Shown: in pieces, positions 1-64,000 of the stretch
Numbering within the stretch: position 1 is the first letter of the stretch
How the letters are laid out: the number at the start of each line of letters is the position of its first letter
Assembly: GCF_000452705.1 (NCBI RefSeq)
Contig: NZ_CP007014.1
Coordinates: 3,348,001 to 3,412,000 of the forward strand
Origin: Pseudomonas syringae CC1557
GTDB taxonomy: Bacteria > Pseudomonadota > Gammaproteobacteria > Pseudomonadales > Pseudomonadaceae
DNA: 64,000 bases
Reading direction: 5' to 3'
Position numbers and translations under genes: made by a program
The notes under the pieces: generated by a model
The model's database searches: none
What the model saw: only the letters and a program-made list of their open reading frames with translations
Told to the model about the DNA's origin: nothing

Positions 1-18
1 GTTATCAGAGGGCGATAC

Positions 19-1503
19 TTGAATACGTCAAAAGCGGCAACCGGGATTGAAGGTCTGGACAACATCCTTTCAGGGGGTTTTTCACGCAATCATGTTTTCC
101 TTCTTGAAGGCGAACCCGGAACCGGCAAGACAACCGTAGCACTTCAGTTTTTACAAGCGGGAGCGGATGCGGGTGAAGTGTCGTTATACATCACCCTGTC
201 CGAAACCGAACACGAGCTTCGCGAAGGCGCGGCGTCGCACGGCTGGGTACTGGCTGACGAGATCAATATTTTCGAACTGACACCGCCCGAGAACCTGCTC
301 GACTCCGATCACCATCAGAGCCTGCTCTACTCGTCTGACCTGGAGCTGGGTGAGGCCACTCGCCACATCTTCGAGGTGGTCGAGCGTGTCAAACCTTCGC
401 GGGTGGTGATCGACAGCCTTTCGGAAATCCGCCTGCTGGCGCAGAGTTCCTTGCGTTATCGTCGTCAGATACTTGCAATCAAGCATTACTTCAATCGCTA
501 CAACGCGACGGTACTGCTGCTGGATGACCTGACCACCGATGCGCTCGACAAGACTGTCCACAGTGTCGCCCACGGCGTGATCCGCCTGGAATCGCTGACG
601 CCGATCTACGGTGCCGAGCGCAGACGCGTGAAAATCGTCAAATACAGGGGCCAGAAGTACCGGGGCGGCTATCACGACTTCACCATCGCCCACGGCGGCA
701 TACAGGTTTTCCCGCGTCTGGTGGCGGCCGAATACCGCTCGGACTTCCCGCGCATACAGATGAGCAGCGGGATCGAGGGACTCGACAAGCTGCTGGGCGG
801 TGGGATCGAGAGTGGTTCCAGCACGCTGATACTCGGGCCGGCCGGTACGGGCAAATCCCTGATATCGCTAGTGTTTGCGGTGCAGGCTGTTGCGCGCGGC
901 GAGCGAGTCGGTCTGTTTATATTCGATGAAGAGATGGGACTGCTGTTCGAGCGCATGCTCAAGCTCGGGATTGACCTTCGCGCACTGCAGGACACCGGCA
1001 ACCTGCTGATTGAACAAATCGACGCGGCTGAACTGTCTCCCGGCGAATTCGCCCATCGGGTACGAAGCGCGGTGGACCGCAAGCAGATAAAAACCGTGAT
1101 TATTGACAGTATCAATGGTTACCAGGCCGCCATGCCTGAAGAAAGCGCGCTGATTTTGCACATGCACGAGCTTTTGCTGTATCTCAATCGCCAAGGCGCC
1201 TCGACATTCATCACTGTTGCGCAGCATGGGCTCGTGGGTGACATGCGGTCTCCGGTCGATATCACCTATCTCGCCGACAGCGTAATCCTGCTGCGCTACT
1301 TCGAGGCCCTGGGTCAGGTGCGTCGGGCTGTTTCGGTTATCAAGAAGCGTACAGGCACGCACGAATCGACCATCCGCGAATACCGTATCAGCTCGAATGG
1401 CTTGACCATCGGCGAGCCACTGGACGCCTTCCAAGGCGTGTTGGGCGGTATTCCGAATTATATGGGTGACAAAAAGCCTCTCCTGGTGGACGAAGATCTG
1501 TGA
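19..1503 (+). CDS. KaiC-like circadian clock/RecA-superfamily ATPase
   Basis: This 494-residue protein has two tandem KaiC/RecA-like ATPase domains. The first Walker A (GEPGTGKT) is at residues 31-38 and the second (GPAGTGKS) at 273-280. Each domain has a Walker B-type strand ending in Asp (VVIDS near 130, VIIDS near 365). Both domains open with the ATGIEGLD / SSGIEGLD signature of the KaiC family. The TTG start is chosen because a GAGGG-type ribosome site lies about 6 bases upstream, but the frame is open to the window edge, so a slightly earlier start is possible. The stop overlaps the start of the next gene, a hybrid kinase, suggesting coupled synthesis. In pseudomonads such genes lack KaiA and usually KaiB, so a signalling ATPase role is more likely than a true clock; that is inference. 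Confidence 0.87.
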   Translation: MNTSKAATGIEGLDNILSGGFSRNHVFLLEGEPGTGKTTVALQFLQAGADAGEVSLYITLSETEHELREGAASHGWVLADEINIFELTPPENLLDSDHHQSLLYSSDLELGEATRHIFEVVERVKPSRVVIDSLSEIRLLAQSSLRYRRQILAIKHYFNRYNATVLLLDDLTTDALDKTVHSVAHGVIRLESLTPIYGAERRRVKIVKYRGQKYRGGYHDFTIAHGGIQVFPRLVAAEYRSDFPRIQMSSGIEGLDKLLGGGIESGSSTLILGPAGTGKSLISLVFAVQAVARGERVGLFIFDEEMGLLFERMLKLGIDLRALQDTGNLLIEQIDAAELSPGEFAHRVRSAVDRKQIKTVIIDSINGYQAAMPEESALILHMHELLLYLNRQGASTFITVAQHGLVGDMRSPVDITYLADSVILLRYFEALGQVRRAVSVIKKRTGTHESTIREYRISSNGLTIGEPLDAFQGVLGGIPNYMGDKKPLLVDEDL

Positions 1504-3530
1504 GTATTTCGGGTCAATTATCCGAACGCGCAATCATTCTCGCGCCCCGTGGACGAGACAACCAGATTGCCCTGCGCATACTCGATGAAGCGGGCTTCCC
1601 GGCAGCAGTGGTTAACGACCTGACGGAGCTGGTCAAAGAGCTGGCTGCCGGGGCGGGCCTTGCGGTGATTGCCGATGAGGCGCTGCAAAATAACGATATC
1701 AACCCGCTGTTGAAAGTACTGGAAGAGCAACCGGCATGGTCTGACTTGCCCATCGTCCTGCTCACTCACCACGGCGGGCCGGAACACAATCCATCCGCCC
1801 GTCTGGGTAACCTCCTCGGCAATGTGACGTTTCTGGAACGACCGTTTCATCCTGTGACACTGGTCAGTCTGGTGACCACAGCAGTGCGCGGTCGGAGACG
1901 CCAATATGAAGCCAGGGCGCGCATTGAAGATCTGCACGAAAGCGAGCGCAGCCTGCAGAATGCCCTGAAAGCAGGACGTCTCGGCTCGTGGCAATTGCAA
2001 GCGGAGAATCTGAAACTGAGCTGCTCCGCCATTACCAAGGCGCATTTCGGCCTGGATGAGCAGGAAGCGTTCAGTTATGACGACTGGTTGTCAGTCGTCT
2101 ACTCGGAAGATCAGCCACGCATGCAGTCGGCACTGCAACGCAGTCTGGATTCCGGTGTGGATTTCATCATCGAATATCGCAATATCTGGCCCGACGGCTC
2201 ACTCAATTGGGTGGACGTGCGCGCACGCGCCATTCACAGCAAAAACGACAGGGTCAGCACACTGGTCGGGGTAACATCGGACATCACCGAACGCAAACAG
2301 GCTGAATCCCAGTTGCGCCGCCTCAACGAAACCCTTGAGCAGCAGGTCGAAGAACGCACTGCCCAGCTGCGCCACAAGGAAGAAGTGTTGCGCCAGTCGC
2401 AGAAGATGGAAGCGGTGGGCCAATTGACCGGCGGTATTGCCCACGACTTCAACAATATGCTGACCGGCATCATCGGCAGCCTTGAGCTGATCAGAAGGCG
2501 TGTGGCGCGCGGCCAGGTAGAAGAACTGGAAAGCCTGATCGATCTGGGTGTGACCTCAGCCAATCGCGCCGCAGCCCTTACCCATCGCCTGCTGGCGTTT
2601 TCGCGTCGCCAGTCGCTGGACTCTAAACCCGTGAACATGAACCATCTGGTCAAGGCGATGGACGAGCTGCTGCGCCGCAGCGTCAACGAAAGCATCCGCC
2701 TGCACGTGCGGCTGTCGGAAGATTTATGGACCGCCGAAGCCGACCCCAATCAGCTGGAAAACGCGCTGCTCAACCTGGTACTCAATGCCCGCGACGCGAT
2801 GTCCGAGGGTGGCGAACTGGTGGTCGAGACGTTCAACCAGCAACTGGACAAGACCTTCACCAATGCCCATGAGAACCTCTTGCCGGGCGATTATGTGGTG
2901 TTGAGTGTCAGTGACACCGGCTGCGGCATGCCGGAAACGGTGATCAGTCGCGCGTTTGATCCGTTTTTCACCACCAAACCCATTGGCCAGGGCACCGGCC
3001 TCGGTCTGTCGATGATCTATGGCTTCAGCAAGCAGTCGCACGGCCATGTTTCTATCAGCAGTGAGGTGGGTCAGGGCACCACGGTGCAATTGTTTCTACC
3101 GCGCTTTCAAGGGCTGCAGAATGACGATGAACAGAGCTTTCAGAGCCACGCAATTCGCGCTGAGCACGGCGAGACCGTGCTCATCGTGGAAGATGACTCT
3201 GCCGTTCGCGTGCTGGTCAGCGAAGTATTGAGCGAACTGGGCTATGCCTTTATCGAGGCCAGTGACGCGCGTGAGGCTGTCCCTATTCTTGAATCGGGGC
3301 AGCGTATTGATCTGTTGATCAGTGACGTGGGGTTGCCGGGAATGAATGGCCGCCAACTGGCCGAAATTGCTCGCCAGTTACGGCCAGAGCTGAAGGTCCT
3401 GTTCATTACCGGCTATGCCGAGCACGCCGCTGTGCGGGCAGGTTTCCTCGAAACGGGCATGCAATTGATCACCAAGCCGTTCGCATTTGACCACCTGACC
3501 TCGAAAGTGCGGGAAATGATCGAAGCCTGA
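1500..3530 (+). CDS. Hybrid sensor histidine kinase (REC-like, PAS, HisKA, HATPase, REC)
   Basis: A 676-residue soluble hybrid kinase. Residues 1-125 look like a receiver-type domain that has lost the usual acidic pocket. A PAS domain follows at about 150-265, then a short coiled coil. The HisKA H-box (GGIAHDFNN) carries the phospho-His at 315. The ATPase N box (NLVLNARDAM) and G boxes (DTGCG, GTGLGL) follow, and a C-terminal receiver has the phospho-Asp at 609 (SDVGLPGMNG) with Lys in ITKPF. No membrane segment is seen. The GTG start lies inside the kaiC stop region (4-base overlap), so the two proteins are probably made together. The KaiC-like ATPase may feed this kinase, by analogy with KaiC-SasA; this is inference. 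Confidence 0.88.
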   Translation: MSISGQLSERAIILAPRGRDNQIALRILDEAGFPAAVVNDLTELVKELAAGAGLAVIADEALQNNDINPLLKVLEEQPAWSDLPIVLLTHHGGPEHNPSARLGNLLGNVTFLERPFHPVTLVSLVTTAVRGRRRQYEARARIEDLHESERSLQNALKAGRLGSWQLQAENLKLSCSAITKAHFGLDEQEAFSYDDWLSVVYSEDQPRMQSALQRSLDSGVDFIIEYRNIWPDGSLNWVDVRARAIHSKNDRVSTLVGVTSDITERKQAESQLRRLNETLEQQVEERTAQLRHKEEVLRQSQKMEAVGQLTGGIAHDFNNMLTGIIGSLELIRRRVARGQVEELESLIDLGVTSANRAAALTHRLLAFSRRQSLDSKPVNMNHLVKAMDELLRRSVNESIRLHVRLSEDLWTAEADPNQLENALLNLVLNARDAMSEGGELVVETFNQQLDKTFTNAHENLLPGDYVVLSVSDTGCGMPETVISRAFDPFFTTKPIGQGTGLGLSMIYGFSKQSHGHVSISSEVGQGTTVQLFLPRFQGLQNDDEQSFQSHAIRAEHGETVLIVEDDSAVRVLVSEVLSELGYAFIEASDAREAVPILESGQRIDLLISDVGLPGMNGRQLAEIARQLRPELKVLFITGYAEHAAVRAGFLETGMQLITKPFAFDHLTSKVREMIEA

Positions 3531-3541
3531 GATCAGGCTTC
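3522..3541 (+). terminator. Hairpin at the end of the KaiC-kinase operon
   Basis: The sequence GAAGCCTG-AGAT-CAGGCTTC forms a perfect 8-bp stem with a 4-base loop spanning the kinase stop codon. A T-rich tract (TTCATTTAA) follows. The T tract is interrupted, so this is a probable but imperfect intrinsic terminator. Confidence 0.45.
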
Positions 3542-3598
3542 TTCATTTAACGGTCGTATTGCGCATAACGCTCTTGCCCGCCAAGGCGGCAGGCAAGG

Positions 3599-3976
3599 TC
3601 AGGCCAGCAGGCTCTGAATCTTGGACTGTAAGGTTTGCATCGTGAACGGCTTGGCCAAAATCGGCGCCTTGGCGGCAATCGGGCTGCCCGATTCCAGAAT
3701 TTCTGCCGGATAGCCACTGATAAAGATCACTTTCAATTCAGGACGCAGCATGACTGCGGGCTCGGCGATCTGCACGCCCGAGATGCCGCCCGGCAATCTG
3801 TAATCGGTGATCATCAGGTCCAGATGAGGCTTGGTGGCCAGAATCTCGAATGCCTGCTCACCGTTTTCCGCCTGGAGGACGCGATAGCCCACACCTGACA
3901 GATAGTCGGCCAGCAACATCAGGATCAGCGGTTCGTCTTCGACGATTAGTACGACGTTTTCTGCATCAGCGCTCAT
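3599..3976 (-). CDS. Stand-alone response regulator receiver protein
   Basis: A 125-residue CheY-like receiver with no output domain. The acidic pair (VEDE) is at residues 12-15, the phospho-Asp is D58 (ITDYRLPGG) and the conserved Lys lies in AKPF near residue 107. The start is placed at the ATG preceded by AAAGGCAG rather than at the upstream in-frame ATGs, which would add a non-conserved tail. It is separated from the neighbouring receiver-kinase gene by about 110 bases and points the same way as the CheR/CheB operon, but lies downstream of it, so it may accept phosphate from kinases encoded there. The receiver resembles the C-terminal receiver of the 1500-3530 kinase. Confidence 0.85.
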   Translation of the reverse strand: MSADAENVVLIVEDEPLILMLLADYLSGVGYRVLQAENGEQAFEILATKPHLDLMITDYRLPGGISGVQIAEPAVMLRPELKVIFISGYPAEILESGSPIAAKAPILAKPFTMQTLQSKIQSLLA

Positions 3977-4089
3977 TGAACTGCCTTTGATCTTATAAAT
4001 GGCTGCCATTACGACCACGACAGCCATGGGAGGTTGCGCGCATATCCGATTAAACTTGATCGCCAGTGGCTATCAGTTGCAGCAATGCC

Positions 4090-5271
4090 TTAGAGCGGCA
4101 GACAAATCCGGAAGGTAGAACCCACGCCCTCCTCGCTTTCGACCTCGATACGACCACCATGGGCCATCACGATCTGCTCTGAAATAAACAACCCCAGCCC
4201 CAGGCCGGCGACCGCATGGTTGGTCGTGACACGTTCGAATTGCTGAAAGATACGCTTCTGGTTTTCAGGCGTGATGCCGATGCCCTGATCCGTGACTTCG
4301 ATATACGCGTGACCTTCCTTGCCGAACACACGCACCTCGACTGGCTTGCGTGCCCCGTAACGCAGCGCGTTGGTCAGCAGGTTGGCCACCACCTGCTCGA
4401 TGCGGAACTCGTCCCAGACGCCAATCACCGGTTCCTCGGCGCACAGCGTGATGCTGGAGTTGGCGGCGGCAATCTGCGCAGCGAAGCTTTCCAGCAACTG
4501 GGTGACCAGCTCGCTCAAGTCAAACGGGCTGGGTCTGATCGACAACTTACCCGTGCGAATTCTCGACACATCAAGCATGTCTTCGATCAGCCGGATCAGA
4601 CTCTGAATCTGCCGCTCGTCGCGGTCCACCATGGCGCGAAGCTTTTCCATGGTGAACGCCGCAGCGTTGTCCTTGGCCAGGTGCAATTTGCGCAACTGGG
4701 TTTCCAGAATCAGACCGTTGAGCGGCGTGCGCACTTCATGGGAAACGATCGACATGAAGTCATCGCGCATTCGGACAGCATGCTCAAGCTCGCTCTGCGT
4801 GGATTGCAGGCGCTTGAGCAGCAGCTCTTGCTCCTGACGACTGCGCTCCAATTCTTCAACCTGGATTTTCATCGCCTTGCGTTGCCGATACAGGTCGACG
4901 AAGACATTGACCTTGCTCTTCACCGCATGAATATCCAGCGGCTTGTGCAGAAAATCCACCGCACCGCTTTCATAGCCCTTGAAGGCGTAGTTCAGCTCTC
5001 GACCGGCAGCACTGACAAACACAATCGGGATGTTCTTGGTCTTTTCCGTGCTGCGCATCATTTCTGCCAGCTCGAACCCGTTCATGCCCGGCATCTGCAC
5101 GTCGAGAATGGCCAGGGCGAATTCATGCTGCAGCAGCAGTGACAGCGCCTCGTCAGCGGACAGGGCCTTGAATACGATGCGGTCTTCACGCTTGATCAAT
5201 GCATCGAGCGCCAGCAGATTTTCCGGCAGGTCATCGACGATGAGCAGCTTGGCCTGAATTTCACTTAACAT
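4090..5271 (-). CDS. Receiver-histidine kinase (REC, coiled coil, HisKA, HATPase)
   Basis: A 393-residue protein in the order receiver then kinase. The receiver has D57 (AILDVQMPGMNG) and Lys in HKPLD near 110. A coiled coil spans about 130-165. The HisKA H-box SHEVRTPLNG carries H178, and the ATPase domain ends with GLGLGLF and GGRIEVES motifs. No transmembrane segment is present. It is the last gene of a four-gene operon (hybrid kinase, cheR, cheB, this gene) and its ATG overlaps the cheB stop by 7 bases. A receiver placed in front of the kinase suggests that it is itself a phosphorelay target of the upstream hybrid kinase. Confidence 0.88.
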   Translation of the reverse strand: MLSEIQAKLLIVDDLPENLLALDALIKREDRIVFKALSADEALSLLLQHEFALAILDVQMPGMNGFELAEMMRSTEKTKNIPIVFVSAAGRELNYAFKGYESGAVDFLHKPLDIHAVKSKVNVFVDLYRQRKAMKIQVEELERSRQEQELLLKRLQSTQSELEHAVRMRDDFMSIVSHEVRTPLNGLILETQLRKLHLAKDNAAAFTMEKLRAMVDRDERQIQSLIRLIEDMLDVSRIRTGKLSIRPSPFDLSELVTQLLESFAAQIAAANSSITLCAEEPVIGVWDEFRIEQVVANLLTNALRYGARKPVEVRVFGKEGHAYIEVTDQGIGITPENQKRIFQQFERVTTNHAVAGLGLGLFISEQIVMAHGGRIEVESEEGVGSTFRICLPL

Positions 5272-5879
5272 GCGGTTCGTTCCAGCTCGACCAGCAATCG
5301 GCCAATATCATTCAGAGAAAGAAGGTAATCAGGCGATTGCAGCGCCAGAGCGGCCTCGGGCATGGTCGAGGCCTGGGCTTGCAAAGGGTTCTGTACCACC
5401 GTGAAACCACCGTTTTTCCTGACCTGCAGCAAACCTCGTGCGCCGTCGTTATTAGCGCCGGTCAGCAGCACGCCAGCCAGCCGCGAGCCGTAAGCGTCCG
5501 CAGCCGAATCGAACAGAATGTCTATGCTCGGCCGCGAATAAAACACTCGCTCCTCCTGGCTCAGCGACAGACTTCGGTCAGACTCCACCGAGAGGTGATA
5601 GCCCGCCGGGGCGAAATAGAGTGTACCGGGCACGATATCCTCCTTGTCATCGGCTTCCTTGACGGGTATCGGCAAGCGATTCTGGAACACCTGCGCCAGT
5701 TGGCTGCGTCGATCATCCGGCAAATGCAGCACCGTCAATATAGGCAAGCTGAAACCGGGTCGCAGCGTGCTGAATATTCTCAGCAACGCCTCGACGCCGC
5801 CAGCCGATGCGCCCACGACAATAGCATCGACATCGGGTAAGGCGTCACCGATCGAGTCGGCACTGAAATCGGTTTTCAT
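5265..5879 (-). CDS. cheB: CheB-type protein-glutamate methylesterase (catalytic domain only)
   Basis: A 204-residue CheB methylesterase domain without the usual N-terminal receiver. The catalytic triad is visible as S25 in GASAGG, H52 in VLHLP and D145 in TGANNDGA. CheB removes methyl groups from glutamates of chemoreceptor-like proteins. Here no MCP gene is adjacent; the operon partners are CheR and two histidine kinases. It overlaps cheR by 4 bases upstream and the kinase by 7 bases downstream. With no receiver of its own, its activity is probably set by partner binding, which is inference. Confidence 0.9.
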   Translation of the reverse strand: MKTDFSADSIGDALPDVDAIVVGASAGGVEALLRIFSTLRPGFSLPILTVLHLPDDRRSQLAQVFQNRLPIPVKEADDKEDIVPGTLYFAPAGYHLSVESDRSLSLSQEERVFYSRPSIDILFDSAADAYGSRLAGVLLTGANNDGARGLLQVRKNGGFTVVQNPLQAQASTMPEAALALQSPDYLLSLNDIGRLLVELERTAC

Positions 5880-6697
5880 AGTTTGCGATAGATCCGCTCA
5901 GGCTTGATCAGCGTCTCGAAGGCGTCCCCGTAGGCGGAAAACTCGAGCGTCTCTTTACTGCCCAGCGCCAGAAAGCCACGATGACTCAGCGACTCGTGAA
6001 ACAAACCAAATGCGCGATCTTGCAACTTCTTATTGAAGTAAATCAATACGTTACGGCAAGAAATAAATTGCGTCTCGGAAAATACACTGTCCGTCGCCAG
6101 ACTGTGATCAGCAAAGGTCACATTCTCGCGAAGCGTTTTGTCGAAAATCGCGTAATCGTAAGCCGAGGTGTAGTAATCGGTGAAATTGCGCTGACCGCCG
6201 GAGTTCCGATAGTTCTCGGTGTAGGCCCGCAGGTTCTCCATGGAGAAAATACCCTGTTTGGCCTTCTCCAGCGAATAGGGGTTGATGTCGGTTGCGTAGA
6301 TGATGGTCTTGTCGAGCAGACCTTCTTCGCGCAGGAGAATGGCCATGGAATAGACTTCCTCCCCTGTGCTGCAACCGGCAATCCAGACCTTGATGGACGG
6401 ATAAGTGCGCAGCAACGGCACGACCTCTGTGCGAATCGCCAGAAAGTGCGCGGGATCGCGAAACATCTCGCTCACCGGAATGGTAAGAATCTGCAACAGC
6501 TGCATGAACGCCGCAGGATCGTGGAGCACCCGTTCCTGCAGTGCAGAAATGGTACTGCATTCGAACTGGCGCAGGGCATGCGTCACACGCCGTTTGACGG
6601 ACGCGCCAGAATAATCGCGAAAGTCATAGCTGTACTTGAGGTAGATCGCCTCTATCAGCAGCTTGAGTTCGATGTCGACACTTCGATCAAGCGGCAT
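5876..6697 (-). CDS. cheR: CheR-type protein-glutamate O-methyltransferase
   Basis: A CheR methyltransferase of about 273 residues. The N-terminal CheR domain includes YDFRDYSGASVKRRV and the SAM-binding motif is WIAGCSTGEEVYS. A later CRNVLIYF motif is typical of the family. The start is taken at the ATG giving MPLDRSVDIEL, which fits family N-termini. A GTG 45 bases upstream (6742) is the alternative and would put the start just after the previous stop. It methylates glutamates on a receptor or coiled-coil protein using SAM. The neighbouring hybrid kinase with a long coiled coil is a candidate substrate. Confidence 0.88.
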   Translation of the reverse strand: MPLDRSVDIELKLLIEAIYLKYSYDFRDYSGASVKRRVTHALRQFECSTISALQERVLHDPAAFMQLLQILTIPVSEMFRDPAHFLAIRTEVVPLLRTYPSIKVWIAGCSTGEEVYSMAILLREEGLLDKTIIYATDINPYSLEKAKQGIFSMENLRAYTENYRNSGGQRNFTDYYTSAYDYAIFDKTLRENVTFADHSLATDSVFSETQFISCRNVLIYFNKKLQDRAFGLFHESLSHRGFLALGSKETLEFSAYGDAFETLIKPERIYRKL

Positions 6698-6746
6698 AAT
6701 GAAATCCCGCACTGGCACGGACGCGGCGCGGCAGGGCTGCACTCAT

Positions 6747-9700
6747 TCAGATACGCTCCATTTTCGGCAGCCAGACTCGAATCAGCGAAAACAGGCGGTC
6801 CAGATCGATAGGCTTGGCCAGATAATCATTGGAACCGGCCTGCAGGCAACGCTCCTGATCATCTTTCATGGCTTTGGCAGTCACCGCGATGATCGGCAGC
6901 TTGCGCCAGCGCGGGTCCTTGCGGATCTCGATGGTCGCTTCGTAGCCATCCATCTCGGGCATCATCACGTCCATCAGCACCAGATCAATATCTTCGACCT
7001 CGTTGAGCTTCGCAATCGCCTCGAAACCATTGCGGGCGATTTCCACCACTGCGCCCTTGTGCTCCAGCGCGCTGGTCAGAGCGAAGATGTTGCGCACGTC
7101 ATCGTCGACCACGAGAATCTTGCGCGCTTCGAATACCTTATCCCGGCTGCGTGCGGTCTTGAGCATCTTCTGCCGTTCATTGGAGAGCTGCGACTCGACC
7201 TTGTGCAGGAACAGGGTCACTTCGTCCAGCAGCCGCTCGGGGGAACGTGCGCCTTTGATGATGATGGAGCGCGAGTACTTCATCAGCTCGGCCTCTTCAT
7301 CGCGGGTCATGTTGCGCCCGGTGTAGACAATGACCGGCGGGAACGAACAGATATCTTCCGTCGACATGCGCTTGAGCAACTCGTTACCCAGCATGTCCGG
7401 CAGCTTCAGGTCGATGATCATGCAGTCGTAGACATGATCGCGCAGCAGGTCCAGCGCTTCCTGAGCAAAGCCTACCGCGGTGATTTCGATGTCGTCGTCG
7501 CCGATCAGCCGGGCAATGCTGTCACGCTGCAACGCGTCGTCTTCGACCAGCAGGATGCGCTTGACCTTCTGTGTCAGCTTGGCTTCCAGCTTGGCAAACA
7601 CGTCCTTCAGCTCTTCACGCGTGGTCGGTTTGACTGCGTAGCCAATGGCGCCCATGTGCAGTGCCGCTTCCTGGCGGTCCTCGACCGAAATGACATGAAC
7701 CGGGATGTGTCGGGTCGGGGCCAGTTCCTTGAGGCGCTGCAACACCGTCAGGCCGGAGTGATCCGGGAGGCGCATGTCCAGCAGAATGGCGTCGGGCGTG
7801 TACCGCGCAGCCAGGTTGAAGCCGTCATCGGCAGCGTGCGCGACCAGGCAGTCGTAGCCCAGTTCGTGGGCCAGGTCGAAAAGAATCTGCGCGAACCGTA
7901 CTTCGTCTTCGATGACCAGAATGCAGCGCCGCTCGAAAGGCGCCTTTTCGCGATCATCGGCGAATACCGGTACTGCTGGCTCGACCACCGTGGGCTGCTG
8001 AATGACCGGCGCAACGGGCTCAGGCAGGCGTTGAGCGGGTGAAGCGGCGATAACCGGCTCAATGCCGGGCTCAGCCGCGCCTTGCTCGACGTATTGCTCC
8101 GGCAGCACCAGTGTGAAGATACTGCCCTGCCCCGGCGCGCTGGTGACGCTGATCGAGCCGCCCAACAGTGCTGCCAGATCCCTGGAAATCGACAACCCTA
8201 GCCCTGTGCCGCCGTAACGCCGGTTGGTCGTCCCGTCGGCCTGACGAAATGCTTCGAAAATGCCCTGCTGATGCTCTTCCGCGATGCCGATGCCCGAATC
8301 ACGCACACTGAACACGATGCCTTCGCCTGGCTGGCGAGAGACGATCATGCTGACCGCGCCAGCTTCGGTGAACTTGATCGCGTTGGACAGCAGGTTCTTG
8401 AGAATCTGCTCCAGACGCTGGCGGTCGGTGAACAGCATGGTCGGCGCACCCGCCTGTATATCGACGGTGAACGCCAGCTTCTTCTCGGCGGCCAGCGGCT
8501 GGAACATGGAGCGCAGGCCTTCCACGAGGCGCGGCACGCTGCTGTTCTCCGGACGCACTTCCAGCTTGCCGGCTTCGACCTTGGAGATGTCGAGAATGTC
8601 GTTGATCAGGTTCAACAGGTCATTGCCTGCCGAATAGATCGACTCGGCGAACTTGACCTGTTCGGCGGTGAGGTTTTCTTTCGGGTTCTCGGCCAGCAAT
8701 TTGGCGAGAATCAACGAACTGTTGAGCGGCGTGCGCAGCTCATGGGACATATTGGCGAGGAATTCAGACTTGTATTTGCTGGAGCGTTGCAGCTCGTCTG
8801 CCCGGGCCTGCAATTCGGTTTGAGCGATGCTCAACTCTTCATTGTTACGGTCCAGCGCGTCGCGCTGATCAGACAGCGCCTTGCTTTGCTCGGCCAGTTG
8901 CTCGTTGGTCTGTTCCAGCTCGGCCTGCTGGGTTTCCAGATGCGCCTGGGACTCCTTGAGAATACGCGACTGCTCTTCGAGCTCTTCGTTGGCGGTGCGC
9001 AACTCTTCCTGTTGCACCTGCAGTTCTTCGTTGAGCTGCTGGGTCTCGGCGAGTACCTCCTGCAAGCGCTGACGATAACGTGCCGCTTCTATGGACGTAC
9101 CGACATTTTCGGAAACCAGCTCCAGAAACTCGATGTCCCGCTCGGTCAGAGGGCGCAAAAAGCCCAGCTCGATAACCCCATTGATCTGATCGTCATTGCT
9201 GGTAGGCACGACAATCACGCTGCGGGGTGATCCTTCGCCAAGACCTGAAGCCACCTTGAAAAAATAGCTTTCCGGCAGCTCATCCAGGGTGATGATCCGC
9301 TTCTGTAGTGCCGCCTGGCCGACGATACCTTCGTCACTGTGGATGACCTGAGCCTGCTGCTCCTGCTCGCGGGAAAAACCATAGGAGGCTACACGCGACA
9401 AACCACCATGCTCCTGGCGGATGTACACCGCCCCCACCGAAGCGCCCAGGTAGCGGGTCAGAAACTGCAGGATGTGGCTACCCAGCATGTTAAGTGTGAG
9501 TTGCCCAAGTACCTGCTCCGCCAGCTCGCTCTGACCATTGCGCAGCCAGGCAACCTTTTGCAGCCGTTCGGCATTGATCTCCTGCAACCTGATATTTTCG
9601 CTGTAGGTGCCCGAAAGAGACATCAAGTCTCTGCGGCCGATATACGCCAGAATGCCGCTGACAATCACCACGAATATCAGGTACAGCGAAACTGAAATCA

Positions 9701-10253
9701 CCGTACTGCGCGTCACCTCGGCGTTACGGGTCAGGCGAAGTTGCTGCTCCATTTCCACCGCTTGCTCATACTCGGTGCGGATCTGATCGGTAATTCGTTT
9801 GCCACGTCCCGCCAGCACCGGCGCCAGAAAGTCGCCATTGTTGCGCCGCAAGTCGATCATTTGCTGGGCAAAAGCGTTCCACTCTTGCTGCATGGTGGAC
9901 AGACGCCTGAACCTGTCCTGTTGCGTGGGATTGTCTTCCACCAGTTTCATCAGCCCCTCAAGCTCAGCGGCCAACAACGGTTTGGCAAGCTCATAGGGGT
10001 CGAGAAAATGCTGATCGCCGGTCAGCAGAAAACCGCGCATGCCGGTTTCCATGTCGATGGAGAGCTTCATCGAGCGGTTGGTGTTATTAATGACCCTGTC
10101 GGTGTGCTCGACCCACTGTATTGCCGCCAGCAGATAACTGATCAACAGAATGAAGAAAACTGCACTCAGCACTCCGACACCCAGTGGCAAGCCTACGTTA
10201 CGTCCCAGTAACTTGCGAAAGCGCTGCTCATCGACGACAGACGACCGATTCAT
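6747..10253 (-). CDS. Large membrane hybrid histidine kinase (CHASE3, GAF, HisKA, HATPase, three receivers)
   Basis: A 1168-residue kinase. Transmembrane segments at about 20-45 and 185-207 enclose a CHASE3-type periplasmic sensor (ETGMRGFLLTG). A GAF domain covers about 245-395. A long Gln/Glu-rich coiled coil (about 395-490) leads to HisKA with H504 (SHELRTPLN) and an ATPase domain ending in GTGLGLS. A proline-rich linker precedes three receivers with phospho-Asp at D826 (LLDMRLPDHSG), D948 (MIIDLKLPDMLG) and D1095 (LMDVMMPEMDG). ATG is preceded by an AGGGAT-type ribosome site. It is the first gene of the operon with cheR, cheB and a second kinase. The family feeds multistep phosphorelays; the ligand cannot be read from sequence. 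Confidence 0.9.
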   Translation of the reverse strand: MNRSSVVDEQRFRKLLGRNVGLPLGVGVLSAVFFILLISYLLAAIQWVEHTDRVINNTNRSMKLSIDMETGMRGFLLTGDQHFLDPYELAKPLLAAELEGLMKLVEDNPTQQDRFRRLSTMQQEWNAFAQQMIDLRRNNGDFLAPVLAGRGKRITDQIRTEYEQAVEMEQQLRLTRNAEVTRSTVISVSLYLIFVVIVSGILAYIGRRDLMSLSGTYSENIRLQEINAERLQKVAWLRNGQSELAEQVLGQLTLNMLGSHILQFLTRYLGASVGAVYIRQEHGGLSRVASYGFSREQEQQAQVIHSDEGIVGQAALQKRIITLDELPESYFFKVASGLGEGSPRSVIVVPTSNDDQINGVIELGFLRPLTERDIEFLELVSENVGTSIEAARYRQRLQEVLAETQQLNEELQVQQEELRTANEELEEQSRILKESQAHLETQQAELEQTNEQLAEQSKALSDQRDALDRNNEELSIAQTELQARADELQRSSKYKSEFLANMSHELRTPLNSSLILAKLLAENPKENLTAEQVKFAESIYSAGNDLLNLINDILDISKVEAGKLEVRPENSSVPRLVEGLRSMFQPLAAEKKLAFTVDIQAGAPTMLFTDRQRLEQILKNLLSNAIKFTEAGAVSMIVSRQPGEGIVFSVRDSGIGIAEEHQQGIFEAFRQADGTTNRRYGGTGLGLSISRDLAALLGGSISVTSAPGQGSIFTLVLPEQYVEQGAAEPGIEPVIAASPAQRLPEPVAPVIQQPTVVEPAVPVFADDREKAPFERRCILVIEDEVRFAQILFDLAHELGYDCLVAHAADDGFNLAARYTPDAILLDMRLPDHSGLTVLQRLKELAPTRHIPVHVISVEDRQEAALHMGAIGYAVKPTTREELKDVFAKLEAKLTQKVKRILLVEDDALQRDSIARLIGDDDIEITAVGFAQEALDLLRDHVYDCMIIDLKLPDMLGNELLKRMSTEDICSFPPVIVYTGRNMTRDEEAELMKYSRSIIIKGARSPERLLDEVTLFLHKVESQLSNERQKMLKTARSRDKVFEARKILVVDDDVRNIFALTSALEHKGAVVEIARNGFEAIAKLNEVEDIDLVLMDVMMPEMDGYEATIEIRKDPRWRKLPIIAVTAKAMKDDQERCLQAGSNDYLAKPIDLDRLFSLIRVWLPKMERI

Positions 10254-10585
10254 GAAATATCCCTGACAAATGGATCAAAACGATAGAGTTTGCCGTAATC
10301 CTACGGAAAACACTCTCATTTCTCACATAGAGGATTGAAATTTCACACATAAATCGGCGATAAGCACGCCGACGTCTGTGCGCTTGTCACATGGACCCCA
10401 AATTGCAGTCGCGATTCCCGGTATTTGTTCACCCATTGAACTTCTTTACCGCTTTTACTTACTGATACATAGACTTTATAAAATGCTGACAGGCCGACTT
10501 GGCTATGCTGAGTTGATGAAGCAGGATGCATGGCATTCAGCGCTGTTTGCGTGACAACCCCATTCAAGGCTTTAAGGAGTTAACC
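10254..10585. promoter_or_regulatory. Divergent intergenic region between the hybrid kinase operon and a receiver gene
   Basis: A 332-base gap that is A+T-richer than its surroundings. It must hold the promoters of the leftward kinase-cheR-cheB operon and the rightward receiver-glycosyltransferase pair. An AAGGAG ribosome site (10574-10579) serves the receiver. No operator or promoter could be assigned with confidence. A short leftward frame within it has no ribosome site and is not called. Confidence 0.4.
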
Positions 10586-10945
10586 ATGCCGGACGCTGCG
10601 AGCACCATTCTTGTGGTCGAAGACGACGCCATTGTGCGCATGCTGATTGTCGACGTGCTCGAAGAGCTGGAGTACACCGTGCTTGAGGCCGAAGACGCGA
10701 CCTCTGCGCTGGAGTTGGTGACAGATCCCGGCAATCGCATCGATCTGCTGATGACCGACCAGGGGTTGCCTGACATGAAGGGCACGGTGCTGGCTAAAAA
10801 AGTCATCGAGCTGCGCCCGGAGCTGCCTGTACTGTTCGCCAGCGGCTACTCCGAAAACATCGACGTTCCACCCGGCATGCACTCTATCGGCAAGCCGTTC
10901 TCTATCGACCAGTTGCGCGACAAGGTAAAAAGCATTCTTGTCTAG
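10586..10945 (+). CDS. Stand-alone response regulator receiver protein
   Basis: A 119-residue receiver with no output domain. The acidic pocket VEDD lies at 11-14, the phospho-Asp is D58 (LLMTDQGLPDMKG) and the conserved Lys lies in IGKPF near 103. ATG has a strong AAGGAG site 7 bases upstream. It is divergent from the CHASE3 hybrid kinase, which makes it a likely partner in that phosphorelay. The following glycosyltransferase frame begins 8 bases before its stop, so output may be at the level of that enzyme. It is similar in layout to the receiver at 3599-3976. Confidence 0.86.
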   Translation: MPDAASTILVVEDDAIVRMLIVDVLEELEYTVLEAEDATSALELVTDPGNRIDLLMTDQGLPDMKGTVLAKKVIELRPELPVLFASGYSENIDVPPGMHSIGKPFSIDQLRDKVKSILV

Positions 10946-12254
10946 TCTCGACGCTGCGCCTGCCCTCTCCCGCGAAGACACAAAAAACCGGCTGCTGATT
11001 ATCGGCTATGTCTGGCCCGAGCCGCGCTCGTCGGCGGCCAGCGGGCACATGATGCAGCTGATCCAGTGCTTTCTCGAACATGACTGGCAAATCACCTTCG
11101 CCAGCCCTGCCACAGAAGGCGAGCACCGCGCCGACCTGGTCAGCCTCGGCATTAGCGAGGTGCGGATAGCCCTTAACTGCAGCACTTTTGACACGTTTGT
11201 GGCCGGGTTGCAGCCACACGTCGTGCTGTTCGATCAGTTCATGATCGAGGAGCAGTTTGGCTGGCGCGTCGAACAGCAGTGCCCGGATGCCCTGCGCATT
11301 CTGGAAACTTCGGATTTTCAGAGCCTGCGTCACGCAAGGCATCAGATGCTCAAAGACCGGCCCGACGATCTTCCGGGCCTTTTTGCAGCATCAGCAAGCG
11401 ACCTGTTTGCGCAGATTGCCGCCAGCGACCTGGCACAGCGCGAGGTCGCCTCGCTGTATCGCTGCGACCTCAACCTGATGACGTCGGACGTGGAAATCGA
11501 GCTGCTGACCGGTCAGTTCGGGCTTGCGGCCTCGCTGCTGCACTGGTGCCCGCTGATGATCAATGCTGTGCCTGACCACGCCAGGCCGTTCGATGAGCGT
11601 GCGCACTTCCTGAGCATCGGCAATTTTCGCCACGCGCCTAACTGGGACGCGGTGCTGTGGATGAAAACAGCTATCTGGCCGCTGATCAGAAAACAACTTC
11701 CCGACGCTCAATTGCATATCTATGGTGCCTATACGCCGCCAAAAGCGACCGCACTGCACAATGCGGCACAGGGCTTCCACATCATGCAGTGGGCTGAAGA
11801 TGCGCTGCAGGTCATGTCGCAGGCACGCGTCTGTCTGGCCCCTTTGCGCTTTGGTGCCGGGATCAAAGGCAAATTCATGGACGCCATGCTCTGCGGCACA
11901 CCGTCAGTGACCACACCCATCGGTTCGGAAGCCATGAGCGGCGGCCTGCCGTGGCCCGGTGCAATCGCCAGCGATCCGGCGCAGATCGCCGCTGCGGCAG
12001 TTCAGCTCTATCGCAACCGCACGCTGTGGCTGGAGGCGCAGCGTGCGGGTTGGGTGCTGTTGCAAGCGCGCTATAGGCAACAGCAGCACAGCGCCAGCCT
12101 TATGGAGCGCATAGAGATCCTGCGCAGTAATTTGCCCGCCCATCGACTGGCCAACTTCACTGGCGCGATGCTTCGGCATCACCACCATAAAAGCACCAAA
12201 TACATGGCGCAATGGATTGAAGCCAAGAATCGCCACAAGGATGAAGGTATCTAG
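10938..12254 (+). CDS. Glycosyltransferase, GT4-like fold
   Basis: A 438-residue glycosyltransferase. The N-terminal half begins with LLIIGYVWPEP and the C-terminal half has a nucleotide-sugar-binding region (IYGAYTPPKATALHN, then LRFGAGIKGKFMDAMLCGTPSVTTPIGSEAM), typical of GT-B enzymes. The acceptor and sugar are unknown. The proposed TTG start overlaps the preceding receiver stop by 8 bases and has only a weak ribosome site, consistent with coupling. An alternative start further in would lose little of the conserved fold. Its stop shares the CTAG tetranucleotide with the stop of cobF on the other strand. It may modify a surface polysaccharide or protein under control of the adjacent signalling genes, which is inference. 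Confidence 0.75.
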   Translation: MSSLDAAPALSREDTKNRLLIIGYVWPEPRSSAASGHMMQLIQCFLEHDWQITFASPATEGEHRADLVSLGISEVRIALNCSTFDTFVAGLQPHVVLFDQFMIEEQFGWRVEQQCPDALRILETSDFQSLRHARHQMLKDRPDDLPGLFAASASDLFAQIAASDLAQREVASLYRCDLNLMTSDVEIELLTGQFGLAASLLHWCPLMINAVPDHARPFDERAHFLSIGNFRHAPNWDAVLWMKTAIWPLIRKQLPDAQLHIYGAYTPPKATALHNAAQGFHIMQWAEDALQVMSQARVCLAPLRFGAGIKGKFMDAMLCGTPSVTTPIGSEAMSGGLPWPGAIASDPAQIAAAAVQLYRNRTLWLEAQRAGWVLLQARYRQQQHSASLMERIEILRSNLPAHRLANFTGAMLRHHHHKSTKYMAQWIEAKNRHKDEGI

Positions 12255-13009
12255 ACAGGTTTGCGTAGCAAATACGTATCCATGATCCAACCCTTGCGAC
12301 TGCGGGCCTCGGCGCGCAGTCGCTTGATCTGTTCACAGACGTCATCGAGCCTGCCGGCAACCAGTATTTCATCCGGCGTGCCCAGATAGGCGCCCCAGTA
12401 AATGTCCAGCCCCTGCCCGACATGACGCTCGAAACTGCACTGTGCGTCGAGCATCACCACTACATTTCCTGGCGCGTCATCAGGCATGCTCGCCAGGCGT
12501 CGGCCGGTGGTAATGAGGATCGACTCACCAATCCGGTTGAGCGGTACACGATGCCTGGCCACCAGGGCCTGGACGCTGGTGATGCCGGGAATCACCTGAT
12601 AATCGAATGCCTCGTTGCCGCGCGCCAGTACCCGATCAAGGATACGCAGCGTGCTGTCGTACAACGACGGATCGCCCCACACCAGAAATGCGCCGACCTG
12701 CTGCGCCTTCAGCTCATCACCGATAAGCCGTTCGAATAACGCGGCGCGCTGCTCATGCCAGTGCTCGATGCCCCGCTCATAGACATCCGGATCGTTTTCG
12801 CGCCTGGGGTCCTGAACCTGGACGATCCGGTAGCGCTGATGAGTGATATATCGCTCACAGACCGCCTTGCGCAGCTGCAAGAGCTCGTCGTCGACATAGC
12901 CCTTGTCGAGCACGAAGATCACCTCGGCGCGATTCAGGGCGTTGATCGCCTGCACGGTAATCTGCTCGGGATCACCGGCGCCCATGCCAATCAGAAGGAT
13001 CTGTTTCAT
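12251..13009 (-). CDS. cobF: Precorrin-6A synthase (deacetylating), CobF
   Basis: A 252-residue SAM-dependent methyltransferase of the cobalamin (aerobic) pathway. CobF methylates precorrin-5 at C-1 and releases acetate to give precorrin-6A. Family marks are the N-terminal LIGMGAGDPEQITVQA and the tetrapyrrole methylase motifs VWGDPSLYDST and VIPGITSVQA. The ATG start gives the normal N-terminus; upstream codons to 13084 are open but not conserved. No other cob genes are nearby, so this step is separated from the main cobalamin locus. It converges on the glycosyltransferase with overlapping stops. Confidence 0.9.
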   Translation of the reverse strand: MKQILLIGMGAGDPEQITVQAINALNRAEVIFVLDKGYVDDELLQLRKAVCERYITHQRYRIVQVQDPRRENDPDVYERGIEHWHEQRAALFERLIGDELKAQQVGAFLVWGDPSLYDSTLRILDRVLARGNEAFDYQVIPGITSVQALVARHRVPLNRIGESILITTGRRLASMPDDAPGNVVVMLDAQCSFERHVGQGLDIYWGAYLGTPDEILVAGRLDDVCEQIKRLRAEARSRKGWIMDTYLLRKPV

Positions 13010-13140
13010 CGAGCGAAAAATTCCCGTGTGGCCAGTCAGGTCGAGCGCCTGATCGTAGGCGATTTTTCGCTGGCGATGACGCACTGAAGCAAAAAATCAG
13101 GCACATTACCGCTCTGGCAATTGCTGAAAACGACGACGCC

Positions 13141-14046
13141 ATGAATAAAACAACAAGAATCGCCGACCCCTCCTACGAGCTGATGGACGACCACAACGGC
13201 CTGTCGATCATCTATCGCGAGCATGGTTTCCCCTGCCCGCTGGTGCGCTGGCATTTCCACAAGGAATACGAACTGCACCTGATTGTTGCCAGCTCTGGCA
13301 AGGTGTTCGTCGGCGATTACATCGGTAACTTCAATCCCGCCAGCCTGTTTCTGACCGGTCCCAACCTGCCGCACAACTGGATCAGTCAGGTCGACGAGGG
13401 CCAAGTGGTGCCCAAGCGCGACATGCTGGTCAACTTTACCGATGAATTGCTGGAAAGCGGCAATCAGGTGTTTGCCGAACTCAGAACCCTCACCCCATTG
13501 CTGGAGCGCGCCCGCTATGGGATCGAATTCCGCTGCAAGCGCACGATTCGTCAGGCGATGAAGCAGATGCAGAAAATTGCCGACTCAAGCGGCGTCACGC
13601 GCCTTGGGCACTTTTTCATTCTGCTTGAGCTGCTGGCAGCCAGCGACGACTACCAGTTGCTGTCGGGCACGGCCGTCTCGCACACCGCAGACGAACACAG
13701 TGTCGACCGCACCAACCGCGCCGTGGACTATATTTTCGCCCATTACAGCCGGGAACTGCCGCTTGAGGAAGTGGCTGACTATCTGGGCATGAAACCCACC
13801 TACTTTTCCAGAGTGTTCAAGCAGGCCACCGGGCGCTGCTTCGTGGAGTTCGTCAACCGGTTACGCATCAGCAAGTCCTGCGAGCTGCTGGCAGATGGCG
13901 ACAAGCCGGTGACGGACGTGTGCTTCGAATCGGGTTTCAACAACATTTCCAACTTCAACCGGCGCTTTCAGCAGCTCAAGGGCATGACGCCTTCGCACTA
14001 TCGGCGCCTCGCCGTACAACGCCTGACCGAGCAAAACCTGTACTGA
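13141..14046 (+). CDS. mtlR: AraC-family activator of mannitol metabolism, MtlR
   Basis: A 301-residue AraC/XylS regulator. An N-terminal cupin-like sensor region (WHFHKEYELHLI) is followed by two helix-turn-helix motifs at the C-terminus (LEEVADYLGMKPTYFSRVFK and VCFESGFNNISNFNRRF). It lies directly upstream of and in line with the mtlEFGKDYZ genes, 241 bases before mtlE. In P. fluorescens the homologous MtlR activates that operon in response to mannitol, sorbitol and arabitol. Location and family make this role very likely here. Confidence 0.88.
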   Translation: MNKTTRIADPSYELMDDHNGLSIIYREHGFPCPLVRWHFHKEYELHLIVASSGKVFVGDYIGNFNPASLFLTGPNLPHNWISQVDEGQVVPKRDMLVNFTDELLESGNQVFAELRTLTPLLERARYGIEFRCKRTIRQAMKQMQKIADSSGVTRLGHFFILLELLAASDDYQLLSGTAVSHTADEHSVDRTNRAVDYIFAHYSRELPLEEVADYLGMKPTYFSRVFKQATGRCFVEFVNRLRISKSCELLADGDKPVTDVCFESGFNNISNFNRRFQQLKGMTPSHYRRLAVQRLTEQNLY

Positions 14047-14287
14047 TTTGCCCCCCGCCGCGCAATCTTCGTCTACGCTGCAATTGCCTCAAAGCTTGCC
14101 CAAGGGCGATTGCGCTGCATCGCCTCTGAACAGCCTTGTGCAAAAAAGTATCAGCCAGAGTGCGGTGCAGGATTTGTCTTTCAGGCTGAACGCCGTTGTA
14201 ATCAGTCCACATCTTCCTCACCTCCGGAAGAGAAAAAAACAATAACCATCCTTCTACTGCTCACTGGGCGTGGAAGAGGAGTGATCA
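14047..14287 (+). promoter_or_regulatory. mtlE upstream control region
   Basis: A 241-base region between mtlR and mtlE, expected to carry the MtlR-dependent promoter. A loose direct repeat, TTGTGCAAAAAAG (from about 14136) and GGTGCAGGATTTG (from about 14164), is a possible MtlR half-site pair. An AGAGGAG ribosome site lies just before the mtlE ATG. No promoter hexamers are assigned. Confidence 0.4.
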
Positions 14288-15610
14288 ATGAAAACCTCAG
14301 CAAAACTTCTGCTCGCCAGTTCCGTCCTCAGCACTTGCTTCGTGTTCAGTGGCAGCGCCACTGCGGGGACCGTGACCATTGCCACGGTCAACAACAGCGA
14401 CATGATTCGCATGCAGCGCCTCTCCAAGACCTTTGAAGAAAAGCACCCCGACATCAAGCTCAACTGGGTGGTGCTGGAAGAGAACGTCCTGCGCCAACGC
14501 CTGACCACCGACATTGCCACCAAGGGCGGCCAGTTCGACGTACTGACCATCGGCATGTACGAAGCCTCACTCTGGGGCCAGAAAGGCTGGTTGCAGGAAA
14601 TGAAGGACTTGCCAGCCAGTTATGAGCTGGACGACGTCTTCCCGTCGGTGCGTGACGGCCTGTCGGTGGACGGCAAACTGTTCGCCCTGCCGTTTTACGC
14701 CGAAGCATCGATCACCTATTACCGCACCGACCTTTTCAAAGCAGCCGGCCTGACCATGCCGGAACGCCCGACGTGGACGCAGATAGCCGAATATGCGGGC
14801 AAACTGACCGATAAGTCCAAGGAACAGTACGGCCTCTGCCTGCGTGGCAAAGCGGGCTGGGGCGAGAACATGGCGCTGATCACCACACTGGCCAACGCTT
14901 ATGGCGGACGCTGGTTCGATGAGCAGTGGAAGCCGCAGTTCGATCAGCCGGAATGGAAGAACGCACTGACCTATTACGTCGATACCCTGAAGCAGTCCGG
15001 CCCGCCGGGCGCCTCCAGCAACGGTTTCAACGAAAACCTCGCGCTGTTCAACAGCGGCAAGTGTGCGATCTGGGTAGACGCCAGCGTCGCCGGCTCGTTT
15101 GTCACCGACAAGAAGCAAAGCAAGGTGGCTGACAGCGTAGGCTTCACCTACGCCCCGCACGAAGTGACCGACAAGGGCTCATCGTGGCTGTATTCATGGT
15201 CGCTGGCGATCCCGACCAGCGCCAAAAATGCGAAAGATGCTGCCGAATTCACTCAGTGGGCCACCTCGAAAGAGTACGCCAAACTGGTAGCCGACACCGA
15301 CGGCGTGTCCAACGTACCGCCAGGCACTCGCGCTTCGACCTACACCGATGAGTACAAGAAAGCCGCACCGTTCGCCAACATCACGCTGGAGTCGTTGAAG
15401 AAGGCTGATCCCAAGTCGCCAACGCTCAAGCCAGTGCCTTATGTCGGTATTCAACTGGTCACCATCCCTGAGTTCCAGGCCATCGGCACCAGTGTCGGCC
15501 AGCAGTTCTCTGCCGCACTGATCGGCCAGTCCACTGTTGAAAAATCCTTGGCAAATGCGCAGACCGCCACCGAGCGGGATATGAAACGGGCGGGTTACCC
15601 GAAGAAGTAA
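14288..15610 (+). CDS. mtlE: Mannitol/sorbitol ABC transporter, periplasmic binding protein
   Basis: A 440-residue sugar-binding protein of the family-1 solute-binding group. A Sec signal peptide runs to about residue 26 (cleavage after SATA). The mature protein begins with the TIATVNNSDM strand, and LPFYAEASITYYRTDLFK and YGLCLRGKAGWGEN are typical of polyol binders. AGAGGAG precedes the ATG. It is the first gene of the operon. A stable hairpin follows its stop, which would favour its overproduction relative to the permeases. Confidence 0.93.
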   Translation: MKTSAKLLLASSVLSTCFVFSGSATAGTVTIATVNNSDMIRMQRLSKTFEEKHPDIKLNWVVLEENVLRQRLTTDIATKGGQFDVLTIGMYEASLWGQKGWLQEMKDLPASYELDDVFPSVRDGLSVDGKLFALPFYAEASITYYRTDLFKAAGLTMPERPTWTQIAEYAGKLTDKSKEQYGLCLRGKAGWGENMALITTLANAYGGRWFDEQWKPQFDQPEWKNALTYYVDTLKQSGPPGASSNGFNENLALFNSGKCAIWVDASVAGSFVTDKKQSKVADSVGFTYAPHEVTDKGSSWLYSWSLAIPTSAKNAKDAAEFTQWATSKEYAKLVADTDGVSNVPPGTRASTYTDEYKKAAPFANITLESLKKADPKSPTLKPVPYVGIQLVTIPEFQAIGTSVGQQFSAALIGQSTVEKSLANAQTATERDMKRAGYPKK

Positions 15611-15611
15611 A

Positions 15612-15628
15612 CGCCCTGAATCAGGGCG
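15612..15628 (+). other. Intergenic hairpin between mtlE and mtlF
   Basis: CGCCCTG-AAT-CAGGGCG forms a 7-bp GC-rich stem starting two bases after the mtlE stop. There is no following T tract, so it is probably an mRNA-stabilising or partial attenuation element rather than a full terminator. Such hairpins are common after binding-protein genes. Confidence 0.5.
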
Positions 15629-15697
15629 CAGGCTGCGGCTTGCGTCCTGTCGCTCATCTGCGCAACACCTTTGGTGCAATCCGGTTCGGAGCTCCCC

Positions 15698-16630
15698 ATG
15701 ACTACCTCAGCCACTCCTGAACGCACGGACCTGTCCGGCGATCAGCCCCCGCTCAAACATCATCGGTTCAAACCAGGCTGGTTTTTGGTCAGCCCCTCCG
15801 TCGCACTGCTGCTGATCTGGATGATCGTGCCACTGGGCATGACCATCTATTTCTCGCTGATCCGTTACAACCTGCTGTCCCCCGGCGAAAACGAGTTTGT
15901 CGGGCTGGAGAACTTTCAGTATTTCGTCACTGACAGCGGCTTTTTGCCCGGTGCCGGTAATACCTTGCTGCTGGTCGGTAGCGTACTGGCGATCAGCGTG
16001 ATCCTCGGTGTGCTGATTTCGGCGCTGCTGGAAGCCAGCGAGTTTTTTGGTCGCGGCATCGTTCGCGTACTGCTGATCTCGCCGTTCTTCATCATGCCGA
16101 CGGTCAGCGCGCTGATCTGGAAAAACCTGATCTTTCATCCGGTCTCCGGCGTGCTGGCGGCGGTGTGGAAGTTCTTCGGCGCCGAACCGATTGACTGGTT
16201 CGCGCATTATCCGATGCTGTCGATCATTATTATTGTGTCCTGGCAGTGGCTGCCGTTCGCCATCCTGATCCTGATGACCGCCATGCAGTCGCTGGATCAG
16301 GAACAGAAAGAAGCGGCGCGCCTCGACGGTGCCGGTCCGATCGCGATCTTCTGGCACCTGACCCTGCCGCACCTGGCCCGCCCTATCGCGGTAGTGGTGA
16401 TGATCGAGACGATCTTCCTGCTCTCGGTGTTCGCGGAGATCTTTACCACCACCAATGGCGGGCCGGGTTTTGCCTCGACCAACCTGGCGTACCTGATCTA
16501 CATCCAGGCACTGCTGCAGTTCGACGTCGGCATGGCCTCGGCGGGCGGGCTTATCGCCGTCGTCATTGCCAACATCGCGGCGATCATCCTGATCCGGATG
16601 ATCGGCAAAAACCTCACCGACAAGTCATGA
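15698..16630 (+). CDS. mtlF: Mannitol/sorbitol ABC transporter permease
   Basis: A 310-residue inner-membrane permease with six predicted transmembrane helices and the EAA-loop motif (EAARLDGAGPIAIFWHLTLP) that contacts the ATPase. The ATG at 15698 has a CGGAG site. A TTG 27 bases upstream is an unlikely alternative. It pairs with mtlG to form the channel of the MtlEFGK importer. Confidence 0.92.
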   Translation: MTTSATPERTDLSGDQPPLKHHRFKPGWFLVSPSVALLLIWMIVPLGMTIYFSLIRYNLLSPGENEFVGLENFQYFVTDSGFLPGAGNTLLLVGSVLAISVILGVLISALLEASEFFGRGIVRVLLISPFFIMPTVSALIWKNLIFHPVSGVLAAVWKFFGAEPIDWFAHYPMLSIIIIVSWQWLPFAILILMTAMQSLDQEQKEAARLDGAGPIAIFWHLTLPHLARPIAVVVMIETIFLLSVFAEIFTTTNGGPGFASTNLAYLIYIQALLQFDVGMASAGGLIAVVIANIAAIILIRMIGKNLTDKS

Positions 16631-16640
16631 GGACCTTGCC

Positions 16641-17474
16641 ATGATGACCCTCAAGCAATCACGCCGCGTGCAAAGCCTGCTGCTCGGGACCCTGTCCTGG
16701 GTGATCGCTGCGCTGGTGTTCTTCCCGATCTTCTGGATGGTGCTGACCAGCTTCAAGACCGAGATCGACGCGTTTGCCACACCGCCGCAACTGTTCTTCA
16801 CGCCGACGCTGGAGAACTACCTGCACATTCAGGAGCGCAGCGATTACTTTCACTTTGCCTGGAACTCAGTGCTGATTTCCTTCAGCGCTACCGTTTTGGC
16901 CATGTTGATCGCCATTCCTGCCGCCTATTCCATGGCGTTCTTCGAGACCAAACGCACCAAGCGCACTCTGTTGTGGATGCTCTCGACCAAGATGCTGCCG
17001 CCGGTGGGCGTGCTGATGCCGATCTACCTGCTGGCCAAGACCTTTGGCCTGCTGGATTCAAGGCTGGCGTTGATCATCATCTATACGCTGATCAACCTGC
17101 CGATTGTCGTCTGGATGATTTACACCTACTTCAAGGACATTCCCGGCGAAATCCTCGAAGCCTCGCGGCTGGACGGGGCCAGCACCCGCCAGGAAATCTT
17201 TCGTGTGCTGATGCCAATCTGCAAGGGTGGCCTGGCCTCCACGGCACTGCTGTCGCTGATCCTGTGCTGGAACGAGGCGTTCTGGTCACTGAACCTTACC
17301 TCGTCCGCTGCTGCGCCGCTGACCGCACTGATCGCTTCCTACTCCAGCCCTGAAGGGTTGTTCTGGGCCAAGCTCTCAGCGGTATCGACCCTGGCGTGCG
17401 CACCCATCCTGATTTTCGGCTGGATCAGTCAGAAACAACTGGTTCGTGGCCTGTCGTTCGGCGCTGTCAAATAG
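16641..17474 (+). CDS. mtlG: Mannitol/sorbitol ABC transporter permease
   Basis: A 277-residue permease with about six membrane helices and an EAA loop (EASRLDGASTRQEIFRVLMP). It starts 10 bases after mtlF with a GAGGACC ribosome site. It is the second membrane subunit of the mannitol importer. Confidence 0.92.
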   Translation: MMTLKQSRRVQSLLLGTLSWVIAALVFFPIFWMVLTSFKTEIDAFATPPQLFFTPTLENYLHIQERSDYFHFAWNSVLISFSATVLAMLIAIPAAYSMAFFETKRTKRTLLWMLSTKMLPPVGVLMPIYLLAKTFGLLDSRLALIIIYTLINLPIVVWMIYTYFKDIPGEILEASRLDGASTRQEIFRVLMPICKGGLASTALLSLILCWNEAFWSLNLTSSAAAPLTALIASYSSPEGLFWAKLSAVSTLACAPILIFGWISQKQLVRGLSFGAVK

Positions 17475-17505
17475 CCCCGGCCCAAAGAATAAAAAGGAGT
17501 CCACC

Positions 17506-18612
17506 ATGGCTAACCTCAGCATCAGAAACCTGCAAAAAGGCTTTGATGGTCATCAGATCATCAAGGGCATCGATCTGGATGTGAAAGACCGGGAATTCGT
17601 GGTCTTTGTCGGCCCGTCGGGTTGTGGCAAATCCACCCTGCTGCGGCTGATCGCCGGGCTTGAAGAAGTGACCTCCGGCACCATCGAACTCGATGGCCGC
17701 GACATTACTCAGGTAACCCCGGCCAAACGCGATCTGGCGATGGTGTTTCAGACCTACGCGCTGTATCCGCACATGACGGTCGGCAAGAACCTATCGTTCG
17801 CGCTGGACCTGGCCGGCGGTGACAAGGCCGAGATCAAGAAAAAAGTCGACGAAGCCGCACGCATTCTGGAACTCGGCCCGTTGCTGGAGCGCAAGCCCAA
17901 ACAATTGTCCGGCGGCCAGCGGCAGCGCGTGGCCATCGGGCGGGCGATTGTGCGCAACCCGAAGATTTTCCTGTTCGACGAACCGCTGTCCAACCTTGAC
18001 GCCGCGCTGCGCGTGCAGACCCGTCTGGAGCTGTCACGGCTGCACAAGGAGTTGCAGGCGACCATGATCTACGTCACCCACGATCAGGTCGAAGCCATGA
18101 CGCTGGCCGACAAGGTGGTGGTACTCAATGGTGGCAAGGTCGAACAGGTCGGCTCGCCGCTGGAGCTGTATCACCATCCGGCCAACCTGTTCGTGGCCGG
18201 CTTCCTCGGCACGCCGAAGATGGGCTTCCTCAAGGGCATGATCAGCCGGGTCGGCAGCGACGACTGCGAAGTCGAGCTGGATGCAGGCACGCGCATCAGC
18301 CTGCCGGTCAATGGTGCAGGCCGAAGTCTCGGCGATGCCGTCACGCTGGGCATTCGTCCGGAACACCTGAACCTGGCGCAGGACGGCGATTGCCAGTTGC
18401 AGGTCATCGCTGATGTCAGCGAACGCCTTGGCAGTGACACGTACTGCCACGTACGCACCCGCTCCGGCGAGCCGCTGACCCTGCGCATCCGTGGCGATCT
18501 GGCCAGCCAGTACGGCGAGACGCTGAATCTGCATCTGGATAGCGCCCAATGCCACCTGTTCGACGCCCAAGGCCTGGTGATCGCCAAAGCCTTGCAGACT
18601 GTTGCCGCCTGA
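17506..18612 (+). CDS. mtlK: Mannitol/sorbitol ABC transporter ATPase
   Basis: A 368-residue MalK/UgpC-type ATPase. Walker A is GPSGCGKST near residue 38, the signature is LSGGQRQR and Walker B is IFLFDEPLSNLD. The H-loop is VTHDQVEAM. A C-terminal OB-fold regulatory domain (about 235-368) contains the GIRPEHL motif. AAGGAG precedes the ATG. It energises MtlFG. Confidence 0.94.
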   Translation: MANLSIRNLQKGFDGHQIIKGIDLDVKDREFVVFVGPSGCGKSTLLRLIAGLEEVTSGTIELDGRDITQVTPAKRDLAMVFQTYALYPHMTVGKNLSFALDLAGGDKAEIKKKVDEAARILELGPLLERKPKQLSGGQRQRVAIGRAIVRNPKIFLFDEPLSNLDAALRVQTRLELSRLHKELQATMIYVTHDQVEAMTLADKVVVLNGGKVEQVGSPLELYHHPANLFVAGFLGTPKMGFLKGMISRVGSDDCEVELDAGTRISLPVNGAGRSLGDAVTLGIRPEHLNLAQDGDCQLQVIADVSERLGSDTYCHVRTRSGEPLTLRIRGDLASQYGETLNLHLDSAQCHLFDAQGLVIAKALQTVAA

Positions 18613-18630
18613 GTTCCGGAGAACCTCGTC

Positions 18631-20127
18631 ATGTCCGCTCAACACATCAAGCTGAACAAAAACAATCTGTCACAGCTGGACGCTGATATTGCCCTGCCCA
18701 CCTACGCCGTCGAAGACACTCGCCAGGGCATTGCCCATATTGGTGTCGGCGGTTTCCACCGCGCGCACCAGGCGTTTTACACCGATGCGCTAATGAACAG
18801 TGGCGAAGGTCTGGACTGGAGCATCTGCGGGGTCGGCCTGCGACCTGAAGACCGTGCCGTGCGCGATGCGCTGGCAGAACAGGACTACCTGTACACGCTC
18901 TACGAGCTGGGCGACACACCAGACACCGAAACCCGCATCATTGCCTCGATCAGCGGCATGCTGCTGGCCGAAGACAGCCCGCAGGCGCTGATCGACAAGC
19001 TGGCCAGTGCGGAAATCCGCATTGTTTCGCTGACCATCACCGAAGGCGGTTATTGCATTGACGACAGCAACGGCCAGTTCATGGCCCATCTGCCGCAAAT
19101 CCAGCATGACCTGACCCACCCGGAGCAGCCGAAGACCGTATTCGGTTTCCTCTGCGCAGCACTGGCGCGTCGCCGCGCCGAAGGTACGCCAGCCTTTACC
19201 GTGATGTCCTGCGATAACCTGCCGCACAATGGCGCGGTGGCGCGCAAGGCGTTGCTAACCTTCGCGGCCTTGCGCGATGCCGGGCTGCACGACTGGATCG
19301 CTGCCAACGTCAAATTCCCCAACGCCATGGTCGACCGCATCACCCCGATGACCAGTGCTGCCCATCGCCAGCAACTGGCCAATGACAAGCACATCGACGA
19401 TGCCTGGCCGGTGGTCTGCGAGCCGTTCGTGCAATGGGTGCTGGAAGACAAGTTCGTCAGCGGCCGACCTGCCTGGGAGAAAGTCGGTGTGCAGTTCACC
19501 GACGACGTGACGCCCTACGAAGACATGAAGATCAAACTGCTCAATGGCAGCCACCTGGCCCTGACCTACCTGGGTTTTCTGAAGGGCTATCGTTTCGTGC
19601 ACGAGACCATGAACGATCCGTTGTTCGTGCGTTACATCCGCGCCTACATGGACCTGGATGTCACCCCGCAACTGGCCTCGGTGCCTGGCATTGATCTGGA
19701 AGGCTACAAGGACACGCTGATCGAGCGTTTTTCCAATCAGGCGATTGCCGACCAGTTGGAGCGGGTCTGTTCGGACGGCTCGTCGAAATTTCCCAAATTC
19801 ACCATTCCGACCATCAACCGGCTGATCGTCGATCAGGGCAATGTCGAGCGCGCTTCGTTGGTTGTGGCTGCCTGGGCGCTGTATCTGAAGGGCGTCGACG
19901 AAAACGGCGCGGTCTACAAGATTCCCGACCCGCGTGCCGAGTTCTGCCAGGCCCTGGTGGCCGATGATGCGTTGATTACCCAGCGCCTGTTACAGGTCGA
20001 AGAAATATTCGGCCTGGCCATTCCTCAATCTGCCGAGTTTGTGGCAGCGTTCGAGCAGAATCTCCATGACCTGCGCGAACTGGGTGTGAGCGGTACTCTG
20101 GAAAAACTTCTGGCCCACAGCCTCTGA
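18631..20127 (+). CDS. mtlD: Mannitol 2-dehydrogenase
   Basis: A 498-residue polyol-specific long-chain dehydrogenase that oxidises mannitol to fructose (and arabitol to xylulose in relatives) with NAD. An N-terminal Rossmann motif (HIGVGGFHRAHQA) and the catalytic segment KIKLLNGSHLALTYLG are visible. Length matches the family. It is 18 bases after mtlK. Its product is taken by the fructokinase and xylulokinase encoded next. Confidence 0.93.
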   Translation: MSAQHIKLNKNNLSQLDADIALPTYAVEDTRQGIAHIGVGGFHRAHQAFYTDALMNSGEGLDWSICGVGLRPEDRAVRDALAEQDYLYTLYELGDTPDTETRIIASISGMLLAEDSPQALIDKLASAEIRIVSLTITEGGYCIDDSNGQFMAHLPQIQHDLTHPEQPKTVFGFLCAALARRRAEGTPAFTVMSCDNLPHNGAVARKALLTFAALRDAGLHDWIAANVKFPNAMVDRITPMTSAAHRQQLANDKHIDDAWPVVCEPFVQWVLEDKFVSGRPAWEKVGVQFTDDVTPYEDMKIKLLNGSHLALTYLGFLKGYRFVHETMNDPLFVRYIRAYMDLDVTPQLASVPGIDLEGYKDTLIERFSNQAIADQLERVCSDGSSKFPKFTIPTINRLIVDQGNVERASLVVAAWALYLKGVDENGAVYKIPDPRAEFCQALVADDALITQRLLQVEEIFGLAIPQSAEFVAAFEQNLHDLRELGVSGTLEKLLAHSL

Positions 20128-20137
20128 GGGACTCGCC

Positions 20138-21634
20138 ATGTTTCTTGGAATCGATTGCGGGACCCAGGGCACCAAAGCGCTGGTACTGGACGCCGAAAAC
20201 GGCAAGGTGCTGGGTGAAGGCTCGGCGCCGCACAGCCTGATCAGTGAAGCTAACGGCCGCCGCGAACAAGACGTGCAGCAATGGCTGGGTGCGCTACAGC
20301 AGGCGGTGCGCGAGGCGTTGACGCTGGCCGACGTTTCCGGGCAACAGATTCAAGGCATCGGCGTATCCGGCCAGCAGCACGGGCTGGTGCTGCTCGACGA
20401 TCACGGGCTGGTGCTGCGCCCGGCCAAACTGTGGTGCGACACCGAGTCTGCACCGGAAAACCAGCGTTTGCTGGATTACCTGGGCGGCGCGCAGGGCTCG
20501 CTGCAACGCCTCGGCCTGGTTATTGCGCCGGGCTACACCGTGTCCAAGCTGTTATGGACCAAGGAACAGCATCCTCAGGTGTTCGAAAGCATCGACAAGG
20601 TTCTGCTGCCGCACGACTACCTCAATTACTGGCTTACCGGGCGCGCCTGCACTGAATACGGCGACGCATCCGGCACCGGCTATTTCAACGTCCGTACCCG
20701 CGAATGGGACCTGCCACTGTTGGCGCACATCGACCCGAGCGGGCGACTGGGCAAGGCACTGCCTCACTTGCTTCAGGCCGACGAACCGGTTGGCACGCTG
20801 CTTCCCGAGATCGCCGAACTCCTGGGCTTGAACCCTGAGGCTCTGGTGTCCAGCGGTGGTGGCGACAACATGATGGGCGCAATCGGCACCGGCAATATCC
20901 AGCCTGGGCTGATCACCATGAGCCTCGGCTCGTCCGGCACGGTGTACGCCTACGCCGACGAGGCGCGGGTCAGCGAACACGAGTCAGTGGCCACATTCTG
21001 TTCATCATCAGGCGGCTGGCTGCCGCTGATCTGCACCATGAACCTGACCAACGCGACCACGGCCATTCGCGAGCTGTTCGCGATGGATATCAAGGGCTTC
21101 AATCAGGCGGTCGCCCAGTCTCCAATCGGCGCCGAAGGCGTGCTGATGCTGCCGTTCCTCAACGGTGAACGCGTCCCTGCCCTACCCGACGCCACTGGTA
21201 GCATCGTCGGGCTGGACAGCACCAACCTGACTCAGGCCAATCTGAGCCGCGCGGTGGTCGAGGGCACGACGTTCGGTCTGCGTTACGGGCTGGACCTGTT
21301 GCGTAACAGCGGTATCAGAAGCGAAAAAATCCGGCTCATCGGCGGCGGCTCCAAAAGTGCGGTGTGGCGGCAGATCGTTGCCGATATCATGGACACGCCG
21401 GTGATCTGTACCGATCATTCAGAAGCAGCGGCGCTGGGCGCAGCGATCCAGGCGGCGTGGTGCGTAGCGAAGGCCACTGGCGACACGCAAAGCCTGCAAC
21501 AGCTGTGCGAACGTTGCGTCAGCCTTGATCAAAGCAGCGAAACCCAGCCGATTGCGCAGCATGTGACGGCCTACCAGCAGGTCTATCAGCGTTACCTGGC
21601 GCAGCTACACCCGGTACAGCCACGCGAAGTTTGA
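20138..21634 (+). CDS. mtlY: Xylulokinase
   Basis: A 498-residue FGGY-family carbohydrate kinase. N-terminal GIDCGTQGTKAL, the GVSGQQHG motif, and C-terminal GGGSKSAVWRQIVADI are typical of D-xylulose kinases. It phosphorylates xylulose formed from arabitol by MtlD. It starts 10 bases after mtlD in the same operon. Confidence 0.92.
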   Translation: MFLGIDCGTQGTKALVLDAENGKVLGEGSAPHSLISEANGRREQDVQQWLGALQQAVREALTLADVSGQQIQGIGVSGQQHGLVLLDDHGLVLRPAKLWCDTESAPENQRLLDYLGGAQGSLQRLGLVIAPGYTVSKLLWTKEQHPQVFESIDKVLLPHDYLNYWLTGRACTEYGDASGTGYFNVRTREWDLPLLAHIDPSGRLGKALPHLLQADEPVGTLLPEIAELLGLNPEALVSSGGGDNMMGAIGTGNIQPGLITMSLGSSGTVYAYADEARVSEHESVATFCSSSGGWLPLICTMNLTNATTAIRELFAMDIKGFNQAVAQSPIGAEGVLMLPFLNGERVPALPDATGSIVGLDSTNLTQANLSRAVVEGTTFGLRYGLDLLRNSGIRSEKIRLIGGGSKSAVWRQIVADIMDTPVICTDHSEAAALGAAIQAAWCVAKATGDTQSLQQLCERCVSLDQSSETQPIAQHVTAYQQVYQRYLAQLHPVQPREV

Positions 21635-21658
21635 ACCCTGTTTTTTCATGGAGCACTT

Positions 21659-22597
21659 ATGTTTCTGGTTTGCGGCGAAGCACTGTTCGATATTTTCACC
21701 CGTCCTGACAACGGCGGCTCCCTCAACAGGCTGGGATTCGACGCGATTGCCGGTGGTTCACCGTTCAACGTCGCCATCGGCCTGCGTCGCCTGGGCGTGG
21801 AGACAGGTCTATTTGCCGGTCTGTCCACCGACTACCTGGGCCGTCGCCTGCGTGCGGTGCTGGAGCAGGAAACGGTCGCGCCCGATCACCTGATCGATTT
21901 TGACGCGCCGACCACGCTGGCCATGGTTGCGGTGGGCAACGATGGCTCGCCGACCTACAGCTTTCGTGGCGACGGTTGCGCCGACCGACAATTGCGCCTT
22001 GAGCACCTGCCTGCACTTGACGAGCATGTGCGCGGGATTCACGTGGGTTCGTTCTCGCTGGTGGTGCAGCCGATTGCCGACACGCTGCTGGCACTGGTCG
22101 CTCGGGAAAGCGCAACGCGACTGATCTCGCTCGACCCCAACGTGCGCCTCAACCCGGCGCCGGACATTCAGCGCTGGCGTACGCAGGTTGCAGCGTTTGC
22201 CGAACACGCTCACCTGATCAAGGTCAGCGACGAAGACCTGCACCTGCTGTATCCGGACAGTGATCCTCAGCAACTGGCAGAAGGCTGGCTGGGCAAACGG
22301 ACACAACTGGTGATCGTTACCCGAGGCACGCAGGGTGCCAGCGTGTTCACCCGCCAGCACGGCACTTGGTCGGTGCCGGCGAAAACCGTGGTAACTGCAG
22401 ATACCGTGGGCGCAGGCGATACATTTCAGGCCGCGCTGCTGACCTTTTTGAGTGAACGCCAACTGGACACGCCAGAAGGTCTGGTCACGCTGTCAAGGGA
22501 GCTGCTGGATGAGATGCTGAATTTTGCCGTCGCTGCGGCGGCGCTGACCTGCACCAAGGTAGGCCCGGACCTGCCCTATCGGCATCAGTTGGGGTGA
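21659..22597 (+). CDS. mtlZ: Fructokinase (PfkB family)
   Basis: A 312-residue PfkB-type sugar kinase. The N-terminal GGSPFNVAIGLRRLG motif and the C-terminal anion-hole and base motif TVGAGDTFQAALL are clear. It converts fructose from mannitol oxidation to fructose 6-phosphate. It is the last gene of the mtl operon. Confidence 0.92.
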   Translation: MFLVCGEALFDIFTRPDNGGSLNRLGFDAIAGGSPFNVAIGLRRLGVETGLFAGLSTDYLGRRLRAVLEQETVAPDHLIDFDAPTTLAMVAVGNDGSPTYSFRGDGCADRQLRLEHLPALDEHVRGIHVGSFSLVVQPIADTLLALVARESATRLISLDPNVRLNPAPDIQRWRTQVAAFAEHAHLIKVSDEDLHLLYPDSDPQQLAEGWLGKRTQLVIVTRGTQGASVFTRQHGTWSVPAKTVVTADTVGAGDTFQAALLTFLSERQLDTPEGLVTLSRELLDEMLNFAVAAAALTCTKVGPDLPYRHQLG

Positions 22598-22616
22598 AGT
22601 GTTGCAGGGGCCAGGG

Positions 22617-22646
22617 CCATACATCCGCATCAGCTGCGGTGTATGG
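22617..22646 (+). terminator. Hairpin after the mtl operon
   Basis: CCATACA(T)CCGCA and TGCGGTGTATGG pair into a stem of about 12 bp with one bulge, 20 bases after the mtlZ stop. It lacks a T tract, so it may mark the operon end by a Rho-dependent or processing mechanism. Confidence 0.35.
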
Positions 22647-22783
22647 TCCATAGCCTTCGTGAGCAGGCTCACTGCCACACAGTTTGAGTACTTACCTGTA
22701 TGGAAGTGACAAGGCGGCGATACGCGTTGCTCACCAAGGGGTCGTGACGGGCGCCAGACAGACAACCGAGCAAACTGCCTCGG

Positions 22784-23338
22784 TCAAGCCACCATCCCGG
22801 CCTTGATGCCTCTGATGCGCGTGTTGATATCATCCGCCACATCGTTCTGCTTGTCCTTGAGTGCGTCCTGGACTTTCTGGTCAATCGCCAGTTGGTCCTG
22901 AGGCGCCATGGCGTCGTAGTCTTTCCGGCTGATGCCGGTCAGTTTCTCGCGCACTTTCTCTTCGGCAGTCTGCTTCAGAGAGTCCATGAATTTTTGTTCT
23001 ACCGAATCCGTCGACCCTGTATCAGTGGTGCTGGCAGCGTTAGCCACAGAACCAATGAAACCGTTGTCACGATCACCCGTCTTCTCCGACAGTGAGGTAT
23101 CACCGGCAGATTTGAGGTTGATCATCATGCGGGCGAAAGATTCGTTGTAACCGCTGTTGTCCTGCTTGCTGTCTTGCGACGTCGAATCGCTGATTTGCTG
23201 AGTAACCGGTGCCGTACCTGAGGTCAGGCCAGCGGCGGCGACTGCGCTGAAAGCGTCCTGAGACACCTCGTTAACAGTCTTGCGCCCGACGACCGCTCGG
23301 GAGACCAACTGCTCAAGCGCATTTGTGCCAATAATCAT
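22784..23338 (-). CDS. Unrecognised Cys-free, Ser/Asp/Lys-rich protein
   Basis: A 184-residue protein I do not recognise. It has no Cys and no signal peptide or membrane helix. The first half is rich in Ser, Thr, Gly and Asp (for example ISDSTSQDSKQDNSGYNE). The second half is charged and predicted helical (EEKVREKLTGISRKDYD, then QKVQDALKDKQNDVADD). A strong GGAGG ribosome site precedes the ATG. The composition resembles small type III substrates or helper proteins. A poor hrp-box-like pair lies at 23383-23409 upstream. The export idea is speculative. Confidence 0.7.
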   Translation of the reverse strand: MIIGTNALEQLVSRAVVGRKTVNEVSQDAFSAVAAAGLTSGTAPVTQQISDSTSQDSKQDNSGYNESFARMMINLKSAGDTSLSEKTGDRDNGFIGSVANAASTTDTGSTDSVEQKFMDSLKQTAEEKVREKLTGISRKDYDAMAPQDQLAIDQKVQDALKDKQNDVADDINTRIRGIKAGMVA

Positions 23339-23523
23339 CTTTCACCTCCTGATGAACATGCTGCGCAGGTTCAAAAGCAAGTCCGGTGCCAAGTACGCAT
23401 TAGCGTTCCAAGCTGTTGATTTTTATAGAACCGCCTAAAGCGCCCCGACTATGCACCGTCAACAAAACAGCGAGTCATTGCCGTCTGCGGCGGTGGTTTG
23501 CCTCTGTGGCAGCGGCAAGCTCC

Positions 23524-26433
23524 TCAGGAACTGGCCTCTGACTTGCCGCTTGCGACGTGTAGCTTTAAGCCCAACTGCTCCATCGGCACGGGAGCCGAAA
23601 AGTAGTAACCCTGGGCCTGCGCCGCGCCGATCTCGCGTAACAGCTCAAGCGTTTCCACGTCCTCGACGCCCTCGGCAACCACCGTCAGATCCAGCGATTC
23701 GGCCATGCGCACAATGGCGCGGACGATGGCACGGCTGCGCACGCTGGAGACCAGGCCAAGGATGAACGATTTGTCGATTTTCAAGCCGCTGAAATGGTAC
23801 TGGTGCACATAGCTGAGGGATGAAAAACCGGCGCCGAAGTCATCCAGAATGACCGACATGCCCTTATCCGCCAACTGCTTCATGGACAGACGTGCCTGAT
23901 CGGGATCGGCGACCAGCGCACCTTCGGTCAGCTCCAGACACAGCCTTGCGGGCACAACATCGTGCTCGGCAAGCATGGCCAATACCTCGGCAGCGAAGGC
24001 CGGCCGGGTAATGCTGTAGCTGGAGCAGTTCACATGCACGGGTGGCCAGTCGCTGTTCTCGGGCTGGGCGAGGATGGTGATGACCCGCTTGAGCATGTAC
24101 AGGTCAAGGCGACCAATCAGGCGCAGCCCCTCAAGCGCAGGCAGGAAACTTTCCGGCGCAATGATTCGTCCATCCGGCTGCCGCCAGCGGATCAGCGCTT
24201 CCAGCGCGCGCAGCTCACCGGTAGTGGTGCAGACCACCGGTTGAAAATACGGGATCAACTGATCCGTGCACGTCAACGCCGTGCGCAACGCACCCTCTTG
24301 TTCGACTTGATCCAGCACTTCACGACGCAACGCCTGATTGAACACCGCGAAGCTGTCGCGACCGCCATTCTTGACCCGGTACATGGCGGTATCCGCATCA
24401 CGCAACAGATCGGCGGGCTCCTGATGAAACTGGCTGTCAGCGCCCACCACACCGATGCTGCACGAAGAAAACACTGTGTGTTCATCAATCACAAACGGCT
24501 GTTCAAAGGCGGTCAGTATCCGCTGGGCGATATCCATGCCCACCTGCAGCGCGGCATTGATACCCAGCACGGCAAACTCGTCACCGCCCAGCCTGGCCAG
24601 AATATCGCCTTCGCGCATGCAGCTGCGCAATCGCTCGGCGGCTTGAATCAGCAGGATATCGCCACAGTGATGCCCGAGGCTGTCGTTGATCATCTTGAAG
24701 CGGTCCAGATCGATGAACATGACAATCAGTTGCCGGTCATGATCGCAAAAGTCTTGCCACCCCTGCTTCAGGCGCTGCTGCAGCTGGCTGCGGTTCGGTA
24801 GTCCGGTCAATGAATCATGGGAGTTCTCGTACTGGAGCCTGGCATTGGCCTGATCCAGTTCGCGGGTGCGGTCGCGTACTCTTGCTTCGAGCTGCAGATT
24901 GACCGTGTGGATTGCCTGGGCGGCGCTGCGCCGGGAGAGCGCGGTATCGATGTGGCGGGAAACGAACGTCAGCAGTTCCTGATCGCGCAGCGTATAGCTG
25001 ACCGACTTGGAATAGCTCTGCACCACCAGCACGCCCCGCACATCGTCGCCGTCGAACAACGGGATACCGAGCCAGGAAGACGAGCGGCCGGACTTTCTCT
25101 GCACTTCTATTTCGCCCTGGCGCTCCAGCTTGCGGGCATTCTCGTAATCGATCAGGCACGGCCGCCGCTGACCGATCACGTACTCGGTAAACCCCCGCTG
25201 CCCGCGCCGCGAACGTGGAGGCGTGAGCTGGTACTCGTCGATGTAGTACGGGAACGTGACTTCGCCCGTCGAGCTGTCGTAAAGCGCAATGTAGAAGTTG
25301 AGTGCAACCAACAGCTCGCCGACGATCATGTGCAGGCTGCGAAACAGCTCGTTCATGTCCCCGGGCTGGCTGGAAAGCTCGGCGATGCGAAACAGCGCGC
25401 GCTGCAAATGCTCGGCGCGCTCCCGATCCTGCACTTCCTGCCTGAGTGCGTCATTGACGGCCGACAGCTGCTGGGTGCGCAGCATGACGGTCTGCTCCAA
25501 GTCGGTACGGCGTAACAGCCTGTCCAGTGCCATCGCCATGTGTCGCGAAACCACAGAAAACAAAGCGCGGTCGGGCGAGCTGTAGACCCGGGACACGTCA
25601 TAAACCTGCATTGCAACCATACCGAAGACTTCATCCGAAGCGTTTTTCAGCGGCGCGCCCATCCAGAACTCGGGACGACGGCCAACGCAGAAAAAACGCC
25701 CTTGGCTCTGCGCCAGTTCAATACAGGAAGCCCCGAGAAGCAAAGGTTCTCCAGTGATCAGGACATGGCCGGTGAGCGATACCCGATTGACGTCGAGAAA
25801 CTCGTATGCCTCCGGTGCCAGCGCCTCGCCATCGAAACGGTCGATGTAACAGGGGTAGGTGATCCTCCCGCTTTGTCGATCATAGAGCGCGACATAAAAA
25901 TTCTCGGCGTCAATCAACGTAGCCAGTTGCTCGTGAATCCCTTGCAGAAAAGCGCCGCGATCCAGCGTGGAACTGGCCAGCAGGCTGATCTCGTAGAGCA
26001 CACGTTGAGTGTGCTGAGACCGGACCAGCGCGGCCGTCTGTAGCAATGAACCCAACTGGACAGCCAGGTCATTCAATAGCAGATTCTCACCTTCGGAAAC
26101 TGGCGCCAGGACCCACCCCAACACGCTCTCGCCCTTTCCAGCAACGCGGCAATGCAACTGCCTTTCCGCACAAAACGGGTCAAAGTTTTCGAACGGGATA
26201 TGGGCGGGCCAGTCCGCCTGCTCGTCGCCGTGCCCCAGCAGGCATTTCTGGTCACCGGCAGAGTACGCGGCCCAGGCAATGCCGGGGATGAGCATACGCG
26301 TCGCATTCAGCAGCGCCTCGATGCCAACCTGATCGGAAAACCTGACATGACTGTCGACCGTCGTGACGCGAAAATCGGATGCGTCGCTCACCGAGCGCGG
26401 AACCGTGGCCGTGGCCAGATGATTGACTGTCAT
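23524..26433 (-). CDS. Dual GAF, GGDEF and EAL cyclic-di-GMP enzyme
   Basis: A 969-residue cytoplasmic protein. Two GAF-like sensor domains lie at about 140-305 and 345-510. A coiled coil leads into the cyclase domain with the intact GGDEF motif at 616-620 and an RxxD inhibitory site (REGD) five residues before it. The phosphodiesterase domain has EALIR from E745, and VNCSS, ELTEG, LDDFGAGFSSL, KIDKSF and AEGVED motifs, so the metal- and substrate-binding residues look complete. Either or both activities are possible. It is a single-gene unit. Confidence 0.92.
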   Translation of the reverse strand: MTVNHLATATVPRSVSDASDFRVTTVDSHVRFSDQVGIEALLNATRMLIPGIAWAAYSAGDQKCLLGHGDEQADWPAHIPFENFDPFCAERQLHCRVAGKGESVLGWVLAPVSEGENLLLNDLAVQLGSLLQTAALVRSQHTQRVLYEISLLASSTLDRGAFLQGIHEQLATLIDAENFYVALYDRQSGRITYPCYIDRFDGEALAPEAYEFLDVNRVSLTGHVLITGEPLLLGASCIELAQSQGRFFCVGRRPEFWMGAPLKNASDEVFGMVAMQVYDVSRVYSSPDRALFSVVSRHMAMALDRLLRRTDLEQTVMLRTQQLSAVNDALRQEVQDRERAEHLQRALFRIAELSSQPGDMNELFRSLHMIVGELLVALNFYIALYDSSTGEVTFPYYIDEYQLTPPRSRRGQRGFTEYVIGQRRPCLIDYENARKLERQGEIEVQRKSGRSSSWLGIPLFDGDDVRGVLVVQSYSKSVSYTLRDQELLTFVSRHIDTALSRRSAAQAIHTVNLQLEARVRDRTRELDQANARLQYENSHDSLTGLPNRSQLQQRLKQGWQDFCDHDRQLIVMFIDLDRFKMINDSLGHHCGDILLIQAAERLRSCMREGDILARLGGDEFAVLGINAALQVGMDIAQRILTAFEQPFVIDEHTVFSSCSIGVVGADSQFHQEPADLLRDADTAMYRVKNGGRDSFAVFNQALRREVLDQVEQEGALRTALTCTDQLIPYFQPVVCTTTGELRALEALIRWRQPDGRIIAPESFLPALEGLRLIGRLDLYMLKRVITILAQPENSDWPPVHVNCSSYSITRPAFAAEVLAMLAEHDVVPARLCLELTEGALVADPDQARLSMKQLADKGMSVILDDFGAGFSSLSYVHQYHFSGLKIDKSFILGLVSSVRSRAIVRAIVRMAESLDLTVVAEGVEDVETLELLREIGAAQAQGYYFSAPVPMEQLGLKLHVASGKSEASS

Positions 26434-26700
26434 GAAAACACCATGTAAGTGGTCCGACGAGGGTCATATACAACAGTCATGACCAAAAGTTACAAGCGGG
26501 TCGTGACATTGTTACAAAGTTCAATGTTTTTTGGCAGCGCAGTGTGAGTGCTGCAACTCAAGCGTGTGACGCAGGGCACCTGGCAAAGCACTCATTCAAG
26601 GGGCCGCCGGTCAGATTTCACGGTTTCACAGGGCTCGAAACGAAAATGCCCGGCTCTACTATGCTGACGTGCACTATCCACTACTGAAAAGGAGACACCA

Positions 26701-27765
26701 ATGGTCAAGACTTACAGTTACGCAGCGCAGTCCGCCAAAGACGTACTCAGGCCTTATCAGTTCGAACGGCGCGCCCCGGGTGCCGACGATGTGCAGATCG
26801 ATATTCTTTATTGCGGTGTGTGCCACTCCGACCTTCACACCGCGCGCAACGAATGGCACAACACACTTTATCCGTCCGTCCCGGGCCACGAAATAGTTGG
26901 TCGTATCACGGCCGTCGGTGCCAACGTAAAGACATTCAAGGTGGGCGACCTGGCGGGTGTCGGCTGCATGGTCGACAGTTGCCAGCAATGCGCATCCTGC
27001 GCCGAGGGTGAAGAACAGTACTGCGAGAGCGGCTTTACCGGCACTTACAATGGCCCGGTATTCGGCGGCGAAAATACCTACGGTGGTTACTCCGACAAGA
27101 TCGTGGTCAAAGAGAAGTTCGTGCTGCGCATCTCTCACGATGCCAATCTGGCCGCAGTAGCGCCTTTGCTGTGCGCAGGCATTACCACCTACTCGCCGCT
27201 GCGCCACTGGAAAGTCGGCCCCGGCAAGAAAGTCGGCATCGTCGGGCTGGGCGGTCTGGGTCATATGGGCGTCAAGATTGCCCACGCCATGGGTGCTCAT
27301 GTGGTGTTGTTCACTACCTCGCCGGACAAACGCGCAGACGGTCTGCGTCTGGGCGCAGACGAAGTGGTGGTATCGAAGGATCCAGAGCAAATGGCGACTC
27401 AGGCCAACAGCCTGGACTTTATCCTCAACACCGTCGCAGCGCCCCATGACCTTGATGCGTTTCTGGCACTGCTCAAGCGCGACGGCACCATGACCCTGGT
27501 CGGTGCTCCAGCCGAGCCACACCCGTCTCCGGCAGTCTTCAACCTGATTTTCAAGCGTCGCAGCCTGGCCGGCTCGCTGATCGGCGGCATTCAGGAAACC
27601 CAGGAAATGCTCGATTTCTGTGCCGAACACGGCATCGTCTCCGATATTGAAGAGATTGCCATGCAGGACATCAACGAAGCCTACGAGCGCATGTTGAAAG
27701 GCGATGTCAAATATCGCTTCGTTATCGACATGGCGAGCCTGAAGAAAGAAGCTTCAGCGGCCTGA
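26701..27765 (+). CDS. Zinc-dependent NADP alcohol dehydrogenase/aldehyde reductase, YahK-like
   Basis: A 354-residue medium-chain dehydrogenase. Catalytic zinc ligands are in CGVCHSD and PGHEIVG. Structural zinc cysteines are in CQQCASCAEGEEQYC. The nucleotide fold is GLGGLGHMGVKIA. It resembles E. coli YahK and plant cinnamyl alcohol dehydrogenases, which reduce a wide range of aldehydes. AAGGAG precedes the ATG. It is probably monocistronic; a detoxification role is inference. Confidence 0.9.
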   Translation: MVKTYSYAAQSAKDVLRPYQFERRAPGADDVQIDILYCGVCHSDLHTARNEWHNTLYPSVPGHEIVGRITAVGANVKTFKVGDLAGVGCMVDSCQQCASCAEGEEQYCESGFTGTYNGPVFGGENTYGGYSDKIVVKEKFVLRISHDANLAAVAPLLCAGITTYSPLRHWKVGPGKKVGIVGLGGLGHMGVKIAHAMGAHVVLFTTSPDKRADGLRLGADEVVVSKDPEQMATQANSLDFILNTVAAPHDLDAFLALLKRDGTMTLVGAPAEPHPSPAVFNLIFKRRSLAGSLIGGIQETQEMLDFCAEHGIVSDIEEIAMQDINEAYERMLKGDVKYRFVIDMASLKKEASAA

Positions 27766-28077
27766 TCCTGACTAAGGCGTCATGGAGTTCTGTTGCCATG
27801 GACGGCAATTCGCAAAAATCCTTCCGTACGTCGCAACGTGGGAACTGAAGCCCTGCGTTTACCCACTGACACGCCATACTTGCAGCTTATTGTGCAATCC
27901 GAAGAAAGCGTTCACAAACCGCCAGTTTTGTACTGAAGGTCAGGCATCAGACTTAACGCCTATTTAAATGAACTTTTTATTACAGTTTAGTGACTACTGT
28001 TGACTGCCCTTGGGTCTCAAGTTCACAAAGTCTCTGCAGATATTGATTGCAATGGACGTTTAACGGGCGAACGGAAT
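27766..28077. other. Intergenic region, A+T-rich
   Basis: A 312-base gap. The second half is clearly richer in A and T than its neighbours. The promoter of the Nudix gene is expected here. I see no convincing terminator, hairpin or coding frame. A short rightward frame from 27782 lacks a ribosome site and has no recognisable sequence. Confidence 0.4.
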
Positions 28078-28440
28078 ATGAAACAACGAGCGACAGTTAT
28101 CTGCGAACGCGATGGTCAGATCCTCTACGTGCGCAAACCGAAATCCAGATGGGCGTTGCCTGGCGGCAAAATCGAATCCGGGGAAACACCAGCTCAGGCG
28201 GCCATGCGCGAGTTGTGTGAAGAAACAGGCCTGGAAAACCTCGACCTGTCCTACCTCGCCGTATACGAGAAAGACCAGGTTACCCACTACGTCTTCATGA
28301 CGCAGGTGCCCAGCTCTATCGAAGCGTCACCGCAGAACGAAATTTCCGCCTGCAAGTGGCTGGCGCCGAAGAATCTCGGCGACCTGAAGGCCAGCAAGGC
28401 GACTAAAACCATCGTCAAATCACACGCTCGACAGGGCTGA
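28078..28440 (+). CDS. Nudix hydrolase
   Basis: A 120-residue single-domain Nudix protein. The Nudix box is complete: GKIESGETPAQAAMREL followed by CEETGL. The ATG at 28078 is preceded by a GAACGG-type site; the frame extends upstream but that part is not conserved. Substrate (nucleoside diphosphate derivative) cannot be told. Confidence 0.83.
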   Translation: MKQRATVICERDGQILYVRKPKSRWALPGGKIESGETPAQAAMRELCEETGLENLDLSYLAVYEKDQVTHYVFMTQVPSSIEASPQNEISACKWLAPKNLGDLKASKATKTIVKSHARQG

Positions 28441-28563
28441 GACCTTTCCAGGAAAGCGCTTACTCAAGGGAGTATCAGGACGATTGGATTGAACGGTATG
28501 GCCTCAAGCTGTTCCTAGACAGCACGACGGTTCATCACATTCACCCCGTCTCAGGAGAACTCC

Positions 28564-29625
28564 ATGACTCAAACCGCCCTGGTTGTTGGCGCAAGTGGCA
28601 TTGTCGGCAGCGCGATCACACAGTTGTTGCTTGAAAACAATTGGCAGGTCGCCGCCCTCTCCCGTAACCCGTCCACTGTGCCCGGCGTGACTCCGGTGGC
28701 TGCGGACCTTCAGAACCCGGCGTCTGTGAACGCGGCCCTGGCTGATCTGAAACCCACCCACGTATTCATCACTACCTGGTCGCGTCAGGCTACCGAAGCA
28801 GAGAATATTCGCGTCAATTCGGCGATGGTGCGTAACGTACTGGACGCCCTGCGCGCGGCGGGAAGCGTGCAGCATGTGGCACTGGTCACCGGCCTCAAGC
28901 ATTACCTTGGCCCCTTCGAGGCTTATGGCAAGGGCACGCTGCCACAGACGCCATTTCGCGAAAGCCAGCCACGCCTCGACATCGAAAACTTTTACTACGC
29001 GCAGGAAGATGAAGTCTTCGCCGCTGCGGAACAGGATGGTTTTACCTGGAGCGTGCATCGCCCGCATACCGTGACAGGTGTTGCAGTCGGTAATGCGATG
29101 AATATGGCGACCACCCTCGCCGTCTACGCCTCGATCTGCAAAGCCACCGGCCGTCCTTTTGTGTTCCCCGGCTCGCGCGTGCAGTGGGACAGCCTGACGG
29201 ACATGACCGACGCGCGTCAGCTGGCGAAACAACAGTTATGGGCTGCCACGACTCCTGCTGCCGCCAATCAGGCGTTCAACATCACTAACGGTGATGTGTT
29301 TCGCTGGAGCTGGATGTGGGGCCAGATCGCCGAGTACTTCGGCGTGGAGCCGGCGGCCTTCCCGGACCAGCCAGCCTTGCTGGAAACCCAGATGGCCAAT
29401 GACCAGGCCGCGTGGACTGATATCGTCCGTGAGCATCAGCTCAAGGAAGCAGATATCAACAGACTGATTTCGCCGTGGCACACCGATGCTGACCTTGGCC
29501 GCCCGATTGAAGTGGTCACGGACATGTCGAAAAGTCGCAAACTGGGCTTTACGGCATTCGAGGCGAGTGATGACGCGTTTATCAAGGTGTTTGAACAGCT
29601 GCGTCGTGATCGGCTGATTCCTTGA
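28564..29625 (+). CDS. PRISE-type short-chain reductase (progesterone 5-beta-reductase/iridoid synthase-like)
   Basis: A 353-residue extended SDR. The cofactor fold begins LVVGASGIVGSAI. The motifs TGLKHYLGPFE (catalytic Lys) and ENFYYAQEDEVF (catalytic Tyr) are those of plant progesterone 5-beta-reductases, which reduce activated C=C bonds of enones with NADPH. The Rossmann Arg in LSRNP fits NADPH. AGGAG precedes the ATG. Monocistronic. A role in reducing enone-type plant compounds is plausible but inferred. Confidence 0.85.
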   Translation: MTQTALVVGASGIVGSAITQLLLENNWQVAALSRNPSTVPGVTPVAADLQNPASVNAALADLKPTHVFITTWSRQATEAENIRVNSAMVRNVLDALRAAGSVQHVALVTGLKHYLGPFEAYGKGTLPQTPFRESQPRLDIENFYYAQEDEVFAAAEQDGFTWSVHRPHTVTGVAVGNAMNMATTLAVYASICKATGRPFVFPGSRVQWDSLTDMTDARQLAKQQLWAATTPAAANQAFNITNGDVFRWSWMWGQIAEYFGVEPAAFPDQPALLETQMANDQAAWTDIVREHQLKEADINRLISPWHTDADLGRPIEVVTDMSKSRKLGFTAFEASDDAFIKVFEQLRRDRLIP

Positions 29626-29696
29626 GGGGCGTAACGCTCCGCGTCGTACAGCGGCTTTGCGTTGTCAGTTGAACCAAGGTCATGCCCCTGACCATC

Positions 29697-29743
29697 GTGC
29701 CGACGCTCTGCGTCGGCATGCAGTTCGTGACGCTCCGCGTCAC
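29697..29743. repeat. Palindromic extragenic repeat, copy 1
   Basis: A 47-base element with two small hairpins: GCCGACGC-TCT-GCGTCGGC and GTGACGC-TCC-GCGTCAC. A near-identical element is at 36253-36299. Related GACGC-TCY-GCGTC cores occur near 29640 and 62289. It lies after the PRISE gene, a usual place for REP-like elements. Confidence 0.75.
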
Positions 29744-29860
29744 ATATCGGTTCTTCGACTTTGCCGGGTACCTTCGCGAAAGCGCTTTTATCCATGTGCA
29801 GTGATAACGGGCACAGCATGACATCGTGCCGCGACGGCTATTGGCACGAAAATCTTCAAC

Positions 29861-29895
29861 AAAAAAGGGTCAACCTTTCGGTTGACCCTTTTTTT
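29861..29895 (-). terminator. Intrinsic terminator after tRNA-Val copy 1
   Basis: GGGTCAAC-CTTTCG-GTTGACCC is an 8-bp perfect stem flanked by A and T runs on both sides. Read leftward it ends in a run of T directly after the hairpin, placed about 25 bases beyond the tRNA 3' end. It may act in both directions. Confidence 0.85.
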
Positions 29896-29919
29896 ACCGC
29901 CCAGCAGAGCGGATTTGTT

Positions 29920-29996
29920 TGGTAGGCGCGATTGGACTCGAACCAACGACCCCCACCATGTCAAGGTGGTGCTCTAACCAACTGAGCTACGTGCCT
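29920..29996 (-). tRNA. tRNA-Val (GAC)
   Basis: A 77-base tRNA with encoded CCA. Acceptor AGGCACG... pairs with ...CGCGCCT. The D-stem region is GCTCAGTTGGTTAGAGC, the anticodon stem-loop is CCACC-TTGACAT-GGTGG with anticodon GAC, and the T-loop is GGTTCGAGTCC. Identical to the copy at 30163-30239. Confidence 0.96.
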
Positions 29997-30009
29997 GCTG
30001 TGGGTCGGC

Positions 30010-30037
30010 ATTTTACGGATATTCGAATACCTGTCAA
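30010..30037 (-). promoter_or_regulatory. Sigma-70 promoter of tRNA-Val copy 1
   Basis: Read leftward: -35 TTGACA, 16-base spacer, -10 TAAAAT, then a GC-rich discriminator (GCCGACCC) as in stringently controlled stable-RNA promoters. The tRNA begins 14 bases after the -10 box. Confidence 0.8.
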
Positions 30038-30102
30038 ATGCTTTTTCGCAGTAACTCTATGAATAGCCAAAAATTTTATTCCTGGCTTTCGCCAAAAACA
30101 AT

Positions 30103-30134
30103 AAAAAAGGGCGACCCTTCCGGGTCGCCCTTTT
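30103..30134 (-). terminator. Intrinsic terminator after tRNA-Val copy 2
   Basis: GGGCGACCC-TTCC-GGGTCGCCC forms a perfect 9-bp stem. Leftward, it is followed by TTTTTTA. It separates the two tRNA units. Confidence 0.85.
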
Positions 30135-30162
30135 CTCACCGCCCAGCAGAGCGGATTTTGTC

Positions 30163-30239
30163 TGGTAGGCGCGATTGGACTCGAACCAACGACCCCCACC
30201 ATGTCAAGGTGGTGCTCTAACCAACTGAGCTACGTGCCT
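30163..30239 (-). tRNA. tRNA-Val (GAC)
   Basis: The second 77-base copy, identical in sequence to 29920-29996, with anticodon GAC and encoded CCA. It has its own promoter and terminator. Confidence 0.96.
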
Positions 30240-30252
30240 GCTGTGGGTCGGC

Positions 30253-30280
30253 ATTTTACGGATATGGAAATGCCTGTCAA
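30253..30280 (-). promoter_or_regulatory. Sigma-70 promoter of tRNA-Val copy 2
   Basis: TTGACA, 16-base spacer, TAAAAT and the same GC-rich discriminator as copy 1. The spacer sequences differ at a few positions between the copies while the hexamers are kept. Confidence 0.8.
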
Positions 30281-30422
30281 TCTGTTTCTTGTGCTAACCC
30301 TATGAATTAAAGCGGTTTTTGTAGATTGGTTGATGACCGCTTTTTTCGCCTCAAGCTGGCAGTGCCTGGCCATCTCGGGTAGGATCGGCAGCATCGTCAA
30401 GAATATTAAACGGAGTCTCAGG

Positions 30423-31706
30423 ATGGCGAACACGCCCTATCCGCAGTCCTACTACGCTGCTTCCGCCAATCCCGCACCGGAACGCCCCGCGTTGCAAGGT
30501 GAGGTCGAGACTGATGTCTGCGTGATTGGCGCTGGCTATACAGGCTTGTCCAGTGCCCTGTTCCTGCTGGAAAACGGATTTCGGGTGACCGTGCTGGAAG
30601 CGGCCAAGGTCGGGTTTGGTGCATCGGGTCGCAACGGCGGGCAGATCGTCAACAGCTACAGCCGTGATATCGACGTGATCGAGCGCACTGTCGGCCCGCG
30701 CCAGTCGCAATTGCTGGGGCAGATGGCCTTCGAAGGCGCCTCCATTATCCGTGATCGGGTTTCACGCTATGGCATCCAGTGCGACCTGAAGGACGGCGGC
30801 GTGTTTGCAGCCCTGACCGGCAAGCAACTGGCGCATCTGGAAGCGCAGCAACGTCTCTGGGAGCGTTATGGCCACAGCAAGCTGGAATTGATGGACAAGC
30901 GTCGCATCAATGAAGTCGTTGCCTGTGATCAATACATAGGCGGCTTGCTGGACATGACCGGCGGCCATATTCACCCGCTCAATCTGGCGCTAGGCGAAGC
31001 GGCTGCCGTCGAGACCCTGGGTGGCACGATTTACGAGCAGTCGGCGGCGATTCGTATCGAGCGCGGTGCCAACCCGGTGGTGCATACCGCGCAGGGCAAG
31101 GTCCGGGCGAAGTTCATTATCGTGGCGGGCAACGCCTATCTGGGCAATCTGGTGCCGGAGCTGGCAGCTAAATCGATGCCTTGCGGCACTCAGGTGATTA
31201 CCACCGAGCCGTTGAGCGATGAGCTGGCCAAAACGCTTTTGCCTCAGGACTATTGCGTCGAAGACTGCAATTACCTGCTTGATTACTACCGCCTCAGCGC
31301 TGACAAGCGCCTGATCTTTGGTGGCGGTGTGGTGTATGGCGCGCGCGATCCGGCCAACATTGAGGCGATTATCCGACCGAAGATGATCAAGGCGTTCCCG
31401 CAGCTCAAGAACGTGAAGATCGACTACGCCTGGACCGGCAATTTCCTGCTGACCCTGTCTCGCCTGCCACAAGTGGGAAGGCTGGGCGAAAATATCTATT
31501 ATTCGCAGGGCTGCAGTGGCCATGGTGTGACCTACACGCACCTGGCTGGCAAGGTGCTGGCCGAAGCATTGCGTGGCCAGGCCGAGCGGTTCGATGCGTT
31601 CGCCGACCTGCCCCACTATCCATTTCCCGGCGGCCAGATGCTGCGCACCCCACTTACCGCGCTGGGTGCCTGGTACTACAGTCTGCGAGATAAACTGGGT
31701 TTCTGA
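30423..31706 (+). CDS. puuB: Gamma-glutamylputrescine oxidase-like FAD oxidoreductase
   Basis: A 427-residue DAO-family flavoenzyme, collinear with E. coli PuuB (426 residues). The FAD motif is VIGAGYTGLSSALFLLENGF. GASGRNGGQIVNSYSRDIDVIE, GGHIHPLNLA and YCVEDCNYLLDYYRL are shared with PuuB. PuuB oxidises gamma-glutamylputrescine to the aldehyde in putrescine catabolism. The other puu genes are not adjacent. The ATG with a CGGAG site is preferred over an upstream in-frame ATG at 30330. Confidence 0.87.
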   Translation: MANTPYPQSYYAASANPAPERPALQGEVETDVCVIGAGYTGLSSALFLLENGFRVTVLEAAKVGFGASGRNGGQIVNSYSRDIDVIERTVGPRQSQLLGQMAFEGASIIRDRVSRYGIQCDLKDGGVFAALTGKQLAHLEAQQRLWERYGHSKLELMDKRRINEVVACDQYIGGLLDMTGGHIHPLNLALGEAAAVETLGGTIYEQSAAIRIERGANPVVHTAQGKVRAKFIIVAGNAYLGNLVPELAAKSMPCGTQVITTEPLSDELAKTLLPQDYCVEDCNYLLDYYRLSADKRLIFGGGVVYGARDPANIEAIIRPKMIKAFPQLKNVKIDYAWTGNFLLTLSRLPQVGRLGENIYYSQGCSGHGVTYTHLAGKVLAEALRGQAERFDAFADLPHYPFPGGQMLRTPLTALGAWYYSLRDKLGF

Positions 31707-31712
31707 AAAGCA

Positions 31713-31743
31713 CAAAAAACGGCACCTCATGGGTGCCGTTTTT
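31713..31743. terminator. Intrinsic terminator between convergent genes
   Basis: AACGGCACC-TCAT-GGTGCCGTT (with extra G) forms a strong stem flanked by A6 and T5 runs, just after the PuuB stop. It can serve both the rightward puuB and the leftward lipoprotein gene. Confidence 0.85.
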
Positions 31744-31761
31744 GTCACTGCCGCGTTGATT

Positions 31762-32463
31762 TCATTTAACGCCGCGTGCAAGTGTTTTCTTCGCTTCGCC
31801 TGCTGCCTGTTCCTGACCGGCCTTCGCCAGCGCATCGGCCGCCTGTACCCAGCGCTGCTGATCGACATGGGCTGGTAGCTGACGAGGCGACTGAACCAGC
31901 ACTGCCCAACTGCCCGCGTCTTTCCAGGCGGACGTGAAGCTGCTGAAGCTCATCGAATGGCGACGATCCATACCGACATTGAGCAATACCGTCTCCTTGA
32001 CCCGGTTGTAACCGATCAGAACGGCATAACGCGGACCTTTCCAGAACGCAGAACCCTGGGCCACCCGCAGCATCACCGGGTACCCCGCGGAGACCTGAGC
32101 CAGCAAGTCCTGCAGTTCGCCGTCAAGCGGATAAACCATGAAGCCGTATTCGCGCGCGACCTTTTGCAGGTTCTGCTCAAGGCGATCTTCGGCACCTGGC
32201 AATTGCAGCGGCTTGTCGAGCAAGCCAGGCGTGGTCTGCACCTGCTGATTGGCCAGCATGCTCGCCAGTACCATCGGGCCGCTCTGATAGGCGTTGCCCC
32301 GGAAGAACGGTACAGACGTCAGTTCAACCCGGTCCGGGAGGCGTTTCATCTCGGGCGTGACCATCGAGCTGCACCCGGCCAGGCCAAGAACAAGCGTACA
32401 GGCAAGCCAGTAACGTTTGAATGCAGTGGAACTGGAAAAAATAGACACAGACAGCATGTTCAC
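31762..32463 (-). CDS. C39-peptidase-like lipoprotein lacking catalytic Cys and His
   Basis: A 233-residue lipoprotein with a signal peptide ending in the lipobox LAGC (Cys near residue 31). The body resembles C39-like papain-fold domains (VELTSVPFF, then YAVLIGYN). The usual QCGPAAL is QSGPMVL, so the nucleophile Cys is Ser. The usual His before YAVV is replaced by Arg (GPRYAVL). It is therefore probably not a protease and may bind peptides. The start is the first ATG with a reasonable signal; internal starts would shorten the leader. Confidence 0.75.
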   Translation of the reverse strand: MNMLSVSIFSSSTAFKRYWLACTLVLGLAGCSSMVTPEMKRLPDRVELTSVPFFRGNAYQSGPMVLASMLANQQVQTTPGLLDKPLQLPGAEDRLEQNLQKVAREYGFMVYPLDGELQDLLAQVSAGYPVMLRVAQGSAFWKGPRYAVLIGYNRVKETVLLNVGMDRRHSMSFSSFTSAWKDAGSWAVLVQSPRQLPAHVDQQRWVQAADALAKAGQEQAAGEAKKTLARGVK

Positions 32464-32676
32464 TCACTTCAACTGATATGGGGCAACCCGCGACCCGATC
32501 CGGGCTCTGATCATAGAGCGGTCAGGGTTGCCGGTATAGCGCCGCGCGGTAGTCTGTTCAATGCATTAGAGCAAATCGGTCGTAGCGAGACGCCGTTTGT
32601 CACTCAAACCGAAACATGCCCCGTACTAGACTGTCAATTATTCAGACCGTGAAAAAAGCAGGATGTGGAGGCATTT

Positions 32677-32856
32677 ATGAGCCTGGGACTGACAATCGTA
32701 ATGTTGATTGCTTCGTGGCTTGCCGTATCGAGCGCCATGCTCTGGGGAGTCATGCGCGTTTCACGTCGCCACCCTCCGCGCAGTATCAAACCCATTGCGC
32801 TGCAAAAGCCGGACCTCACAGAGCATGTCAAAGGTCAACCTGCGGCAGCCAGCTGA
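32677..32856 (+). CDS. Small single-pass membrane protein
   Basis: A 59-residue protein. One hydrophobic helix (LTIVMLIASWLAVSSAMLW) is followed by a basic stretch (RVSRRHPPR) and a polar tail. A GGAGG site lies 6 bases before the ATG and a clear terminator follows, so it looks like a real monocistronic gene. Function unknown. Confidence 0.65.
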   Translation: MSLGLTIVMLIASWLAVSSAMLWGVMRVSRRHPPRSIKPIALQKPDLTEHVKGQPAAAS

Positions 32857-32911
32857 GCGCTGCTGGCAGGCTTCCGAGAAACACAGTTATTCAAACAATG
32901 CCCTGAATGCA

Positions 32912-32948
32912 AAACGGTCGACCCAGTTGCCTGGGTCGACCGTTTTTT
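32912..32948. terminator. Intrinsic terminator between small membrane protein and terC
   Basis: AACGGTCGACCCAG-TTGC-CTGGGTCGACCGTT is a 14-bp perfect stem followed rightward by six T and leftward by TTTTG. It lies between convergent genes and probably serves both. Confidence 0.9.
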
Positions 32949-32962
32949 CCATCTGTTTCTTA

Positions 32963-33724
32963 TCAGTTCGCTGACAACTTCGCGGCAGCGGCCTTCCTGC
33001 GTCGTGCTCTGCGTACCAGCATGTTCAGACCTTCAATGGCAGCCGAGAACGTCATGGCCGCATAGATGTAGCCTTTAGGAACATGGGCGCCAAAGCCTTC
33101 GGCGATCAGCGTCATACCGATCATGATCAGGAAACCCAGTGCCAGCATGACCACTGTAGGGTTGTCGTTGATGAACTTCGCCAGCGGGTTGGCAGCGACC
33201 AGCATCACCACCACAGCACTCACTACAGCGATGATCATGATCGGCAAGTGCTCGGTCATGCCCACGGCGGTGATGATACTGTCGATGGAGAACACCAGGT
33301 CCAGCATCAGGATCTGCACGATTGCCGCACCCATGCTCAACGCCACTACCGAACCCAGGGCTTTCTCTTCGTCAGTCTTGACGTCCATGCTGTGGTGGAT
33401 TTCCGTGGTCGCTTTCCAGACCAGGAACAGACCACCGGCGATCAGAATCATGTCTTTCCATGAGAACGCCTGACCAAACACCTCGAACACAGGCTCAGTC
33501 AGTTGCACGATATAAGCTACGGTGCTGAGCAGGCCCAGGCGCATGACCAGCGCCATGCCAATACCCAGTTTGCGGGCTTTTTCCCGCTGATTTTCCGGGA
33601 GTTTGTTGGTAATGATCGAGATGAAGATCAGGTTATCGATACCCAACACTATTTCCATCACCACCAATGTCGCCAAGGCAATCCAGGCTGCCGGACTTGT
33701 CGCGAGTTCCAAAAGGTATTCCAT
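32963..33724 (-). CDS. TerC-family integral membrane protein
   Basis: A 253-residue protein with about seven membrane helices. The TerC motif [18 protein letters not shown] with acidic residues in the first helix, and [17 protein letters not shown] in a later helix, suggest a cation-handling role; other TerC proteins move manganese or affect tellurite resistance. It ends with a basic tail. Single gene, with a terminator beyond its stop. Confidence 0.87.
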
Positions 33725-33758
33725 AGATCACTGCCCCGCCTGAGCCAATAGTTATGCG

Positions 33759-34001
33759 TTAGATTTCTTTGTGGGACTTGCTTTCGGTTTCAGCCTTGTT
33801 TGGTGGCGCTTCAAGAATGGAAAGTTCCTGTCTGGCCTCATCCAGCGCGTTGTTGGCCGCCTGATGTGTTTCTTCAATTGTCTGTTTTGCAGCCTCTGCG
33901 GCGCTATCAAGCGCCCGCTTGGTAGACGACTCTATCTGATCGCATCCTGCCACTACCAGTAGCGAGCCGCTCAGCAGTACCGCGTAAATGGATGTTTTCA
34001 T
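33759..34001 (-). CDS. Small helical lipoprotein
   Basis: An 80-residue lipoprotein. The signal ends at the lipobox VVAGC (Cys about 20). The mature part is Ala/Glu/Gln-rich and helical (AAEAAKQTIEETHQAANNA). The ATG at 34001 has a GAGAG site; the longer frame to 34067 is not favoured. Divergent from nhaR. Function unknown. Confidence 0.72.
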   Translation of the reverse strand: MKTSIYAVLLSGSLLVVAGCDQIESSTKRALDSAAEAAKQTIEETHQAANNALDEARQELSILEAPPNKAETESKSHKEI

Positions 34002-34135
34002 GAGTTTCTCTCGATATTCAAGACCGGATATTCCGTGAGGACCGGCGTTGGCAAGAACTCTATACATCTTGAAACATCAGGAAAATTCGATTTTATCACG
34101 CGTATACTTCGGTTTTTACGAATCGGGAAAAAGCC

Positions 34136-35038
34136 ATGCTCAATTACAGGCAGTTACATTACTTTTGGGTCGTGGCCAAAACCGGCAGTATCGTGCGCGC
34201 TTGCGAGCAACTGAATTTGACGGCACAGACTGTCAGCGGGCAGATCAGCCTGCTGGAAACCTCACTGGGCGTGGACTTGTTCCAGCGTGTGGGTCGGCAA
34301 CTGGAAATGACCGAAGCAGGTCGCATGGCCCTGCCCTACGCCGAGCAGATGTTTCAACTCGGCAACGAGCTGGAAAACCTCCTGCGTTCGCAGCCTGACG
34401 AACAACAACTGCTGTTTCGCATCGGCGTGGCGGATGTGGTGCCTAAATCAATTGTGTATCGATTGATTTCACCAACCATGAATCTGCAGGAATCCATCCG
34501 GATTACCTGTCGGGAAGACAAACTGGAACGGCTGCTCGCAGACCTGGCCGTGCAGCGTCTGGACCTGGTGATCTCGGACAGCCCGATGCCGCCACACCTG
34601 GATATCAAGGGCCATAGTCATAAGCTGGGTGAGTGCGGGGTCAGTTTTTTCGCCACCCGCGAGGTGGCTGAACGTGTCGGGGCGGACTTCCCACAATGCA
34701 TGCATGGCGCGCCGCTGTTGATTCCAGGGCCGGAAACGGTGGTTCGCGGCAGGCTCATGCGCTGGTTTGCCGAACAGAAAATCCAGCCACGCATCATCGG
34801 CGAGTTCGACGACAGTGCGTTGATGAAGGCTTTCGGCAAATCCGGCAGCGGCATCTTCGTTGCGCCCAGCGTGATCGCCGCTGAAGTGCAGAGCCAGTAC
34901 GACGTGCAGCTCATCGGCCAGACCGACGCGGTAACAGAGTCGTTCTACGCCATCACCGTGGAGCGCAAGGTCAAGCACCCCGGTGTGGTGGCCATTGCCG
35001 AAAGTGCTCGAAACCAGTTATTCACTGATGCCGTTTAG
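34136..35038 (+). CDS. nhaR: LysR-family regulator, NhaR-like
   Basis: A 300-residue LysR regulator collinear with E. coli NhaR: N-terminal HTH (LNYRQLHYFWVVAKTGSIV), then GVADVVPKSIVYR, LDLVISDSPMP, GECGVSFF and GEFDDSALMKAFG. E. coli NhaR responds to sodium and activates nhaA and other stress genes. No nhaA is adjacent here. The stop overlaps the convergent MFS gene by 4 bases. Confidence 0.85.
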   Translation: MLNYRQLHYFWVVAKTGSIVRACEQLNLTAQTVSGQISLLETSLGVDLFQRVGRQLEMTEAGRMALPYAEQMFQLGNELENLLRSQPDEQQLLFRIGVADVVPKSIVYRLISPTMNLQESIRITCREDKLERLLADLAVQRLDLVISDSPMPPHLDIKGHSHKLGECGVSFFATREVAERVGADFPQCMHGAPLLIPGPETVVRGRLMRWFAEQKIQPRIIGEFDDSALMKAFGKSGSGIFVAPSVIAAEVQSQYDVQLIGQTDAVTESFYAITVERKVKHPGVVAIAESARNQLFTDAV

Positions 35039-36189
35039 GCGGCGAGCGGAATGGGGTCACGTTTGATCAGCCACAACGCCAGCAGGATCGCCAGCAGGAT
35101 GATTCCGGCAGCGGCAAAACCGACGCTACCCAGCCCCAGATGATCAATCACCCTGCCGCCGATGAGGGCCCCTATACCAATCCCCAGATTCGCCCCGGCG
35201 ATGTTCAGCGATGCGCCGAACGCGGGCGCTTCGGGTGCGGCCTTGATCAACCGTACGTGACTGACCAGAAAAAGCGCTGCCTGAGTAATGCCCCACACTG
35301 CCAGGGCCAGCGCCAGCGCAACAACCGAATGAATGCTGGGCACCACCGCCACAAGGCCGACCACCATGAACGCGCAGAACACCAGGCTGGCGATCAGTGG
35401 ATGACGGTCTACCATGCGCCCGCCCAGCGAGTTGCCGAGCAGGCCTACCGCGCCAAAGCCCATCAGACACCAGCCGACCAGATTGCCATCGAAACCGGCC
35501 AGGCGCTCCAGCATGTCTGCCAGGTAGGTGTAGGCCGTAAACATGCCGCTGAACACCAGCACCGAGAGCAGCACATGCCCCTGCATCATTGGGCTGCGCA
35601 AAATGCCGAATTGCTTGAGGATTGAAACAGGGTTCTTCTTCGCCGCTGTTTTCGGTAGGTAAATCGCCAGCAGCAGCGCCTTGGCGAGCGCCAGCACGGC
35701 CAGTGCGGCAAACGCGCTGCGCCAGCCGAACGCATCCGAAATCAGCGTGCCGACGGGAATGCCGAACACCGTGGCGCAGACGATGCCGAAGCCGATTCTG
35801 GCAATCGCCCGCCCGGCGAACTCCGGGCCGACGATGTCCACTGCTGTTTCGCTGGCCAGCGCCCAGAACACCGGCAAACCCAGTGCGGGGATCAAGCGTG
35901 CAATACCCATGATGGCGATATTGGGGGCCAGCGCCGCCAGAGCATTGGAAAATCCGAACAGGATGAGAATGCTGATAAACAGGCGCTTGCGCTCGAATCG
36001 CGAAAAGTAAGCGGTCAGAAACGGACCGAAAGCGGCGACGGTGAAAGCGAACAGGGTCACCAGCAGGCCTGCCTGGGAAACCGTGACATGCAGGTCACGG
36101 GCGACAGCAGGCAAAAGGCCAACAATGACGAATTCTGTGGTCAGCACGGTGAAACCGGCCGCCGACAACAGAAGGATGGGCAACAACAT
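35035..36189 (-). CDS. MFS transporter of the DHA1 type
   Basis: A 384-residue protein with 12 predicted membrane helices and a motif-A-like loop (FSRFERKRLFIS). It resembles DHA1 drug or sugar exporters of the arabinose-efflux group. Substrate unknown. It converges on nhaR. Confidence 0.83.
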   Translation of the reverse strand: MLLPILLLSAAGFTVLTTEFVIVGLLPAVARDLHVTVSQAGLLVTLFAFTVAAFGPFLTAYFSRFERKRLFISILILFGFSNALAALAPNIAIMGIARLIPALGLPVFWALASETAVDIVGPEFAGRAIARIGFGIVCATVFGIPVGTLISDAFGWRSAFAALAVLALAKALLLAIYLPKTAAKKNPVSILKQFGILRSPMMQGHVLLSVLVFSGMFTAYTYLADMLERLAGFDGNLVGWCLMGFGAVGLLGNSLGGRMVDRHPLIASLVFCAFMVVGLVAVVPSIHSVVALALALAVWGITQAALFLVSHVRLIKAAPEAPAFGASLNIAGANLGIGIGALIGGRVIDHLGLGSVGFAAAGIILLAILLALWLIKRDPIPLAA

Positions 36190-36252
36190 GGATACTCCAG
36201 AACAATGACACGGGCATCACGACAGCGCGGTCTGCGGAGCTGACCGATTCTC

Positions 36253-36299
36253 GTGCCGATGCTCCGCGTTGGCATGCATTTCATGACGCTCCGCGTCAC
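36253..36299. repeat. Palindromic extragenic repeat, copy 2
   Basis: A 47-base element matching 29697-29743 at most positions, with the same paired hairpin layout (TGCCGATGC-TCC-GCGTTGGCA and TGACGC-TCC-GCGTCA). It lies upstream of the MFS gene start and downstream of the DUF1993 gene stop, in a 236-base gap without genes. Confidence 0.75.
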
Positions 36300-36358
36300 A
36301 AATCCACGCCCCAACACACATTTAAGGTCTAAAGTCGGACACAGAGCGTCCAGAAATG

Positions 36359-36383
36359 CATTCCCACGGGGAACGTGGGAATG
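36359..36383. repeat. Perfect inverted repeat hairpin
   Basis: CATTCCCACG-GGGAA-CGTGGGAATG forms a 10-bp perfect stem in the same gap. It has no T tract. It is probably a second kind of extragenic palindromic element. Confidence 0.6.
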
Positions 36384-36425
36384 AGAGTGAATAGCGTTTA
36401 AGCCACGTTTTCCGTACCGAAGTCC

Positions 36426-36935
36426 TTAAAACTTGCCCATGAAATCACGCTTGCCGATTTCCACGCCATTGTGGCGCAGCAGGTCGTAAGCAGTGGTGAC
36501 GTGGAAGAAGAACTGCGGCAATGCGTAGCTGAGCAAGTAAGCCTGCCCGTTCAGGCGCTTTTCCTTTTCGGTGCCAGGGCGCAGAACGACCTCAATGCCT
36601 TCTTTACCGTCGACCTGCTCGGGCGTGATGCTGCCGATGAATGCAAGGGTCTTGGCCAGCAATGCCTGCAACTCTTCGAAGGTGGTCTCGGTGTCTTCGT
36701 ATTGTGGGATCTCGACGCCCGCCAGACGAGCCGACGCACCTTTGGCGAAATCGACGGCGATCTGTACCTGACGGGTAAACGGCAACATGTCCGGAAACAG
36801 GCGAGCCTGGAGCAAGGCCGGGGGCTGGATTTTCTTCTCGGTCGCGTAGGCTTCGGCCTTGGTCAGCACGTCGCTCAGTGCGTTGAGCATTTGCTGAAAG
36901 ACAGGAATGGAGGCAGCGTACAGGGAAATAGACAT
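36426..36935 (-). CDS. DUF1993 family protein
   Basis: A 169-residue soluble protein of the DUF1993 family, recognised from SISLYAASIPVFQQMLNAL at the start, ARLFPDMLPFTRQVQIA in the middle and PQFFFHVTTAYDLLRHNGV at the end. These helical proteins resemble DinB-type bundles. Start is the internal ATG with AGGA upstream. Function unknown. Confidence 0.82.
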   Translation of the reverse strand: MSISLYAASIPVFQQMLNALSDVLTKAEAYATEKKIQPPALLQARLFPDMLPFTRQVQIAVDFAKGASARLAGVEIPQYEDTETTFEELQALLAKTLAFIGSITPEQVDGKEGIEVVLRPGTEKEKRLNGQAYLLSYALPQFFFHVTTAYDLLRHNGVEIGKRDFMGKF

Positions 36936-37089
36936 GACGTATCCTGAGTGAGAAAGGCGCAATTATAGACCGCCCTTCTACGAAACACCGTGACACTTTT
37001 CATTCGATGCGCAGATGAGCGCAGTAGCCGCTGGCAATAATTCCTGACACGCCCTACGCTGATCCTCCGCCATCACTCAGGGAAGCGTC

Positions 37090-37752
37090 ATGTCAGTCGA
37101 ACACTCACCCAGCGAATCGCCCGCAAATACTGAGGCATTACAGCTCAACAGCACGGAAATCCGCATTCTTGGCTGCCTGATCGAAAAGCAGGCGACCAAT
37201 CCGGAAACTTACCCGCTGACCCTCAATGCGCTGGTCATTGCCTGCAACCAGAAGACCAGTCGTGATCCAGTCATGAACCTGACCCAAGGCCAGGTCGGTC
37301 AAAGCCTGCGTGCACTGGAAGGCCGCGGCCTGACGCGGCTGGTGATGGGCAGTCGTGCCGATCGCTGGGAGCACAAGGTCGACAAGGGCCTTGAGCTGGT
37401 CCCTGCACAAGTGATCCTCACTGGCCTGCTGTTGCTGCGTGGCCCGCAAACCGTCAGTGAGCTGCTGACCCGCAGCAATCGCATGCACGATTTCGAGGAC
37501 AGCGAGCAGATCGTTCATCAACTGGAACGCCTGATCAGCCGAGGGCTGGCAACCCTGGTGCCGCGGCAGTCTGGCCAGCGCGAAGATCGCTACATGCACT
37601 TGCTGGGTGATCCGCAAGACATGCAGGAGCTTCTGGCAGCCCGTCAGCAACAGCCGGAACGTGGCACAGCGAATCCGGCAGCAAGTCAGCGCATTGATGA
37701 ACTGGAAGCCCGTGTTGCAGCACTTGAAGAGCGTCTCGCCAGGCTGGAGTGA
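37090..37752 (+). CDS. YceH family (DUF480) protein
   Basis: A 220-residue protein with two winged-helix domains. The signature is [26 protein letters not shown], followed by [13 protein letters not shown] and, later, [16 protein letters not shown] short C-terminal coiled coil ([16 protein letters not shown]) ends it. Possibly DNA-binding; function not established. Confidence 0.87.
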
Positions 37753-37792
37753 ACAGCACTGCCGCCCGCCTTGATCAATGAGCAGAACATCG

Positions 37793-38608
37793 CTACACGG
37801 CTCTGGCAAAGGCCGCTGCCTGCTGGTACTGCTCATCGGTCGGGCGCACGCCGGTGTAGAGCACAAACTGCTCAAGCGCCTGGATGGCAGCTACTTCATC
37901 ACCGCTCACGATGCGCTTGCCGAGGCGACATGCGGCCTGGATCAACGGCGTTTCAGCAGGCGTAGCCACCACGTCGAAAACAGTATCGGCAGCCTCGATG
38001 GCCGGTAAATCAAACGCCAGTTCGTCGGCCTGCGCACCTTGCATGCCCAACGGCGTGACATTGACCAGCAAAGGCGGCCGCGCAGTTCCCAGCTCCGCCT
38101 GCCAGCGAAATCCGCATGCGTCGGCCAGACGCTGCCCTGCCTGTTGATTACGGGCCACGATCAGACCGTCTGTAAAGCCTGCATCACGCAGCGCAAACGC
38201 CACCGCCTTGGCCATTCCGCCGCTGCCGCGCAGGGCAAATGCGCTGCGTGGCACCGCATGGCTGTCCATCAACTGTGCAACCGCAATGTAGTCAGTGTTG
38301 TACGCTTTCAAATGGCCGTCGGTGTTGACGATCGTATTGATCGACTGGATAGCCCCCGCCGATGCGTCCAGCTCATCGACCAGTTCAATGCAGGCCTCCT
38401 TGAATGGCATCGACACCGCACTGCCGCGAATCCCCAGCGCGCGGATGCCCGCCACTGCAGCAGCAAGATCATTGGGCGAGAATGTCTTGTAATAGAAGTT
38501 GAGGCCTAACTGCTGATAAAGATGGTTGTGAAAACGCACGCCGAAGTTCCCCGGACGTGCGGCCATGGACATGCACAACAAGGTGTCCCGGTTGGCAGTG
38601 ATGGACAT
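37793..38608 (-). CDS. Shikimate 5-dehydrogenase-like protein
   Basis: A 271-residue enzyme of the shikimate/quinate dehydrogenase superfamily. The catalytic Lys and Asp are in VSMPFKEA and YNTDYIA, and the cofactor loop is GSGGMAKAV. It matches the HI0607 (SdhL) type rather than housekeeping AroE (LCMSMAARPGNFGVRFHN start). A GGAGG site precedes the ATG. True substrate uncertain. Confidence 0.82.
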   Translation of the reverse strand: MSITANRDTLLCMSMAARPGNFGVRFHNHLYQQLGLNFYYKTFSPNDLAAAVAGIRALGIRGSAVSMPFKEACIELVDELDASAGAIQSINTIVNTDGHLKAYNTDYIAVAQLMDSHAVPRSAFALRGSGGMAKAVAFALRDAGFTDGLIVARNQQAGQRLADACGFRWQAELGTARPPLLVNVTPLGMQGAQADELAFDLPAIEAADTVFDVVATPAETPLIQAACRLGKRIVSGDEVAAIQALEQFVLYTGVRPTDEQYQQAAAFARAV

Positions 38609-38809
38609 GCAGTTTCCTCCAGACGGTAATGGCTTGACTCTTCGCCAACAGCGTAAGCTATGCAGTAACGAATGCGGGAACGCACCTTACATAAAATTTA
38701 CTCAGCGCTTTCGCAGATTCTTACAATTTCGATGTCATAGTGTTATCCCGTGGCAGTGCTTGAGAGTGATGCAGGCGCGCGACAACGGGTTGAGAGCGAG
38801 GAACCAGTC

Positions 38810-39169
38810 ATGATTCGTCAAATCCCCAAAATTGCCTTGTTTGTAGGTGCCTTGGCCCTTGCCGGCCAGGCGAATGCTGACCGTGGCTGGGGTGGCCCTG
38901 CCGTGGTGGGTGCTATCGTAGGCGCTGCGGTTATCGGGGCGGCGGTATCTTCATCAGGCCGTGACAGAACGGTTTATGTAGAACGCGAGCCGGTGTATGT
39001 GCAGCAGCAGCCGGTTTATTACGCACCACCGCCGGTCTATTACCAGCCGGCTCCGGTGTACCAGGTTGTCGAGCGCTACCCACCGCCTCCACCACCCGGC
39101 TACTACCATCGCTATGGCCCGCCCCCAGGCCCTGGCTATTACTACGGCCCGCCACGCGGCCGCTGGTAA
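38810..39169 (+). CDS. Exported Tyr/Pro-rich protein
   Basis: A 119-residue protein. A signal peptide (cleavage after QANA near residue 24) is followed by a Gly/Ala segment (VVGAIVGAAVIGAAV) that could span a membrane, and a C-terminal half dominated by Tyr, Pro, Gln and Val (QQQPVYYAPPPVYYQP, PPPPPGYYHRYGPPPGPGYY). GAGGAA precedes the ATG. Function unknown; cell-envelope location likely. Confidence 0.75.
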   Translation: MIRQIPKIALFVGALALAGQANADRGWGGPAVVGAIVGAAVIGAAVSSSGRDRTVYVEREPVYVQQQPVYYAPPPVYYQPAPVYQVVERYPPPPPPGYYHRYGPPPGPGYYYGPPRGRW

Positions 39170-39175
39170 CGGAAC

Positions 39176-39205
39176 AAAAAACCCGCCTCCTCAGGCGGGT
39201 TTTTT
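39176..39205 (+). terminator. Intrinsic terminator
   Basis: CCCGCCT-CCT-AGGCGGG type stem (AACCCGCC/GGCGGGTT) followed by T6, directly after the Tyr/Pro-rich gene. Confidence 0.9.
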
Positions 39206-39342
39206 AATGGGTGTGCGCATAACATTGCCTGCCCGCGCAATGCAGCCAACCCTTGTTGCTATCAATGACTACTATTGAGAGCGTCGATTTCTGCCGTGAT
39301 CGATTGCCCCCTACAGTAGCGTCATGGCTTGAGGAGGCAATT

Positions 39343-39528
39343 ATGACCAAAGTGAATATCATGTCCGTCGTTGGCAGCGCAGTTCCCGCCACGCTCAGAG
39401 AGAAAGGCCTACTGGCTTGCTGGTATCTGATTCAGGATGGCGAACCGGTCAGCGGCCCACTCGCGTCCTTGCCGGTGGCTGAAGCGCTGTCCCGGCAATT
39501 GCAGAGTCAGCCCTCAGTCCCTCATTAA
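39343..39528 (+). CDS. Small conserved-looking hypothetical protein
   Basis: A 61-residue protein with a strong GAGGAGG ribosome site before ATG. It contains LLACWYLIQDGEPVSGPL and no signal or membrane helix. Not recognised. Confidence 0.55.
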   Translation: MTKVNIMSVVGSAVPATLREKGLLACWYLIQDGEPVSGPLASLPVAEALSRQLQSQPSVPH

Positions 39529-39550
39529 CCGATCCATTCTCTGCCACTGC

Positions 39551-40111
39551 TCAGATTCGTTCGGCCATCGCCGCGTTGACCTGGCAGCGGTGAGCCAGCT
39601 TCTGCAGGCGCTTCTCCAGCGCCATGAACACCACGCGGTCGGTACGGCCACTGTCGAGTTCGTCGATCAGGTCATTGGCGACCTGCCGCAATTCATGCGC
39701 CAGCACCACGCGGTCATCGTTCAAGTCCTGTTTGTGCGACTCGAACAGCCGGTGCAGATAATCCTGCAGGGTGTATTTCAGACTGTGCCTGTCGCTGGCA
39801 CGCAGATGAGTCAGGTTCAGGCTGATACGGCCCTGCAACTCACTTAATTCCCCACACAGATATTGCATGCGCCGGGCATAGCCCACTTCGCGATCACGCA
39901 ACTGTTTGTGCGCCAGCGCGGCGTCCTGTTTGCGCTGAATGGCCGGGACCGCCACGGCAACCATCAACCCGACGATCAGACCAATGGCCTGCATCCAGCC
40001 AGCCCAGTCTGACGGACGCGAAGTAAAACCTGCACCCAGCAACAGCACGACAATCAGCGAAGCAACGATCACCAGTACCAGGTAATCCTTGCCAATAAAC
40101 CCCTTGAGCAT
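39551..40111 (-). CDS. Two-helix membrane protein with cytoplasmic helical tail
   Basis: A 186-residue protein. Two membrane helices near the N-terminus (about 8-28 and 38-58) are followed by a charged, helical domain. The ATG at 40111 is chosen for its AAGGAG site; upstream codons to 40300 are open but unlikely coding. Function unknown. Confidence 0.65.
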   Translation of the reverse strand: MLKGFIGKDYLVLVIVASLIVVLLLGAGFTSRPSDWAGWMQAIGLIVGLMVAVAVPAIQRKQDAALAHKQLRDREVGYARRMQYLCGELSELQGRISLNLTHLRASDRHSLKYTLQDYLHRLFESHKQDLNDDRVVLAHELRQVANDLIDELDSGRTDRVVFMALEKRLQKLAHRCQVNAAMAERI

Positions 40112-40373
40112 TGCATGACTCCTTGAACCGCGAACCTGAATGGCATGGAATGCTAATCGGTGCGGGCTTTTCGCACCACGAATATTCAATTTTCGCGCCG
40201 TTTTAGACAGCGTTGCATCCAGAGAGCCACTTAACGGCAACTTAACAGAATCCCGATTCATGCATTTATTGATGAATCGCCCTACACCACCCATCGACAT
40301 ACATCAAAGTCTGCTCATAAAATGCAGCGTTTTGACGCGATCCCTTCTATTAACACACTTTATCGAGTGAGCC

Positions 40374-41315
40374 TTGCTCTTGAAAATTCGTCTGTCTGTT
40401 TTGGGCCTATTATGTGTACTTACAGGTCCGGTACTTTCCACCACCACGTTTGCCAATGAATCCGCCGTGCTCAACCGTGACCCTTCCAACCTGCACCTCG
40501 CCTCCGGCAGCGCAATGGTCATCGATTTGCAGACTGACAAAGTGCTGTACTCCAGCAACCCGGATGTCATCGTTCCGATTGCCTCGGTGACCAAACTGAT
40601 GACCGCCATGGTCGTGCTCGATGCCAAGCAATCAATGGACGAAGTCATTCCGGTCAATATTTCCCAGACGCCGGAAATGAAAGGCGTGTTTTCACGCGTC
40701 AAGCTTGGCAGTGAAATGAACCGCCGGGACATGCTGCTGATCACCCTGATGTCTTCGGAAAACCGCGCTGCTGCCAGCCTGGCGCACAGTTATCCGGGCG
40801 GCTACCCGGCGTTTATCCTGGCCATGAATGCCAAGGCCAAGGCGCTGGGCATGAAACACACCGCGTATGTCGAACCCACCGGCCTGTCGGTCTACAACGT
40901 CTCGACCGCACGTGACCTGACCAAACTGGTGATGGCAGCACGCAAATACCCGATGCTCAGTGAGCTGAGCACCACCGAGCAGAAGACCGTTACCTTCCGC
41001 AAACCGACCTACGTCCTCGGTTTCAGCAACACCGACCATCTGGTGCGCAAGGACAACTGGGACATCAAACTGACCAAGACCGGCTTTACCAACCAGGCCG
41101 GCCACTGCCTGGTGCTGCTGACGACCATGGCCAACCGCCCGGTGTCTGTGGTGATTCTCGATGCTTTCGGCAAATACACCCACTTTGCCGACGCCGGCCG
41201 TATCCGCAAGTGGATGGAAACCGGCCAGAGCGGTCCGGCACCGGAAGTCGCGCTGCAATACAAGAAAGAGAAGAACCTGGTCATGAAGCAGACGGGCATT
41301 CAGGCCAAGGACTGA
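40374..41315 (+). CDS. pbpG: D-alanyl-D-alanine endopeptidase, PBP7 type
   Basis: A 313-residue low-molecular-mass penicillin-binding protein. After a signal peptide (to about 27) the active-site motifs are S71VTK74, S128EN130 and K235TG237. PBP7 cleaves D-Ala-meso-DAP crosslinks in peptidoglycan. The start is TTG at 40374 or a second TTG at 40380; no ATG is available nearby. Confidence 0.9.
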
Positions 41316-41333
41316 TCACCCCACTGCGTAACG

Positions 41334-41370
41334 AAAAACGGTCGCGATGCTTACACATCGCGACCGTTTT
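41334..41370. terminator. Intrinsic terminator between pbpG and an aldehyde dehydrogenase
   Basis: AAAACGGTCGCGATG and CATCGCGACCGTTTT pair over 15 bp with a 7-base-type loop, with T4 rightward and T5 leftward. Convergent genes on each side. Confidence 0.9.
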
Positions 41371-41388
41371 CATTTACCCGACCAGCGC

Positions 41389-42819
41389 TCAGTTGTACTG
41401 CGTCACCAGCTTGGTGTTCAGGTACGCCTCGATGGCCTCGGTGCCGCCCTCGGAGCCGTAACCGGAATCCTTGATCCCGCCGAACGGGACTTCCGGCAAG
41501 CCGATGCCCTGATGATTGATCGACAGCATACCGGCCTCAAGGTAGGTGCTCAGCGCCTGCGCAGTCTTCATCGAGGTGGTGAATGCATAGGAAGCCAGCC
41601 CGAACGGCACGCGATTGGATTCGGCAATGGCCTCTTCCACGGTGTCGAACGGCACCAGCAGCGCGACCGGACCAAAAGGTTCTTCGTTCATGATGCGCAT
41701 CGCAGGCGTCAGGCCGCTCAACACAGTGGGTTCGAAGAAGTAACCCGCCCCCTCTAGCGCCTTGCCACCCGCGGACAGCGTTGCACCGGCGGCTAGCGCA
41801 TCTTCAATCAGGTCGACCAGCGCAGGAATGCGTCGATCATTGGCCACCGGCCCCATGGTCGTGCCCGCCTCCAGACCGTTGCCAACTTTGATTTCACGGG
41901 TCAGCCCGACGAACTTCTCGGTGAACGCGTCCAGCACCTTGCGCTGCACCAGAATTCGCGTCGGTGATACACAGACCTGCCCGGCATTACGGAACTTGGC
42001 AGTCGCCAGCACCCGCGCCGCGAGGTCGATATCAGCGTCATCGAACACCAGTGCCGGGGCGTGACCGCCCAGCTCCATGGTCGCGCGCTTCATGTGCTGC
42101 CCGGCCAGCGCGGCCAGTTGCTTGCCCACTGGAGTGGAACCGGTAAAGGTCACCTTGCGAATGACCGGATGCGGAATCAGGTAACCGGAGATTTCTGCCG
42201 GATCGCCGTACACCAGCCCGATGACGCCCGCCGGAACGCCCGCATCGGCGAATGCGCGGATCAGCTCGGCAGGCGACGCAGGCGTCTCTTCCGGTGCCTT
42301 GACGATGATCGAACAACCGGCTGCCAGTGCCGATGACAGCTTGCGCACCACCTGATTGATCGGGAAGTTCCACGGCGTGAACGCCGCAACCGGACCGACC
42401 GGCTCCTTGATGACCTTCTGCTCGATGGATACGTTACGGGATGGCACCAGGCGGCCATAGGTGCGACGCCCTTCCTCGGCCAGCCAGTCGATGATATCGG
42501 CAGCCGACAAGGTTTCCATGCGGGCTTCGGCCAAGGGCTTGCCCTGCTCTTGCGTCATGATCCGGGCAATGCTGTCGACACGCTCGCGAACCAGGTTTGC
42601 AGCCTTTTGCATAATCTTGTAACGGTCGTAGGCCGACGTGTTACGCCAGGTGGCAAAGCCACGCTCGGCGGCCGCAAGTGCTTCGTCAAGATCGGCGATG
42701 CCGGCATGCGCCACGCTGCCCAGCGACTCGCCCGTGGCAGGGTCCATGACCGGGATGGACCGACCATCGCGGCTCGCGCGCCATTGGCCATCAATATAAA
42801 GCTGTACGTCTGGATACAT
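41389..42819 (-). CDS. NAD(P)-dependent aldehyde dehydrogenase, succinate-semialdehyde-type
   Basis: A 476-residue ALDH. The catalytic Cys is in [11 protein letters not shown], the general-base Glu in TMELGGHAP and the conserved Asn in TPWNFPIN. It is closest in pattern to GabD-like enzymes ([17 protein letters not shown]). GGAGA precedes the ATG; frames upstream to 42936 are not coding. Exact substrate uncertain. Confidence 0.83.
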
Positions 42820-42865
42820 GAAAAATCTCCATAAGTAGTAGGAAGAAAACGAAGTAGCTAACCGG

Positions 42866-43261
42866 TCACGCCCTTTGATCAGCGTCCAACAGCGGCAAAG
42901 GCGCATCGAGATCATGCTCGCCGCCCATGGCCTCATATTTCCTGCGCAGCGCCCTGAGGTCTTTCTGCGTGAGGCCGTCGAGGTTCAGCAATGAGTTCTG
43001 TGCATCCTTGGTCACGCGCAATAGCTCGTCGATTTTCAGGTGCAGGACATCATTGTCACGGTTCTGCGTGTTCTGGATCAGGAACACCATAAGGAAGGTA
43101 ATGATGGTAGTCGAGGTGTTGATGATCAACTGCCAGGTGTCGTTGTAGTGAAACCATGGGCCGGTAAACGCCCACAGGCAAATCAGTACGACGGCTGAAG
43201 CAAACGTGGCCGGGCTGCCCGCCCTTTTCGAAAGGGATTGCGAGAATCTGGAAAACTTCAT
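42866..43261 (-). CDS. Low-affinity iron permease family membrane protein
   Basis: A 131-residue protein with two membrane helices (about 20-36 and 45-63) and the family motif [22 protein letters not shown] followed by NTQNRD. The C-terminal part is helical and charged. Start chosen at the ATG with AGGCAGG. Transport activity in bacteria is unproven. Confidence 0.8.
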
Positions 43262-43395
43262 GAATACCTGCCTGAACACGGGAGTCTTGAATGGACACCG
43301 GTGAGGCTTTGAAATTTCCTCTTGTCAGCCGACCCGTTCAGGCGACCGACAGTTTTTCTCGATCAGCAGATGCGCTGTGCTGAACGGCTCGAAGA

Positions 43396-43420
43396 TACGG
43401 CTCGCGTTGCGCGAGCCGTA
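43396..43420 (-). terminator. Hairpin after hopP1
   Basis: TACGGCTCGCG-TTG-CGCGAGCCGTA is an 11-bp perfect stem 10 bases beyond the hopP1 stop. No T run follows leftward, so termination may depend on Rho. Confidence 0.45.
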
Positions 43421-43430
43421 CACCCGGACA

Positions 43431-44399
43431 TCACGCGGGCAAATTGCCTTGGCCGCTTTCGATGATCTTCGCGAAACTCAATACGTCTGACGGGTAGCTG
43501 GAGCCACCTACGCCTCCCGTGTCGCTGAGGTCAGCTTTATTGACCTTGTCAGGCCCGGAGTTGTAGGCGCGCAGTGCCGCGCCCATGTCGCCGAATTCCT
43601 TGTTCTGGTCACGCAGGTAGAGCGCGCCCGCCATGATGTTGGTGTGCGGGTCGTTGACGTCATTACCCAGCAAGCCGGGATTTTGTTGCTGCAATGATTT
43701 GAACGTATCTGCGTTGACCTGCATCAGGCCCGCATCAGCCTTGCCGTTTACGTTAGTGGTGGCCGCATTCAACTGCCCACGCGATTCGGCCCATATCTGC
43801 CCGGCGATCACGCTGGGTGGTACGCCTGTGGCCTTGGCCGCGTCCATGATATCGCCACGGTATTGCTCAAGCTGCTGCGGCAAATGCAGCCCACCGCTAC
43901 CGCTCAGCGATGTGTCTGAAGAAGCGCCATCCGCCGCACTAGTGGTCGGTGTACTGCCCGCATCCCCCAGACCGCCTTTGCCAGCATATGACGCCGGGTC
44001 GCTACCGCCGCTTTCGACAGAGCCTCCGCCGCCGCCACCCGGGCTGTCGCTACCGCCAGCACCTTTCGTCGACGGATCCGTCTGCGCATTGCCGGAAGCG
44101 TCCTTGTTTTGCGTGAGCATCTGCATCAACTCTTTCAGCAGGCTCATGATTTGCTCGACCAGGCCAGATGCGCTATTGCCCGACGCGGCCCCCACACCTC
44201 TGGTTGATGAATCAGCACTGTCGGGCGGGGCAAAATTGACCGGCGTCTGACCCTGACTGGCAAACAACAACGTGCTGGGGTCAATGGTCGAATTACCTCC
44301 CTCGCCAAACCCGTTGTGTTGACCATTTTTCCCGCTCAGCGATGAAAAATCGAGCGGCAGGGAATTTGAATTACGAATCGGCGTAACACTCATCGTCAT
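43431..44399 (-). CDS. hopP1: HopP1-type type III helper: harpin-like region plus lytic transglycosylase
   Basis: A 322-residue Cys-free protein without a Sec signal. Residues 1-170 are rich in Gly, Ser and Asp, typical of harpins (for example SPGGGGGGSVESGGSDP). A short amphipathic segment SGLVEQIMSLLKELMQMLTQ is embedded. Residues 175-320 form an SLT-type domain with catalytic E205 (WAESRG) and GLMQVN. In P. syringae HopP1 is a type III-secreted helper that aids effector delivery, probably by opening peptidoglycan. It is read from a hrp box 80 bases upstream. It stands alone, not in an effector island. The downstream genes on the same strand may be read through weakly. Confidence 0.93.
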   Translation of the reverse strand: MTMSVTPIRNSNSLPLDFSSLSGKNGQHNGFGEGGNSTIDPSTLLFASQGQTPVNFAPPDSADSSTRGVGAASGNSASGLVEQIMSLLKELMQMLTQNKDASGNAQTDPSTKGAGGSDSPGGGGGGSVESGGSDPASYAGKGGLGDAGSTPTTSAADGASSDTSLSGSGGLHLPQQLEQYRGDIMDAAKATGVPPSVIAGQIWAESRGQLNAATTNVNGKADAGLMQVNADTFKSLQQQNPGLLGNDVNDPHTNIMAGALYLRDQNKEFGDMGAALRAYNSGPDKVNKADLSDTGGVGGSSYPSDVLSFAKIIESGQGNLPA

Positions 44400-44479
44400 A
44401 ATCAGCTACCTCACTCAGGATCAGTACACCTGAAAACGACAACATCGCGGCTCAGGCATGATCGGGATAAAATCACAAC

Positions 44480-44507
44480 TGAGTGGCTCGACACACGAGT
44501 CGGTTCC
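44480..44507 (-). promoter_or_regulatory. hrp box (HrpL sigma-factor promoter)
   Basis: On the minus strand: GGAACC, 15 bases, CCACTCA, an exact match to the consensus GGAACC-N15/16-CCACNNA. It lies 80 bases before the hopP1 start, so hopP1 is almost surely controlled by HrpL together with the type III system. Confidence 0.93.
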
Positions 44508-44542
44508 CGCGTCCTGGCGAGCCGATAATAGTAATGAGGATG

Positions 44543-44573
44543 AAAAAAAACGGTGCCCATCAAGGCACCGTTT
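44543..44573 (-). terminator. Intrinsic terminator after SDR gene
   Basis: AACGGTGCC and GGCACCGTT pair over 9 bp with a 6-base loop. Leftward it is followed by eight T. It ends the SDR/dehydrogenase pair and insulates hopP1. Confidence 0.88.
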
Positions 44574-44597
44574 CAACTGCGCAAGCGTCCTGTGTAC

Positions 44598-45458
<861 letters not shown>

Positions 45459-45542
45459 CTGGATACGTCTCCTCGAATGGTAACAACCCTTGTCGGTGGC
45501 GTTGGCCGCACACGACAAGGGCGGTATTGCAGGTTGCGACAA

Positions 45543-46682
45543 TCAGGCGCCGGGCTTGAGTACCACTTTGGTCCAGCCATCATCGCGAGCATCGAAGTGC
45601 TGGTAGGCTTTCGGGCCTTCTTCCAGCTTCAGGCGATGGGAAATGATCTGCGACGGCTTGGCACGGTCGTGATGAATCAACTCGGCCAGTCGACGGTTAT
45701 AACCCTTGACGTTGGCCTGGCCGGTGCGGATCTGCTGGCCCTTGAACCAGAACGAACCGAAGTCGAAGGCCATCTTGCCTTCCTTCGCCAGGTCGTTGTG
45801 GGCGCCCGGATCCTGCGGCACGAAAACGCCTACGACACCGATCCCACCAGTCGCCTTGGTCGACGCCACGAGGTTGTTCATGGTGACGTGGTTGGCCTCG
45901 TGACCATGACGGTCGCAGCACTGATAACCGACGCATTCGCAGCCACGGTCGGTGCCCTTGCCATTGGTCAGGTTGAGAATCTGATCCACTGCGCCCTGCT
46001 CCAGCGAGTTGATCGGCGTGGCGCCCATCTTCGCTGCGAGCGCCAGACGGTCCGGATGGTTGTCCACCACGAACACTTGCGAAGCGCCCTTGATCATTGC
46101 CGAATGCGCCGCCATCAGACCAACCGGGCCAGCGCCGTAAATCGCAACGCTTTCACCTGGCAGCAGACCCGCCAGCTCGGTGGCGTGCCAGCCGGTAGGG
46201 AAAATATCCGAGAGCATGACGTAGTCGTCTTCGCGCTCGGACGCATCTTCGGGCAACAGCAGGCAATTGAAGTCGGCATAGGGCACACGCAGCAGCTCGG
46301 CCTGGCCACCTTCATGGTCGCCCATGTCAGCAAAACCATACGCTGCGCCGGCACTGCCAGGGTTGGCGGTCAGGCAATAGCCGGTCAGGCCTTTTTCACA
46401 ATTTTCGCAGAACCCACAACCGATGTTGAACGGCAGGCACACCCAGTCACCCACTTTGATGCGGTCTACGCCTGCACCGACCTCGATCACCTGACCCATG
46501 TTTTCATGGCCAAAGATGCGCCCGGTCTCGAACGAGGTACGACCTTCGTACATGTGCAGGTCCGAGCCGCAGATATTGGTGGAGGTCACTCTGATCAGAG
46601 CGTCTGTCGGCTTCTCTATTTTCGCATCCGGTACGTTCTTGACACTGACGTCACGCGGACCGCTATAGACGATCGCTTTCAT
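45543..46682 (-). CDS. Zinc dehydrogenase, glutathione-independent formaldehyde dehydrogenase-like
   Basis: A 379-residue MDR. Catalytic zinc residues are in NICGSDLHMYEG and GHENMG; structural zinc cysteines are in CGFCENCEKGLTGYC. The NAD fold has YGAGPVGLMAA. The GCECVGYQC segment is typical of FdhA-type enzymes that oxidise formaldehyde with bound NAD. It is somewhat shorter than P. putida FdhA (about 399), so the substrate is uncertain. Confidence 0.86.
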   Translation of the reverse strand: MKAIVYSGPRDVSVKNVPDAKIEKPTDALIRVTSTNICGSDLHMYEGRTSFETGRIFGHENMGQVIEVGAGVDRIKVGDWVCLPFNIGCGFCENCEKGLTGYCLTANPGSAGAAYGFADMGDHEGGQAELLRVPYADFNCLLLPEDASEREDDYVMLSDIFPTGWHATELAGLLPGESVAIYGAGPVGLMAAHSAMIKGASQVFVVDNHPDRLALAAKMGATPINSLEQGAVDQILNLTNGKGTDRGCECVGYQCCDRHGHEANHVTMNNLVASTKATGGIGVVGVFVPQDPGAHNDLAKEGKMAFDFGSFWFKGQQIRTGQANVKGYNRRLAELIHHDRAKPSQIISHRLKLEEGPKAYQHFDARDDGWTKVVLKPGA

Positions 46683-46897
46683 ATTCGACTCTCCTGAGTT
46701 TAAAAATTCGATGAAGCTTTTTATGGCTCACCGAATGTCTGTCACAACGAGGACCGGCATGTTCAAAGCGATTGGCCGCACACCTGACGAGCGGTCATGC
46801 CAAGGAAGGTCGGGTACACATTTTATCCGGCTTCAAGGCTGCTAAAAATGACTGATACCCGCGTTTACGGCTCGCAAATAAGCATTTGCATCATTAG

Positions 46898-46917
46898 TCT
46901 TATGGTATACCATCAGA
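46898..46917. promoter_or_regulatory. GntR-type palindromic operator, site 1
   Basis: TCTTATGGTATACCATCAGA is a 20-base palindrome with one mismatched pair, centred on GGTATACC. It lies 33 bases before the DUF1185 gene. The core TGGTATACCA fits the TNGTnnnACNA pattern of FCD-type GntR regulators such as the one at 50605. Confidence 0.75.
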
Positions 46918-46949
46918 CGAAATACAACGTATTTCCCCGGGGGTCGTTC

Positions 46950-47540
46950 ATGAGTTTCGAGATTCGCAAGATCGTTAATTACACCGAAGAAACCTTCATA
47001 GAAGGTGGCAAAGCCACTGACAAGCCGGTGACGATGGTAGGCCTGGCAGTCGTGATCAAAAACCCGTGGCTGGGAAGCGGATTTGTCGAAGACCTCAAGC
47101 CGGAGATTCGCGCCAACTGCTCGGATCTGGGCGAGCTGATGGTCAAGCGCCTCACCGACGCCATTGGCGGTGCAGACAAGATCGAAGCCTACGGCAAAGC
47201 TGCAGTGGTCGGTACAGACGGCGAAATCGAACACGCCTCGGCGGTGATTCATACCCTGCGCTTCGGCAATCACTACCGCGAAGCGGTAAAGGCCAAGAGC
47301 TACCTGAGCTTCACCAACAAGCGCGGCGGCCCTGGCACGTCGATTCAGATTCCGATGATGCACAAGGATGACGAAGGCCTGCGTTCGCACTACATCACTC
47401 TGGAAATGCACATTGAAGATGCGCCACGCGCCGACGAAATCATCGTCGTGCTGGGTGCAGCCAACGGCGGACGTCTGCATCCGCGCATTGGTAACCGCTA
47501 TATCGATCTGGAAGAACTGGCCGCCGAAAAGGCGCAGTAA
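46950..47540 (+). CDS. DUF1185 (amino acid synthesis family) protein
   Basis: A 196-residue protein of Pfam DUF1185. It begins with EIRKIVNYTEETFIEGG, has VGTDGEIEHASAVIHTLRFG in the middle and ends with RIGNRYIDLEEL. Solved members have a chorismate-mutase-like fold and no proven reaction. It is the first gene of an operon with a hydrolase, an aldehyde dehydrogenase and a flavin reductase, and is preceded by operator site 1. Start ATG at 46950; a longer frame from 46797 would run through the operator and is rejected. Confidence 0.85.
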   Translation: MSFEIRKIVNYTEETFIEGGKATDKPVTMVGLAVVIKNPWLGSGFVEDLKPEIRANCSDLGELMVKRLTDAIGGADKIEAYGKAAVVGTDGEIEHASAVIHTLRFGNHYREAVKAKSYLSFTNKRGGPGTSIQIPMMHKDDEGLRSHYITLEMHIEDAPRADEIIVVLGAANGGRLHPRIGNRYIDLEELAAEKAQ

Positions 47541-47573
47541 TCGTCCCTATCCACTTATGCGCAGGAGCGATCC

Positions 47574-48422
47574 ATGATTCAGCTCACCGCTGAACGCACC
47601 CCGGCGGGTACCAGCTATCTGGCTACCGGCCAAGGTCACCCCGTGGTGTTAATTCACGGGGTGGGCTTGAATAAAGAAATGTGGGGCGGCCAGATCGTTG
47701 GTCTGGCGGCGCATTATCAAGTCATTGCCTATGACATGCTCGGCCATGGTGCCAGCCAGCGCCCCGACCCGGACACCGGCCTGCCGGGGTATGCCGAGCA
47801 ATTGCGCGAGCTGCTGGAACACCTCGGTCTGGCGAAGGCGACCGTCATCGGTTTCTCGATGGGAGGCCTGGTTGCACGCGCATTCGCCCTGCAATTCCCC
47901 CAGCACCTGTCTGGGTTGATCATTCTCAACAGCGTGTTCAACCGCAGCCCGGAACAGCGCGCCGGTGTTATCGCACGCACAAGCCAGGCCGCCGAGCATG
48001 GCCCGGATGCCAACGCGGGCGAAGCACTGTCGCGCTGGTTCAGCCGCGAATATCAGGCGGCCAACCCGGCGCAGATCGCGGCCATCCGGCAAAACCTGGC
48101 CAGCAATGACCCGCAGGGTTACCTGACCGCGTACAAGTTATTCGCTACTCAGGACATGTACCGCGCCGACGATCTGGGTGATATTCGTGTGCCCACGCTG
48201 GTCGTCACCGGTGAGCTGGACCCCGGATCAACCCCGGAAATGGCCCGCGAACTGGCGCTGCGCATCCGCGGGGCCGAAGTCGCCATATTGCCCGATCAGC
48301 GTCATATGATGCCGGTGGAATCGCCGCGCCTGGTCAATCAGGTGTTAACGGCGTTCTTTGAAAAGATCGGCCTGGAAAAATCGGCGTCCGCCCACCATTC
48401 GATAAAGGGGACCGTTGCATGA
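47574..48422 (+). CDS. Alpha/beta hydrolase
   Basis: A 282-residue hydrolase. The oxyanion motif is LIHGVGLNKEMWGG, the nucleophile S95 is in GFSMGG, the acid lies in GELDPGS and the His in DQRHMMPVESP. The pattern resembles RutD or enol-lactonase-like enzymes. AGGAGCG precedes ATG. It overlaps the ALDH by 4 bases, so it acts in the same pathway. Confidence 0.87.
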   Translation: MIQLTAERTPAGTSYLATGQGHPVVLIHGVGLNKEMWGGQIVGLAAHYQVIAYDMLGHGASQRPDPDTGLPGYAEQLRELLEHLGLAKATVIGFSMGGLVARAFALQFPQHLSGLIILNSVFNRSPEQRAGVIARTSQAAEHGPDANAGEALSRWFSREYQAANPAQIAAIRQNLASNDPQGYLTAYKLFATQDMYRADDLGDIRVPTLVVTGELDPGSTPEMARELALRIRGAEVAILPDQRHMMPVESPRLVNQVLTAFFEKIGLEKSASAHHSIKGTVA

Positions 48423-49900
48423 GCCTTACCCGCTTCCAGATGTGCATCGACGGCCAGTGGGTCGACGCGCTGTCCGGCAACACCTTCGAGAGCATGAATC
48501 CGGCGCTGGCCGAGCCGTGGGCGCAACTGCCTGACGCCGATGAAGCCGATGTCGAGCGCGCCGTGCAGGCCGCGCAAAAAGCCTTCGAAAGCCCGGCGTG
48601 GCGGGGCCTGACTGCCACCGCACGCGGCAAACTGCTGCGCAAGCTGGGCGACCTGATCGCCGAGAACAAGGAGCAATTGGCACAACTGGAGAGCCGCGAC
48701 AACGGCAAGCTGATTCGCGAAACCCGCGGCCAGGTCAGCTATCTGCCAGAGTTTTTTCACTACACCGCCGGGCTGGCTGACAAACTCGAAGGCGGCACCC
48801 TGCCCCTCGACAAGCCGGACCTGTTTGCCTACACCGTTCACGAGCCTATGGGCGTGGTGGCCGGGATCATTCCCTGGAACAGCCCGCTGTACCTGACCGC
48901 CATCAAACTGGCTCCCGCGCTGGCCGCCGGGAATACCATTGTGCTCAAGCCTTCGGAGCATGCCTCGGCGACTGTTCTGGAGCTGGCACGCCTGGCACTG
49001 GAGGCTGGAATACCGCCCGGCGTGGTCAATGTCATCACCGGTTACGGCCCCACTACCGGCGCAGCCCTGACCCGTCATCCACTGGTGCGCAAGATTGCCT
49101 TCACCGGCGGCGCTGCCACGGCGCGGCATGTAGTGCGCAGCAGCGCGGAAAACTTCGCCAAACTGTCGCTTGAACTGGGCGGCAAGTCGCCGAATATCAT
49201 TTTTGCCGACGCCGACCTCGACAGCGCCATCAATGGCGCCGTTGCGGGCATCTATGCCGCGTCAGGGCAGAGCTGTGTGTCCGGCTCGCGATTGCTGGTG
49301 CAGGATGAAATCTACGACGAGTTCGTCGAACGCCTGGCCGAACGCGCCAGCCGGATCCGCATCGGCAATCCTCAGGATGAAGCCACTGAAATGGGCCCGA
49401 TGGCCACCGCCCAGCAACTGGCGGTGGTCGAGGGTCTGGTGGCCGACGCGCTGGCTGAAGGCGCACGCCTGCGTCTGGGTGGCAAACGTCCTGAACTGGA
49501 CAGTAAGGGCTGGTTCTATGAACCTACGCTATTCGAGTGCGATCACAACTCAATGAAGATCATGCAGGAAGAAGTCTTCGGTCCGGTCGCATCGGTGATT
49601 CGTTTCAAGGACGAAGCCGAAGCGCTGGCCATCGCCAACGACTCCCAGTTCGGCCTTGCTGCCGGTATCTGGACCCGCGACCTGGGCCGTGCCCACCGGC
49701 TGGCCCGCGACATCCGCTCAGGGATCATCTGGGTCAACACGTATCGTGCGGTATCGGCCATGGCGCCTATCGGCGGTTTTAAAAACAGCGGCTACGGTCG
49801 CGAGAGCGGGATAGACTCTGTGCTGGCCTACACCGAACTGAAAACGGTGTGGATCAACCTTTCGCAGGCGCCCATGCCTGATCCATTTGTCATGCGTTAA
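48419..49900 (+). CDS. Aldehyde dehydrogenase
   Basis: A 493-residue ALDH with Cys in GQSCVSGSRLL, Glu in LELGGKSPN and the Asn in IPWNSPLYL. It resembles broad carboxylic-semialdehyde dehydrogenases. It is the third gene of the DUF1185 operon, with a 4-base overlap upstream and 13 bases before the flavin reductase. Substrate not known. Confidence 0.87.
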   Translation: MSLTRFQMCIDGQWVDALSGNTFESMNPALAEPWAQLPDADEADVERAVQAAQKAFESPAWRGLTATARGKLLRKLGDLIAENKEQLAQLESRDNGKLIRETRGQVSYLPEFFHYTAGLADKLEGGTLPLDKPDLFAYTVHEPMGVVAGIIPWNSPLYLTAIKLAPALAAGNTIVLKPSEHASATVLELARLALEAGIPPGVVNVITGYGPTTGAALTRHPLVRKIAFTGGAATARHVVRSSAENFAKLSLELGGKSPNIIFADADLDSAINGAVAGIYAASGQSCVSGSRLLVQDEIYDEFVERLAERASRIRIGNPQDEATEMGPMATAQQLAVVEGLVADALAEGARLRLGGKRPELDSKGWFYEPTLFECDHNSMKIMQEEVFGPVASVIRFKDEAEALAIANDSQFGLAAGIWTRDLGRAHRLARDIRSGIIWVNTYRAVSAMAPIGGFKNSGYGRESGIDSVLAYTELKTVWINLSQAPMPDPFVMR

Positions 49901-49913
49901 CGAGGCCGCTGCG

Positions 49914-50399
49914 ATGATTGAACCGAGTATCTACAAAGAAGTGATGGCGTCATTCCCTTCGGGCGTCACGATTGTCACCACGCTGGACCCCGAGGGCAAT
50001 CTGGTCGGTATCACCGCCAGTGCGTTCAGTGCGCTGTCCATCGACCCGGCATTGGTGCTGTTCTGCCCCAATTACGCGTCCGACACCTACCCGGTGCTGC
50101 GCGACAGCAAAAAGTTTGCGATTCACCTGCTGTCTGCCGATCAGCAGGTCGAGGCCTACGCGTTCGCCAGCAAGGGCAAAGACAAGACCAAAGGCATCGA
50201 GTGGCAGCTGAGCGAGCTGGGCAACCCGCTCCTGGACAAGGCCACCGCCATCATCGAATGCGAGTTGTGGCGTGAATACGATGGAGGTGATCACGCGATC
50301 ATCGTCGGCGCCGTAAAAAATCTGATTCTGCCTGCAACTCCTGTGACGCCGATGATCTATCACCGCGGCAAGATGGGTGCGCTCGCGCCGATCGTCTGA
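49914..50399 (+). CDS. Flavin reductase component (RutF/HpaC-like)
   Basis: A 161-residue flavin:NAD(P)H reductase of the two-component monooxygenase type. FPSGVTIVTTLDPEGNLVG and TASAFSALSIDPALVLFCP are the signature, and a C-terminal YHRGKMG motif follows. Such proteins supply reduced FMN or FAD to an oxygenase. No oxygenase is encoded in this operon. GAGG site, ATG at 49914. Confidence 0.85.
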   Translation: MIEPSIYKEVMASFPSGVTIVTTLDPEGNLVGITASAFSALSIDPALVLFCPNYASDTYPVLRDSKKFAIHLLSADQQVEAYAFASKGKDKTKGIEWQLSELGNPLLDKATAIIECELWREYDGGDHAIIVGAVKNLILPATPVTPMIYHRGKMGALAPIV

Positions 50400-50484
50400 G
50401 GCTGCGGCAGGCGGTTTTGGTGGTTGCAGGCGCCGGCGTGATAAACTCGGCCGCGCCCCGGATGCAAACCTGCGGGGCATGCAG

Positions 50485-50507
50485 CAGCCCGCGTGGTTCG
50501 CGGGCTG
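50485..50507 (+). terminator. GC-rich hairpin between flavin reductase and GntR genes
   Basis: CAGCCCGCG-TGGTT-CGCGGGCTG is a 9-bp perfect stem in a 205-base gap. A second weaker pairing (GCCCCG/CGGGGC, about 50454-50478) precedes it. No T run; a structured leader for the GntR gene is also possible. Confidence 0.4.
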
Positions 50508-50604
50508 GCGACATGAGCGAGGCTTTGGCTACAGTCATGTCTACCGTCGTGTTTTTCACATCGCCAGCCCCCTTACATTGACAGCCCAATACCGAGCAAA
50601 CCCG

Positions 50605-51922
<1,318 letters not shown>

Positions 51923-51993
51923 GGGCAGCAGCAAGTGAAGCAGTCCGCGGAGTGCTTGATTTTGCTTCTGGCTTGCAGCTTGAAGCTCTGAGC

Positions 51994-52284
51994 TTACGGC
52001 TGCCCTTCAACTATCACAATTTCGGCCTTTGACGCGCCTTGCCGGTGGCTCATGGCGTTCTGGTACTCAGGCGAGTGGTAGCAGGCGACGGCCTGTGCAT
52101 AGGATTCAAACTCGATAATGACCGTGCGTTGCGGCGTTGTCCGGCCTTCCATGGCTTCGGACCGGCCGCCCCGCGCCAGGAATTTGCCGCCAAACAGACT
52201 GAATGCAGCGGGTGCACGCTGGGTGTATTCGCTGTACTGCTGGGGGTCGGTCACATCGACGTGCGCAATCCAATAAGCCTTCAT
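51994..52284 (-). CDS. DUF1330 family protein
   Basis: A 96-residue ferredoxin-fold-like protein of DUF1330. KAYWIAHVDVTDPQQYSEYT at the start, FGGKFLARGG and IIEFESYAQAVACYHSPEYQ are typical. It diverges from the ribB-like gene across operator site 2, so it is likely under the same control. Biochemical role unknown; may be a small isomerase or binding protein. Confidence 0.85.
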   Translation of the reverse strand: MKAYWIAHVDVTDPQQYSEYTQRAPAAFSLFGGKFLARGGRSEAMEGRTTPQRTVIIEFESYAQAVACYHSPEYQNAMSHRQGASKAEIVIVEGQP

Positions 52285-52329
52285 CGTGATCTCACTGTTT
52301 CATTGGTGGGGAATCTGTGAAATATTCTG

Positions 52330-52347
52330 TCTTATGGTATACCAAGA
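52330..52347. promoter_or_regulatory. GntR-type palindromic operator, site 2
   Basis: TCTTATGGTATACCAAGA, core TTATGGTATACCA shared exactly with site 1. It is 26 bases before the ribB-like start and 46 bases before the DUF1330 start on the other strand, so one site can serve both. Confidence 0.72.
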
Positions 52348-52372
52348 TTTATCTTTTCATAGCACTGGGGTC

Positions 52373-53488
52373 ATGAGCATGGCATTTGATCGCATTGAAG
52401 ACATCATTGAAGACTACCGCCAGGGCAAAATGGTCTTGCTGGTCGACGATGAAGACCGGGAAAACGAAGGTGACCTCTTGCTCGCCGCCGATTGTTGTTC
52501 GGCGCAAGCGATCAGTTTCATGGCCCGCGAGGCGCGCGGGCTGATCTGCCTGACACTGACCGACGAGCATTGCCAGCGCCTTGGCCTGGAGCAGATGGTG
52601 CCGAGCAACGGCAGTGTATTCGCCACCGCCTTCACCGTATCCATCGAGGCCACCACCGGGGTGACCACCGGTATCAGCGCCGCAGATCGCGCCCGCACCG
52701 TGCAGGCGGCAGTCAATCCGGCGGCGGTTCCCGAAGATCTGGTGCAGCCGGGTCATATCTTCCCCTTGCGTGCGCGGGACGGCGGCGTGCTGACCCGCGC
52801 GGGTCACACCGAAGCAGGCTGCGACCTCGCCCGCCTGGCCGGTTTAACGCCCGCCTCGGTGATCGTCGAAGTCATGAATGACGACGGCAGCATGGCGCGA
52901 CGGCCTGACCTGGAAAGGTTTGCGGAAAAACACGGCATCCGCATCGGTACTATCGCGGACCTGATTCACTACCGGCTCAGCACCGAACACACCATCGTCA
53001 GAATCGGTGAGCGCGAGTTGCCCACGGTACACGGCACTTTTCGCCTGTTCAGCTACGAAGACCGCATCGAAGGCGGAGTGCACATGGCAATGGTGATGGG
53101 TGATATCCGTCGTGAGGATGCCACACTCGTGCGTGTACACGTGGTCGATCCACTGCGTGATCTGGTCGGTGCCGAATACACAGGGCCGGCCAACTGGACC
53201 CTTTGGGCTGCGCTGCAACGGGTCGCCGAAGAAGGTCGCGGTGTGGTCGTGGTGCTGGCCAATCATGAATCGTCTCAAGCCCTGCTGGCGCGTATTCCGC
53301 AACTCACCCAGCCACCTCGGCAATACACACGCTCGCAATCACGCATCTATTCCGAAGTTGGCACCGGTGCGCAGATTCTGCAGGACCTGGGCGTCGGCAA
53401 ACTTCGTCATCTCGGTCCGCCGCTGAAGTACGCCGGTCTGACGGGCTACGATCTGGAAGTGATTGAAAGCATTCCGTTTCCCGGCTGA
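52373..53488 (+). CDS. ribB: 3,4-dihydroxy-2-butanone 4-phosphate synthase with degenerate GTP cyclohydrolase II-like domain (RibBX type)
   Basis: A 371-residue protein. The N-terminal domain (1-205) has all RibB marks: DDEDRENEGDLLLAA, ATTGVTTGISAADR, RAGHTEAGCDLARLAG and MNDDGSMARR. It makes the four-carbon precursor of riboflavin from ribulose 5-phosphate. The C-terminal part resembles GTP cyclohydrolase II but lacks its zinc cysteines (VRVHVVDPLRDLVGAEY where RVHSECLTGD...CDCG is expected), so it should not open GTP. No FMN riboswitch precedes it; instead operator site 2 does. It is probably an extra, pathway-induced copy. Confidence 0.87.
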   Translation: MSMAFDRIEDIIEDYRQGKMVLLVDDEDRENEGDLLLAADCCSAQAISFMAREARGLICLTLTDEHCQRLGLEQMVPSNGSVFATAFTVSIEATTGVTTGISAADRARTVQAAVNPAAVPEDLVQPGHIFPLRARDGGVLTRAGHTEAGCDLARLAGLTPASVIVEVMNDDGSMARRPDLERFAEKHGIRIGTIADLIHYRLSTEHTIVRIGERELPTVHGTFRLFSYEDRIEGGVHMAMVMGDIRREDATLVRVHVVDPLRDLVGAEYTGPANWTLWAALQRVAEEGRGVVVVLANHESSQALLARIPQLTQPPRQYTRSQSRIYSEVGTGAQILQDLGVGKLRHLGPPLKYAGLTGYDLEVIESIPFPG

Positions 53489-53757
53489 CGCTGAGGAAAA
53501 CCGCCTTTACTCATTGGCTTTCAAGGATGAGAAAGCATCGAATGAAGGCATTTTGCAGGGGCAAAATGCTTGCAGAAAGTTTGGAATACCATAATATGAC
53601 ATTCCATCAACCGACTGCTTTGTCAGGTACACCCGCCTAGGGACAGCATCAATAAAAGCGCCTGACCGTTTCAAGTTTCAAGGCCCATTGGACCTACTGC
53701 TCCCGATTAAGCGGGCGACAAAGCCCGCTCAAAAACACAACAAATGAGGGCGTGAAC
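53489..53757 (+). promoter_or_regulatory. Control region of the ABC importer operon, with operator site 3
   Basis: A 269-base gap. At 53581-53594, TTGGAATACCATAA is the inverse of sites 1 and 2 with one change in the core. A hairpin GCATTTTGC-AGGG-GCAAAATGC (53548-53569) lies just before it and AGCGGGC-GACAAA-GCCCGCT (53710-53729) lies in the leader. Neither hairpin has a T run. Confidence 0.6.
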
Positions 53758-54783
53758 ATGGTGTTGAACAAACGTGCAATGGCAGTCCTGGCGGCTGGCG
53801 TGCTGGCTTTATCGAGTGCCGCCGCCAGCGCCGCTGACAGCGTCAATTTCGTCAGCTGGGGCGGCTCCACTCAGGACTTCCAGAAAGAAGCCTGGGCAGC
53901 GCCATTCAGCAAGGCCAGCGGCATTACGGTGGTGCAGGACGGCCCGACCGACTACGGCAAACTCAAGGCCATGGTCGAAAGCGGCAACGTGCAGTGGGAC
54001 GTGGTCGACGTCGAAGCCGATTTCGCCCTGCGCGCCGCCAGCGAGGGCCTGCTGGAGCCCCTGGACTTCAACACCATCAAACGCGACGAGATCGACAAAC
54101 GCTTTGTGACCGACCATGGCGCAGGCTCCTTCTTCTTCTCCTTTGTGCTCGGTTTCAACGAGAGCAAGGTAGGCGCCAAGCCTCCTGCCGACTGGTCCGC
54201 CATGTTTGACACCAAGACCTACCCCGGCAAGCGCGCCCTTTACAAATGGCCAAGCCCCGGCGTACTCGAACTGGCGCTGCTGGCCGACGGCGTAGCACCC
54301 GACAAGCTCTATCCGCTGGACCTCGATCGCGCCTTCAAGAAGCTCGACACCATCAAGAAAGACATCGTCTGGTGGGGCGGCGGTGCGCAATCGCAGCAGC
54401 TGCTTGCCTCCGGCGAAGTGTCGATGGGCCAGATGTGGAACGGCCGGGTCTACGCCCTGCAACAGGATGGCGCGCCGGTGGGTGTGAGCTGGAAGCAGAA
54501 CCTGGTCATGGCTGATTTTCTGGTCGTGCCCAAGGGCGCAAAAAACAAGGACGCTGCGATGAAGTTCATCGCCAATGCGACCAGTGCCAAAGGTCAGGCA
54601 GACTTCTCCAACCTCAGTGCCTACGCGCCGGTCAATACCCAAAGCATCGCTCGTCTGGACGAGACACTGGCGCCCAATCTGCCGACTGCGCACGTCGCCG
54701 ACCAGATCACGCTCGACTTCGCCTACTGGGCCAAGAACGGTGCCGACATTGCGACACGGTGGAACGAATGGCTGGTCAAGTGA
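53758..54783 (+). CDS. ABC transporter substrate-binding protein, spermidine/putrescine type
   Basis: A periplasmic binding protein of about 341 residues. Signal peptide cleaved after ASA near residue 25; mature part starts DSVNFVSWGG. It belongs to the PotD-like family by SWGG...QKEAWAAPF and WDVVDVEADF. ATG at 53758 fits the GAGGG site better than the GTG at 53752. Ligand unknown: polyamines or related organic anions or cations. Confidence 0.87.
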   Translation: MVLNKRAMAVLAAGVLALSSAAASAADSVNFVSWGGSTQDFQKEAWAAPFSKASGITVVQDGPTDYGKLKAMVESGNVQWDVVDVEADFALRAASEGLLEPLDFNTIKRDEIDKRFVTDHGAGSFFFSFVLGFNESKVGAKPPADWSAMFDTKTYPGKRALYKWPSPGVLELALLADGVAPDKLYPLDLDRAFKKLDTIKKDIVWWGGGAQSQQLLASGEVSMGQMWNGRVYALQQDGAPVGVSWKQNLVMADFLVVPKGAKNKDAAMKFIANATSAKGQADFSNLSAYAPVNTQSIARLDETLAPNLPTAHVADQITLDFAYWAKNGADIATRWNEWLVK

Positions 54784-54785
54784 AA

Positions 54786-55724
54786 ATGACCGCTGTCGTC
54801 CCTCGTCAATCCAACCCGGCCGGTGGTGCGTCAAGCACTGCCGGTGCGGCCTGCCACAAGGCTACGAGCATGCAGCCATCCCCTTCTCTCGCGCAGCGCT
54901 GGCGTGGCAGTCGCAACCTGCTTCCGGCGCTGTTGTTCCTGGGCCTGTTTTTCTTCGCGCCATTGATCGGCCTGCTGCTGCGCGGCGTACTTGAACCGGT
55001 GCCCGGCCTGGGTAATTACGAGCAGCTGTTCGCCAACTCGGCCTATTCCAGGGTATTGCTGAACACCTTCTCGGTCGCCGGGTTGGTCACGCTGTTCAGC
55101 CTGCTGCTGGGCTTCCCGCTGGCGTGGGTCATCACTCTGGTGCCACGCGGCTGGGGGCGCTGGATCCTCAACATCGTACTGCTGTCGATGTGGACCAGCC
55201 TGCTGGCCCGCACCTATTCGTGGCTGGTACTGCTGCAGGCTTCGGGCGTCATCAACAAGGCGCTGATGGGCATGGGCATCATTGATCAGCCGCTGGAGAT
55301 GGTGCACAACCTGACCGGCGTGGTGATCGGCATGAGCTACATCATGATTCCGTTCATTGTTCTGCCGTTGCAGGCGACCATGCAGGCCATCGACCCGATG
55401 GTGTTGCAGGCCGGTTCGATCTGCGGCGCGAGCCCATGGACCAATTTTTTCCGGGTATTTCTGCCGCTGTGCCGTCCGGGGCTGTTTTCCGGTGGCCTGA
55501 TGGTGTTTGTCATGTCGCTCGGCTATTACGTCACACCCGCGTTGCTGGGTGGCGCACAGAACATGATGCTGCCCGAATTCATCGTCCAGCAGGTGCAGTC
55601 GTTCCTCAACTGGGGTCTGGCCAGTGCCGCCGCCGCGTTGCTGGTTCTGATCACGCTGGTGCTGTTCTACTTCTACCTGAAGCTCCAGCCGGAATCTCCG
55701 GTCGGTGCCAGTAACGCGAGGTAA
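54786..55724 (+). CDS. ABC transporter permease (PotB/PotH type)
   Basis: About 312 residues with six membrane helices and an EAA-like loop (QAGSICGASPWTNFFRVFLP). A long polar N-terminus precedes the first helix. The ATG lies 3 bases after the binding-protein stop; a GTG at 54780 that overlaps the stop is possible. Confidence 0.88.
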   Translation: MTAVVPRQSNPAGGASSTAGAACHKATSMQPSPSLAQRWRGSRNLLPALLFLGLFFFAPLIGLLLRGVLEPVPGLGNYEQLFANSAYSRVLLNTFSVAGLVTLFSLLLGFPLAWVITLVPRGWGRWILNIVLLSMWTSLLARTYSWLVLLQASGVINKALMGMGIIDQPLEMVHNLTGVVIGMSYIMIPFIVLPLQATMQAIDPMVLQAGSICGASPWTNFFRVFLPLCRPGLFSGGLMVFVMSLGYYVTPALLGGAQNMMLPEFIVQQVQSFLNWGLASAAAALLVLITLVLFYFYLKLQPESPVGASNAR

Positions 55725-55730
55725 GCCGCC

Positions 55731-56546
55731 ATGCTCCTGACACCCAATGCCATGAGCCCCGGTCTGCGCACGGGCCTGTACCTGACCACCGCGCTGATCG
55801 CACTGTTTCTGCTGCTGCCGATCCTGTTCATCATCCTGCTGTCGTTCGGCTCATCGCAATGGCTGGTGTTTCCACCGCCCGGCTGGACGTTGAAGTGGTA
55901 TCAGCAGTTCTTCTCCAATCCGGACTGGATGGCCGCAGCGATGTCCAGCCTCAAGGTTGCAGTCCTGACGACCATTGCCTCGGTAGCGCTGGGCCTGCCG
56001 ACCGCCTTTGCGCTGGTGCGCGGGCGGTTTCCGGGGCGCGACATTCTGTATGGCGTGTTCACATTGCCGATGATCGTGCCACTGGTGATCATCGCGGTGG
56101 CGGTTTACGCGCTGTTCCTCAAGCTCGGCTACACCGGAACGCTGTTTTCCTTCGTCGTCAGCCATGTGATTGTCGCCCTGCCGTTCACCATCATCTCGAT
56201 CATTAATTCGCTGAAGCTGTTCGATCAGTCCATCGAAGATGCCGCAGTGATCTGCGGCGCATCGCGTTTGCAGGCGATCCGCAAGGTGACCTTCCCCGGC
56301 ATCCGGCCAGGCATGATGGCCGGCGCGCTGTTTGCGTTTCTGGTGTCGTGGGACGAAGTGGTGCTGAGCGTGATGATGGCCAGCCCGACCCTGCAAACCC
56401 TTCCCGTGAAAATGTGGACCACGCTGCGTCAGGACCTGACGCCCGTCATCGCGGTCGCCTCAACGCTGCTGATCGCGCTGTCGGTGGTGATCATGTTCAT
56501 CGCTGCGACCCTGCGTCGGCGTAACGAAGCCAGGAGTATTTCATGA
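55731..56546 (+). CDS. ABC transporter permease (PotC/PotI type)
   Basis: 271 residues, six membrane helices, EAA loop (EDAAVICGASRLQAIRKVTFP). It starts 7 bases after the first permease and overlaps the ATPase gene by 4 bases. Confidence 0.9.
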   Translation: MLLTPNAMSPGLRTGLYLTTALIALFLLLPILFIILLSFGSSQWLVFPPPGWTLKWYQQFFSNPDWMAAAMSSLKVAVLTTIASVALGLPTAFALVRGRFPGRDILYGVFTLPMIVPLVIIAVAVYALFLKLGYTGTLFSFVVSHVIVALPFTIISIINSLKLFDQSIEDAAVICGASRLQAIRKVTFPGIRPGMMAGALFAFLVSWDEVVLSVMMASPTLQTLPVKMWTTLRQDLTPVIAVASTLLIALSVVIMFIAATLRRRNEARSIS

Positions 56547-57697
56547 GTGCCGTGATCAAAGACCCCGCCCGCCCACAGCAGAAACCGCTGGTCGCGCTGT
56601 GCAACCTGAACAAGCATTACGGCAACTTCGCTGCCGTCGACGACATTTCCCTGGATATCCAGGACGGCGAGTTTCTGACCTTTCTGGGCTCCAGCGGCTC
56701 GGGCAAAAGCACCACGCTGTCGATGCTGGCCGGGTTCGAAACACCCAGCTCAGGCGAGATTCTGGTGGGCGGCAAATCGCTGGTGAATGTACCGCCGCAC
56801 AAGCGTGACATCGGCATGGTCTTCCAGCGCTATTCGCTGTTTCCGCACCTGTCGGTGCGCGACAACATTGCCTTCCCGCTGGCCATCCGCAAGCTGCCTG
56901 CTGCCGAGCGTGAAAGGAAGGTCGATGCGATGCTCAAGCTGGTCCAGCTGGAAGAGTTCGCTCACCGCCGCCCTTCGCAACTGTCCGGCGGCCAGCAACA
57001 ACGGGTCGCCATTGCCAGAGCGCTGGTCTACGAGCCGCGCATCCTGCTGATGGACGAGCCACTCGGCGCGCTGGATAAAAAACTGCGTGAAGACCTGCAG
57101 GACGAACTGCGTCAGTTGCACCGCAGGCTGGGCATTACCATTGTCTACGTGACCCATGATCAGGAAGAAGCCATGCGCCTGTCACAGCGCATTGCGATTT
57201 TCAGCCACGGCAAGATTGTCGGTCTGGGCAGCGGATACGATCTGTATCAGAACCCGCCGAATGCCTTTGTCGCCTCATTTCTCGGCAACTCGAATTTCCT
57301 CAGGCTCAAGGCTCAGGGCAATGCCGTGGCGACGTTTGAAGGCAACTCGCTGGCGATTCGCCTGACCTCGGGGCTCAAGACCGATCAGGACGTGTTGCTG
57401 ATGGTGCGTCCGGAAAAGGCTCAGGCATTGAGCGTTTCCCAAGCGGCCGCAACGCCGCTCGAAGCCGGCTGGAATGAGGTCAGCGCGAACGTCACCGAGG
57501 TACTGTTTCTGGGGGAAAGCCAGACCTGCTCGGTGGTGACCACCGGTGGCACGGCAATGACCGTCAAAGCGCTGTCGGCCACCGGCATGCCGCTCCAGGC
57601 CGGTGATCCGGTGCGTGTGCGCTGGGCCGCCGCCGATGCCTGCATCTACACCGAATGGACAGACACCGACCTGAACAAGGCAGCAGGCGCGCACTGA
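56543..57697 (+). CDS. ABC transporter ATPase (PotA type)
   Basis: 384 residues. Walker A GSSGSGKST, signature LSGGQQQR, Walker B ILLMDEPLGALD and H-loop VTHDQEEAM, with a C-terminal TOBE-like domain (about 290-370). It completes the importer. The operon ends here; the next gene is convergent. Confidence 0.92.
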   Translation: MSAVIKDPARPQQKPLVALCNLNKHYGNFAAVDDISLDIQDGEFLTFLGSSGSGKSTTLSMLAGFETPSSGEILVGGKSLVNVPPHKRDIGMVFQRYSLFPHLSVRDNIAFPLAIRKLPAAERERKVDAMLKLVQLEEFAHRRPSQLSGGQQQRVAIARALVYEPRILLMDEPLGALDKKLREDLQDELRQLHRRLGITIVYVTHDQEEAMRLSQRIAIFSHGKIVGLGSGYDLYQNPPNAFVASFLGNSNFLRLKAQGNAVATFEGNSLAIRLTSGLKTDQDVLLMVRPEKAQALSVSQAAATPLEAGWNEVSANVTEVLFLGESQTCSVVTTGGTAMTVKALSATGMPLQAGDPVRVRWAAADACIYTEWTDTDLNKAAGAH

Positions 57698-57703
57698 CGG
57701 TGC

Positions 57704-58609
57704 TCAGACAGGCGCATGGTGCAAGGCGAAGTAATCGCGCAGAAACGCCACAGTGACGCGAATCTTCGCCGAGCTCATCAGCGGTGATGTGTGCACGGCC
57801 CAGATATCCGCATCCTGCCGATATTCGGGCATGACCTGAACCAGCCGACCTTCAGCCAGCTCGCTGCGTACATCCCATAGCGAGCGCAATAACAGTCCTC
57901 GCCCGTCCAGACACCACTGGCGGGCGATTTCGCCATGGTTGGTCGACAGGCTGCCGGTGACCTTCACCGTTTCTGCGCCCTGCGGCCCGTGCAGATGCCA
58001 GATGCCGAACGGCCGGTCGCGCTCCTTGATGACCAGGCAATCGTGATTCGCCAGTTCGCCAAGGCTGACGGGCGTGCCGTGCTGCTGCAGATACTCCGGG
58101 CTCGCGCACAGTACCCGCCAGTTGCGGACCAGATGCCGGGCACGCAGATGCGGCGCGATTTCGTTGCCAACGCGAATATCCAGATCCACGCCCTCCTCGA
58201 TCAGGTCCACCAGCCGGTCCTGAATATCCAGCCGTATGTCCAGCTTCGGGTAGCGCGCTGCCAGCTCCGACAAGGCAGGCGCCACAAAGCGGCGGCCGAA
58301 ACCCTGACTACTGACCACCCGCAACAGGCCGCTCGGCTCGCCGTGCAACGCCGCAACTTCATCGCCCATCTGCTGCACGGATTCAAGAATGCCCTTGGCC
58401 CATTCGTAGACGCGCTCGCCGTCTTCGGTAATCGATACTTGCCGGGTGGAACGGTGCAGCAATACCACGCCCATGTTCTGCTCCAGCAGCTTGACGCGCT
58501 TGCTGACATACGCGGCGGACATGCCCAACTCATTGGCAGCCCCCACGAAACTGGAGCGCCGCGCAACGTGAATGAACACATTCAGGTCATCCAGATTCGG
58601 ATAGTTCAC
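57704..58609 (-). CDS. LysR-family regulator, divergent from tartrate/malate dehydrogenase
   Basis: A 301-residue LysR protein with N-terminal HTH (NVFIHVARRSSFVGAANELG) and typical effector domain. It diverges from the dehydrogenase gene at 58720 with a 110-base promoter region, the usual layout of a DmlR-type activator and its target. The effector is likely tartrate or D-malate. Confidence 0.86.
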   Translation of the reverse strand: MNYPNLDDLNVFIHVARRSSFVGAANELGMSAAYVSKRVKLLEQNMGVVLLHRSTRQVSITEDGERVYEWAKGILESVQQMGDEVAALHGEPSGLLRVVSSQGFGRRFVAPALSELAARYPKLDIRLDIQDRLVDLIEEGVDLDIRVGNEIAPHLRARHLVRNWRVLCASPEYLQQHGTPVSLGELANHDCLVIKERDRPFGIWHLHGPQGAETVKVTGSLSTNHGEIARQWCLDGRGLLLRSLWDVRSELAEGRLVQVMPEYRQDADIWAVHTSPLMSSAKIRVTVAFLRDYFALHHAPV

Positions 58610-58719
58610 GGTTCGTGTTTTCTCAATCCATTAATCGACTGATTATCTTTATACCGTGCGCTTATAACATCAGTCACTCGCAAAAATTCATCGCAAGTCT
58701 TTCGCCTGGAGTGCTGACC

Positions 58720-59814
58720 ATGAACAACAAGAAACTGCGCATTGCTGCGATTGCCGGAGACGGCATCGGCCTTGAAGTCCTGCCTGAAGGTGTCAAGGTG
58801 GTCCAGGCGGTTGCCGCAAAACACGGGCTGGAGCTGGAATTCGAGTACTTCGAATGGGCCAGCTGCGATTACTACCTGGCGCACGGCAAGATGATGCCGG
58901 ACGACTGGTTCGAACAGTTAAAAGGCTTCGATTCGATTTTCTTCGGTGCCGTGGGCTGGCCGGACAAAGTACCCGACCACATTTCCCTGTGGGGCTCGTT
59001 GCTCAAGTTTCGTCGCGAGTTCGACCAGTACGCCAACATCCGCCCGGTGCGACTGTTCCCCGGCGTGCCCTGCCCGCTCGCCAATCGCAAACCGGGCGAT
59101 ATCGACTTCATCGTGGTGCGGGAAAATACCGAAGGTGAATACTCGTCACTCGGCGGGATCATGTTCGAGAACACCGAAAACGAGTTCGTCTTGCAGGAGT
59201 CGGTATTCACCCGTCGCGGTGTCGATCGCATCCTCAAATTCGCCTTCGAAATGGCCAGCAACCGCGAGCGCAAGCACGTCACCTCGGCGACCAAGTCCAA
59301 CGGCATGGCCATCAGCATGCCCTACTGGGACAAACGCACCGAGGCGATGGCCAGCCAGTACCCGGACATCAGTTGGGACAAACAGCACATCGACATTCTC
59401 TGCGCACGCTTCGTGTTGCAACCCGAGCGCTTCGACGTGGTGGTGGCGTCCAACCTGTTCGGTGACATCCTCAGCGACCTCGGCCCGGCGTGCGCTGGCA
59501 CCATTGGCATCGCACCGTCAGCCAACCTCAACCCGGAGCGCAATTTCCCGTCGCTGTTCGAACCGGTGCATGGCTCGGCCCCGGACATCTTCGGCCAGAA
59601 CATCGCCAACCCGATCGCGATGATCTGGTCAGGCGCGCTGATGCTGGAATTCCTGGGTCAAGGCGATGAGCGCTTCACGACGGCGCATGACGAAATCATC
59701 ACCGCTATCGAACAGGTGATCGCCAGCGGCGAGGTCACGCCGGATCTGGGCGGTACACTTTCGACTCAGCAGGTGGGTGCGGCAATCGCCAAGCGGCTTG
59801 GCGCAGCCTGCTAA
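58720..59814 (+). CDS. ttuC: Tartrate dehydrogenase/D-malate dehydrogenase (decarboxylating)
   Basis: A 364-residue isocitrate/isopropylmalate dehydrogenase-family enzyme. N-terminal [27 protein letters not shown] and the metal-site segment [22 protein letters not shown] are clear. TtuC and DmlA use NAD to convert tartrate or D-malate. TGGAG precedes ATG at 58720. Stop overlaps the convergent ptrR stop by 4 bases. Confidence 0.9.
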
Positions 59815-60698
59815 GCGGTTGACTCGACCTTGGCTGGCGCGCCCCGCTGTTCGAGCAACTCCACGAAGCGAGTCAGGCTGCGCGACACCGTGCCCCGGCG
59901 CCAGATCAGCCAGGTGTGCAGATAACGAAACTGCTCGGAGAGTGGCCAGATACTGACCGTGGTGCAGCCAGGCATGCTTTCGAGCATGCTGCGCGGCATC
60001 AGCGCCAGCCCGGCACCGGCGCTGACACACGCCAGCATGCCGTGGTAAGACTCCATCTCATGGATCTTGCCCGGCACTGCCGCATCGTCGCTGAACCAGC
60101 GTTCGAAGTGGTGCCGGTACGAGCAGTTGGCACGAAACGCATAGATACTTTCACCACTGACATCACGTCCACGCTTGACCGGGGTGTGATTGAGCGGCGC
60201 AATAATCACCATCTCCTCTTCGAATACCGGCACGCCTTCCAGAGAGGGGTGCAGCACCGGCCCGTCAACGAATGCCGCAACCAGTCGTCCGGCCAGAACC
60301 CCGTCGATCATGGTGCCGGACGGTCCGGTCGAGAGGTCCAGTTCGACCTTGGCGTTTTGCTGGTTGTAGGCAGCAAGCAATGCCGGGATACGCACGGCTG
60401 CGGTGCTTTCCAGTGACCCCAGCGAAAACGGCCCTTGCGGCTCTTCCCCGGAAACAGCAGAGCGCGCCTCCTGTACCAGATCCAGAATCCGCCGAGTGTA
60501 ATCGAGAAAATTCCAGCCGGCGGGCGACAGGCGCAAGCGATGCTTTTCGCGGATGAACAGGTCCACGCCGAGGTCTTGTTCAAGCTGCTTGATCCGCGTG
60601 GTCAGGTTCGAGGGCACGCGATGAATCTGCTGTGCGGCTGCACTGATGCTGCCATGCTCGGCGACGGCCTTGAAAATCTCCAGCTGGACCAGATCCAT
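59811..60698 (-). CDS. LysR-family regulator PtrR-like
   Basis: A 295-residue regulator collinear with E. coli PtrR/Yne[60 protein letters not shown] and [18 protein letters not shown] at 60698 follows GGAG; an in-frame ATG at 60710 lacks a site. It is divergent from sad, as in E. coli, and probably represses or activates it in response to putrescine or GABA metabolism. Confidence 0.88.
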
Positions 60699-60718
60699 GC
60701 TTTTCTCCATACGTGAAC

Positions 60719-60733
60719 AATATGATCATTATT
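60719..60733. promoter_or_regulatory. Palindrome in the ptrR-sad divergent promoter
   Basis: AATATGATCATTATT is an imperfect inverted repeat around TGATCA between the two starts. It fits a T-N11-A LysR half-site layout. Candidate PtrR operator. Confidence 0.4.
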
Positions 60734-60799
60734 ATTCAGTTTTCGAAAGCATAGCACGCCGATATGCTGGTCTCACTCCCACCTCAACAGGATGGCGCA

Positions 60800-62191
60800 A
60801 TGACCACTGTCAACAGCAACACCCACGCAATCTCGATCAACCCGGCGACCGGCGAACAGATCGGCCACTATCCGTTCGAATCAGAAGCGGCGCAGGACAG
60901 TCTACTTTCGCGTGCAGCAGCCGGGTTTGCGGGCTGGAAGCGCAAGCCGGTGCAGGAACGTGCGCAGTTGATCGTCGCCATGGGCAAAGCCCTGCGCGAC
61001 GACGCTGACAACATTGCCCGGATGATCAGCCAGGAAATGGGCAAGCCAGTTACACAGGCCAAGGGCGAGGTCGAGAAATGCGCGCAGCTGTGCGATTGGT
61101 ACGCGGCGCACGGCCCGGCGATGCTGGTTGCCGAAGCGACTCAGGTCGAGCACGACAAGGCGCGCATCGAATACCGTCCGCTGGGTCCGATTCTCGCGGT
61201 GATGCCGTGGAACTTCCCGATCTGGCAGGTGCTGCGTGGTGCGATTCCGACCTTGCTGGCTGGCAATACCTATGTACTCAAGCATGCGCCCAACGTGATG
61301 GGCTGTGCTTATCTATTGCGTCATGCGTTCCAGCAAGCGGGTTTTCCACAAGGCGTGTTCGAAGTGCTCAATGTGCTACCAGAAGGTGTTTCGAGAGCCA
61401 TCGCTGACCCACGCATTGCGGCCGTGACGCTGACCGGTAGCGTGCGGGCCGGTCAGGCGATCGGTGCTCAGGCCGGGGCGGCGCTGAAAAAATGTGTGCT
61501 GGAACTGGGCGGCTCTGACCCGTTCATCGTGCTCAATGACGCCGACCTTGATCAAGCCGTGAAGGCTGCAGTGATTGGCCGGTTCCAGAACACTGGGCAG
61601 GTGTGTGCGGCGGCCAAGCGCTTGATCATTGAGCAAGGCGTGGTTGAAGAGTTTACCCGTCGGTTCGTCGAGCAGACGCGCCAGCTGGTGGTGGGTGATC
61701 CCCTGTCCAGAGAGACCTACATCGGGCCGATGGCGCGCTTTGATCTGCGCGACGAGCTTGATGCGCAGGTGCAGGACACGCTGGCTGAAGGCGCAACCCT
61801 GTTACTGGGCGGCAACAAGGCGGATGGCCAGGGCAATTACTATGAGCCCACTGTGCTGGGCGATGTCACCGACCAGATGACCTCGTTCCGCCAGGAACTG
61901 TTCGGCCCGGTGGCTTCGATCATCACCGCCCGCGACGCGCAGCATGCCTTGCAACTGGCCAACGACAGCGAATTCGGCCTGACCGCGACGGTGTACACCC
62001 GCGATCTGGCGCTGGCAGAGCGAATGACCGAAGAGCTGGAGACCGGCGGCGTGTTCATCAACGGCTACAGCGCCTCAGACCCGCGCGTGAGCTTCGGCGG
62101 CGTGAAGAAAAGCGGTTTTGGCCGAGAGCTTTCACACTTTGGCGTACGCGAGTTCTGCAACGCCCAGACCGTGTGGCGGGATCGTCACTGA
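60800..62191 (+). CDS. sad: Succinate semialdehyde dehydrogenase, Sad/YneI type
   Basis: A 463-residue ALDH nearly collinear with E. coli Sad: HAISINPATGEQ, NLCDWYAEHGPAML-like CAQLCDWYAAHGPAML, ELGGSDPFIVLNDADL, catalytic Cys in NTGQVCAAAKR and the C-terminal FGGVKKSGFGRELSHFGV. It oxidises succinate semialdehyde from GABA and putrescine. AGGA precedes ATG at 60800. Confidence 0.9.
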   Translation: MTTVNSNTHAISINPATGEQIGHYPFESEAAQDSLLSRAAAGFAGWKRKPVQERAQLIVAMGKALRDDADNIARMISQEMGKPVTQAKGEVEKCAQLCDWYAAHGPAMLVAEATQVEHDKARIEYRPLGPILAVMPWNFPIWQVLRGAIPTLLAGNTYVLKHAPNVMGCAYLLRHAFQQAGFPQGVFEVLNVLPEGVSRAIADPRIAAVTLTGSVRAGQAIGAQAGAALKKCVLELGGSDPFIVLNDADLDQAVKAAVIGRFQNTGQVCAAAKRLIIEQGVVEEFTRRFVEQTRQLVVGDPLSRETYIGPMARFDLRDELDAQVQDTLAEGATLLLGGNKADGQGNYYEPTVLGDVTDQMTSFRQELFGPVASIITARDAQHALQLANDSEFGLTATVYTRDLALAERMTEELETGGVFINGYSASDPRVSFGGVKKSGFGRELSHFGVREFCNAQTVWRDRH

Positions 62192-62258
62192 AGTATCCGA
62201 GGGAGAACACTTATCGTGCCCATGCGTGAGGAACGAGAGGTGCCCGAAAGTACGCTAT

Positions 62259-62309
62259 CGTGCCCACCCCGCGTGGGCACGCCTTTCTGGACGCTCTGCG
62301 TCCGTTTTT
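62259..62309 (+). terminator. Double hairpin terminator after sad, with REP-like core
   Basis: CGTGCCCAC-CCCGC-GTGGGCACG (62259-62281), then GGACGC-TCT-GCGTCC (62289-62303) followed by GTTTTT. The second hairpin shares the GACGC-TCT-GCGTC core of the extragenic repeats and, with its T run, should terminate sad. Confidence 0.7.
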
Positions 62310-62328
62310 CATACGTGGCGCGACGTGA

Positions 62329-62913
62329 TCAGTCGTCGCCGGTTTCCACGACCGCCGGCTCGCCAATGGTGTAGAAGTGCCCGCCAGCAACATAGTGCAG
62401 GCTACGCCATTTCGGGTCGGCTTTTTCGAACTCCCAGTGCCCGTCGTTGAAGACACGGGTATCGGCCCAGGCGCCCACTACTTCGCCAATGAACAGATCG
62501 TAAGTCTGTTGATTGTGCGGCTCGGGAATGACCTTGCAGATCAGCCACGCCGAGCATCCGACCACCAGCGGCGAGTCGTGACCGTCGATGCGGAACAGGT
62601 CGACGTTGGCCTTGTCGAGCTTGTCCGGGGTGAAGACCCTGCTCTGGGTGCCGACGTCGAAGGTCATCTGCAATTGATCCAGATTGGGCACTTGCAGCGC
62701 AAAGTATCCGCTCTTCTCGACCAGCCCGCGGGTCTTGGTCATCTTGTCGATCACCAGCGTCACCTTGGGCGGCGAGAAGTCCAGCGCACAGGCCCAGGCC
62801 GCAGCCATGACGTTATGCGTGCCCTCGTGACTGGATGACACCAGCACGGTCGGCCCGTGGTTAAGCAAGCGGTAGGCTTTTTCCAGCTCGACAGGACGAA
62901 TGTGATTGTCCAC
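62329..62913 (-). CDS. Flavin reductase family protein
   Basis: A 194-residue FMN-binding split-barrel protein. RLLNHGPTVLVSSSHEG, NVMAAAWACALDFSPPKVTLVI and ALQVPNLDQL mark the DIM6/NTAB flavin reductase group. It is distinct from the enzyme at 49914. A single gene; physiological partner unknown. Confidence 0.85.
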   Translation of the reverse strand: MDNHIRPVELEKAYRLLNHGPTVLVSSSHEGTHNVMAAAWACALDFSPPKVTLVIDKMTKTRGLVEKSGYFALQVPNLDQLQMTFDVGTQSRVFTPDKLDKANVDLFRIDGHDSPLVVGCSAWLICKVIPEPHNQQTYDLFIGEVVGAWADTRVFNDGHWEFEKADPKWRSLHYVAGGHFYTIGEPAVVETGDD

Positions 62914-63040
62914 TTGAAACCCTCGGAAACATGATTCGTACCGCTACCGACAGAGCAGCGAAATAAGGCATTCTGCGTGCGCCAGCCGCACTGAGTCGCG
63001 CGGTTGCAAGCATCCGTTCACCCACTCTTGAGGCATCGGA

Positions 63041-63664
63041 TTGACCAGCATAGACAGCCACAACTCCAAAGTGTTCGCCCTGATCCTGGCGGCAGGCAGC
63101 AGCAAACGTTTTGATGGCGATAAACGCCAGGCGCTGCTGCCCTGCGGACGGACCTTGCTGACGGCAAGTCTCGACAACGCCAGAAAAGCATTCACTCAGG
63201 TGGCGGTGATACTGCGTACGGACGATGACCGCGAAGCACTCGGTATTCCCGCAGAGATTACGGTCATCCGCAGCGAACACGCCGGCCTGGGCATGGGCCA
63301 CAGTCTGGCCAGCGGAATCGCCGCCGTGGTGAACTCGTCATCTGATGCAGTGGCAATACTGCTCGCAGACATGCCGTGGATACAGCCGCAGACCTTGCGC
63401 AATCTGTTGATGCTCGCTGACCCGCAGCGTATTGCCCTGCCGATGCATGAAGGCCAGCGCGGCCATCCGGTGATCATCGGACGCCGGTTCTGGCCGGAGC
63501 TGCTGAAACTCGAAGGTGATCAGGGCGCCAAGGCCCTGATCGCCCATAACCCCGACCTTTGCGATGTAATGGACTGTGACGACCCGGGTATCCTGCTCGA
63601 TGCAGACACACGTTCGACGCTGGCTATGGCCTGCCAGCAACACCTTGCAGATCGCTGCGACTGA
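63041..63664 (+). CDS. MobA/MocA-like nucleotidyltransferase
   Basis: A 207-residue NTP-transferase-fold protein with LILAAGSSKRFDGDKRQALLP at the N-terminus and LLADMPWI in the core, as in MocA (molybdopterin cytidylyltransferase). TTG start with a GGA-type site. It lies tail-to-tail with an XdhC-type gene, overlapping by 41 bases, which supports a role in molybdenum hydroxylase maturation. Confidence 0.83.
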   Translation: MTSIDSHNSKVFALILAAGSSKRFDGDKRQALLPCGRTLLTASLDNARKAFTQVAVILRTDDDREALGIPAEITVIRSEHAGLGMGHSLASGIAAVVNSSSDAVAILLADMPWIQPQTLRNLLMLADPQRIALPMHEGQRGHPVIIGRRFWPELLKLEGDQGAKALIAHNPDLCDVMDCDDPGILLDADTRSTLAMACQQHLADRCD

Positions 63665-64000
63665 CACCGTTGGCGACCCGCAGGATATCGGCCATCACTG
63701 CAATCGCAATTTCCGCAGGTGTCTTGCTGCCGAGGTTCAAGCCGATCGGCGCGTGAATGCGCTCCAGCGCCTCGGCACCCAGCCCGCCAATCCGCGCCAG
63801 GCGCTCGATACGCTTGCTGCTGGTGCGCATCGAGCCCATTGCACCGATATAAAACGCCTCGGTGCGCACGGCTTCCAGCATGCTCAGGTCATCCAGTTTC
63901 GGATCATGAGTCAACGCCAGCACCGCCGTCGAACTGTGACAGCCGCCTTCAGCAATGAACACGGCCGGCAGGACCCCGCGTACTTCGACGCCCGGCATCG
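63624..64000 (-). CDS. XdhC/CoxI family protein (5' end beyond window)
   Basis: The C-terminal 125 or so residues of an XdhC-type factor; the start lies outside the window. ALTHDPKLDDLSMLEAVRTE, FYIGAMGSMRTSSKR and PIGLNLGSKTPAEIAIAVMADI are the Rossmann-domain signature. Such proteins insert or guard sulfurated Mo cofactor in xanthine dehydrogenase-like enzymes. Confidence 0.86.
   Translation of the reverse strand, partial: MPGVEVRGVLPAVFIAEGGCHSSTAVLALTHDPKLDDLSMLEAVRTEAFYIGAMGSMRTSSKRIERLARIGGLGAEALERIHAPIGLNLGSKTPAEIAIAVMADILRVANGVSRSDLQGVAGRP

Follow-up and report, generated by a model that had tools for sequence, protein, structure and literature searches.

A TgnR-like GntR regulator probably controls trigonelline-type catabolism in Pseudomonas syringae CC1557 from four TATTATGGTATACCAT-type operators, a reading drawn from sequence comparison in which an ABC importer, a two-component oxygenase, an aldehyde dehydrogenase (ALDH), a hydrolase and RibBX, for flavin, would serve one pathway. 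Three of the operators lie in the window, the 64,000-nucleotide stretch of DNA analysed here (Table 1). Comparison with relatives suggests that these genes let the bacterium feed on trigonelline, a plant compound, or on something closely related to it. The reading would gather poorly described genes (DUF1185, DUF1330, a 'polyamine-type' importer and a spare ribB) into a single, testable route for using a common plant metabolite. The regulator is present in 114 of the 199 genomes of the genus that were sampled, and a 13-letter operator points to an oxygenase more than 1 Mb away.

Table 1. Features of the predicted regulon (window positions; C1, contig positions)
Feature	Position	Strand	Evidence
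Operator site 1, TCTTATGGTATACCATCAGA	46898..46917	+	predicted; exact 13-mer 46900-46912
DUF1185 / AA_synth (TgnF-like), first gene of the operon	46950..47540	+	PF06684, E 2.5e-70; 58% to PK01 cluster protein
Alpha/beta hydrolase (TgnD position)	47574..48422	+	PF00561; 35% to PK01 cluster hydrolase
Aldehyde dehydrogenase (TgnC-like)	48419..49900	+	PF00171; 53% to PK01 TgnC, as annotated
Short flavin reductase, counterpart of the TgnA reductase half	49914..50399	+	PF01613; 34% to PK01 TgnA
TgnR-like GntR regulator of FCD type, proposed to bind all four sites	50605..51357	+	PF00392 + PF07729; motif co-occurrence
NUDIX hydrolase with Zn ribbon	51359..51922	+	PF00293, PF14803
DUF1330 protein, divergent from RibBX, site 2 in common	51994..52284	-	PF07045
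Operator site 2	52330..52347	+	predicted; between DUF1330 and RibBX; exact 13-mer 52332-52344
RibBX (DHBP synthase + GTP-cyclohydrolase-II domain)	52373..53488	+	NF009132 above cut-off
Operator site 3, TTATGGTATTCCA	53579..53594	-	predicted; 13-mer 53582-53594, one mismatch; before importer
ABC importer: binding protein, two permeases, ATPase	53752..57697	+	PF13416, PF00528 twice, PF00005
LLM oxygenase, TgnB counterpart	C1:2253740-2254774		PF00296

An earlier note on this DNA had described three copies of a palindrome, and all three are present, exact at sites 1 and 2 and inverted with one mismatch at site 3. Within the window, the exact 10-mer TGGTATACCA is confined to sites 1 and 2 and its single one-mismatch copy is site 3, in agreement with the note's observation that the core does not occur elsewhere. 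The proposed fit to the 11-nt pattern TNGTnnnACNA had to be dropped, however, as the core, TGGT-AT-ACCA, has a centre of 2 nt rather than 3. In this respect the operator differs from that of FCD-type GntR regulators, which have the same wHTH and FCD domains as the GntR protein of the window; E. coli UxuR and ExuR use a TGGTATACCA-like site. Self-symmetry over a 20-mer extends to 18/20 positions at site 1, 14/20 at site 4 and 12/20 at sites 2 and 3, and site 1 alone remains a good palindrome outside the core. A gap of 37 nt separates the 13-mer of site 1 from the DUF1185 start codon downstream. The word TTGCA lies 11 nt 5′ of the core at sites 1 and 4, whereas at site 3 the nearer of two is 6 nt off (counted by eye) and the farther 23 nt; it is also present in the consensus upstream of DUF1185 and of the importer, and is a hint only. 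Repression by occlusion is unsupported, because a scan of 46690-54000 found no sigma-70-like promoters around the sites (0 versus 2.4 expected from shuffles).

The note had named a motif common across the genome as counting against a regulon, and the motif is not common. In the 5,811,653 bases searched (5.81 Mb, 2 contigs), the 13-mer TTATGGTATACCA occurs exactly at two places, both in the window, an extra match being site 1 read in reverse and not another place. One mismatch adds site 3 and a single remote place, site 4 (C1:2254843-2254855, minus strand), and the backward-pattern control gave 0 matches in the whole genome. The bare 10-mer with one mismatch occurs at 41 places (sites 3 and 4 plus 39 others), and its backward control at 92. 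In the window, the 13-mer at three mismatches gave 11 matches versus 3.8 expected and the 10-mer at two mismatches 12 versus 9.7, so only the strict forms of the motif are informative. The core, at one mismatch or fewer, was found in 0/482 control stretches of 260 nt off the sites in the window and in 5/1656 coding tiles of 60 relatives.

The FCD-type GntR protein that the note had located between the sites is indeed encoded there, with both domains above their cut-offs. Its best NCBIfam match, PhnR_burk (TIGR03338), scores 120.7 bits versus a cut-off of 271.5; the UxuR and ExuR models likewise score far below their cut-offs (32.2 versus 442 and 28.8 versus 396 bits). In the genus sample, TTAYGGTATWCCA was found in 114/114 genomes with this gntR but in 4/85 without it, and the backward pattern was found in 5/199. 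The core (one mismatch or fewer) lies upstream of DUF1185 in 60/60 loci, window included, upstream of RibBX in 45/45 and upstream of the importer binding protein in 43/43, giving 148/148 upstream regions in 61 loci. Of 13 distant plasmid loci from alpha-, beta- and gammaproteobacteria, 11 also have it between gntR and DUF1185 (9 exact), and GntR in these 11 is 36-44% identical to that of the window. The two loci without the core at this threshold are those of Thioclava, which has a two-mismatch form, and Arthrobacter, which has the closest luciferase-like monooxygenase (LLM) of the 13 (77%). The operator core is nearly unchanged across alpha-, beta- and gammaproteobacteria. These comparisons support the note's proposal of one GntR regulon, and the operon, RibBX and importer genes are very probably switched together. 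The three units it listed stand, but the list was incomplete, lacking at least one further remote unit with an oxygenase.

This remote unit is marked by site 4, 68 nt upstream of the LLM gene and 1.14 Mb away from the window sites. The LLM gene occurs in 111/199 genomes of the genus, and 111/111 also have gntR; an order-wide search found it in 8/341 genomes. Among 60 distinct genomes (this genome included, four genomes present twice merged), 54 have the site upstream of the oxygenase gene, or of the flavin reductase gene preceding it, and in the remaining six the reductase-oxygenase pair lies 44-50 nt after the importer ATPase gene. Within the genus, LLMs resemble this one at 85-97%, and those of actinobacteria do so at 73-78%; its nearest relatives among those listed (73-93%), many of them actinobacterial, are not annotated TgnB, and intermediate LLMs of 53-63% exist. 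For three of the 120 relatives listed (76-79%) the JGI name is trigonelline monooxygenase, although these names, like the plasmid gene names, are propagated annotation. The TgnB of Acinetobacter sp. PK01, used as a query against the 199 genomes, gave no match above 53%, so a more classical copy is absent at that threshold. Among the solved-structure matches (5 for the LLM at E 1e-15 and 10 for the hydrolase at E 1e-20), none was named as a trigonelline enzyme.

The tgn cluster of A. baylyi ADP1 is reportedly the subject of Perchat et al. 2018. In PK01, whose locus is among the 11 distant loci with the core, annotated tgnA, tgnB and tgnC accompany genes for GntR, DUF1330, DUF1185, a hydrolase, a cytosine permease, a succinate semialdehyde dehydrogenase (SSADH) and CMD. 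The window has in common with this cluster DUF1185, the hydrolase, the TgnC ALDH, the reductase with the LLM, GntR, DUF1330 and the operator core. The LLM/reductase pair expected of a tgn system is present by homology only (48% to TgnB, 34% to TgnA), and the dehydrogenase, hydrolase and DUF1185 partner are adjacent in the window. Unlike in PK01, however, the oxygenase is remote, a short reductase and a separate NUDIX gene are found where PK01 has a TgnA of 310 aa, RibBX and the ABC importer form units of their own, gntR lies inside the operon rather than divergent, and no permease homologue was found (none at E 1e-10 in this genome; of the control relatives, two gave strong matches and a third a weak one, 29%). 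The SSADH, CMD and permease of PK01 are matched in some relatives (loci L062 and L101; 72%, 79% and 56%).

Across the distant clusters, the hydrolase is 34-42%, the reductase 30-38% and GntR 31-44% identical to the window proteins, and DUF1330 is 54% identical to its counterparts in PK01 and Burkholderia. The rhizobial clusters (S. meliloti pSymA, R. etli p42c and Mesorhizobium plasmids) have gntR, DUF1185, hydrolase, reductase, LLM and ALDH as here, with a matching ABC importer next (the R. etli stretch breaks off within it), and S. meliloti adds SSADH. They differ in forming a single contiguous block, in a hydrolase-reductase fusion in Mesorhizobium, in NIPSNAP replacing DUF1330 in some and in lacking any match to RibBX over the stretches read. 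In strain ml56 of S. meliloti the trigonelline-type cluster is located on pSymA, and an S. meliloti strain without pSymA shows no growth on trigonelline (PMC4207669). Relative to the Burkholderia and Mesorhizobium clusters, the importer has a binding protein of 60-63% identity, permeases of 55-58% and an ATPase of 47-50%. The PotD, PotF and PhnS models all fall far short of their cut-offs on this importer; given these scores and the identity of the binding proteins of tgn-type clusters, we set aside the polyamine role implied by the note, and trigonelline-type catabolism is more likely. A passage of PMC2954203 ties DUF1185 to amino-acid metabolism, a link not adopted here. The passages seen of PMC4213383 and PMC12482172 hold nothing on trigonelline catabolism, and among the matches listed in the open-licence literature no paper described a GntR operator of trigonelline genes; given that scope, the operator may already have been published.

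From the sites, their conservation, their co-occurrence with gntR and the homology of the encoded proteins, we infer a scheme for binding, sign of control, inducer, substrate and the role of flavin. The GntR protein would bind the operator at four places and control four units: the DUF1185-hydrolase-ALDH-flavin reductase-gntR-NUDIX operon, DUF1330/RibBX, the ABC importer and the remote LLM. It would repress them without substrate and be released by the substrate or an intermediate. Trigonelline or a close N-methylpyridinium relative would be taken up by the importer and its ring opened by the monooxygenase with the flavin reductase, after which ALDH and hydrolase would lead to succinate semialdehyde, while RibBX, perhaps with the NUDIX protein, would raise the flavin supply. 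For the SSADH step, the operon of L062 has its own enzyme; this genome has 19 ALDH-type matches, the best of 67% (C1:5461959) and 62% (C1:190959), which are unlinked and not near a motif copy.

The substrate could be a related compound, since the oxygenase shares no more than 48% identity with annotated TgnB. The same regulon and mechanism might serve a different pyridine or N-methylpyridinium compound, such as homarine, through a diverged LLM, a reading that we consider unlikely, though not remote. Such divergence would suit an LLM that is far closer to those of the genus and of actinobacteria than to TgnB, as well as the short reductase in place of the long TgnA. By contrast, the annotated cluster has matches for DUF1185, ALDH, DUF1330, hydrolase, reductase and GntR, the binding protein resembles those of the Burkholderia and Mesorhizobium clusters, the SSADH, CMD and permease of L062 and L101 resemble those of PK01, and the PK01 TgnB search found nothing closer in the genus.

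That the sites are real operators bound by another regulator is very improbable: the window has no site directly upstream of gntR, as this explanation would allow, but the motif follows this gntR through the genus and stands beside its counterpart in the 11 distant loci. Chance or a common repeat without regulatory role could be argued from the 39 additional one-mismatch places of the 10-mer, but we rejected it as next to impossible, given the core in every upstream region compared versus 5/1656 coding tiles, and the rarity of the 13-mer.

Trigonelline-type catabolism under a TgnR-like regulator also suggests that flavin synthesis is wired into the catabolic regulon. The genome has two RibBX genes, 56% identical, one in the window and a paralogue at C1:709953-711035; the window copy is the one that probably supplies flavin here. 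No FMN riboswitch was matched by Rfam in 46600-54800 or in 4,083 bases around the paralogue. The chances seem evenly balanced that the TgnR-type repressor controls flavin manufacture as well, switching on both the flavin-dependent oxygenase that opens the ring and a dedicated RibBX with an operator of its own (together with the NUDIX protein that elsewhere is fused to the reductase), such that extra cofactor would be made only with substrate. Long TgnA-type reductases align with the NUDIX hydrolase over their C-terminal half.

The three candidate operators that the earlier note had placed before the DUF1185 operon, RibBX and the ABC importer were all found at those positions, and the genome-wide scan that it had proposed recovered the exact 13-mer at two places in 5,811,653 bases, both in the window. 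When one mismatch was allowed, the same scan added site 3 and a remote copy, site 4, on contig C1 of the same genome; a fifth row is site 1 read in reverse and represents no extra place. The bare 10-mer is less specific, with 41 one-mismatch places in the genome, sites 3 and 4 among them. Site 1 exhibits self-complementarity at 18 of 20 positions, and the remaining sites at 12 to 14 of 20. The TNGTnnnACNA pattern to which the earlier note had matched the core TGGT-AT-ACCA does not fit, because the centre of this core consists of two bases. No promoter was found in a sigma-70 scan around the sites (46690–54000), and both the sign of control by the GntR protein at these predicted sites and its inducer are doubtful.

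Positions of the sites and genes discussed (L, fetched loci)
Feature	Position	Remark
Site 1	46900–46912	before DUF1185 operon
Site 2	52332–52344	before RibBX
Site 3	53582–53594	opposite strand, one change; before ABC importer
Site 4	C1:2254843–2254855	one mismatch
Luciferase-like monooxygenase	C1:2253740–2254774	345 aa
gntR (FCD type)	50605–51357	proposed regulator
NUDIX	51359–51922	stand-alone protein
Second RibBX	C1:709953	56% identical to window copy
Tartrate dehydrogenase, LysR genes	57704–60710	downstream of importer
Mesorhizobium fusion genes	L114:7205–9004; L124:5208–6995	hydrolase and flavin reductase in one protein
Chemoreceptor genes	L070:12318–14264; L062:1758–3689	dCache and HBM sensor domains

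Across 199 genomes of the genus, the source genome included, the GntR gene and the motif travel together. The gene was detected in 114 genomes (E at most 1e-40), all 114 of which contain TTAYGGTATWCCA, as do 4 of the 85 genomes without it, with one copy each; as a control, the reversed pattern was searched for and found in 5 of the 199 genomes. The Fisher value for this co-occurrence (1e-51) overstates the evidence, since the genomes are related. The four motif-bearing genomes that lack the gene at this threshold are G049, G050, G161 and G191. Stretches were also fetched from 60 of the 113 other gntR-bearing genomes, and these contained DUF1185 (59), RibBX (44) and the importer binding protein (42). 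With the window counted in, the core (at most one mismatch, within 260 nt upstream) precedes DUF1185 in 60/60 cases, RibBX in 45/45 and the binding protein in 43/43, two of the last (L070 and L071) having a less similar binding protein (58–63%). The surrounding 30-nt sequences comprise 45, 41 and 15 distinct forms, respectively.

Site 4 lies 1.14 Mb from the window sites and 68 nt upstream of the luciferase-like monooxygenase gene. In two-component oxygenases, a luciferase-like protein is paired with a flavin reductase; among the genes listed for the window operon there is a reductase and no oxygenase. The oxygenase was detected in 111 of the 199 genomes (E at most 1e-120), all within the 114 bearing gntR; the three gntR-bearing genomes in which it was not detected at this threshold are G058, G076 and G080, the last of which holds a fragment. 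Scoring of 64 loci, which represent 60 genomes because four are present twice, placed a site within 260 nt of the oxygenase, or of the flavin reductase gene preceding it, in 54 of the 60, and none within that distance in G160, G173, G124, G125, G010 and G153. In those six genomes, the reductase–oxygenase pair begins 44–50 nt beyond the point where the importer ATPase match ends (taken from coordinates for four loci, since the computed gap there referred to a second reductase), and therefore may be read from site 3. The loci at which the second reductase and the oxygenase come after the importer genes and lack a site of their own are L134, L145, L158, L052, L057 and L106, in six genomes.

The annotated trigonelline (tgn) cluster on a plasmid of Acinetobacter sp. 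PK01 has gntR and DUF1330 facing DUF1185, hydrolase, tgnA, tgnB and tgnC, followed by cytosine permease, SSADH and CMD genes, and its product names include trigonelline monooxygenase and hydroxybutyrolactone dehydrogenase. Measured against their PK01 counterparts, the window proteins show identities of 58% (DUF1185), 54% (DUF1330), 53% (TgnC), 37% (GntR), 35% (hydrolase) and 34% (reductase), and the remote oxygenase is 48% identical to TgnB. Relatives contain SSADH (72% identical to that of PK01) and CMD (79%) at L062 and the permease (56%) at L101; the best SSADH candidates in the source genome are unlinked matches of 67% and 62%. The window importer binding protein is 60–63% identical to those within Burkholderia and Mesorhizobium clusters. 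Among the 120 matches listed for the oxygenase, JGI names three as trigonelline monooxygenase (76–79% identical), and the others have general names (LLM-class, SsuD-like oxidoreductase) or none. Relatives of the hydrolase, among the matches listed, have general names, including 3-oxoadipate enol-lactonase, and none names trigonelline. The substrate of the remote oxygenase, probably trigonelline or a close relative, is doubtful in view of the 48% identity to annotated TgnB, although intermediates 53–63% identical to the remote oxygenase exist. The pathway, reportedly described by Perchat et al. in 2018, is said to proceed by ring opening, dehydrogenation and hydrolysis to succinate semialdehyde.

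The core (at most one mismatch) lies between gntR and DUF1185 in 11 of 13 distant plasmid loci (L112–L124), nine times exactly, with two Mesorhizobium sites being near-copies of each other. The Burkholderia interval also holds DUF1330, and in Caballeronia (L120) the gntR/DUF1185 pair is separate from the oxygenase. The Thioclava locus has the core only in a two-mismatch form, and none at up to one mismatch was found at the Arthrobacter locus (L113), the GntR of which is about 30% (31%) identical. When 11 GntR proteins were aligned, the ten from proteobacteria proved strongly alike in the DNA-binding region, and the Arthrobacter protein differs there. The Arthrobacter cluster also contains a luciferase-like monooxygenase (77% identical), two DUF1185 genes, a tautomerase and a SnoaL–flavin reductase fusion. 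Two Sinorhizobium meliloti loci, fetched separately from the 13, have one mismatch each in the core; on pSymA of strain ml56, which bears the cluster, it lies 32 nt upstream of DUF1185. According to a section of PMC4207669, wild-type S. meliloti grew on trigonelline and a strain without pSymA did not. This counts as support for a trigonelline link and falls short of proof, given that different strains are compared and that pSymA is a large plasmid. A 1991 paper, as cited in a passage of PMC6297676, located trigonelline catabolism genes on a rhizobial pSym. An excerpt of PMC7913881 describes TgnF of A. baylyi, a homolog of the DUF1185-type HcdD, as stimulating TgnE-dependent succinic semialdehyde oxidation, and states that such stimulation was not observed for HcdD.

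The genome encodes two RibBX copies, and no riboswitch was recognisable at either. In an alignment, the NUDIX protein pairs with long TgnA-type flavin reductases of other bacteria over their C-terminal half, where no catalytic box was seen by eye, so that the arrangement would be split here and fused there; this likeness rests on 25–30% identity, since Pfam detects no NUDIX domain in those reductases. Together with the riboflavin kinase and NUDIX genes of the Arthrobacter cluster, the RibBX copy and this alignment suggest that flavin supply is part of the pathway.

The chemoreceptor genes lie opposite either the oxygenase gene or the gene for a second binding protein, with a motif copy between. 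The amine-type dCache receptors assayed, in the part of PMC10104139 that treats them, did not bind trigonelline, which would argue against a trigonelline receptor at these loci. Downstream of the window importer, the tartrate dehydrogenase gene (TIGR02089 above cut-off) is flanked by two LysR genes; the window scan detected no core copy at up to one mismatch in that stretch, and the dehydrogenase has a match in 3 of the 60 relatives' stretches (L091–L093).
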